This document shows positions 1 through 33,279 of a DNA stretch of 33,279 bases, one piece after another. The first letter of the stretch is position 1. Every line of letters starts with the position of its first letter. Under the pieces are notes generated by a model. The model made no database searches. It was not told where the DNA came from and saw only the letters and a list, made by a program, of their open reading frames with translations. The DNA comes from Sphingobacteriales bacterium (GTDB lineage: Bacteria > Bacteroidota > Bacteroidia > Sphingobacteriales > Sphingobacteriaceae). The stretch is taken from assembly GCA_004292865.1 (NCBI GenBank), contig RDXP01000122.1, positions 1 to 33,279 on the forward strand, read 5' to 3'. The position numbers and the translations under genes were made by a program.

Positions 1-76
1 AATTTATGAGTTTAGTTAAATCATTTTTATAGATTAAATAGTAAAAAAATAACAGCCCCAAAAATTATTGATAATT

Positions 77-679
77 ATGGAATTTAATTTTAACAATAAA
101 TATATACTTGAAAACGAAAGAGTTTGTTTACGGCCTTTAGAGCTTAATGACTTTGAAAACTTAATTATATTTTCGATGAATGAACCAGAAATTTGGAAAT
201 ATTCGATGGTACAAGCAACGGGAGAAAATGGATTAAAAAACTATTTAAACTTAGCAATACAAGCTAGGAACGATAAAAAAGAATACCCATTTATTGTTTA
301 TTGCAAGCTAACAAATTCATTTTCAGGAAGCACTAGATTTTACGACATACAACTTACTAACAATTGTTTACAGCTTGGATTTACTTGGTATGGGAAACAA
401 TTTCAAGGAACAGGACTAAATAAACATTGTAAATATTTGCTTTTAGAGTTCGCTTTTGAAAAAATGGGAATTGAACGTGTTGAATTTAGGGCTGATAATG
501 ATAATAAACGAAGTATTTTTGCCATGAAAAGTATTGGATGCCAAGAAGAAGGAATATTAAGAAGCAATGGAATAAGAAATGATGGAACAAGAAGAGATAG
601 TATTATTTTAAGTATTTTAAAATCAGAATGGGAAAACACAATAAAAAATAAGTTGAAAAATGTTTTAGATTTAAAATAA
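77..679 (+). CDS. GNAT family N-acetyltransferase (RimJ/RimL-like)
   Basis: A 200-residue protein resembling RimJ/RimL-type acetyltransferases, which move an acetyl group from acetyl-CoA to an amine; the substrate cannot be told from sequence. The N-terminal stretch ERVCLRPLELNDFENL is the usual first strand and helix of this group. The segment around YGKQFQGTGLNKHCKYLLLE occupies the acetyl-CoA-binding loop, and FRADNDNKRSIFAMKSIGCQEEG matches the family's 'N..S...y.k.GF..EG' end motif. I chose ATG at 77 over the TTG nine bases upstream because it gives a normal family N-terminus. The gene is more AT-rich than the genes beside it and uses mainly AGA for arginine, so recent acquisition is possible. 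It stands alone, converging with coaD. Confidence 0.85.
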   Translation: MEFNFNNKYILENERVCLRPLELNDFENLIIFSMNEPEIWKYSMVQATGENGLKNYLNLAIQARNDKKEYPFIVYCKLTNSFSGSTRFYDIQLTNNCLQLGFTWYGKQFQGTGLNKHCKYLLLEFAFEKMGIERVEFRADNDNKRSIFAMKSIGCQEEGILRSNGIRNDGTRRDSIILSILKSEWENTIKNKLKNVLDLK

Positions 680-703
680 AACCTAACATATCCCCCCCCA
701 CCC

Positions 704-1174
704 CTACAGCCCTTTTAAAAACGGCAATACCGCAGCGGGTACAAACTGTTCTACATCGCCACTGTACCTTAATATTTCACGTACAATGCTCGAGCTTATA
801 GAGGAATACCCAGGTTTACTTACAATAAAAATTGATTCTATTTCGGGTTCCAAGGCATGGTTCATTTGGGCTATGGCTTTTTCGTATTCAAAATCCGACA
901 CCGTTCTTATACCCCGTATCATGTGTGTAGCACCAATGCTTTTACAATACGCAACTGTTAAACCTTCGTAGGTGGTAATTTCAATTTTGGGGCTATCAAT
1001 AAATACCTGTTTTAACATTTGTACACGTACATCTACACTTAATAAAGCCGTTTTATTGCTATTTAAACCCACACTTACATACACTTTATCAAACAATGGT
1101 AAGGCTCGTTTTAATATATCCACGTGGGCTTTTGTAATAGGGTCGAACGAGCCAGGGAACAATGCAATACTCAT
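704..1174 (-). CDS. coaD: Phosphopantetheine adenylyltransferase
   Basis: Cytosolic enzyme of coenzyme A synthesis that joins 4'-phosphopantetheine and ATP to make dephospho-CoA and pyrophosphate. At 156 residues it is of normal length. GSFDPITKAH near the N-terminus is the nucleotidyltransferase signature (the T-x-x-H version), RGIRTVSDFEYE is the substrate-binding loop around residues 88-99, and ISSSIVRE is the C-terminal ISSTxVRE motif. It is the last gene of a leftward cluster after DUF3822 and rsmD, 31 bases beyond the rsmD stop. rsmD-coaD adjacency is common across bacteria, which supports both calls. Confidence 0.97.
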   Translation of the reverse strand: MSIALFPGSFDPITKAHVDILKRALPLFDKVYVSVGLNSNKTALLSVDVRVQMLKQVFIDSPKIEITTYEGLTVAYCKSIGATHMIRGIRTVSDFEYEKAIAQMNHALEPEIESIFIVSKPGYSSISSSIVREILRYSGDVEQFVPAAVLPFLKGL

Positions 1175-1205
1175 AACAGGTTTATTTTGAGGCTAAAATT
1201 AAGGT

Positions 1206-1739
1206 TTAATTATTAAAAAAACTAAAGGCCGAAAAACCATATTTACGTTTCTCGCTAAAACTGGGGTGATGGTGTAAATCGTGTGTGCTTTGGTGTTCAA
1301 TTACCAATAAGCCACCTTGGTTTAATAATTTTTTATCGAAAACTAAGGGCGCAATTAAAGGTATAGAGGATAAATCGTAAGGTGGGTCGGCAAAAATTAA
1401 GTCGTAGGTTTTGGTTTCGGTTTCCAAATGCTTAAACACATCGCCTTTTAAAGCATTTATGCAAGTTAAATTTAACTCGCTTGCCGTACGTTTCAAATAA
1501 TTAAAACAACCAAAATTTCTATCTACCGCTGTAACATCCTTTGCCCCACGAGAGGCAAATTCCAAAGCAATATTACCCGTACCGCTAAACAAATCTAAAA
1601 CCGTTAAGCCCTCAAAATCAACTACATTGTTAAGTATATTAAACAACGATTCTTTAGCCATATCCGTAGTAGGCCTTACGGGTAAGTTTTTGGGTGGGTT
1701 TATTCTTATCCCTTTTAGGCTTCCGCCAATTATACGCAT
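1206..1739 (-). CDS. rsmD: 16S rRNA (guanine966-N2)-methyltransferase RsmD
   Basis: SAM-dependent methyltransferase of the RsmD family, which methylates N2 of G966 in 16S rRNA of the 30S subunit. Its 177 residues match the family length. MRIIGGSLKGIRI followed by RPTTDMAKESLFNIL is the typical RsmD start, VLDLFSGTGNIALEFASRGA is SAM motif I, and FADPPYD is the catalytic motif IV. Its start lies inside the end of the DUF3822 gene (10-base overlap), so the two are probably translated together, and coaD follows downstream. Confidence 0.96.
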   Translation of the reverse strand: MRIIGGSLKGIRINPPKNLPVRPTTDMAKESLFNILNNVVDFEGLTVLDLFSGTGNIALEFASRGAKDVTAVDRNFGCFNYLKRTASELNLTCINALKGDVFKHLETETKTYDLIFADPPYDLSSIPLIAPLVFDKKLLNQGGLLVIEHQSTHDLHHHPSFSEKRKYGFSAFSFFNN

Positions 1740-2542
1740 GCGCTTAAACTTAGTAACGAATAAAACTGGTGTTTAATAATATCACCAAACGCATCTGCAT
1801 CCATATTTACAGCAGCATGATGCCTAAAATGTACCTTCCCAAAATATTGTTTAAGCAAATTATAAATATTGCTATCTAACTCCACATTACCACAAATATG
1901 TAATTTAATATCTTTTACTTCAAGCCCATTTTGCTGGCAAGCGGCTAGTGTATAATACAATATTTCGTCATCGTTACCCGTATCAAAAACATTGTAAAAC
2001 AGTAGCTTATTGTTTTGTAAAATCAATATTTCTACGCAACCTAATTTAATGTTTAATAACAATTGAGGACTAATTTCGCTGCCCAATTGTTGATAACCAC
2101 AATTAATAAGCGAAATATATTGTGGAAAAATCTCCGCTAAGGGAAAAAGTAATTTAATAGCGTTAAACTCATTAGTAGCAAAAGTGTGCAAACCAGTTAT
2201 TTCATCATTTAATAATGTATGCGTGTATGGGCTAGTGTTACCCTTGGTTTCCAAAAACTGGGTGTACACAGTTTCATCATCTTTACTATAAATTTGCGAA
2301 GGTATAAAAGTAAAACTGCTGGTATATAAACTAATGGAGGTTTTTTTATAGGTAAGTTGTAGCAAGCTATTATCAATATCGCCAAATATAGATTCCTCGC
2401 AATACGAAATAGCTTTTAGCTTACCCACCTCATCCACAACAATATAGGAATAATAATCCTTACCCGCCTCAATTAAAAGCTGGTAAGCCAACGTATTAGC
2501 GGTATCAAATTTACCATCGGTTGCATATATTTTATATCCCAT
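1730..2542 (-). CDS. DUF3822 family protein
   Basis: A 270-residue protein of the Bacteroidota-specific DUF3822 family, recognised from the general pattern and from its place directly before rsmD and coaD. Alternating hydrophobic strands and the late segment FHIRHHAAVNMDADAFGDI-like region (read here as VHFRHHAAVNMDADAFGD) fit a protein of the actin/hexokinase-like ATPase superfamily, but I see no clear nucleotide-binding motif and no function is known. I chose ATG at 2542 rather than the TTG nine bases earlier. A TACTTTTG box ends six bases before this ATG, so the transcript may have almost no leader. The gene overlaps rsmD by 10 bases and probably leads the operon. Confidence 0.75.
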   Translation of the reverse strand: MGYKIYATDGKFDTANTLAYQLLIEAGKDYYSYIVVDEVGKLKAISYCEESIFGDIDNSLLQLTYKKTSISLYTSSFTFIPSQIYSKDDETVYTQFLETKGNTSPYTHTLLNDEITGLHTFATNEFNAIKLLFPLAEIFPQYISLINCGYQQLGSEISPQLLLNIKLGCVEILILQNNKLLFYNVFDTGNDDEILYYTLAACQQNGLEVKDIKLHICGNVELDSNIYNLLKQYFGKVHFRHHAAVNMDADAFGDIIKHQFYSLLSLSACV

Positions 2543-2548
2543 TACCCA

Positions 2549-2556
2549 CAAAAGTA
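2549..2556 (-). promoter_or_regulatory. Candidate -7 box of the DUF3822-rsmD-coaD operon
   Basis: TACTTTTG on the minus strand is a full match to the Bacteroidota TAnnTTTG box. A TTG lies 24 bases upstream (2581-2583), slightly beyond the usual spacing. The box ends six bases before the ATG. Confidence 0.45.
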
Positions 2557-2641
2557 AAATTTTTATGCGAATGTGTTGTACAACTAAATTATTGCTAATT
2601 ATTTTTTTTTGAAAAACCTAGGCTTTATTTCATTAACTCGG

Positions 2642-2723
2642 GCTAGCCCCCGCCATCCGCTCATACGCCACAAGGCCTTAAGCGCAAGGCCGGTATCCGC
2701 TACTGTCGGGTTTAGGTACGCAG
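2642..2723. repeat. Dispersed palindromic repeat, family C (copy 1)
   Basis: Intergenic GC-richer block. Read on the minus strand it begins CTGCGTACCTAAACCCGA and ends in a GCGG...GGGGCTAGC motif, with an internal hairpin AAGGCC..GGCCTT between. The same ends occur in direct sequence at 27421-27523, so the two copies have opposite orientation. The interior differs between copies, as expected for structure-conserved repeats. Confidence 0.7.
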
Positions 2724-2796
2724 TTGGGAGTTATTAATGAGGGTTTAAATAGTGCACAATTATTTACGCGTATTTAACCCTTTGTTAACAATAATT

Positions 2797-2949
2797 TTAT
2801 TTCTTCTTTTCAGGAAGTCCAACTTTTGCTAATATTTCATTGGCCTTGGCTAGCTTCTCAGGAAATAAAGTTTTTCCTCTAAATTGTTCTAACTTTTTGT
2901 CAAAAACAATAATTGGTATTTTTGAATTGTTTAATTGTTTAATTGTCAT
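2797..2949 (-). CDS. Small hypothetical protein (50 aa)
   Basis: A 50-residue reading frame starting MTIKQLNNSKIPIIVFDKKL and ending KANEILAKVGLPEKKK. It is basic, with a short hydrophobic strand (IPIIVF) followed by an amphipathic region (LFPEKLAKANEIL). I do not recognise the family with confidence. Support for it being real: the composition looks like protein, it directly follows another tiny frame in the same direction (11 bases between stop and start), and a TAAATTTG box ends six bases before its ATG. It may be the second member of a two-gene unit with the frame at 2961-3092. Confidence 0.5.
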   Translation of the reverse strand: MTIKQLNNSKIPIIVFDKKLEQFRGKTLFPEKLAKANEILAKVGLPEKKK

Positions 2950-2960
2950 AATATGCAAAT

Positions 2961-3092
2961 TTACTGTTTTTTTGTAATTAAAAATGCCTCGTAATCTTCT
3001 CCTATTTCAAATTCTTCCCAAGTCCCTTTTTCAGTAAGTCCATAAACATCGAAGTCTTCTTCAATTTCAGCTAAATTATTTGTAATACTCAT
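2961..3092 (-). CDS. Small acidic hypothetical protein (43 aa)
   Basis: A 43-residue, strongly acidic frame, MSITNNLAEIEEDFDVYGLT onward, ending YEAFLITKKQ. I do not recognise it. An acidic small protein next to a basic one recalls toxin-antitoxin pairs, but neither sequence shows a known toxin or antitoxin fold, so that is only a possibility. It lies 45 bases beyond the acyltransferase stop on the same strand and could be read through from that gene. Confidence 0.45.
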   Translation of the reverse strand: MSITNNLAEIEEDFDVYGLTEKGTWEEFEIGEDYEAFLITKKQ

Positions 3093-3137
3093 TTTGTAAG
3101 GGGCATTATAACTCCCTATTTTTATTTATTCGAGGAA

Positions 3138-3998
3138 TCAAAACTTCCATCGCTTATGCGACCATAGCCAATAATGCGGTTTATCTTCTATAATTTTTTC
3201 TAAATAGCGAATATGTGTTTGGGTAATTTCAAATTCACTAGTGAGCTTAGGTTCTTCAATTAAAGTAATAAATTCGCAATGGTAATAACCTCTTTTTATG
3301 GGTGTTACTTTACAAAAAACCACTACACCATTGGTGGTTTTTGCAATTTTTTCGACACCTAAAAAAACCGCTGTATTTTGATTTAAAAATTTTGTGAAAT
3401 AATTAGCCTCATGTGATACAGGCGTTTGGTCGCTCAAAAAAAACGAAATAGTAGGCTCGTCTCGTAGCTTTACCAAAGTACGCATCACCATTTTCATTGG
3501 CACCATAATAGCCGAAAACTTAGACCGTACACCATTTAAAAAATCTTCAAATAGCTTATTTGTAAGTGGTTTATAAATAACTAGTTTTTTTTTATCGGTA
3601 ACAAAACCCACCACATTGGCCATTTCCCAGTTGCCATAATGGCCAGCTACTACAATTATGTTTCTACCCTTGTTTACATAATTTTCCAGCAATTCGGGGT
3701 TAATAATGGCGAAACGTTTTTTAGCCTCATCGGCACTTATCGAAATCATTTTAATAGATTCGATAATTAAATCGCTTAAATAAGCAAAAAAATGTTTGGC
3801 AATTAAGTTGCGTTCATCCACCGTTTTATGAGGAAAACAAGCGGCCAAATTATCATCCACAACTTTTTTTCTATATTTTAAAATGTAATAAAGTATAAAA
3901 AATAAAAAATCGGATAATATATAAAGCACCCAAAATGGTAAATAGGATACAAAAGTTAAAAGTAAAATAAATATACGGGTAAATAATTTATGCAACAT
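3138..3998 (-). CDS. Lipid A biosynthesis acyltransferase (LpxL/HtrB-like)
   Basis: A 286-residue member of the lysophospholipid acyltransferase superfamily, HtrB/LpxL/LpxM branch, which adds a secondary acyl chain to lipid A precursors at the inner face of the inner membrane. The N-terminal 45 residues are hydrophobic and form the membrane anchor. GHYGNWEMA around residue 118 carries the HxxxxE/D-type catalytic motif. FLSDQTP in the middle and HYWLWSHKRWK at the C-terminus are further hallmarks. The start has a complete promoter just upstream. The FUSC gene lies upstream on the same strand. Which acyl chain or which secondary position is used cannot be told. Confidence 0.9.
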   Translation of the reverse strand: MLHKLFTRIFILLLTFVSYLPFWVLYILSDFLFFILYYILKYRKKVVDDNLAACFPHKTVDERNLIAKHFFAYLSDLIIESIKMISISADEAKKRFAIINPELLENYVNKGRNIIVVAGHYGNWEMANVVGFVTDKKKLVIYKPLTNKLFEDFLNGVRSKFSAIMVPMKMVMRTLVKLRDEPTISFFLSDQTPVSHEANYFTKFLNQNTAVFLGVEKIAKTTNGVVVFCKVTPIKRGYYHCEFITLIEEPKLTSEFEITQTHIRYLEKIIEDKPHYWLWSHKRWKF

Positions 3999-4002
3999 GT
4001 AT

Positions 4003-4033
4003 CAAAATTAGCTTCGATGGTTAAGGGTACAAA
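4003..4033 (-). promoter_or_regulatory. Bacteroidota-type promoter of the acyltransferase gene
   Basis: On the minus strand TTTG (4030-4033), a 19-base spacer, and TAATTTTG (4003-4010) make a full consensus match. Only four bases (ATAC) separate the -7 box from the ATG at 3998, so transcription should begin at or next to the start codon. Confidence 0.65.
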
Positions 4034-4086
4034 CATAAAAATTTTAAAGCTAATATTGCCCACGGTTTTACCCTTAGGCCGTAGGT

Positions 4087-6213
4087 TTATAATTTCTCAG
4101 ATACCTTATATATATCAGTTGCTGTTTTTAAAATTTGCAGCAATTGCTCGTTCAATAGTTGTTTATCTTGAGGGTAATTATTGGTTTCTATGCTTGGTGT
4201 AAATAGCTTAGGTATTTCTATTTCGCTGTTTTCATCTAATTGTAAAACCGATTCTTTTAAATAATAAAATGCTTTTTTTATAGCTTTAAGTTCGTTGGGA
4301 TTTATTAGGTTTTCGGTTTGTTGTATGCTTAGTGATAAATTGGCCAAATAAGAGGTAAGAATGTGGTTTAGCACAACAAATTTTTGTACCTCGTTGGCTT
4401 TATGTTGTTTGTTTTTAGGTTCGTTTTGCATTCGTTTAAATGCAGCACCTAGGTTGGCGGTATTTACATATACTTCTTTTCGGGCTAGCTTGTAGGTTGT
4501 AGGTGGCATCCAATTACCTGCCATTTTTGATACAATTACCTTAAAATAATTCAAATTAGCTTTTACCATATTGCCTAATACTTTTTTAAACTTAAACGAC
4601 TCCCAACTTGGAAAAAGCAAGTAGCTTGATAAAAATGCAATAAACGAGCCAATTAGCGTGTCTATAATACGTTCGGTGGCTACGTTAATATTGTTTTCGG
4701 CACTTATAAAACTAAACAATATGAGTATAAAGGGCGTCATAAACAATACACTCACCACATACTTTATACGCTGAAAGCTGTAAGTAAGCACCATAAATAA
4801 TAATAAAAACGAAAAACGTATGGTTTGATCTTTAATAAACATTAAAATTAAGACCCCTGCAATGCCGCCTATTATGGTACCTATTACACGTTCGTAATTG
4901 CGCTGCTTGGTTAGGCTAAACCCGGGTTTTAATATCACTACAATGGTTAAAAGTATCCAATAACTGTGGTGCCCTACGGGTAATAAATTGGCCACCAAAA
5001 ACCCCGAACCCATTACCAAACTTACCCGCATGGCATGCCTAAAATACGATGATTGTAGTGTAAGGTTGTTGTTTAATAATTTTAAGTTATAATCTTGATG
5101 GTGTACAAATTTTGTAAAATCTGATGCCCTATCCTTATCAACAAAGTTTTCGCTAGGTGTATGGTAATACTTGTAAATATCATCTACCCTATTAAAAATA
5201 TTTCGGATGTTTATTAAAATTTTTTTCAATACCAATACCGAAACCCCACTGGCTTCTAGTTCGTCTAATTTTTTTTTAACATTATCCAAATCGGTAATGT
5301 TTAATAAATGTCGGCCTGGTTTATGGTTATGTATAAGGCATAATCCAAGGTATTCTATTTCTGATGCCAGCTTGTTTATAATATCCTGAAAAAAAGGTAA
5401 AATATGTGACGAATTAAACTGTTTTCGTATCACATTATAATCGTAATGCGAGGCCATGGTTTGTTCAAAAATATCAACCATATCAATAAAAATAACCACC
5501 AATAAGCGGTTACTTGCGCTCGATGTGTTTTGGTTTTTATGGGTATTAAACAATATTTCTCTTACGTTTTCTTGCTGTTCGCTTACTATAACCTGTTGGT
5601 TAACAAGATTTTTAAATATTTCATCTATTGTTATTGTATAGTTATAAAAATCGCCTCGGTTTTTTAAATATTTTGCAATTTCTTGTACACATTCGCCCAG
5701 GCTTTGTTGGGCATATCGGTATGGCCTTAATTGTACAAAAACTAAACTTAACATAAGGTACCATACGCCACCACCCAACACCAAAAGTGCATGTTGCAAC
5801 ACTTGCTGGTATGGTCTTACTTGGTCGATATTAAAAATCATAATCAATAACGTAGCTGTACCTACCGCTGCCGCCCTATCGCCATAGATATGAAAAATTG
5901 AAAATACAAAACTCAATACTATTATCTCGATACCTAAAAAATAAGGGTTTGCATTTAATAAGCCTGTTAAAATAGTTACAATAAATATAAAACAAGCGGT
6001 TAATAGCATGGCATTTCGCTTGTGTGTATTGGGGCCAGGGTTATCGGCCACACTTACACATAATGCACCCAGCGAAAGGGGTAAGCCCACCAGCAAATTA
6101 TCGAACTGGAAAAATATAAGTGAAGGCAAAAGCACACCAATAGTAATTTTTATACCATCATAAAAATATTGTGTATATATAAAATTACGTAATGAGGTAA
6201 TATGCTTGTTCAT
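4087..6213 (-). CDS. FUSC family inner-membrane protein (YccS/YhfK-like)
   Basis: A 708-residue membrane protein with the layout of the FUSC/YccS/YhfK family: an N-terminal hydrophobic block of about six helices (residues 20-165), a soluble middle region with long helices (about 170-385), a second hydrophobic block (about 395-525, including HSYWILLTIVVILKPGFSLT, the conserved FUSC core), and a soluble C-terminal tail. Relatives include aromatic-acid exporters, but substrates are mostly unknown. I start it at ATG 6213, because the TTG two codons earlier lies inside the candidate -7 box. The acyltransferase gene follows after 88 bases with its own promoter. Confidence 0.88.
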   Translation of the reverse strand: MNKHITSLRNFIYTQYFYDGIKITIGVLLPSLIFFQFDNLLVGLPLSLGALCVSVADNPGPNTHKRNAMLLTACFIFIVTILTGLLNANPYFLGIEIIVLSFVFSIFHIYGDRAAAVGTATLLIMIFNIDQVRPYQQVLQHALLVLGGGVWYLMLSLVFVQLRPYRYAQQSLGECVQEIAKYLKNRGDFYNYTITIDEIFKNLVNQQVIVSEQQENVREILFNTHKNQNTSSASNRLLVVIFIDMVDIFEQTMASHYDYNVIRKQFNSSHILPFFQDIINKLASEIEYLGLCLIHNHKPGRHLLNITDLDNVKKKLDELEASGVSVLVLKKILINIRNIFNRVDDIYKYYHTPSENFVDKDRASDFTKFVHHQDYNLKLLNNNLTLQSSYFRHAMRVSLVMGSGFLVANLLPVGHHSYWILLTIVVILKPGFSLTKQRNYERVIGTIIGGIAGVLILMFIKDQTIRFSFLLLFMVLTYSFQRIKYVVSVLFMTPFILILFSFISAENNINVATERIIDTLIGSFIAFLSSYLLFPSWESFKFKKVLGNMVKANLNYFKVIVSKMAGNWMPPTTYKLARKEVYVNTANLGAAFKRMQNEPKNKQHKANEVQKFVVLNHILTSYLANLSLSIQQTENLINPNELKAIKKAFYYLKESVLQLDENSEIEIPKLFTPSIETNNYPQDKQLLNEQLLQILKTATDIYKVSEKL

Positions 6214-6216
6214 TTT

Positions 6217-6224
6217 CAAATATA
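6217..6224 (-). promoter_or_regulatory. Candidate -7 box of the FUSC gene
   Basis: TATATTTG on the minus strand matches TAnnTTTG and ends three bases before the ATG at 6213. No clear TTTG at -33. The rest of the 340-base divergent region (6225-6506) is very AT-rich and shows no other feature I can support. Confidence 0.4.
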
Positions 6225-6506
6225 TTTAGAAAATTGGTATAAACATGCCATAAACTAAAGTTCGATTGTAAGATTTTAATATAATTAATTGTTAACTAAA
6301 CTTTAGGAGGGTTGATTAAATTATCTAAATATGTTAATTAAAAAATTTTAAACGTAATAATGCTACGTGTTTATATAATTAACTGGTTATAAAAAACAAT
6401 AAGATTTGCGTAAATCTTTGTGTTGTGTGCAATAAAAGTATGCTTATTTATAAGCTAAACCATAAAACTACAAACCATAAAAATCTTAAATTTTTAAATC
6501 TCAAGT

Positions 6507-6537
6507 TTTGACAAGGAGCCAAATATACCTACCTTGG
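6507..6537 (+). promoter_or_regulatory. Candidate promoter of the DUF6588 gene
   Basis: TTTG (6507-6510) and TACCTTGG (6530-6537, one mismatch to TAnnTTTG) are 19 bases apart. The predicted start would give a leader of roughly 12-15 bases before the ATG at 6556. Confidence 0.45.
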
Positions 6538-6555
6538 GAAAAAAAAACTATAAAG

Positions 6556-7614
6556 ATGAAAACCATCCAAAAACTACTTTTAATTATTGTTTTATTAGCC
6601 ACTACATCACATTTATTTGCACAAAGCAATGGCTTTACCGAAATTATAAAAACTGGCACAGGCGATGCCACCAAACTTACCCAAGCCTATTTATCGCCAC
6701 TTTTTAAAGGTATTGGCATGGGCTTAAATAGTGGCTGGTACCAAAGTGCCAAAGCAAAAAATTTAGGAAAATTCGATATTAAATTTATGGCTACTACAGC
6801 CCTTGTACCTAGCGAAGATCGGATGTTTGATGTGCGTAATATCGGCTTATCAAGCCAAACCCAACTAGCACCAAACCAAAATGACTACAACTCTCCCACC
6901 GCATTTGGCAGTGATAAACGCGGACCTAAAATGGATTTAAAAGATAAAGATGGCACAAAAATAGGCTCGTTTACATTACCCAATGGCTCGGGCTTAAATA
7001 TAGTACCCACGCCACAATTGCAACTTACCGTGGGCGTTATAAAAAACACCGATATATCTATACGCTACACCCCTAAAATAGGTAATAATAGCTATGGCCG
7101 CTTTAGTGTGCTAGGCTTCGGTGCCAAACACGAACTTACTTCGTTAATTTTCCCAGGTAAGGTAGGCAAATTAGTTCCTATTGATATTGCCTTAGCGTTT
7201 TCTTACAGCCAAGTTAAATTCGAACGCCTTATTGCTATAGCCGACCAGCTAGACGAAAGCAAAAGCGGTAAAAATTTAAACCAACGGGTAGAAGGTAAAT
7301 TTTCGGGCATATCGGCCGATGTAATTGTATCAAAAAAACTAGCTGCCTTTACCCCCTTTGTAAGTTTAAGCTACAATACCTCCAAAACAGATATTGGCGT
7401 AAAAGGCGATTTTATAGTTGCCAACCCACTCACACCAGCACAACCATATAGCACCATTACCAACCCCGTAAGCCTACAACAAACCGATTTAGCCGCCCTA
7501 AGAGGTAACATTGGCTTTCAAATTCAACTCGCTTTTTTTAGGTTATACAGCACTTACAGCATTAGTAAATACCAGGCTGTTACCGCAGGCATAGGTTTTG
7601 GCATAGGCCAATAA
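6556..7614 (+). CDS. DUF6588 family exported protein, probably outer membrane
   Basis: A 352-residue protein starting with a clear Sec signal peptide (MKTIQKLLLIIVLLATTSHLFAQ, cleavage after FAQ). The mature part begins with a short helix and the LSPLFKGIGMGLNSGWYQSA segment typical of the Bacteroidota family DUF6588. The rest alternates hydrophobic and polar residues in long strands and ends with a GIGFGIGQ tail, which suggests a beta-barrel in the outer membrane. Function is unknown. I chose ATG 6556 because it gives the signal peptide directly; the upstream in-frame TTG is part of the putative promoter. A PLP enzyme gene follows after six bases, so the two are probably co-transcribed. Confidence 0.75.
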   Translation: MKTIQKLLLIIVLLATTSHLFAQSNGFTEIIKTGTGDATKLTQAYLSPLFKGIGMGLNSGWYQSAKAKNLGKFDIKFMATTALVPSEDRMFDVRNIGLSSQTQLAPNQNDYNSPTAFGSDKRGPKMDLKDKDGTKIGSFTLPNGSGLNIVPTPQLQLTVGVIKNTDISIRYTPKIGNNSYGRFSVLGFGAKHELTSLIFPGKVGKLVPIDIALAFSYSQVKFERLIAIADQLDESKSGKNLNQRVEGKFSGISADVIVSKKLAAFTPFVSLSYNTSKTDIGVKGDFIVANPLTPAQPYSTITNPVSLQQTDLAALRGNIGFQIQLAFFRLYSTYSISKYQAVTAGIGFGIGQ

Positions 7615-7620
7615 ATAATT

Positions 7621-8505
7621 ATGCTAACTTTTGATTTTAATAGCCCCGAAGAGGAAATATTTTATAACCCTTTTCGGGATTTGGGCATTCGCTTATTTTT
7701 TAAACGCGATGATTTAATACATCCTTTTATATCGGGCAACAAATGGCGCAAACTAAAATACAATTTATTAAAAGCCCAGCAACAAGGCAAAACACATTTA
7801 GTAACCTTTGGTGGTGCGTACTCGAACCATTTATTGGCCACAGCTGCGGCAGCAGCAAAATTTAACTTTAAAACTACGGCTTTTGTACGTGGCGAAAACA
7901 TAAACAACGAAGTACTGGCAATGTGCAAACTATTTGGTATGCAGCTTAATTTTGTAGATAGGGAAACATATAAAAACAAAAGCCAATTATATAAACAGCA
8001 TTTTAGTAATGATGCCTTAGCTTATTTTATAGCTGAAGGAGGGGCGGGCTACGAAGCCGAGCTAGGTTGCCGCGAAATTATTAGCGAGCTAAACAGCTAT
8101 TACGACCATATTTTTTGCTCGGCAGGCACTGGAACCACCGTGGCAGGCATTATAAATGGGCTAAGCCAACAAAATTTAAACAGCCAAATACACGCAGTTG
8201 TGGCACTAAAAAATGGCGATTTTTTAAAACACGAAATTGATAAACTACTGCTAAAACCCACCACTTACCAGCTACATACCCATTACCACTTTGGAGGATA
8301 TGCAAAAACACAGGCTACATTAATTAATTTTATTAAAGATTTTACATCGGCAACAGGTATATTAATCGACCCAGTTTATACCGCCAAAACCTTGTATGCC
8401 ATACTAGATTTAGCCTCGAAAAATAATTTTTTAAATGGAACTAAAATACTAATGATACATACAGGTGGTTTATTTGGATTACTAGGGATGAAAGAAAAAT
8501 TTTGA
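7621..8505 (+). CDS. PLP-dependent D-cysteine desulfhydrase / ACC deaminase family enzyme
   Basis: A 294-residue fold-type II PLP enzyme of the ACC deaminase/D-cysteine desulfhydrase family. FFKRDDLIHPFISGNKWRKL contains the PLP lysine (K41 in GNKWRK). GGAYSNHLLATAAAAA is the conserved SNH region, and SAGTGTTVAGI is the glycine-rich loop that holds the PLP phosphate. The C-terminus ends with LMIHTGGLFGL, also typical. Members degrade D-cysteine to pyruvate, H2S and ammonia or deaminate 1-aminocyclopropane-1-carboxylate; the former is more likely in this phylum, but sequence alone does not decide. It starts six bases after the DUF6588 gene. Confidence 0.85.
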   Translation: MLTFDFNSPEEEIFYNPFRDLGIRLFFKRDDLIHPFISGNKWRKLKYNLLKAQQQGKTHLVTFGGAYSNHLLATAAAAAKFNFKTTAFVRGENINNEVLAMCKLFGMQLNFVDRETYKNKSQLYKQHFSNDALAYFIAEGGAGYEAELGCREIISELNSYYDHIFCSAGTGTTVAGIINGLSQQNLNSQIHAVVALKNGDFLKHEIDKLLLKPTTYQLHTHYHFGGYAKTQATLINFIKDFTSATGILIDPVYTAKTLYAILDLASKNNFLNGTKILMIHTGGLFGLLGMKEKF

Positions 8506-8530
8506 ACCATAAGCGGCTTATTAAAACCAC

Positions 8531-8631
8531 CGCTGTGGTGCGTGGCACTAAGCAACACTGTTTTTTTAATAATTTAATATACAATAACTTAACGTTTTTT
8601 TTATTATTAAGTGAGAACACGCACCACAGCG
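8531..8631. repeat. Perfect 14-bp inverted repeat with long loop (MITE-like or convergent terminator)
   Basis: CGCTGTGGTGCGTG (8531-8544) is repeated exactly in inverted form at 8618-8631. Inside, TTAATAAT and ATTATTAA can form a second inner stem. The element lies between two convergent genes, so it may end both transcripts, but the arms are more GC-rich than the surroundings and the loop is about 73 bases, which is long for a terminator. A small mobile or structured repeat is equally possible. Confidence 0.6.
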
Positions 8632-8649
8632 TATGATTTATATTTTCAC

Positions 8650-9549
8650 CTACCCGAATGTTGATTTAAACCTCCCAAAAACCCCCAACGGTAAATTAAC
8701 TCCACTTTTGGCTGCCAAATACAACTCGCCAATACCAAGGTTTTTTACTTTTGGAAATGCGCCTTTAATTAAGTTTTCGACAATAATGGGCGAAAACCCT
8801 AAAGAATACGTGTTAAGTATTAAAAAATGTTCGTTGGGGTCCAGCAGTTGTACCACATCTTTCATCATGGTTTGTATATGGTCTTCCAGCTTCCATTTTT
8901 CGCCTTTAGGGCCATGGCCATAAGCAGGTGGGTCCAGTATAATGCCGTTGTATTTGTTTCCTCGTTTTAGTTCGCGTTGTACAAACTTTAAGGCATCCTC
9001 TACCACCCAGCGCATATCTTTTAAACCAGATAATTCTTGGTTTTCGCTAGCCCAGCTTACCACTTGCTTTATCGAATCCACATGGGTAATATCGGCACCA
9101 GCCGCCTTAGCTATTAATGATGCACCGCCTGTGTAGGCAAATAGGTTAAGTATTTTGGGTTTAGGCGTTTTAAAGGCCGCAATAGCGGTTGAAATATAAT
9201 CCCAATTTACCGCCTGTTCTGGAAAAATACCCACATGCTTAAATGATGTTAAAGCAAGCCGAAACTTTATTTTTACATCGGGGTTGGCATAGCTAATATG
9301 CCACCTATCGGGTACGTCCTTTGTTTTTTTAACCCACTCGCCACTGGTGGCACTACGGCCTTTAAAGCGTATATGGTGTTGCTTTGTCCACTCGCTTTCG
9401 GGCAATATTTTGGGCCATACGGCTTGTGGTTCGGGGCGTATTAAAATTAATTCGCCAAAGCGTTCAAGTTTTTCAAAATCGCCACAATCTAATAATTCGT
9501 AATCTTGCCAATATTGCGGACTAAGCGCAGTAATAATGGGTACAGCCAT
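8650..9549 (-). CDS. Class I SAM-dependent rRNA methyltransferase (RlmI/RlmK-like)
   Basis: A 299-residue methyltransferase of the COG1092/RlmI-like group that modifies C5 of cytosine or N-positions of 23S rRNA. The N-terminal 90 residues form a small beta domain. ILNLFAYTGGASL is the SAM-binding motif I, and ILDPPAYGHGPKGEKWK is the substrate-base motif with DPPAY. It lacks an N-terminal PUA domain of full size, so the exact RNA target is uncertain. It starts 15 bases after the mlaF-like stop and is probably the last gene of that operon. Confidence 0.85.
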   Translation of the reverse strand: MAVPIITALSPQYWQDYELLDCGDFEKLERFGELILIRPEPQAVWPKILPESEWTKQHHIRFKGRSATSGEWVKKTKDVPDRWHISYANPDVKIKFRLALTSFKHVGIFPEQAVNWDYISTAIAAFKTPKPKILNLFAYTGGASLIAKAAGADITHVDSIKQVVSWASENQELSGLKDMRWVVEDALKFVQRELKRGNKYNGIILDPPAYGHGPKGEKWKLEDHIQTMMKDVVQLLDPNEHFLILNTYSLGFSPIIVENLIKGAFPKVKNLGIGELYLAAKSGVNLPLGVFGRFKSTFG

Positions 9550-9564
9550 TGCTATATTTTTGTT

Positions 9565-10314
9565 TTATTTTTTAAGTAATGTTTCCATAAGTTTGGTAGC
9601 AAATACAAACTCGTTAAGTTCTTTATTATCGGTAGCGGTAATTTCTTTATTAGAGCCTTCCCACCATTTTTGCCCTTGGTGTAAAAATATAATATGCTCG
9701 CCTATACCCATTACCGAATTCATATCATGCGTTACCACAATGGTAGTAATATTATTTTCGATGGTAATTTCTTGTATCAATTCATCAATAAGAATAGAGG
9801 TTTTAGGGTCCAGGCCCGAGTTTGGCTCATCACAAAACAAATATTTGGGGTTCATGGCAATGGCTCGGGCTATGCCCACACGTTTTTTCATCCCACCCGA
9901 AAGCTCGGCTGGGTAAAGCTTATTTTTGCCTGCTAAGTTTACCCGTTCCAATACAAAATTTACACGGTCTTTTTTTTCGCTTCTAGGCATATCGGTAAAC
10001 ATATTTAGCGGAAACAGGATATTTTTTTCTACCGACATTGAGTCGAACAAGGCCGAACTTTGAAACAACATCCCAATCTCTTTTCTAATATCAATTCTTT
10101 CCTCAAACGATAATGAAGTAAAATCTCTACCATCATATACCACATTACCGGCATTAGGTTCATGCAATCCTACCATACATTTCATCAAAGTAGTTTTTCC
10201 CGAGCCCGAGCCGCCAATAATAAGCGTACTTACACCAGGTTTAAAACTGGCACTTATGCCTTTTAAAACTTCGTTTTCGCCAAAGCTTTTTCTAATATCT
10301 TTAATATCTATCAT
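9565..10314 (-). CDS. ABC transporter ATP-binding protein, MlaF-like
   Basis: A 249-residue ABC ATPase of the Mla/Ttg2A type, which drives phospholipid trafficking between the two membranes with an MlaE-type permease. GGSGSGKTT is Walker A, LSGGMKKRVGIARA is the signature with the Mla-like MKKRVG form, and YLFCDEPNSGLDP is Walker B. I start it at ATG 10314 because MIDIKDIRKSFG is a normal ABC N-terminus. The start overlaps the mlaE-like stop as ATGA, so translation is coupled. No MlaD-type MCE substrate-binding gene is in this window; it must lie elsewhere. Confidence 0.9.
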   Translation of the reverse strand: MIDIKDIRKSFGENEVLKGISASFKPGVSTLIIGGSGSGKTTLMKCMVGLHEPNAGNVVYDGRDFTSLSFEERIDIRKEIGMLFQSSALFDSMSVEKNILFPLNMFTDMPRSEKKDRVNFVLERVNLAGKNKLYPAELSGGMKKRVGIARAIAMNPKYLFCDEPNSGLDPKTSILIDELIQEITIENNITTIVVTHDMNSVMGIGEHIIFLHQGQKWWEGSNKEITATDNKELNEFVFATKLMETLLKK

Positions 10315-11045
10315 AATAATAGTTGTGCTATAATATAATCGGCAGCTAAAATGGCAATGCAACTTATTACTACTGCCTTGGTGCTCGATTGGCCTACCTC
10401 CAATGCGCCACCATTGGTATAAAAACCTTGGTAAGCCGATACCGTAGTAATAATAATGGCAAAAACTACCGCTTTAACCATGGCAATAGTTACCGTAAAT
10501 GGGTTAAAATTAGTGGTAAGGCCTTGTATAAATTCGGCTGCGGTAACAGCTCCCGATGCCGTACCTGCCAAGTAACCACCTGTAATACTTAAAAAAATAG
10601 AGATTATTACCAGCATAGGTATCATCATTACGCCTGCCGCAACCTTGGGCAATATCAAATAACCTGGGGCATTTATACCCATTATTTCTAGTGCATCTAT
10701 TTGTTCGGTTACCCGCATAGTGCCTATTTGCGAGGCTATGCTGGAGCCTATTTTACCCGCCAGTACCAGCGAACATATAGTTGGGCTAAGTTCTAAAATG
10801 GTAGAATCGCGGGTAATACCGCCAATAACCGATTTGGGTATTAAATCGCTAACCAGCTGAAAAGCAGTTTGTACTGTTGTAACCGCCCCAATAAAAACCG
10901 AAATAATGCTGATAATACCTAGCGAGCCTAAGCCAATATCAACCATCTCCCTAAAAATTTCGGCTTTGTAGATGCTGAATTTCTCGGGCTTCCTAAAAAC
11001 AGCTTTTAATAATAATATATACTTGCCAAAATGATAAAATAGCAT
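10311..11045 (-). CDS. ABC transporter permease, MlaE-like
   Basis: A 244-residue integral membrane protein of the MlaE/YrbE family. After a short amphipathic N-terminus (KPEKFSIYKAEIFREMVDIG) come about five membrane helices. The conserved segment GSSIASQIGTMRVTEQIDALEIMGINAP, with the E-Q-I-D-A-L-E core, identifies the family. The MlaF-like ATPase follows with a 4-base overlap. Together they should form the inner-membrane part of a phospholipid or lipid transporter. The gene is first in its operon and lies next to a MITE-like repeat. Confidence 0.92.
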   Translation of the reverse strand: MLFYHFGKYILLLKAVFRKPEKFSIYKAEIFREMVDIGLGSLGIISIISVFIGAVTTVQTAFQLVSDLIPKSVIGGITRDSTILELSPTICSLVLAGKIGSSIASQIGTMRVTEQIDALEIMGINAPGYLILPKVAAGVMMIPMLVIISIFLSITGGYLAGTASGAVTAAEFIQGLTTNFNPFTVTIAMVKAVVFAIIITTVSAYQGFYTNGGALEVGQSSTKAVVISCIAILAADYIIAQLLL

Positions 11046-11090
11046 AACAAAAATTTTTTTAAAAATAAGATTTTTTATTGATTACATTTA

Positions 11091-11293
11091 TTAATACCCG
11101 AGTTACAATGAATAAAACATATTTTTATAATTTTGAGAATGATTTGGGCGTTACCTGCCTGCGCAGGCAGGTAACACGCTTTTCACTACCTGCTTGCCAG
11201 CAGGCAGGCCGTTGCAATTGTTAACGCACTATAACAGTAATAAACTTGTTTACAGTAAATTACACCATAGGTTAATATTCATACTCATATTAA
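11091..11293. mobile_element. MITE-like element, copy 1 (family B repeat)
   Basis: About 203 bp, non-coding. The left end ACCCGAGTTACAATGAATAA (from 11096) matches, when the other copy at 16304-16587 is reversed, that copy's right end (ATCCCGAGTT then ATTATTAAAC). The own right end (11271-11293) is an imperfect inverted version. The core is GGGCGTT (11146), a perfect 24-bp palindrome (11151-11174), ACACGCT, a second near-palindrome (11189-11208) and TTAACGC (11221-11227). No reading frame is inside. It occupies most of the 272-base gap before the SDR gene. Confidence 0.6.
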
Positions 11294-11317
11294 CCATAAA
11301 AACTTAATAAATAAAAT

Positions 11318-12019
11318 ATGAACGTTTTAATAACCGGCGCAAGCAAAGGAATAGGTAAAGCAATAGCCATTGAAATGGCTAAAAATGGCCATAATTTGGC
11401 ACTTTGTGCCCGCAATATACAGGATTTAGAAGTCCTAAAATCTCAAATACCTCAAGCCCATAAGCAACAAATAATTTTTATAGGTGCCTGCGATTGTGGC
11501 GTAAAAACACAGGTAAGCGCATTTACACAATTGGCCGCAAAGGCATTAGGAAATATCAATGTATTGGTAAATAATGCAGGTATATTTAAACCATCTTTTA
11601 TATTAGATGAGGCCGATGATATTTTGCTTTCGCAGATACAAACCAACCTACTATCGGCCTATTATTTTTATAAAGAGATAGGTAAAAACATGCGTAGCAA
11701 CGGTGCTGGGCATATTTTTAATATTTGCTCGGTAGCAAGTATCGAAACTTTAGCACATGCCGGTTCGTATTGTGTAACAAAAGCAGCCATGCTAAGTCTT
11801 AATAACGTAATGCGAGAAGAATTAAAAAAATATGGGGTAAAAGTAACCGCAATATTGCCTGGAGCTACCTTTACACACTCGTGGGAAGGCTTAACTAATG
11901 TACCCAAAAACTTTGTACAGCCACAAGATATAGCCATGGCTATTACCCATACTTTACAAATGAGTGCCCATGCCTATACCGAGCAAATTATTATTAAATC
12001 GCTTTTAGTACAATCGTAA
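11318..12019 (+). CDS. SDR family NAD(P)-dependent oxidoreductase
   Basis: A 233-residue classical short-chain dehydrogenase/reductase, FabG-like. TGASKGIG (residues 6-13) binds the cofactor; ARN after strand two suggests NADP(H). NNAG is at 85-88, and the catalytic Ser138, Tyr151 and Lys155 (YCVTK) are all present. The substrate is unknown; the late segment ILPGATFTHSW is usual for the family. The PspC gene follows after 24 bases, so these three rightward genes may be transcribed together. Confidence 0.9.
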   Translation: MNVLITGASKGIGKAIAIEMAKNGHNLALCARNIQDLEVLKSQIPQAHKQQIIFIGACDCGVKTQVSAFTQLAAKALGNINVLVNNAGIFKPSFILDEADDILLSQIQTNLLSAYYFYKEIGKNMRSNGAGHIFNICSVASIETLAHAGSYCVTKAAMLSLNNVMREELKKYGVKVTAILPGATFTHSWEGLTNVPKNFVQPQDIAMAITHTLQMSAHAYTEQIIIKSLLVQS

Positions 12020-12043
12020 AAAATAGCAATTAAATTTAAAAAA

Positions 12044-12613
12044 ATGTCGAAAAAATTAACAAGAAACCTGAACGATAAAATGGTTGCAGGTGTAGCAGCT
12101 GGCCTAGCCGATTACTTTCAGTTAGAAGTAACTTGGGTACGAATAGCCTTTGTATTAGCCACTTTTTTTGGTGGAGGAGGTTTATGGATATACATTATTT
12201 TATGGATTGCCGTACCCGAAAATAGTTTTTCGGGTATTTACGAACCTCCAGTAAATAACGATTCGGTTTTTAGTAACCTAAATAAACGCAAAAGAAGCAA
12301 AGAAAAAATTAATGGTAGCCTAATAGGTGGTTTAATTATGATTGCCTTAGGTTCGTACTTTTTGCTGGACGAATTTAATATTATACCCGATTGGTTTAAT
12401 GTAGGCAAGCTTTGGCCTTTAATATTTGTATTTATAGGATTAAGTATTTTGTTTAAAGGTGCCAAGCAAGAGGCAGCAGCCAAAGAATTTGATACAAGCG
12501 ATTTTAAAAAATATACAGACCCCGAACCTGTTAAACATGAAGAGGAGAAGCCTTTTATTGACACCGAAATCGATAAAACAGAACCCGAAAACAAAAACAC
12601 CGAAACACTTTAA
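12044..12613 (+). CDS. PspC domain-containing membrane protein
   Basis: A 189-residue protein. Residues 3-60 are a PspC domain (LTRNLNDKMVAGVAAGLADY, then a hydrophobic helix with FFGGGGLWIYIILWIAVPE). Residues 85-135 add two more hydrophobic stretches like the LiaI/LiaF membrane region (LIGGLIMIALGSYFLLDEF, LWPLIFVFIGLSILFKG). The tail is charged and acidic. PspC proteins sense or relay envelope stress in other bacteria; here no pspA is adjacent. It is 12 bases before a LiaF-like gene, so the two probably work together. Confidence 0.88.
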   Translation: MSKKLTRNLNDKMVAGVAAGLADYFQLEVTWVRIAFVLATFFGGGGLWIYIILWIAVPENSFSGIYEPPVNNDSVFSNLNKRKRSKEKINGSLIGGLIMIALGSYFLLDEFNIIPDWFNVGKLWPLIFVFIGLSILFKGAKQEAAAKEFDTSDFKKYTDPEPVKHEEEKPFIDTEIDKTEPENKNTETL

Positions 12614-12625
12614 TATACCTAAATT

Positions 12626-13570
12626 ATGAAATCTAAAAAAATATTTTGGGGCATTATCCTCATATTTTTCGGTACACTTTTACTGCTCGAAAACTTTAAT
12701 ATTATTGAATTTGCGTGGTCGCAAATATGGCGATTTTGGCCTGTGTTACTTATACTTATTGGTGTAAATATTATAACATCAAAAACCGACCCTAAAGTTG
12801 GGATACCTATTGTTGCTGTATTTACGGTATTGGTATTAAGTTTATTTGTTTATAAAGGCATACAACCAAATAGTAATCATAAAAATCATGAACTAAATTT
12901 TTTTGAGAATGAAACCGATGAATACAACGAAACAACAGATAGTACCGAAACTACATCGTATAGCGAAGATTACGATACCCGCTATAAAACCGCCAAACTA
13001 ATTATAAATGGTGCAGCAGGTTCATTTGCTATTAACGATAGTACCAATCAACTTTTAGATGCCGATGTAAAAGGAGCATTTAAAAAATTTATGCTCAAAA
13101 AAACCGAAACCGATACCAGCGCAACCATCGAATTAAATAACAATAAAAACCATAACAATACATTCAAAAGTAATAAGTTAAGTGATTTAGAAATAGCATT
13201 AAACGTTAACCCATTATGGGATATTGAAGCCAATATAGGTGCTGGCGAAATAGATTTAGATTTAACAAACTTTAAAATAAATAATGCTATCGTAAAAGGT
13301 GGCGCAGCAGCTTTTAACATTACCCTAGGCAATAAATTTAACAATACTACATTAACCGCCGAAACAGGTGTAGCCAGCGTAGATATTAAAGTTCCCGAAC
13401 AATCGGGCTGCCGTATAAATGTAAACTCGGGGCTATCGGCAAAAGAGTTTGTTGGCTTTAATAATTTAGGGAAAGGTGTTTACGAAACTAGTAATTTTAA
13501 CAAATCGGCCAATAAAATTTACATACATTTAAAAGGTGGTTTAAGCAGTTTTGAAGTTACACGCTATTAA
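12626..13570 (+). CDS. LiaF-like membrane protein with C-terminal beta domain
   Basis: A 314-residue protein. The first 75 residues hold three hydrophobic segments with the LiaI-LiaF-type pattern (IFWGIILIFFGTLLLLENFNI, FWPVLLILIGVNII). A low-complexity acidic linker rich in E, D, T and S (about 90-115) leads to a C-terminal region of short repeated strands with G/N turns (NIGAGEIDLDLTNFKINNAIVK), like the toastrack/adhesin-type fold found in LiaF and DUF4097 proteins. In Firmicutes such proteins regulate cell-envelope stress systems; the role in Bacteroidota is unknown. It follows the PspC gene closely. Confidence 0.8.
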   Translation: MKSKKIFWGIILIFFGTLLLLENFNIIEFAWSQIWRFWPVLLILIGVNIITSKTDPKVGIPIVAVFTVLVLSLFVYKGIQPNSNHKNHELNFFENETDEYNETTDSTETTSYSEDYDTRYKTAKLIINGAAGSFAINDSTNQLLDADVKGAFKKFMLKKTETDTSATIELNNNKNHNNTFKSNKLSDLEIALNVNPLWDIEANIGAGEIDLDLTNFKINNAIVKGGAAAFNITLGNKFNNTTLTAETGVASVDIKVPEQSGCRINVNSGLSAKEFVGFNNLGKGVYETSNFNKSANKIYIHLKGGLSSFEVTRY

Positions 13571-13774
13571 AGCAAAGTGTATGTTTTTTATGTAATTACT
13601 TGTTTATTAAAATATAGCCTAAAAAAAGTATCTATTTTAAACAACCATTTTATCTTTGCAAATACATTTTTTTTAAATTCAAAACAGCCATTTTTACCCC
13701 AAAAGTTTAGTTGTTTTTTTGAGTGCATTTTAAAAACGTTTTTAAACAACATAATACCCTAAAGTTAAACTCTT

Positions 13775-14494
13775 TTACAATCTTACCCTACTTAAATTAC
13801 GCATATTACGTAATATTAAATATTGGCGGTGGTAAATATAAGGCGTAGGTTGGGCTGGGTTCCATCGCCTAGGGTTGGGTAAGCAGGCTATTAATAAAGC
13901 GGCTTTAGCTTTGCTTAGGCTTTGGCAACCAGTACCATAATAGGTTTGCGTAGCTACTTGCACACCGTACATGCCATCACCAGTTTCAATAACATTTAGG
14001 TATATTTCTAAAATTCGTTGTTTGCTCCACAGCAATTCTATTAGTACGGTAAAGTACGCCTCAAAGCCTTTACGCAGGTACGACCTCCCACCCCACAAAA
14101 AAACATTTTTTGCCGTTTGCTGGCTAATGGTGCTACCGCCACGTAATTTTTTACCGCTTTTATTACGCTCAAAAGCCCGTTCCATCGCTTTAAAATCGAA
14201 GCCATTATGTACCATAAACCTTGCATCTTCGCCCGCTATGGTTGCTTTTTTTAGGTTATTGGATATTTCATCGTAGTTTTTCCAGCGCTTTTGCAGCTTC
14301 CAGCTTTTACCCTCCCATTGTTTTTCGAAACCCCGTTGTAGCATCAAATAAGTTACGGGTGGGTTTATAAATTTGTATAGTAGCACCCATGCAAAAGTGA
14401 TGGCCAAAAACCACAACACAATTTTCATCAATACCTTAGCTATTAATTTAAAAGGGTTAGGCTTATTTTTTTTACTCATTTTTCGGGTGGGCAT
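13775..14494 (-). CDS. mtgA: Monofunctional biosynthetic peptidoglycan transglycosylase
   Basis: A 239-residue GT51 glycosyltransferase that polymerises lipid II into glycan strands on the outer face of the inner membrane. There is one N-terminal membrane helix (about residues 22-45). AGEDARFMVHNGFD carries the catalytic glutamate, RGGSTISQQTAKNVFL is the second GT51 motif, and RKGFEAYFTVLIELLWSKQRILEIYLN contains the third and fourth motifs. No transpeptidase domain follows, hence the monofunctional form. ATG at 14479 (MSKKNK) is a possible alternative start. It lies beyond the terminator of rplI, so it has its own transcription or partial read-through. Confidence 0.94.
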   Translation of the reverse strand: MPTRKMSKKNKPNPFKLIAKVLMKIVLWFLAITFAWVLLYKFINPPVTYLMLQRGFEKQWEGKSWKLQKRWKNYDEISNNLKKATIAGEDARFMVHNGFDFKAMERAFERNKSGKKLRGGSTISQQTAKNVFLWGGRSYLRKGFEAYFTVLIELLWSKQRILEIYLNVIETGDGMYGVQVATQTYYGTGCQSLSKAKAALLIACLPNPRRWNPAQPTPYIYHRQYLILRNMRNLSRVRL

Positions 14495-14504
14495 GTAGGC
14501 TATT

Positions 14505-14541
14505 AAAAAAAAATGCTTCCTAAATTTTAGTTAGGAAGCAT
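14505..14541 (-). terminator. Rho-independent terminator of rpsF-rpsR-rplI
   Basis: ATGCTTCCTAA (14513-14523) pairs perfectly with TTAGGAAGCAT (14531-14541). Reading leftward, the hairpin is followed by a T-run (14505-14512). It lies 34 bases after the rplI stop. Confidence 0.85.
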
Positions 14542-14574
14542 TAAATATAGTATCGATTGCTCGATTTTAAAAAA

Positions 14575-15018
14575 TTACTCGGCTACTACCGCAAACGGAA
14601 CTTGAACTTTTACTTCCTTATGTAGGTTTAAGTTGGCAATATAATCGCCTACAAATTTCACATCAGTTTCAAAAGTTATTCTTCTTCTATCCACATCAAA
14701 GCCTAATTTTTTTAAGGCATCCGATACTTGGATGGTATTTACAGCACCAAATATTTTACCAGTTTCGCCAGCTTTAGCACCAATAGTTAAAGTAACATCG
14801 GCTAAACGTAGCGCAACTGCATCGGCATCCATTTTAATTTTTTCTTGTTTAAACTGAGCTTGTTTAATATTCTCGGCCAATACTTTACGGGCCGACTCGG
14901 TAGCCATAGCAGCATGGCCTTGCGGGATTAAGTAATTGCGACCATATCCTGGCTTTACAGTAACGATATCGTCTTTTTCGCCTAGGTTTTTTACGTCTTG
15001 TTTTAGTATAATTTGCAT
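14575..15018 (-). CDS. rplI: 50S ribosomal protein L9
   Basis: Full-length L9 (147 residues), a two-domain 23S rRNA-binding protein. MQIILKQDVKNLGEKDDIVTVKPGYGRNYLIPQG is the classic N-terminal domain with the Gly-rich loop, followed by the connecting helix and C-terminal domain (GKIFGAVNTIQVSDAL). Third gene of the rpsF-rpsR-rplI operon, 15 bases after rpsR. Confidence 0.98.
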   Translation of the reverse strand: MQIILKQDVKNLGEKDDIVTVKPGYGRNYLIPQGHAAMATESARKVLAENIKQAQFKQEKIKMDADAVALRLADVTLTIGAKAGETGKIFGAVNTIQVSDALKKLGFDVDRRRITFETDVKFVGDYIANLNLHKEVKVQVPFAVVAE

Positions 15019-15033
15019 TTTTTTAGCCTCCTA

Positions 15034-15297
15034 TTATTTTAAACCATCGGTTACAAAAGGCAATATGCCAATATGACGGGCTCTTTTAACAGCCTGTGCT
15101 ACTTTACGTTGATATTTTAACGAAGTACCTGTTAAGCGGCGAGGTAAAATTTTACCTTGGTCGTTAATAAATTTTAACAAAAAATCTCCGTCTTTATAAT
15201 CAATGTATTTGATACCGTTTTTCTTAAAACGGCAATATTTTTTTCTGTTATCGTCCACCTTGGGGGCGGTAACATACTGGATTTGATCTTTTGCCAT
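15034..15297 (-). CDS. rpsR: 30S ribosomal protein S18
   Basis: Full-length S18 (87 residues) with the Bacteroidota-type N-terminus and the conserved [16 protein letters not shown] and [19 protein letters not shown] segments. S18 pairs with S6 in the 30S platform. Its ATG shares one base with the rpsF stop (TAATG), so translation is coupled. Confidence 0.98.
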
Positions 15298-15665
15298 TAG
15301 TTTACTACAGCCTCCACCGTTTCTGTTTTTTTCTTGTTAAATGCACCAGTACGTTTTTTGTCGTTGTACGCAACTGCATGTTTGTTTAAACTAATTGTTA
15401 AAAACCGCATTACACGCTCATCACGTTTTAATTCGATTTCTAATTTGCCGATAACCTCACCCTGAGCTTTATACTCAGTAAGGTGATAGTACGCTGTCGA
15501 TTTTTTTTCAATCGCATACGCAAGTTTTTTCAAACCCCAATTGTCTTCCATAACAATTTCGGCTCCGTTATCAGTAAGTATTTTAGAGAATTTTGCAATT
15601 ACTTCTTTGGCAACTTCTTCTGATAACAACGGGGTAAGAATGATAGTGGTTTCGTATTGATTCAT
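15297..15665 (-). CDS. rpsF: 30S ribosomal protein S6
   Basis: S6 (122 residues): [21 protein letters not shown] at the start, [21 protein letters not shown] in the middle and [22 protein letters not shown] near the end, with a charged C-terminal tail. First gene of the operon, with a promoter 44-74 bases upstream. Confidence 0.98.
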
Positions 15666-15708
15666 TTCTTACTTATTGAATATTAATTTTCCGCTTTTTT
15701 ACGGACTG

Positions 15709-15739
15709 CGAAAGTAAGAATATTATTTTTTAAATGCAA
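15709..15739 (-). promoter_or_regulatory. Promoter of rpsF-rpsR-rplI
   Basis: Minus strand: TTG (15737-15739), a 20-base spacer, TACTTTCG (15709-15716). This is close to TTG-N17-23-TAnnTTTG and predicts a leader of about 37-40 bases, room for an S6/S18-binding site, although I could not confirm one. Confidence 0.5.
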
Positions 15740-16303
15740 CTGGAATCTTAGATTTATTGATAACTCTGGTTAATACATAACTCGCCCCGACTTCAAATAG
15801 AATTCTTAAATCTAAATTATTAAAGCAACATTGATGTAATTTTTATAAACTATTTTAGGCAGATGGTAATTTCATTTGAAAAATCTACCGATGTATCTTC
15901 TACGAACTTTATTTGGATTCTTCGTTAAAAACTGTGGAATAAAATTAAATTTTACTCCCATTAAACAGGTCTGCGATTAGGGACGACCTAGCCTGCCTGC
16001 GCATGCAGGCTGTTGTTTGGAGTGGGATGCCGATAAAGTCAAAATTAAAAATTAAAAAAGTTTAAACGCTTGAAAGGTTTTTGAATTTTACCTTTTGAAT
16101 TTTTAATGCGCCTCGAATTGCGCCGTTAAAAATTTATTGAGCATACCCGACAAAACAACAGCAAGCCTTGCCTGCCTGCCCGGACAGGCAGGATTTTTTG
16201 TTACTTTTTCATCAAGGAAAAAGTAATTAAAAAAAAATGCCTATTAAAAATATTTGATTAAAGGTAAAATATTACCCACACAAAATTGAGAAGTAATCTA
16301 TAT
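15740..16303. other. Intergenic region with hairpins and no supportable gene
   Basis: About 560 bases between the rpsF promoter and the MITE-like element. All frames are broken by stops. It holds a one-mismatch palindrome GCCTGCCTGC/GCATGCAGGC (15991-16010), a stem CCTGCCTG/CAGGCAGG (16171-16192), and immediately after it a perfect 10-bp stem TTACTTTTTC/GAAAAAGTAA (16201-16226) followed by an A-run. It may be a graveyard of decayed mobile sequence. Confidence 0.6.
16201..16226. repeat. Perfect 10-bp stem-loop
   Basis: TTACTTTTTC (16201-16210), loop ATCAAG, GAAAAAGTAA (16217-16226). It is preceded by TTTTTT and followed by A-rich sequence, so it could stop transcription in either direction, but no gene ends nearby. 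Confidence 0.5.
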
Positions 16304-16587
16304 TAATTACCTGCTTCTAATCAATAAAAATTCTATTTATTATAACTATGATTATAATTTGGGCGTTTTAACACGCTGTGCGTTATATCTTTTTATTTAT
16401 TGCCCCTCCCCCTAGCCCCCAAAGGGGGAAATGGGGACAATAAATAAAAAGGATGCCTGCCGGCCAGCAGGCGAGCCACTGCCCTGCCTGCGCAGGCAGG
16501 CATCGTTAACGCTCTAAAATCGTAAATAATATTGATTAACAGCAAATTACACTAAAGTTTAATAATCGAACTCGGGATAATATTAAT
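16304..16587. mobile_element. MITE-like element, copy 2 (family B repeat)
   Basis: About 284 bp, non-coding. Left end ACCTGCTTCTAATCAATAAA (16309 on) aligns with the left end of copy 1 at 11096. Right end GTTTAATAATCGAACTCGGG (16557-16576) is its inverted counterpart. The core starts GGGCGTT (16361), then ACACGCT, a long stem with TTTTTATTTATTGCCCC and its complement, two GC-rich palindromes (16455-16472, 16483-16500), and TTAACGC (16506-16512). The segment after the core (16513-16576) aligns over about 65 bases with the matching part of copy 1. Confidence 0.6.
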
Positions 16588-16593
16588 TTACGC

Positions 16594-16601
16594 TACCTTT
16601 G
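16594..16601 (+). promoter_or_regulatory. Candidate -7 box upstream of hisIE
   Basis: TACCTTTG is a full TAnnTTTG match, 136 bases before the hisIE start and a few bases beyond the MITE-like element. No TTTG at the proper distance upstream, so support is limited. Confidence 0.3.
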
Positions 16602-16737
16602 AAAAAAAAATAGTAGAAAATATTTAATAAAGTAAACACAAAATTTTGACTTAAATTTAACTAATAAATTAATTGTGTAATAAGTTCATTTTACAACTTA
16701 ATAAACGATGTATTACACACATACCCATTAAAATTTT

Positions 16738-17328
16738 ATGAACACCCAGCCCGATTTTACCAAAGCCAGTTTATTACCCGTAATTATTCAGCACCAGCAA
16801 ACGCTTGAAGTGTTAATGTTGGGCTATATGAATGCCGATGCTTACCAAAAAACCATAGCCGAGCAAAAAGTAACTTTTTTTTCACGGTCGAAAAACCGTT
16901 TATGGACTAAGGGAGAAGATAGTGGCAATTTTTTAATTGTTAAAAACATAACAGTGGATTGCGACCAAGATACCATACTTATTACCGCATTGCCCCAAGG
17001 GCCTACTTGCCACAATGGTACCCGCAGTTGCTTTAATACAGCATATAACCAAAACTTTATTTTTGAGCTCGAAAATATTGTTAATGAAAGGTATAACAAT
17101 CCCCGCCAAGGGTCGTATATTAACAGTTTACAGCAAAAAGGTATCAATAAAATTGCCCAAAAAGTGGGTGAAGAAGGGGTTGAAACCGTTATTGCCGCCC
17201 TGGCCGAAACCGATGTTGATTTTGTAAACGAAGCTAGCGACCTTGTGTTTCACCTACTAGTTTTACTACGCGAAAAAAGGTTTTCTTTAACCGATATTGC
17301 TAAAAACTTAGAAAAAAGACATCCATAA
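16738..17328 (+). CDS. hisIE: Bifunctional phosphoribosyl-AMP cyclohydrolase / phosphoribosyl-ATP pyrophosphatase
   Basis: A 196-residue fusion catalysing steps two and three of histidine biosynthesis. HisI part (about 1-110): LMLGYMNADAY, FFSRSKNRLWTKGEDSGN, and the metal-binding VDCDQDTILI and GPTCHNGTRSCF with the zinc and magnesium ligands. HisE part (about 112-196): RQGSYINSLQQKGINKIAQKVGEEGVETVIAAL, the helical MazG-like pyrophosphatase core with its acidic metal site. No other his gene is in the window. The WD40 gene starts two bases after the stop, so the two share a transcript. Confidence 0.96.
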   Translation: MNTQPDFTKASLLPVIIQHQQTLEVLMLGYMNADAYQKTIAEQKVTFFSRSKNRLWTKGEDSGNFLIVKNITVDCDQDTILITALPQGPTCHNGTRSCFNTAYNQNFIFELENIVNERYNNPRQGSYINSLQQKGINKIAQKVGEEGVETVIAALAETDVDFVNEASDLVFHLLVLLREKRFSLTDIAKNLEKRHP

Positions 17329-17330
17329 CA

Positions 17331-18227
17331 ATGGAAGCTATTAATTTAGTGGGGCATAATAACCCTATTTATGCTGTTGTGGCGCATCCCACAAAAAAAC
17401 TTTGCTACACCGCTGGTAATGATAAAGGGATTGTAGAATGGGATACAGATAGCGATCAATTTTTGCGGCTTTTTAGTCCAATTACACACACGGTTTATGC
17501 CCTAGAAATTATTGTTGCACATAGTTTATTGGTAGCAGGTTGTAGCAATGGGCATATTTTGTTTTTTGATACTGAAAGTGGCGTATTACAATTTTCTATA
17601 GAGGCTACATCTGCGGTTTTTTGTATAAAATATTTGGCACATAAAAACGAGTTATTGGTTTCCACCGATGCAGGCGAAATTATTATTATAAACATAAACG
17701 AACAAAAAATTATCCATCGCTTTACATCGGGCAACCAAAAAATAAGGAGTTTTGATTTTAATGTAGCCTTAAATATACTCGCCACCGCATCAAATGATAA
17801 TATGGTTCGCCTATACCAGCTTGATGATTATACTTTTATCAATAATTTTGAAGCTCACAATATGGGCGTGGGTGCAATTGCTTTTTCGCCCGATGGGCAA
17901 GTAATGCTTACAGGCTCGCGTGATGCACAGCTAAAAATTTGGGATACACAACATTGGCTTTGCCAAAAAACAATTATAGCCCATTTATTTGCTATTTATC
18001 AAATTACTTTTCACCCACACCTACCCTATTTTGCCACTTGTAGCCGCGATAAAAGCATAAAAATATGGCGCAGTATGGATTTTAGCCTTTATAAAAACCT
18101 AAGTATTGATAAAAAAACAAATGGGCATCGCTTATCGGTAAACCAAATTTACTGGCTGGCAAATGGCCAAAATTTATTATCGGTAAGTGATGATAAATTA
18201 TTGAAAATGTGGCCGTTTAATGGTTAA
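17331..18227 (+). CDS. WD40 repeat protein
   Basis: A 298-residue protein made of about seven WD40 repeats and nothing else: no signal peptide, membrane helix or fused domain. Blades end in recognisable WD-like dipeptides (GIVEWD, HILFFD, MVRLYQ, QLKIWD, SIKIWR, LLKMWP), and the fifth shows the full GH..V..IAFSPDG...LTGSRDAQLKIWD pattern. It should be a cytosolic seven-bladed propeller serving as a protein-binding scaffold. It is coupled to hisIE, which is a conserved-looking but unexplained arrangement. Partner unknown. Confidence 0.88.
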   Translation: MEAINLVGHNNPIYAVVAHPTKKLCYTAGNDKGIVEWDTDSDQFLRLFSPITHTVYALEIIVAHSLLVAGCSNGHILFFDTESGVLQFSIEATSAVFCIKYLAHKNELLVSTDAGEIIIININEQKIIHRFTSGNQKIRSFDFNVALNILATASNDNMVRLYQLDDYTFINNFEAHNMGVGAIAFSPDGQVMLTGSRDAQLKIWDTQHWLCQKTIIAHLFAIYQITFHPHLPYFATCSRDKSIKIWRSMDFSLYKNLSIDKKTNGHRLSVNQIYWLANGQNLLSVSDDKLLKMWPFNG

Positions 18228-18446
18228 TCGATTAAAAATATATTGCCAAGCCTATAAGGTTTTAATACCTGCTGGCAGCTAAGCCTAACACAAATCAAAA
18301 AATATCTCGAATAAAAAACATTTAAAATTTTGTTGTTAATAAAATTTATCTTTTATTTGGCAATACAATTACACCCTTAAACCAAGTTCATATAGAAAAA
18401 AACTCTACTAAATTAACAATTTTAGCAAATTTTAATAAAGAGTTTT

Positions 18447-19037
18447 ATGAACATTCAATCCATAAGTACCGACCAAGATTTAATTAACTTATACCTTAAA
18501 GGGAAAGAAGAAGCACTTTCCGAATTAGTAACTAGGCATAAATCTAAAATTTATACTTCTATATATTTATTGGTTAAAGATGAGTACTTGGCCGAAGATA
18601 TTTTTCAAGATACGTTTATAAAAGTAATTAAAACTTTACGAGCAGGTAGATACAACGAAGAAGGTAAGTTTTTACCTTGGGTGTTACGCATTGCCCACAA
18701 CCTAGTGATTGATTATTTTAGAAAAGAAAAACGATCGCCAACGATTGTAAACAGCGATGGCTTCGATATTTTTGATGTATTAGGCATACATGATGAAAGT
18801 ATGGAAGAAAAAATGATTAAAGAACAAACCTACGCCGATTTAAAATCACTAATCCACTTACTGCCCGACGAGCAAAAAGAAGTGCTTATTATGCGCCATT
18901 ACGGCGAGTTAAGTTTTAAAGAAATTGCCGATTTAACCAATGTAAGCATCAATACCGCTTTGGGGCGTATGCGCTATGCCTTAAACAATCTTAGGAAAAT
19001 GCTTGTAGGTAACAAAGAAGTTACTTTAAAAATGTAA
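18447..19037 (+). CDS. RNA polymerase sigma factor, ECF type
   Basis: A 196-residue ECF sigma factor. Region 2 spans about residues 22-92 (YLLVKDEYLAEDIFQDTFIK and LPWVLRIAHNLVIDYFRKEKR, the core-binding and -10 melting parts). Region 4 spans about 132-185 (LLPDEQKEVLIMRHYGELSF and EIADLTNVSINTALGRMRYAL, a helix-turn-helix for the -35 element). The linker between them is acidic. No anti-sigma membrane protein follows; instead a 64-residue protein is encoded 69 bases downstream. Upstream, 219 bases without a gene are AT-rich and show no strong promoter match. Confidence 0.95.
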   Translation: MNIQSISTDQDLINLYLKGKEEALSELVTRHKSKIYTSIYLLVKDEYLAEDIFQDTFIKVIKTLRAGRYNEEGKFLPWVLRIAHNLVIDYFRKEKRSPTIVNSDGFDIFDVLGIHDESMEEKMIKEQTYADLKSLIHLLPDEQKEVLIMRHYGELSFKEIADLTNVSINTALGRMRYALNNLRKMLVGNKEVTLKM

Positions 19038-19106
19038 TTTATTTAAAAAAGGTTGAAATATTGGAGGCGAGTTGTCGTTTAGTTTTTAATAAATAAATTA
19101 AAAATT

Positions 19107-19301
19107 ATGATTGCAACCTCTACAAAAATTTTAAACACCTTGCTACAAGACAAGGCCGATGGTAACTTGGCATTAGACACTTTAAACAAAAACGAAGCCC
19201 TGTTTTATGATTTAATTAAACCAAGTTTAAATAATTTGGTAAAACAGCCTAAACAGGAAACCATTAACCAAATTTTAGCTTATTCAAAATCATTGCAATA
19301 A
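19107..19301 (+). CDS. Small hypothetical protein downstream of the sigma factor (64 aa)
   Basis: A 64-residue, mostly helical protein (MIATSTKILNTLLQDKADGN ... INQILAYSKSLQ). It has no membrane segment or cysteine motif. It lies between the sigma gene and a strong terminator, so both genes end on one transcript. I recall similar short proteins ending in a YSKSL motif next to sigma genes in other Bacteroidota, but cannot confirm it here. A role in controlling the sigma factor is possible from position alone. Confidence 0.7.
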   Translation: MIATSTKILNTLLQDKADGNLALDTLNKNEALFYDLIKPSLNNLVKQPKQETINQILAYSKSLQ

Positions 19302-19310
19302 GTAAAAAAA

Positions 19311-19350
19311 AAATCGGGAAGCAATTAAAATTGTTTTCCGATTTTTTTTT
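19311..19350 (+). terminator. Rho-independent terminator of the sigma factor unit
   Basis: AAATCGGGAAGCAAT pairs with ATTGTTTTCCGATTT around a TAAA loop (19311-19343), with two G-T pairs, followed by a T-run. It begins nine bases after the 64-residue protein's stop. Confidence 0.9.
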
Positions 19351-19360
19351 AGTTTCGTAC

Positions 19361-20014
19361 ATGCTACGCACACAACGCTACCGTTTATTTATCGAGTATT
19401 TTGAGGCCCACCAGCCCAATGCCGAAACCGAGCTAAATTACACCAACCCTTACGAACTACTTATAGCCGTTATTTTATCGGCACAGTGTACCGATAAGCG
19501 CATTAATACGGTAACGCCCAGGCTTTTCGAACGTTTCCCCACGCCCGAACCTTTGGCGCAAGCCAGCCCCGATGAGGTATTTACTTATATACGTTCGGTA
19601 AGTTACCCCAATAATAAAGCAAAACACTTGGTAGGTATGGCAAAAATTTTGGTAAACGATTTTGGCAGTACCGTACCTTCGGATATTAACGATTTACAAA
19701 AAATGCCTGGCGTAGGCCGTAAAACGGCTAACGTAATTGCCTCGGTAATATTTAACGCCCCCGCAATGGCGGTTGATACCCATGTATTTAGGGTTGCCAA
19801 CCGATTGGGTTTAACCCTAAAAGCTACCACCCCACTAGCCGTAGAAAAACAATTAACCAAATATCTCCCTAAGGATAAAATATTTATTGCCCACCACTGG
19901 CTCATATTGCATGGCCGCTACATTTGTGTAGCCCGAAGCCCCAAATGTGAAATATGCCCCATTAGTAGTTTTTGTAAATACTTTGAAGCTAATTTAAAAA
20001 AGCTAAGTTTATAA
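19361..20014 (+). CDS. nth: Endonuclease III
   Basis: A 217-residue DNA glycosylase/AP lyase that removes oxidised pyrimidines. LQKMPGVGRKTANVI is the helix-hairpin-helix with catalytic Lys121, and AVDTHVFRVANRLGL has catalytic Asp139. Four cysteines at 189, 196, 199 and 205 (C-x6-C-x2-C-x5-C) bind the [4Fe-4S] cluster. The start is ATG 19361; the upstream in-frame TTG falls in the preceding terminator. TAGTTTCG (19350-19357), a near-match to the -7 box, ends three bases before this ATG, so the gene may have a leaderless transcript. Confidence 0.96.
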   Translation: MLRTQRYRLFIEYFEAHQPNAETELNYTNPYELLIAVILSAQCTDKRINTVTPRLFERFPTPEPLAQASPDEVFTYIRSVSYPNNKAKHLVGMAKILVNDFGSTVPSDINDLQKMPGVGRKTANVIASVIFNAPAMAVDTHVFRVANRLGLTLKATTPLAVEKQLTKYLPKDKIFIAHHWLILHGRYICVARSPKCEICPISSFCKYFEANLKKLSL

Positions 20015-20071
20015 TTTGTTTAATTTAGAAAGGCTAAATTTCAATGAAAAATATTTTAAATTAAATTACTT

Positions 20072-20203
20072 GGGCGTTACCTGCCTGCGCAGGCAGGTAA
20101 CACGCTTTCGGCTATATCTTTTTTCTCCCTAGCCCTCCCCCTAGCCCCCGAAGTGGGAAACTGGGCTAGGGAGAAAAAAGGATACCGCTGCAATCGTTAA
20201 CGC
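20072..20203. repeat. Family B palindromic repeat, copy 3
   Basis: GGGCGTT, then a perfect 24-bp palindrome (20077-20100) identical to that at 11151-11174, then ACACGCTTTCGGCTATATC. A long stem follows (TCTCCCTAG / CTAGGGAGA, extended by T/A runs), then GGATACCGCTGCAATCGTTAACGC-type ending (TTAACGC at 20197-20203). The first 35 bases match copy 1 almost exactly. It fills half of the 264-base gap between nth and the adenosyltransferase. Confidence 0.75.
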
Positions 20204-20278
20204 CATAAAGAGCGTGAATATCCAACTTTAAAAAATAAAAACATATTGCCCTTGCTAATGTTTAACTAAAAAATAAAA

Positions 20279-20827
20279 ATGAAAATATACACCAAAACAG
20301 GCGATAAAGGCCTAACATCGCTTATTGGCGGTACACGTGTACCCAAAAGCCATATTAGAATTGAGGCTTACGGTACCGTTGATGAGTTAAACTCGTACAT
20401 AGGTTTAATTCGTGATCAGGTATCTAGCGAAAGCGAAAATATAATTTTAAAAGAAATACAAGACCGTTTATTTACCATTGGTGCCGTTTTAGCTGCCGAC
20501 CCCGAAAAATCTAAACAAAAACTTCCCGATTTATTACCTTCGGATATCGAACTCCTGGAAACAGAAATAGATAAAATAAACGAGTATTTACCCCCATTAA
20601 AGCATTTTGTTTTGCCTGGGGGCGATGTTTTAATATCGCATTGCCATATTGCCCGCTGCGTGTGCCGAAGAGCCGAAAGAGGCGTGGTAAACTTGGCCTT
20701 AGATAATTTTGTTGATGATAAAGTAATGGTGTACCTTAATAGGCTATCCGATTACCTGTTTATCCTTTCTCGCAAAATAGCGTTCGACTTAAAAACACCC
20801 GAATATATATGGATACCCAGATTGTAA
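20279..20827 (+). CDS. Cob(I)alamin adenosyltransferase, PduO type
   Basis: A 182-residue ATP:cob(I)alamin adenosyltransferase of the PduO/MMAB family, which makes adenosylcobalamin. KIYTKTGDKGLTSLIGG is the N-terminal ATP-binding motif, GTVDELNSYIGL follows, and RCVCRRAERGVV is the conserved C-terminal arginine motif. No cobalamin-dependent enzyme lies beside it, but a MerR regulator with a cobalamin-binding domain is 4.4 kb downstream. It is preceded by a family B repeat. Confidence 0.94.
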   Translation: MKIYTKTGDKGLTSLIGGTRVPKSHIRIEAYGTVDELNSYIGLIRDQVSSESENIILKEIQDRLFTIGAVLAADPEKSKQKLPDLLPSDIELLETEIDKINEYLPPLKHFVLPGGDVLISHCHIARCVCRRAERGVVNLALDNFVDDKVMVYLNRLSDYLFILSRKIAFDLKTPEYIWIPRL

Positions 20828-20867
20828 AAATGTGGATAAGTTTTTTAGGTTAAATGGTTTTTTAAAT

Positions 20868-20875
20868 TATTTTTG
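20868..20875 (+). promoter_or_regulatory. Candidate -7 box of the DUF2795 gene
   Basis: TATTTTTG is a full TAnnTTTG match, 25 bases before the ATG at 20901. The -33 TTTG is not clear. Confidence 0.4.
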
Positions 20876-20900
20876 CAAAATAAATAAAATCCTATAAAAT

Positions 20901-21122
20901 ATGTATTGGACACTAGAATTGGCATCACACTTGGAAGACGCTCCTTGGCCAGCTACAAAAGACGAATTGATAGATTACGGCATACGCTCTGGTGCACCAG
21001 TTGAAGTAATCGAAAATTTGCAAGCACTGGAAGATGATGGCGAACCTTATGAAAACATAGAGGAAATTTGGCCTGATTATCCAACCAAAGATGACTTCTT
21101 TTTTAACGAAGACGAATATTAA
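20901..21122 (+). CDS. DUF2795 domain-containing protein
   Basis: A 73-residue acidic protein: MYWTLELASHLEDAPWPATK, then LIDYGIRSGAPVEVIENLQAL and EIWPDYPTKDDFFFNEDEY. The A-P-W-P-A-T-K-D-E-L pattern and the helical L..A...V..NL motif identify DUF2795. It is common and very conserved in Bacteroidota; function unknown. It has its own candidate promoter and a strong terminator, so it is a single-gene unit and probably well expressed. Confidence 0.9.
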   Translation: MYWTLELASHLEDAPWPATKDELIDYGIRSGAPVEVIENLQALEDDGEPYENIEEIWPDYPTKDDFFFNEDEY

Positions 21123-21133
21123 TTTTTTAAAAG

Positions 21134-21160
21134 GCTCGGTGCATAAACCGAGCTTTTTTT
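21134..21160 (+). terminator. Rho-independent terminator of the DUF2795 gene
   Basis: GCTCGGT (21134-21140), short loop, ACCGAGC (21147-21153), then a T-run. Confidence 0.9.
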
Positions 21161-21290
21161 GTTACAATTTTTTGTTGCAATATTATTGTTCGGATTTTTT
21201 TAATTATTAATGTTAAGCAGTAGGTAAACCTGAATTAAAAAGCAGTAGCCCACATTAATAAACCCAACAGTATATTACCGCCCAAAATTT

Positions 21291-21347
21291 AGTTATCTAG
21301 TTGCTTATTTTTAGCTTGCATATATACACCTAGCAAGTTAGGTAACT
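21291..21347 (-). terminator. Imperfect inverted repeat at the end of the S41 protease gene
   Basis: AGTTATCTAGTTGCT (21291-21305) and AGCAAGTTAGGTAACT (21332-21347) pair with a few mismatches. It lies 15 bases after the protease stop and may help end that transcript, though the T-run is poor. Confidence 0.35.
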
Positions 21348-21362
21348 GTTATATAAATAAAA

Positions 21363-22931
21363 CTATTTATGCAACCTGTTTTCTATCATCCCTTTAAACT
21401 CATTATCATTAACAGGTGCGGTAGAAGTTAATGAATTTTGCATACTTACGCCTTTTACCATCATGCTTTTTTTAGATGCAATAGCAGGCGAACCTCCTGT
21501 AAGTTTTGATACTGCTAAGGCAAGGTTAGTTTCGCTTAAATCGCCAAATTGTTTGGTAAGGTCGTCGGCTATTTTATAGTCGGGTGTTAACCCTGCAAAA
21601 TAATCGCCTTCGCCTCTTGCGTTTTTTACGCTAAACATCGAGTAATATACATCATACTTATCAATACGGATAGGGAAAAAACCAACTGGTTTACCGTAGG
21701 TAGTACTGCCCACCATTTTTACATTTATATAGGGCTTTAGGGCGTTTATTACCAGTTCGCTGGCCGATGCCGTATGTTTCGAAACTATAAATACAACGTT
21801 TTGGATATTGTTTAATGAGCCCATTTTGCTAAATCGGGTAACATAAAACTCGGATTTATAAGAATAATCGGCAAGTGTTAATACTTTTCCTTCCTCGATA
21901 ATTACGTTTCCATTACCATCTCTAGCAGCTTGGTTTTTTAGAAAACTTACATCGCCACTTTGCATTTTAGCATTATAATACTCGGTAAATAATGTGCTAT
22001 TGTTAGGTATTCGGCTAGGGCCTATTAAATTTATTAGATACTCGGCAGTGGATATAAGCCCACCTTGGTTATAGCGTAAATCGATTACTAAATCAGTTAC
22101 GCCTTGGTTGGCAAAATTATTAAAGACTCTATTAAAAGCCGTTACCGAATTATTAAATCCCGAAAATCGGGCATAAGCCATATACCCTATTTTTTTACCC
22201 GCTACGGCATATATGCTATCTTTATAAATAGGGCTGGCATTGTAGGAGGTTTGGGTTAGGGTAATATTAAAATCCGAACCATCTTGGCGTTTACCAACTA
22301 TAGTAATTGTATTTTTATCAAGCTGTGTATTCAAATTGTTTACTTCATTATCAAAATTACTTCCAAAACTAATTCCGTTTATGTTATTGAAATAATAACC
22401 TCTTTTTATGCCTGCTTTTTCGGCTGGTGAACCTGGAGTTACAAATCTTATATATAACGAAAAATTAGATGAACTTCCCACAGGTTCATATCCTAAACCA
22501 ACATCGTTAGCTTGCCCATTGGCGTTTATAGCGTATTTATTTGGTATGCTCGCAATTTCTCCGTTGGCTACCAAATCTTCAATAAAAGAATATTTAGTTT
22601 GATTTGGGTAATCCTTATCATATTCAAAAGGGCGGCTTGTGTTTGGGTTTATCCCGTAACGGGTAATTTGAAATAGTACTTTATTAAAATTACCATAATC
22701 GGTACCTGCACTTGTATATTGCCTTGGTTTAAATACGCCGTAGGATGGTAAAGACTCGTTCCACAAATAAACTTGCTTTGCGTATAAAAAAAGAGAATCT
22801 TTTATGCGGTCGGCACTTGAACCTGTGCTAGGTACGGTATTGTCTATATCTTTGGTTATTGAGTTTTTACGGCAAGATATTGAAATAATTGTAACAAAAA
22901 AGAATAGAGCAATATGGTATATTTTTTTCAT
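21363..22931 (-). CDS. S41 family peptidase, lipoprotein with PDZ domain
   Basis: A 522-residue C-terminal-processing-type protease. It begins with a signal sequence and lipobox (FFFVTIISISC, Cys20), so it is a lipoprotein of the periplasm or outer membrane. A PDZ-like domain covers about 140-230 (GLGYEP..., VTPGSPAEKAGIKRGYYFNNING). The S41 core follows: GYMAYARFSGF, DLVIDLRYNQGGLISTAEYL, then SKHTASASELVINAL with the catalytic serine, and GKPVG with the lysine-type position (TTYGKPVGF). Typical Bacteroidota S41 enzymes of this size process unknown envelope substrates. It stands alone. Confidence 0.93.
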   Translation of the reverse strand: MKKIYHIALFFFVTIISISCRKNSITKDIDNTVPSTGSSADRIKDSLFLYAKQVYLWNESLPSYGVFKPRQYTSAGTDYGNFNKVLFQITRYGINPNTSRPFEYDKDYPNQTKYSFIEDLVANGEIASIPNKYAINANGQANDVGLGYEPVGSSSNFSLYIRFVTPGSPAEKAGIKRGYYFNNINGISFGSNFDNEVNNLNTQLDKNTITIVGKRQDGSDFNITLTQTSYNASPIYKDSIYAVAGKKIGYMAYARFSGFNNSVTAFNRVFNNFANQGVTDLVIDLRYNQGGLISTAEYLINLIGPSRIPNNSTLFTEYYNAKMQSGDVSFLKNQAARDGNGNVIIEEGKVLTLADYSYKSEFYVTRFSKMGSLNNIQNVVFIVSKHTASASELVINALKPYINVKMVGSTTYGKPVGFFPIRIDKYDVYYSMFSVKNARGEGDYFAGLTPDYKIADDLTKQFGDLSETNLALAVSKLTGGSPAIASKKSMMVKGVSMQNSLTSTAPVNDNEFKGMIENRLHK

Positions 22932-23039
22932 GATGGATATTATATGATTTGATAAGATTAAGTAATTATTTAAAACCTCTTTAACTGGTTAATAATTGGT
23001 ATTTTAAACAACGGCAATTTATTAAAAAAAGTTTTACAG

Positions 23040-23651
23040 TTACTGCATTACATTAATAAATTTAATGCCTAACAATTTGGCTAAAAATATATTTTTGCTT
23101 GTTTTGCCCACCATTACTATCTCGTTGTTTTTTAATTTGTGCGTGTTTTTAAAATATCTAAACATAACCTCGATAGGGAAAACACCAATTTCTTCATCAA
23201 AATATAATTTTAAAAATGGGTCCATACCATGCCATTCGGTTTGTTTTATTTTATTGAGTTCTTTTTTAACATTATCAGGCGCAAGTATAAAAACCTGCTT
23301 ACGGTTTATAATAATTTCTTGCAATAGGGTTAAAGCCTCTTTATAAAGCAATAATTTTAAAGGTAATTGGGCATTATTAAACAACCGAATTAAATTTTGT
23401 TGGTAACTATCGTCAATATTAAAAGCTAGCTGTAAGGCTTCAAACATTCCTGTGTTTCCGCTAATATCGTATTGGCGTTTAACAAATTTGATAATTTCGG
23501 CGGCATTAAATTGTGGTTTTAGGTATTCTAAAAAATTGGCAAATAGGTAATATACCTGTAAATCGTAATCTTTTACTGGGAATAATACATCGTTCAGTTC
23601 GAACACAAAAGCGTTAAATTGATCATCGAAATCCGAATATTTTAAATTCAT
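23040..23651 (-). CDS. HAD-like protein with degraded catalytic motifs
   Basis: A 203-residue protein that follows the HAD hydrolase layout but lacks its catalytic residues. Motif I, normally DxDxT, reads VFELNDVLF: Glu18 and Asn20 stand where the two aspartates belong. Motif II (VFILAPDN) has Ala124 in place of Thr/Ser. Motif III (EEIGVFPIEVMF) lacks the lysine before the proline. Motif IV (VMVGKTSKN) has Lys183 and Asn187 where GD...D is expected. The helical cap region lies at about 25-105. I infer a pseudoenzyme, possibly keeping a binding role. Its ATG overlaps the stop of the preceding ATP-grasp-like gene by four bases. Alternative: a diverged HAD with unusual chemistry. Confidence 0.7.
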   Translation of the reverse strand: MNLKYSDFDDQFNAFVFELNDVLFPVKDYDLQVYYLFANFLEYLKPQFNAAEIIKFVKRQYDISGNTGMFEALQLAFNIDDSYQQNLIRLFNNAQLPLKLLLYKEALTLLQEIIINRKQVFILAPDNVKKELNKIKQTEWHGMDPFLKLYFDEEIGVFPIEVMFRYFKNTHKLKNNEIVMVGKTSKNIFLAKLLGIKFINVMQ

Positions 23652-24373
23652 GTTGTAAGCGTTTTAAAAAAAAACAATTTACCATCGAGTAGGGTTAGTT
23701 CAAAAAAACCTTTTAAATTAAATTTAACCTGTAAGTTTTTAAACACCAAGTCGGTACTTTCACTAATTTCGCTACCATAAAATACAGCACCATTTATACA
23801 CAAGGCTTTTACTAGCATTGGCTTATTAGGATAAATATATAAAGGCGTAAATTCGCTTTGTTGTAGTAACTTACTTGCTTGCAAAAATGATAAAATACCC
23901 TCTTTATTCCATAATATATTGGCATTATGCGTATCGTTTAACTGATAAAATTGCCCGCTTAAATCGGCCCTACCCCACCAAACTATTTTTTCGGGATAAC
24001 CCACTTTTAATACCGCAGCCGAAAAAGCACTAAAATTATTTACCTCAATTACGGCATTGCTTTTAATAATCGATTTTATATGTTGTAAAACAGCTGGTTG
24101 TACAAGCATCAACTCAATACCAAACTCTTTAAATAAAATTTCGCTTTCGGCCAAAGCTGCTATTTCTTGCACCTTTAAAGCAAAAACTCTATCAATATTA
24201 TGGGTTAAACAATACTTTAAAAACTGATGTGCGAATGAGCTGCTGCTATATGCTGGTATAATATGCTGGTGCTGGGCATTATCGCAAAAATGGATTTCTT
24301 GATTCTTTATATACCAAGCCAATTGGTAGGCAAGTGGGTTATTGGCGGCGGTAATTAAGTTTTTTTTCGGCAT
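23648..24373 (-). CDS. Short ATP-grasp-like protein, probably inactive
   Basis: A 241-residue protein resembling the pre-ATP and ATP-grasp parts of CarB-like/PylC-like ligases. Residues 1-100 look like the Rossmann-like pre-ATP domain (LITAANNPLAYQLAWYI, then FALKVQEIAALAES and FKEFGIELML). At 125-146, VGYPEKIVWWGRADLSGQFY occupies the place of the 'GYP..vvKP..g.Gg.G' ATP-binding loop, but the K-P pair is replaced by W-G. The C-terminus (LLDGKLFFFKTL) lacks the E-x-N-P-R metal-binding motif. Most ATP-grasp enzymes of this type exceed 300 residues. It starts six bases after lolD and overlaps the HAD-like gene by four. My assignment rests on remembered motifs and is moderate. Confidence 0.6.
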   Translation of the reverse strand: MPKKNLITAANNPLAYQLAWYIKNQEIHFCDNAQHQHIIPAYSSSSFAHQFLKYCLTHNIDRVFALKVQEIAALAESEILFKEFGIELMLVQPAVLQHIKSIIKSNAVIEVNNFSAFSAAVLKVGYPEKIVWWGRADLSGQFYQLNDTHNANILWNKEGILSFLQASKLLQQSEFTPLYIYPNKPMLVKALCINGAVFYGSEISESTDLVFKNLQVKFNLKGFFELTLLDGKLFFFKTLTT

Positions 24374-24379
24374 AATTTA

Positions 24380-25030
24380 TTACGCTATTAAGCCATCAAG
24401 CATGGTAATTTTACGGTCGGCCATGTTGGCCAATTCGTTATTATGGGTAACAATAACAAAGGTTTGGTTTAACTGCTTGCGCAAATCAAAAAATAACTGG
24501 TGCAATTCTTTGGCTGTAGCCGAATCTAAATTACCCGAAGGCTCATCAGCCAGCACCAAGGCTGGGTTATTTACTAATGCCCTAGCTACGGCAACTCTTT
24601 GTTGCTCGCCCCCTGATAAGGTATTGGGTTTATGCTTGGCCCTATCTTTTAAGCCCAATATATCGAGTAAAAACAAGGCCTGTTTTTCGGCTTCGGCTTT
24701 AGATTTTTTGGCTATAAAAGCAGGTATGCACACGTTTTCCAATGCGGTAAACTCGGGCAGTAAATGATGAAACTGGAAAATAAAACCCAAATTACGGTTT
24801 CTAAAAACACTTAATTGCTTGGCATTTAGTGCGGTAACATCTACCCCTTTTATAAGTACATTTCCGTGGCTAGGTTTATCCAAAGTGCCTATAATATGTA
24901 ACAAAGTACTTTTACCTGCCCCCGATGCACCTACAATACTTACTATTTCGCCTGTATTTACCGTAAGGTTTACTCCTTTAAGTATTGTTAGCTTAGCATA
25001 ATTTTTATAAATGTTTGAAGCTTGTAGCAT
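24380..25030 (-). CDS. lolD: ABC transporter ATP-binding protein, LolD-like
   Basis: A 216-residue ABC ATPase of the LolD/MacB group, which powers release of lipoproteins from the inner membrane (LolCDE) or related MacB-type export. GASGAGKST is Walker [16 protein letters not shown] the signature, and [13 protein letters not shown] Walker [26 protein letters not shown] is typical of LolD. I start at ATG 25030 ([14 protein letters not shown]). A near-match -7 box TATTTTCG ends four bases before it. No LolC/E permease gene is adjacent; instead the two pseudoenzyme-like genes follow directly, which is odd. Confidence 0.88.
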
Positions 25031-25034
25031 AAGG

Positions 25035-25042
25035 CGAAAATA
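25035..25042 (-). promoter_or_regulatory. Candidate -7 box of the lolD operon
   Basis: TATTTTCG on the minus strand differs from TAnnTTTG by one base and ends four bases before the lolD ATG. TTG triplets occur upstream but not at ideal spacing. Confidence 0.35.
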
Positions 25043-25178
25043 ATAAAAAATTTGACTCAAAATTTGACCTTACAAAAACAAAAGGTAGATTTTTTTGATA
25101 AAAAAGTACATCCCAAAGATAGCGAAGTAGATTTTGATATTAAGATAGGTATCACAACCCAGATATTATCTTTATAAA

Positions 25179-26057
25179 CTATAAGCCAATGCTATGTTTA
25201 AAGGCAAACATGTTGTTTATAGAAATTAATTGTGGATTATTAGGTAATTGTATGTGATGAATAAGCGCACCAGCAACCAATAATTTTATATTGCCTAGGT
25301 TTTCTAAAATTTTATTAATTAAGGTTAGTGTATCCCAATTAGGGTTGGCAACGGTAAGTGCAGTTAAAGCATAATGCGGTTCGAAATAGTATGCGGCTTG
25401 TTTAAGGCTTTCGAAGGGTAAGTTTTGACCTAAGTATAAAACCTTGTGCCCAGTAAGTTTAAGCAGGTATTGGGTGTATAATAGGCCTATTTGGTGGGTT
25501 TCGTTGGGAGGCAAAAAAAGCAAATATTTTTTTTGATTTTCATTGGTTTTTTGTTTTAGATGCGTGTGTTCGGCTATTAATCGTTGTTCTATTTTATGTG
25601 TTGCAAAATGTTCGTGGGCAATATTAATAGCCCCCACCTGCCACATAAAGCCCACCTTTCGCATAAAAGGGAAAATAATGTTTTCGATAGTTTGTTGTAG
25701 CCCTAGGCTTGCAATGCACTCTTCAAATATTTGGTCGAACTCGGTTTCATTCATTTTTAACATAGCGTTTGATAGGCTTTGTACCTGAACGTTTACGTTA
25801 TAATAATCTAACCGTAAGGTTTTTACAGTTTCACATATTTCAGCCGAATTTAGTTCGGCAATTTTGCTTATTTTATATCCGTTTTCTATTAATGTAGCAA
25901 TATTTAAAAACAAGCATAAATCATTATCATCATAATAGCGTATATTGGTTTGAGTTCGTTTAGGGCTGATAATATTGTACCGTTGCTCCCATATACGTAT
26001 GGAGTGTGCTTTTATACCAGTAAGGTTTTCGATATCGGTTATAGAAAAAGTTTTCAA
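25179..26057 (-). CDS. MerR family regulator with cobalamin-binding domain (CarH/LitR-like)
   Basis: A 292-residue regulator. Residues 1-70 are a MerR winged helix (FSITDIENLTGIKAHSIRIWEQRYNIISPKRT). Residues 95-165 match the B12-binding four-helix domain, with the W-x9-EH motif (Trp139, Glu149-His150). Residues 178-292 are the Rossmann-like cobalamin fold with E-T-H-Q-I-G (186-191) in place of D-x-H-x-x-G. CarH-type proteins bind adenosylcobalamin in the dark and release DNA in light; carotenoid genes are their usual targets, but none are here. The start is TTG: an in-frame stop lies nine bases before it and the family starts exactly here. Confidence 0.92.
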   Translation of the reverse strand: MKTFSITDIENLTGIKAHSIRIWEQRYNIISPKRTQTNIRYYDDNDLCLFLNIATLIENGYKISKIAELNSAEICETVKTLRLDYYNVNVQVQSLSNAMLKMNETEFDQIFEECIASLGLQQTIENIIFPFMRKVGFMWQVGAINIAHEHFATHKIEQRLIAEHTHLKQKTNENQKKYLLFLPPNETHQIGLLYTQYLLKLTGHKVLYLGQNLPFESLKQAAYYFEPHYALTALTVANPNWDTLTLINKILENLGNIKLLVAGALIHHIQLPNNPQLISINNMFAFKHSIGL

Positions 26058-26144
26058 ATTTATTTATCCCTAATTGTGATGATAATATTTGGTAACATCA
26101 ATAGTTATATTTTTGTTTTAATTAAAATTGATTTAGAATAATTC

Positions 26145-26152
26145 TAGCTTTG
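26145..26152 (+). promoter_or_regulatory. Candidate -7 box upstream of tadA
   Basis: TAGCTTTG fully matches TAnnTTTG and lies 68 bases before the tadA ATG. TTG triplets upstream are at 14 bases or farther than 25, so the -33 part is weak. Confidence 0.35.
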
Positions 26153-26220
26153 TGTTTTAATTCAAATTATGCTTGGTAATTAAATCTCTTTTTATAATAT
26201 ATAACCCATCTTTAAAAAAC

Positions 26221-26694
26221 ATGAAATATATAAATTTTGAAAACGATTTTTTGCCTGCCAAAGATGAGTTTTTTATGCAAGAAGCATTAAAAGAGGCCAA
26301 TTTAGCGTATGAAGCTGATGAAATACCCATAGGAGCCGTTATTGTAGCCAATGGCCGCATTATTGGCCGAGGGCATAACCTAACTGAACGGTTAAACGAT
26401 GTTACCGCCCATGCCGAAATGCAGGCTTTTACGGCAGCTACTAATTTTTTGGGTGCCAAATACTTGGTTAATTGCACTTTATATGTAACCCTCGAACCTT
26501 GTGTAATGTGTGCTGGTGCTTCGTATTGGACACAAATTAGCCGTATTGTATTTGGTGCTTACGACCCTCAACGGGGATTTAAGCGTTTACAAAGTTCTGT
26601 TTTACATCCCAAAACCGTATGTATAGGCGGCGTATTAGATAACCAGTGTAGCCAATTAATTAAAAACTTTTTTATAAAAAAACGAAAATCCTAA
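26221..26694 (+). CDS. tadA: tRNA-specific adenosine deaminase
   Basis: A 157-residue zinc deaminase that converts the wobble adenosine of tRNA-Arg(ACG) to inosine. THE active site is HAE (His64, Glu66) plus PCVMC (Cys94, Cys97), with IPIGAVIVANGRIIGRGHN before it and the late helix typical of TadA. I chose ATG 26221, which gives the normal length; the upstream in-frame TTG adds an unrelated extension. Single gene between divergent merR-type regulator and sod. Confidence 0.93.
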   Translation: MKYINFENDFLPAKDEFFMQEALKEANLAYEADEIPIGAVIVANGRIIGRGHNLTERLNDVTAHAEMQAFTAATNFLGAKYLVNCTLYVTLEPCVMCAGASYWTQISRIVFGAYDPQRGFKRLQSSVLHPKTVCIGGVLDNQCSQLIKNFFIKKRKS

Positions 26695-26727
26695 CATTAA
26701 TTTTAGCATTTTTTAAAAGGCTTAGGC

Positions 26728-26735
26728 TATATTTG
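26728..26735 (+). promoter_or_regulatory. Candidate -7 box of the superoxide dismutase gene
   Basis: TATATTTG fully matches TAnnTTTG and lies 38 bases before the ATG at 26774. The -33 region is T-rich but lacks a clean TTTG. Confidence 0.45.
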
Positions 26736-26773
26736 TAAACAAAATTTAAAAAAAAAATCTAAAAAACAATATT

Positions 26774-27382
26774 ATGGCATTTGAACTACCCGCGTTACCC
26801 TACGCAACCAACGCATTAGAACCACATATTGATGCTACAACCATGGAAATACACCACGGCAAGCATCATGCAGCTTATGTTACTAATTTAAACAAGGCAT
26901 TGGAAGGCAAAAACGAAGCAAACAATGCTATCGAAGAAATATGTAAAAATATTTCGCAATACCCCGCTGCTGTACGCAACAATGGAGGTGGGCATTATAA
27001 CCATTCGCTATTTTGGACAATTATGAGCGATAATGCAGGCGGTAACCCAAGTGGCCAGCTGGCCACAGCTATTGATGCTGCATTTGGCTCGTTTGATAAT
27101 TTTAAAACCAAATTTGCCGAAGCCGGTGCAACCCGTTTTGGCTCGGGTTGGGCATGGTTAATTGTAGGGCAAGATGGTACACTAGCCGTTACATCTACAC
27201 CTAACCAAGATAACCCTTTAATGGATATAGCCGAAGTAAAGGGTACGCCTATTTTAGGGATGGATGTGTGGGAACACGCCTATTACTTAAAATACCAAAA
27301 CCGCCGTCCCGATTATATGGCTGCGTTTTTTAATGTAATTAACTGGGATGCAGTAGCTACAAAATTTGCAGCTGCGTTATAG
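26774..27382 (+). CDS. sodA: Superoxide dismutase, Fe/Mn family (probably Mn or cambialistic)
   Basis: A 202-residue cytosolic superoxide dismutase. Metal ligands are His27, His77, Asp164 and His168 (MDVWEHAYY). The second-shell residues point to manganese or cambialistic use: [13 protein letters not shown] with Gly at 72-73, and Gln145 in TPNQDNPLM. No signal peptide. A family C repeat and a strong bidirectional terminator lie downstream, before the converging sucC gene. Confidence 0.95.
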
Positions 27383-27420
27383 GTTTAGCTTCGGTAAAAC
27401 CTTTCTTAATAGCACTAACC

Positions 27421-27523
27421 CTGCGTACCTAAACCCGATAGCAGCAAATAGCCCTCATTTTACCCTTTGGGGATTTTGCTAAGGGTGGGGAAAATAAGGA
27501 CTATTGCGTATAGCGGGGCTAGC
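27421..27523. repeat. Dispersed palindromic repeat, family C (copy 2)
   Basis: Starts CTGCGTACCTAAACCCGATA and ends GCGTATAGCGGGGCTAGC. The reverse complement of these ends occurs at 2642-2723. The interior has CCCTCATTTTACCC paired loosely with GGGTGGGGAAAATAAGG, giving a long hairpin. Confidence 0.7.
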
Positions 27524-27560
27524 TTTATTTATAAAATGCTAGCTTTGATTTTCCGAAAAA

Positions 27561-27611
27561 AAAAACAAAAAAAAGAGGCTTTCTTAACAAAAAGAAGCCT
27601 CTTTTTTTTTT
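27561..27611. terminator. Bidirectional terminator between sodA and sucC
   Basis: AAGAGGCTT (27573-27581) pairs perfectly with AAGCCTCTT (27595-27603). An A-run precedes and a T-run follows, so the hairpin can end both convergent transcripts. Confidence 0.88.
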
Positions 27612-27622
27612 GAATATAATTT

Positions 27623-28813
27623 TTACGCCAATACTTCGGATACTAAATCGGCAGCTTCTTTTAGCAATATGGCCGAAAAAACTTTTAGTCCCGATTCGTC
27701 GATTAATTTTTTGGCTTCCACGGCATTGGTACCTTGCAGGCGTACAATAATGGGTACACGTATGTTGCCCATTTCTTTGTAAGCATCTATAACGCCTTGT
27801 GCTACACGGTCGCAACGTACAATCCCACCAAAAATATTGATAAGTATGGCTTCTACTTTAGGGTCTTTTAGGATAATGTGGAAAGCGGCTTTTACCGTAG
27901 TTGCATTGGCGGTGCCGCCTACATCTAAAAAGTTAGCGGGCTCGCCACCAGCAATTTTAATAATATCCATAGTGGCCATGGCTAGGCCTGCGCCATTTAC
28001 CATACAGCCTACGTTGCCATCAAGTTTTACATAATTTAGGTTCGATTCGCTGGCTTCTACTTCGGTGGCATCCTCCTCGGCGGTATCACGCATGGCGGCA
28101 AAATCGGGATGACGAAACAGTGCGTTATCATCAAGGTTTACTTTTGCATCTACGGCTAGTATTTTATCGTCCGATGTTTTTAATACAGGGTTAATTTCGA
28201 ACATGGCCGAGTCCGTAGCTTCGTATGCTTTGTAAAGTGCGGCAATAAACTTGGTCATTTCTTTAAACGCATTGCCCGATAAGCCTAAGTTAAAGGCAAT
28301 TTTACGGGTTTGGAAACCTTGTAAGCCTACTTTAGGGTCTATATCTTCTTTAAAAATTAAATGCGGTGTATGCTCGGCAACTTCTTCAATATCCATACCG
28401 CCTTCGGTGCTGTACATAATTGTATTGCGGCCGGTGGCTCGGTTTAGTAATACCGAAACATAAAATTCTTTGGTTTCGGATGCGCCAGGGTAATACACAT
28501 CTTGTGCTATCAATACTTTGCTTACCAACTTACCCTCGGGCCCAGTTTGTGGTGTAACCAACTGCATACCAATAATATTGCTAGCTATTTGTTTTACCTC
28601 ATCGAGGTTTTTGGCTAATTTAACACCGCCACCTTTACCACGGCCACCAGCGTGTATTTGCGCTTTTATAACTACCCAGCTGGAGTTATAATCTTCTTTA
28701 AGTTTTTTGGCTGCTTCAACGGCTTCATCGGGCGTATGCGCCAGTATGCCTTCTTGTATGTTAACGCCAAAACTTTTTAATATTTGTTTTCCTTGATACT
28801 CGTGAATGTTCAT
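27623..28813 (-). CDS. sucC: Succinate--CoA ligase, beta subunit
   Basis: Beta subunit (396 residues) of succinyl-CoA synthetase, the TCA cycle step that makes ATP or GTP from succinyl-CoA. MNIHEYQGKQILKSFGV starts the ATP-grasp domain, with IHAGGRGKGGGVKLAK as the nucleotide-binding loop. MFEINPVLKT holds metal-binding residues. The C-terminal CoA-ligase domain has GNVGCMVNGAGLAMATMDI and NIFGGIVRCDRVAQGV. I start at ATG 28813, since the 13 extra upstream residues do not belong to the family. The alpha subunit sucD is not in the window. A promoter lies about 50 bases upstream. Confidence 0.96.
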   Translation of the reverse strand: MNIHEYQGKQILKSFGVNIQEGILAHTPDEAVEAAKKLKEDYNSSWVVIKAQIHAGGRGKGGGVKLAKNLDEVKQIASNIIGMQLVTPQTGPEGKLVSKVLIAQDVYYPGASETKEFYVSVLLNRATGRNTIMYSTEGGMDIEEVAEHTPHLIFKEDIDPKVGLQGFQTRKIAFNLGLSGNAFKEMTKFIAALYKAYEATDSAMFEINPVLKTSDDKILAVDAKVNLDDNALFRHPDFAAMRDTAEEDATEVEASESNLNYVKLDGNVGCMVNGAGLAMATMDIIKIAGGEPANFLDVGGTANATTVKAAFHIILKDPKVEAILINIFGGIVRCDRVAQGVIDAYKEMGNIRVPIIVRLQGTNAVEAKKLIDESGLKVFSAILLKEAADLVSEVLA

Positions 28814-28860
28814 CGTTCTTAAATATATTTGCTGTGAAATTACCAATCCCACGGCGTAAT

Positions 28861-28888
28861 CAAAATATTTTTTTAATTTTTTATCAAA
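28861..28888 (-). promoter_or_regulatory. Candidate promoter of sucC
   Basis: Minus strand: TTTG (28885-28888), 17 bases, TATTTTG (28861-28867), one base short of the TAnnTTTG pattern. It predicts a leader of about 45 bases. Confidence 0.4.
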
Positions 28889-28918
28889 TTTTGATTTTTT
28901 TCTATAAAATAAGGGTGA

Positions 28919-29173
28919 ATTTACGCCTTAAAAGATGAAGGTAAGGTTTGGAAAGTGTATAACACGATAGGGTGCGCACTAAAAGCCAAGGAAATATATC
29001 ACAATTGGCAAGAAATAGTGAGAATAGGTTATAACACCCAAAGAGTAATTGCTACCGTAGGATTAAACAAAGCAGAGGTAAAAATAAGCATAAGAAAATC
29101 AGAGCCTACGGAAAAATTAAAGGAAATTCAAATAGCCCTAAACATTAAAAGCAAAGCATTCGAAAAACTATAA
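28919..29173 (+). pseudogene. Transposase remnant, IS1634-like (IS4 superfamily), C-terminal end only
   Basis: An 84-residue open frame with no proper start. Segments YNTIGCALKAKEIYHNWQEIV, RIGYNTQRVIATVGLNK, ISIRKSEPTEKLKEIQIALN and KAFEKL follow the order and spacing of the C-terminal end of IS1634-type transposases (a NTIR..L...G..HDW.EIVRIMNTQ..VTT.A.NK pattern and then a ..IRKCSEP.EKV..IY.AL element), recognised from memory. The DDE catalytic part is absent; a stop precedes at 28916. So it is a decayed insertion sequence, not an active gene. Its loss of the 5' part leaves the fragment directly against the sucC promoter. Confidence 0.65.
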
Positions 29174-29215
29174 TCTGTAAAATCTGTTTACACAAACCGA
29201 CACCTAAAAAAACAA

Positions 29216-29262
29216 AAATGCTTACTTACAAAACGGTTAGGTCTGGTTAGTAAGCATTTTGG
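29216..29262. terminator. Hairpin with perfect 11-bp stem
   Basis: AAATGCTTACT (29216-29226) pairs perfectly with AGTAAGCATTT (29249-29259) around a 22-base loop, followed by TT. It may end transcription after the transposase remnant or be an old IS end. The rest of 29174-29415 shows nothing else. Confidence 0.5.
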
Positions 29263-29415
29263 GTTAATATTTGAATTGTTAAAAGTAAACTATAGAAACA
29301 TGTTTATAATTTACAATGTAAAAGCCCCGTAGGCAAAAAAATTGCAGGTATCAAATTAATCCGATACATTATCTTAGCAATGCCTTTCTTTATATAACCA
29401 TTTTATAAAGTCGAA

Positions 29416-30474
29416 CTAAACCCTAGCGGCCAACCAATCGCCCACCTCGGTAGTTTTGTACGCTTTATTGGTTCCTGCTAAATCTTCGGTAACTATACCT
29501 TCGGCAAGCGATAAATCAACCACTTTACGTATAGCTGCAGCTTCGGCGTGAAGCCCAAAAGCATCTTCAAACATCATTGCTGCCGATAGTACAGTTGCCA
29601 ATGGATTGGCAATATTTTTACCTGCTGCTTGCGGATACGAGCCATGTATAGGTTCGTACAGCGATGTATGCAAACCCTTTGATGCCGAGGGCATTAAACC
29701 CATAGAACCCGATATTACAGATGCTTCATCCGTTAAAATATCGCCAAATAGGTTTTCGGTAATTAGCACATCGTAGCTGTTAGGCCATTGTACCAAGCGC
29801 ATAGCCACGGCATCCACAAACTCGTAACTTACTACAACTTCGGGGTAATCTTTTTCCATAGCTTGTACGGTTTCTCGCCACAGGCGAGAGCTTTCCAACA
29901 CGTTGGCTTTATCTACACAGCACAATCTTTTGCTACGGGTCATAGCCAGCTCAAAGCCTAATTTTGCCAAGCGTTGTATTTCCATACGGGTATAGGTACA
30001 GGTATCAAAAGCGGTGTTTCCATTATCTTTACGACCACTTTCGCCAAAATAAATACCACCCGTAAGTTCACGTAAAATTACCAAATCAGTTCCTTCAATG
30101 CGCTCTCTTTTCAAAGGCGAATTATCAATTAACGATGGGAAAGTAAACGTAGGCCTTACGTTGCAAAACAAGCCTAGTTTTTTACGCATTTTTAATAATC
30201 CTTGCTCGGGGCGTACGGTTGCTTTAGGGTCGTTATCGTATTTTGGGTGACCAATGGCGCCAAACAAAACCGCATCGGCAGCCATACAAACATCGTGTGT
30301 ACTATCGGGGTAAGGCTCGCCCACGGCATCAATGGCGCAAGCACCTGTTAAGGCCGAAGTCCATTCGATAGTGTGGTTAAATTTTTGTGCAATAGCGTTC
30401 GATACTTTAACGGCTTGGTCTATTACCTCGGGGCCTATGCCGTCACCAGCTAATAATGCAATTTTTAAGTTCAT
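29416..30474 (-). CDS. leuB: 3-isopropylmalate dehydrogenase
   Basis: A 352-residue NAD-dependent enzyme that oxidises and decarboxylates 3-isopropylmalate, the last step before leucine transamination. LLAGDGIGPEV is at the N-terminus, RELTGGIYFGE is the substrate loop, DAVAMRLVQWPNSYDVL and NLFGDILTDEASVISGSMGL carry the metal-binding aspartates, and YEPIHGSYPQAAGKNIANP binds NAD. Last gene of the leftward leu cluster, 23 bases after the LeuA-like gene. Confidence 0.96.
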   Translation of the reverse strand: MNLKIALLAGDGIGPEVIDQAVKVSNAIAQKFNHTIEWTSALTGACAIDAVGEPYPDSTHDVCMAADAVLFGAIGHPKYDNDPKATVRPEQGLLKMRKKLGLFCNVRPTFTFPSLIDNSPLKRERIEGTDLVILRELTGGIYFGESGRKDNGNTAFDTCTYTRMEIQRLAKLGFELAMTRSKRLCCVDKANVLESSRLWRETVQAMEKDYPEVVVSYEFVDAVAMRLVQWPNSYDVLITENLFGDILTDEASVISGSMGLMPSASKGLHTSLYEPIHGSYPQAAGKNIANPLATVLSAAMMFEDAFGLHAEAAAIRKVVDLSLAEGIVTEDLAGTNKAYKTTEVGDWLAARV

Positions 30475-30497
30475 TTTTTTGATTTATGTGATTTGTT

Positions 30498-32018
30498 TTA
30501 AATAATATTCAACATTTTTTGCGTAGCCTTTATAGCACACACCGTTTGGTCGCTATCCAGCCCACGGGTTTTAAAAGTGCGTAAATCGGCTTTTTGCCAA
30601 GTAATAATGGCTTCGCATAGCGCATCCGAATCGCTGCCTGGTGCAATCCTTACCGCATAATCTATCAGTTTGGGCAAGTGCATTTTTTTACGTACACATA
30701 CTTTTCCTAGCGCATTCATAAAAGCATCGTACTGGCCATCGCCTTGTGCGTGTTCTTCAAAAACTTCATTATCTATTTTTACAGCAATAGTTGCCGATGG
30801 GCGCAATCCTTTAGAGTTTGTAAGTATATAAGATTCAACCGTTACCTTTTCTTCGTACAGGTTGCTATCCAACACATCCGATATAATGTAAGGCAAATCT
30901 TCTTTGGTTACGGTTTCTTTTTTATCGCCCAATTCAATTACCCGCTGCGTAACTTTTTTTAAATCCTCATCGTTAAGTTTAAGGCCAAGCTCTTGTAAAT
31001 TTTTCTGAATATTGGCCTTGCCCGATGTTTTGCCCAAGGCGTAACTACGTTTACGGCCAAAACGCTCGGGAAGTAAATCGTTAAAATACAAATTGTTTTT
31101 ATTGTCGCCATCGGCGTGTATGCCAGCCGTTTGCGTAAACACATTATCCCCAATTATGGGTTTATTGGCCGGTATGCGTACGCCCGAAAATGTTTCCACC
31201 AGCTTGCTTACTTTGTAAATGGCAGCTTCTTTAATGCCAATGCTAACCTCGGGCAAAAAATCTTTTATCACCGCCACCGCACTAGATAAAGGTGCGTTTC
31301 CTGCCCGCTCGCCCATTCCGTTAATAGTTAAATGTAAGCCATCTATTCCCGCTTTTACGGCTTCCAATACATTGGCCGTACCCAAATCGTAATCGTTATG
31401 GGCGTGAAAATCGAAATGTAAAGCGGGGTATTTTGCTTTAATAGTTGTAATAAAACCAAAAACTTCGGCTGGGGTTAAAACCCCCAACGTATCGGGCAAT
31501 AAAACTCTTTTTACAGGTTGTGTGGCCAAAAAATCTAAATATTGATATACATAGTCGGGCGAATTCCGCATCCCATTGCTCCAATCTTCTAAATAAACAT
31601 TGCTCACCATACCCTTACTATCGGCCAAATTTATCACCTCGGCAATCTCGGCAAAATGCTCTTCGGCAGTTTTTTTAAGTTGGTGTGTAAGGTGATTTAA
31701 CGAACCCTTGGTCAGTAAATTTTGAACCTTTACGCCCGCCTGTTCCATCCAATCTATCGACACCCCTTTATCCACAAACGTTAAAACCTCAATAGCGTGT
31801 AAAAAATTATGGGCTTTTGCCCAGTTACAAATTGCTTTTACAGCCTGTAATTCGCCCTCCGATACCCTAGCCGAAGCCACCTCAATCCTATCCACCTGCA
31901 ACTCTTCAAGCAATAATTGCGCAATAGTTAACTTTTCGGATACCGAAAACGAAACCCCCGATGTTTGTTCCCCATCGCGGAGGGTAGTGTCCATTATTTC
32001 TATTTTCTTTTTTTTCAT
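30498..32018 (-). CDS. 2-isopropylmalate synthase family protein (LeuA2/CimA-like)
   Basis: A 506-residue acetyl-CoA-dependent Claisen condensing enzyme of the LeuA/CimA/homocitrate synthase family. IMDTTLRDGEQTSGVSFS starts the catalytic TIM barrel, FDFHAHNDYDLGTANVLEAV has the metal-binding HxH, and LTINGMGERAGNAPLSSAV and TQTAGIHADGD are conserved. The last 120 residues form a LeuA-type allosteric dimer domain. In many Bacteroidota this paralogue sits between leuD and leuB in addition to a canonical leuA, and whether it makes isopropylmalate or citramalate is not clear from sequence. A 473-base repeat-rich gap separates it from the preceding gene. Confidence 0.85.
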   Translation of the reverse strand: MKKKKIEIMDTTLRDGEQTSGVSFSVSEKLTIAQLLLEELQVDRIEVASARVSEGELQAVKAICNWAKAHNFLHAIEVLTFVDKGVSIDWMEQAGVKVQNLLTKGSLNHLTHQLKKTAEEHFAEIAEVINLADSKGMVSNVYLEDWSNGMRNSPDYVYQYLDFLATQPVKRVLLPDTLGVLTPAEVFGFITTIKAKYPALHFDFHAHNDYDLGTANVLEAVKAGIDGLHLTINGMGERAGNAPLSSAVAVIKDFLPEVSIGIKEAAIYKVSKLVETFSGVRIPANKPIIGDNVFTQTAGIHADGDNKNNLYFNDLLPERFGRKRSYALGKTSGKANIQKNLQELGLKLNDEDLKKVTQRVIELGDKKETVTKEDLPYIISDVLDSNLYEEKVTVESYILTNSKGLRPSATIAVKIDNEVFEEHAQGDGQYDAFMNALGKVCVRKKMHLPKLIDYAVRIAPGSDSDALCEAIITWQKADLRTFKTRGLDSDQTVCAIKATQKMLNII

Positions 32019-32033
32019 TGCTTTTTTTTTAGC

Positions 32034-32200
32034 TGCGAGCTTTCGGGCTTCGGGCAGCGGGCTTCTTGTTTAATTTGTTAGGGCTGCGGGCTTTCGGGCA
32101 ACGGGCTTTCTAAAATAGATAAAAAGCCCGTGGCTCGAAAGCCCGTTGCTCGAGGCAATAAATCCCGAGGCTCGAAAGCCCGTTGCTCGAGGCCAATTAT
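32034..32200. repeat. GGGCTTTCGGGC-type hairpin repeat, copy 1
   Basis: Low-complexity block of units such as GGGCTTTCGGGCA(A/G)C and their complements GCCCGTTGCTCGA. The part GCGGGCTTTCGGGCAACG...CTTT at about 32087-32111 and AAAAGCCCGTGGCTCG... at 32122-32155 fold into an imperfect stem of about 24 bp. It is next to the leuA-like start. A closely related copy is at 32803-32918, and shorter units recur at 32333-32385. Confidence 0.75.
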
Positions 32201-32205
32201 TTTCA

Positions 32206-32327
32206 GGGCGTTCCCCGAAAAGGGGCGGGCTATTCGCTCATAGCTTTTTTTTATTGCCCTCCCTCCAACCCCCAAAGGGGGAGAATGGGCAATAAAAAAA
32301 AGGCTATCCGCTGCTATCCCTAACGCA
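32206..32327. repeat. Family B palindromic repeat, copy 4
   Basis: GGGCGTT (32206-32212), CCCC/GGGG mini-stem, CGGGCTATTCGCTCATAGC, a long stem with TATTGCCC...GGGCAATA containing CCCCCAAAGGGGG, then GGCTATCCGCTGCTATCCC and TAACGC (32321-32326). Same layout as copies at 16361 and 20072, without the CCTGCCTGC palindrome. It is embedded in the hairpin repeats between the monooxygenase-like gene and the leuA-like gene. Confidence 0.7.
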
Positions 32328-32491
32328 TTTGGCAGTGGGCTTTCGGGCAGCGGGCTTCGGGCAACCAGCCTCGGGCAACCCTCCATTTAATTTAGCCCAT
32401 TAGTCATTATGAGCATTTTTAATATGACTGAATTCGGTTACATTAAAAAAAGATTAAGCATTTACTCCCATATTCACATCAAAATATGCAC

Positions 32492-32782
32492 TTAATTTAC
32501 CATCGTATAATGTTCAACAATAGGAAAAGGTGAATAATAATGATGGAGCAATTTTTTCCATTCGATATACTGTTCCGATTGCCTAAAACCAATGGTATGG
32601 CTTTCTAAATTTAGCCAGTTTACCAACAATATGTATTTACTTTCTACTTCCATACATTTTTTTAAGCTATGGTTAATATACCCATCAATCGAACTTATAT
32701 ATTGAGCAGCAATTTTAAAATCACTTTCAAAATTTTGCTCTTCGCCTTTAATTATATGCAATATTGCTACTTCTAAAATCAT
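32492..32782 (-). CDS. Antibiotic biosynthesis monooxygenase (ABM) fold protein
   Basis: A 96-residue single-domain protein of the ABM/dimeric alpha-beta barrel type: MILEVAILHIIKGEEQNFESD, then IDGYINHSLKKCMEVESKYI and LLVNWLNLESHTIGFRQSEQ followed by a last strand. Such proteins include haem-degrading and quinol monooxygenases and many of unknown role. I chose ATG 32782 over a TTG four codons earlier. It lies between leuD and the leuA-like gene, with repeats on both sides, so it is probably carried on the leu transcript. Any role in leucine synthesis is unknown. Confidence 0.78.
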   Translation of the reverse strand: MILEVAILHIIKGEEQNFESDFKIAAQYISSIDGYINHSLKKCMEVESKYILLVNWLNLESHTIGFRQSEQYIEWKKLLHHYYSPFPIVEHYTMVN

Positions 32783-32802
32783 ATTTTTTTTCAACTATTG
32801 GC

Positions 32803-32918
32803 TTCGAGCTTTCGGGCAGCGAGCCACGGGCTTTCTACAATCGGCAAAAGCCCGAGGCTCGAAAGCCCGTTGCCCGTGGCTTTTCGCCCGAAGCCCAATT
32901 GCCCGCAGCCCGAGGCTA
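32803..32918. repeat. GGGCTTTCGGGC-type hairpin repeat, copy 2
   Basis: GCTTCGAGCTTTCGGGCAGC... and CACGGGCTTT at 32801-32835, an 11-base loop, then AAAAGCCCGAGGCTCG... at about 32846-32880, folding into a long imperfect hairpin, followed by further CCCGAAGCCC units. It fills the gap between leuD and the monooxygenase-like gene up to the leuD stop. Confidence 0.75.
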
Positions 32919-32919
32919 A

Positions 32920-33279
32920 TTAAAACGGTCTTGCTTCCGCAAATTCTACAATATCAGCTTTAATGTTTTGTAAATAATCTATATCATCAAAACCATTCAT
33001 CATATTGTCTTTTTTATAACTGCTAATATCAAACGTTTCGGTTTCGCCAGTTTCTAATAAAGTAATGCTTTGCTGGGCAAGGTTAATTTCTAGTTCGGTG
33101 GCTGGGTTTTTAAAAATGGCAGCAAAAATCTTATCCGAAAACTCGGGAGAAACCTGTACGGGTAACACGCCAATATTTAAGCAATTGCCTTTAAATATAT
33201 CGGCAAAAAAGCTAGATACCACGCATCTAAAACCATAATCGTAAACCGCCCAGGCAGCGTGTTCACGTGACGATCCCGA
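32920..33279 (-). CDS. leuD: 3-isopropylmalate dehydratase small subunit (partial, 5' end outside window)
   Basis: C-terminal 119 residues of LeuD, the swivel-domain subunit that with LeuC isomerises 2- to 3-isopropylmalate. The window edge cuts the gene inside the diagnostic SGSSREHAAWAVYDYGFRCV motif, which continues SSFFADIFKGNCLNIGVLPV. The frame stays open to the last base, so this is a truncation by the window and not a broken gene. It is the most upstream leu gene seen here; leuC should lie further out. Confidence 0.95.
   Translation of the reverse strand, partial: SGSSREHAAWAVYDYGFRCVVSSFFADIFKGNCLNIGVLPVQVSPEFSDKIFAAIFKNPATELEINLAQQSITLLETGETETFDISSYKKDNMMNGFDDIDYLQNIKADIVEFAEARPF

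Follow-up and report, generated by a model that had tools for sequence, protein, structure and literature searches.

The window, which is the whole stretch of 33,279 nucleotides analyzed here (contig RDXP01000122.1 of a Sphingobacteriales draft genome), carries four GGGCGTT...TAACGC units, starting at 11146, 16361, 20072 and 32206. The first two are the cores of longer, gene-less elements, referred to as copy 1 (at 11.1 kb) and copy 2 (at 16.3 kb); features are listed in Table 1. According to Pfam, copy 1 has an MlaE permease gene on its left and a short-chain dehydrogenase gene on its right, and copy 2 lies between the genes for ribosomal protein S6 and a PRA-CH/PRA-PH (HisIE-like) protein. 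Both copies are placed between divergent genes, the expression of which they could alter. No ORF of at least 80 aa is found inside either copy (193 bp and 269 bp).

An earlier note, made from the sequence alone, aligned the left ends of the two copies at 11096 and 16309, and the sequences are indeed present at these positions (ACCCGAGTTACAATGAATAA from 11096 and ACCTGCTTCTAATCAATAAA from 16309). The right end of copy 2, GTTTAATAATCGAACTCGGG, finishes at 16576, and its reverse complement, CCCGAGTTCGATTATTAAAC, corresponds, apart from an additional base and several substitutions, to the inverse of the copy 1 left end that had been described. The likeness reported past the palindromic core, after TTAACGC, extends along the whole right arm, over which the two copies align. 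The first element had been placed at 11091-11293; an element does lie there, with true bounds of 11095-11287, and the span first given also covers the whole right TATTAA and some of the left one. One end is worn in each copy: the right terminal inverted repeat (TIR) of copy 1, in which the terminal GGT is missing, and the left TIR of copy 2. The left TIR of copy 1 starts with ACCCGAGTT at 11096. The flanks of copy 2, TAATT and TAATA, are probably a worn 5-bp target duplication.

As DNA, the window copies fold better than shuffled sequences (z -4.2 and -10.3), and a clean copy of the family, L176, does not do so clearly (z -0.99). The better folding of the window copies is probably due to their extra GC palindromes. 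Next to the 16.3-kb element there is another dispersed repeat, some 300 bp long (15919-16246, with blocks CATTAAACAGGTCTGCGATTGGGG... and AAAATTTATTGAGCATACCCGACAAAACAACAGCAAGCC...), which has many copies in genome G004 and several in G006.

Table 1. Positions of the two MITE copies, their flanks and cores, with units used for comparison.
Feature	Position	Strand	Remarks
Left target-site duplication, copy 1	11089..11094	none	TATTAA (5-6 bp); present once at the corresponding empty site of G016
MITE copy 1, 193 bp	11095..11287	+	Present in the window, missing at the same site in G016; arms alignable to 17 copies found in other genomes
Core of copy 1	11146..11227	+	GGGCGTT...TAACGC; GC-rich CCTGCCTGCGCAGGCAGG palindromes replace the usual middle
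Right target-site duplication, copy 1	11288..11293	none	TATTAA, from sequence
Left flank of copy 2	16304..16308	none	TAATT; four of five bases as in right flank TAATA
MITE copy 2, 269 bp	16309..16577	+	Left TIR diverged; right TIR near-consensus (16557-16577)
Core of copy 2	16361..16512	+	GGGCGTT...TAACGC; CCCCCTAGCCCCCAAAGGGGG hairpin and GCAGGC palindromes
Right flank of copy 2	16578..16582	none	TAATA, from sequence
Comparison unit, not a MITE: Flavo-1 core of the same type as the MITE cores	20072..20203	+	No MITE-arm match; Rfam 20094-20208, minus strand, 49.2 bits
Comparison unit, not a MITE: second-type Flavo-1 unit, CCCCGAAAAGGGG...ATCCCTAACGC	32206..32326	+	No arm match; Rfam 32219-32329, minus strand, 44.1 bits
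Flavo-1 copies of G073	L300, L316, L320, L355, L356, L358		Longer repeat unit unlike the IS982 MITE

Ends, arms and target duplications of the family

The family has a TIR of about 20 bp, ACCTRAGTTCGATTATTAAAC, and a target duplication of 5 bp. A genome-wide search for the ends, as the earlier note had proposed, gives 29 matches to the TIR 20-mer CCTAAGTTCGATTATTAAAC in the window's own genome (G000, 2.23 Mb) with up to 3 mismatches, and none to the reversed control. A near-identical TIR pattern, with up to 2 mismatches, is found in nine of 60 genomes, the window's own included. Over the same 60 genomes the reversed TIR matches once, in G024, which has no real TIR.

The flanks of the units in the window's own genome fall into two sets, one with common left and right arms and one without. 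The arms are AT-rich, about 40-50 bp on the left and 65 bp on the right. Arm profiles made solely from 29 elements of other genomes give 15.2 bits (left) and 62.9 bits (right) on the 16.3-kb copy, compared with at most 11.3 bits (left) and no match (right) on 18 control cores of other genomes of the genus. The control cores come from 13 genomes, with five rows from MITE-bearing genomes excluded (L228, L229 twice, L230 and L231), and two of them (L216 and L233) belong to G010, which bears TIR-bounded elements elsewhere. With thresholds of 12 bits (left) and 10 bits (right), which were set after the scores were known, 22 of 37 type-A cores of the window's own genome pass, and none of its 10 type-B cores or of the 18 control cores does so. 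The 11.1-kb core failed the type filter and is therefore outside the 37. Some cores of the same genome retain just part of one arm. Some core matches in other genomes of the genus extend towards the left arm (for example G017:C29, query 12-87); seven such places were fetched and five gave a core, none of which scores as an arm (best 8.8 bits).

Target-site duplications, the presence of which had also been put forward as a check, were sought in 41 inward-facing TIR pairs of MITE size, with identical copies collapsed, although G000 C160 and L335 seem to represent a single insertion present in two genomes. The 5-bp flanks are identical in 15 pairs, differ by one base in 14 and by two or more in 12. 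When the left flank of each element is paired with the right flanks of other elements, 5.1% are identical and 22.3% differ by one base. Insertion sites are AT-rich, often TATTA, TAATA or TTATA. The 41 pairs include L139 (1330-1520, G002). This MITE, 193 bp long, has the IS982 ends of the family and is flanked by TAATA on both sides, and its interior is unrelated; thus, IS982-type ends can carry other DNA.

The site of copy 1 is empty in the congener G016, which has both neighboring genes (MlaE permease and short-chain dehydrogenase) and in which window positions 10311-11094 and 11288-12019 are adjacent and overlap by one TATTAA. This empty site is bounded by the TIRs and not by the core. G004 is also without copy 1, with 29 bp between the flank matches. 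In G006, a worn copy is found at the site orthologous to 11.1 kb, beside a 346-aa ORF (L342, C135:8200-9900). Thus, the copy 1 insertion is older than the split of G000 and G006, and is not recent. No clean orthologous empty site was found for the 16.3-kb copy; the interval is 181 bp in G006, compared with 977 bp in the window, and its boundaries cannot be aligned. A search for an empty site of the armless 20.07-kb core gave flank matches on separate contigs in both G006 and G004, and a match on one side only in G016.

An IS982-family insertion sequence with the same ends

The TIR search also leads to elements of about 1 kb that have the same ends as the MITEs. Ends of the ACCTGAGTTCGATTA... 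type are seen on IS982 copies in G014, G003, G005, G016 and G036, as well as on MITEs. In G014, four copies of 1034 bp carry an open frame of 319 aa, read stop to stop, which matches NCBIfam IS982 with 268.7 bits (cut-off 130) and Pfam DDE_Tnp_1_3 with 241.9 bits. Three more copies in G014, of a second type, have an open frame of 299 aa, and a frame of 300 aa is found in G005. The G003 copy carries an internal stop, and the G016 and G036 copies are degraded. Where both ends of IS copies were examined, the 5-bp flanks are identical in 10 of 11, the exception being the G016 copy. Because TATTA recurs, mispaired IS flanks agree in 45% as well (5 distinct copies), which gives the IS duplications less weight than the MITE duplications. 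IS copies flanked by TATCA, TATGA, TACTA and TAATA also match on both sides.

A full-length parent transposase with the same ends, which the earlier note had named as a thing to look for, is found in related genomes, while the window's own draft assembly holds a 205-aa fragment only, reaching the end of contig C81 (a contig that overlaps C208). No transposase at E <= 1e-10 is seen in G004 or G006, which are rich in copies; this absence is weak as both are fragmented drafts. For these reasons a parent acting in trans within the window's own lineage is a presumed one. Likeness between IS and MITE is limited to about 20 bp of the ends, and this very IS is therefore a candidate ancestor of the MITE. 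The likely parent, judged from its ends, is an IS982-family element of about 1 kb. The candidate IS, its ends and its target preference can be used for annotating MITEs in related genomes.

The description of a non-autonomous element of 200-280 bp with TIRs, rather than a REP-type hairpin, is borne out by the TIRs, the target-site duplications, the IS with the same ends in related genomes and the empty site of copy 1. It is hardly credible that only a palindromic core (REP or Flavo-1 hairpins) is repeated here and that the outer likeness is chance in AT-rich DNA. In the window's own and in related genomes, many units do consist of a core with no arm match, and flanks rich in AT are easily aligned; however, the 29 TIR matches against none in the control, the excess of target duplications, the empty site bounded by TIRs and the same ends on IS982 copies all argue otherwise, and for the arm-bearing copies this reading is refuted. 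The finding that the earlier note had named as fatal to its proposal, that copies share the core alone, is true of a different set of units, the Flavo-1 cores at 20072-20203 and 32206-32326, which have no arm match.

A mover other than IS982, namely a different transposase with ends resembling those of the IS982 element, is very unlikely. Such a transposase would fit the failure to find an IS982 transposase in G004 and G006 at the above cut-off, and the TIR being the sole part that MITE and IS have in common. Against it are the near-identical 20-bp ends and equal 5-bp duplications of the IS982 copies, and the single Y1 transposase found in the window's own genome, which has no adjoining Flavo-1 match. 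In the favored IS982 scheme, the transposase would recognize the approximately 20-bp TIR and move the MITE in trans, and insertion at AT-rich sites would duplicate 5 bp; no cellular function of the MITE would be needed.

A REP/RAYT origin was also considered and rejected: the one Y1_Tnp match in the window's own genome, C67:23321-23662 (L056), has no Flavo-1 match beside it. The DHIH, WQ and YIKNQKQHH motifs of the L056 transposase resemble those of HuH subclass 1.2 as outlined in parts of PMC6006769, and CCCAGCCCACGGTT...AACCGTGGG palindromes lie upstream of its gene. REP elements with RAYTs, in the portions of PMC6006769 and PMC3733652 consulted, are like the MITE in being short, palindromic, dispersed and intergenic; unlike them, the window MITE has TIRs, 5-bp target duplications and a DDE-type parent.

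The Flavo-1 core and its distribution

Inside the MITE lies a variant of Flavo-1 (Rfam RF01705), which is known as an orphan 'sRNA' of Bacteroidetes and is listed among the most abundant bacterial sRNA families. Neither this identity of the core nor the IS982 family of the parent had been seen in the earlier reading. Flavo-1 scores above the gathering score (42 bits) inside the element in 7 of 19 MITE loci scanned, and also in MITEs of the window's own genome (for example C160 with 54.0 bits and C192 with 47.3 bits). The match in copy 2 (16365-16477, minus strand) has 21.8 bits and is below that score, and the core of copy 1 gives no Rfam match of its own. There are many Flavo-1 units without these arms, two of them in the window. 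Little covariation is seen in an alignment of 19 copies (both sides changed in 2 of 30 pairs, covariation term +0.89).

Some further observations concern the cores and their surroundings. A weak Flavo-1 match, below the gathering score, is found at 27427-27524 of the window (plus strand, 27.2 bits). At 32029-32916, short GC-rich units (AAAGCCCGTTGCTCGAGGC and its inverse) form arrays on either side of an ORF with an ABM domain, beside an armless Flavo-1 unit. In L166, L172, L164 and G000 C116:2426, a GGGAGTTTATCCTGACAAAGGAAGGGC-like module replaces part of the Flavo-1 stem, which suggests that hairpin modules are exchanged within cores.

With a clean 225-bp copy as the query, matches are found in 17 of 60 genomes, all of the window's genus; about 13 candidates were scored per genome, and the counts are therefore lower bounds. 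Full-length or near-full-length matches occur in G000, G004, G006 and G016, and in the others the matches are chiefly to the core. G010 too has TIR-bounded elements with the core, and TIR-bounded Flavo-1 elements are seen in five genomes of the genus. Core matches are present in 17 of 18 genomes of the genus, and 10 of the 18 have no TIR at up to 2 mismatches. The exact right-arm pattern is found in 15 stretches of the GTDB contig collection, all from two Sphingobacteriales MAGs, a result that may leave out records close to the window's own genome.

Across the class, Flavo-1 is above the cut-off in 8 of 40 genomes, the window's own included. In five of the eight, flanks were inspected by eye at 23 loci. 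In G045 and G051 the copies finish at GCGT...ACGCCC and no common flank was seen past that point, and those of G057 have a short tail alone in common. In G073, which belongs to a different family of the class, about 22 bp to the left of the Rfam model (GTTTGAAACT...) are common to six of eight copies, and about 35 bp to the right of the model are common to several of the eight aligned copies. In G069, about 30 bp on either side are common to the two Flavo-1 loci. Neither these flanks nor those of G073 are the IS982 arms. Thus, Flavo-1 is not always naked, and can sit in other, longer repeats.

From the ends, duplications and cores taken together, both window copies are very probably old members of a non-autonomous MITE family with a Flavo-1-type interior, mobilized in trans by an IS982-family transposase. 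In its proposed history, two IS982 ends would have captured a pre-existing Flavo-1 unit in an ancestor common to a few of the genomes of the genus. This is a simpler history than loss of arms, because armless cores occur more widely and only a few genomes have the composite. The converse, that Flavo-1 in the genus was originally the armed element in full and that armless cores lost their ends without any capture, is improbable. It would account for the cores of the window's own genome that keep part of one arm, and Flavo-1 does lie within longer repeats elsewhere, as in G073 and G069. However, the flanks in those two genomes are not IS982 arms, more than half of the 18 genomes of the genus are without the TIR although nearly all match the core, and none of the type-B units bears arms.

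More broadly, it is conceivable, if rather doubtful, that Flavo-1 is a mobile palindromic DNA unit that was captured between IS982 ends in one Sphingobacteriales lineage, giving a dispersing composite, and that it belongs to different, longer dispersed units in other Bacteroidota (as in G073). At least in the genus, many copies of Flavo-1 ride in a transposon, so that how many there are, where they lie and which way they point can be an outcome of transposition, with no need to invoke regulation.

Relation to known elements

The Cardinium endosymbiont belongs to the Bacteroidota. Its MITECca01 is described, in the part of PMC9769881 consulted, as an IS982-derived MITE of about 240 bp without a gene, the copies of which are mostly intergenic, and which has ends in common with its IS982-family parent ISCca4, present in the same genome as intact copies. 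IS982-derived MITEs are thus an already known kind of element. MITECca01 and the window MITE are both gene-less, share their ends with an IS982-family IS and come from Bacteroidota; the IS and the ends themselves differ. The sections of PMC9769881 seen mention no Rfam or Flavo-1 core for MITECca01, whereas the window MITE family has a Flavo-1 core.

The Flavo-1 RNA motif (RF01705) was presented in 2010 as a candidate RNA, with no mobile context described in the relevant part of PMC2864571. In the Flavobacterium psychrophilum transcriptome, according to the portion of PMC9723704 available, Flavo-1 matches are indistinctly sense or antisense to transcribed regions, and many are outside them. The accessible parts of PMC2864571, PMC9723704 and PMC9029176 state neither a function of Flavo-1 nor a link to transposons. 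A Flavo-1 core inside an IS982-derived MITE was not found among the matches listed in the literature searched (IS982 with MITE; subscription journals are mostly outside). What is a candidate RNA in the text seen of PMC2864571 is, in the window's family, the interior of a transposon. The Coxiella elements QMITE1 and QMITE2, described in excerpts of PMC10969869 as MITEs that give rise to small RNAs, likewise tie a MITE to a small-RNA annotation, in another organism and with other elements as described there.
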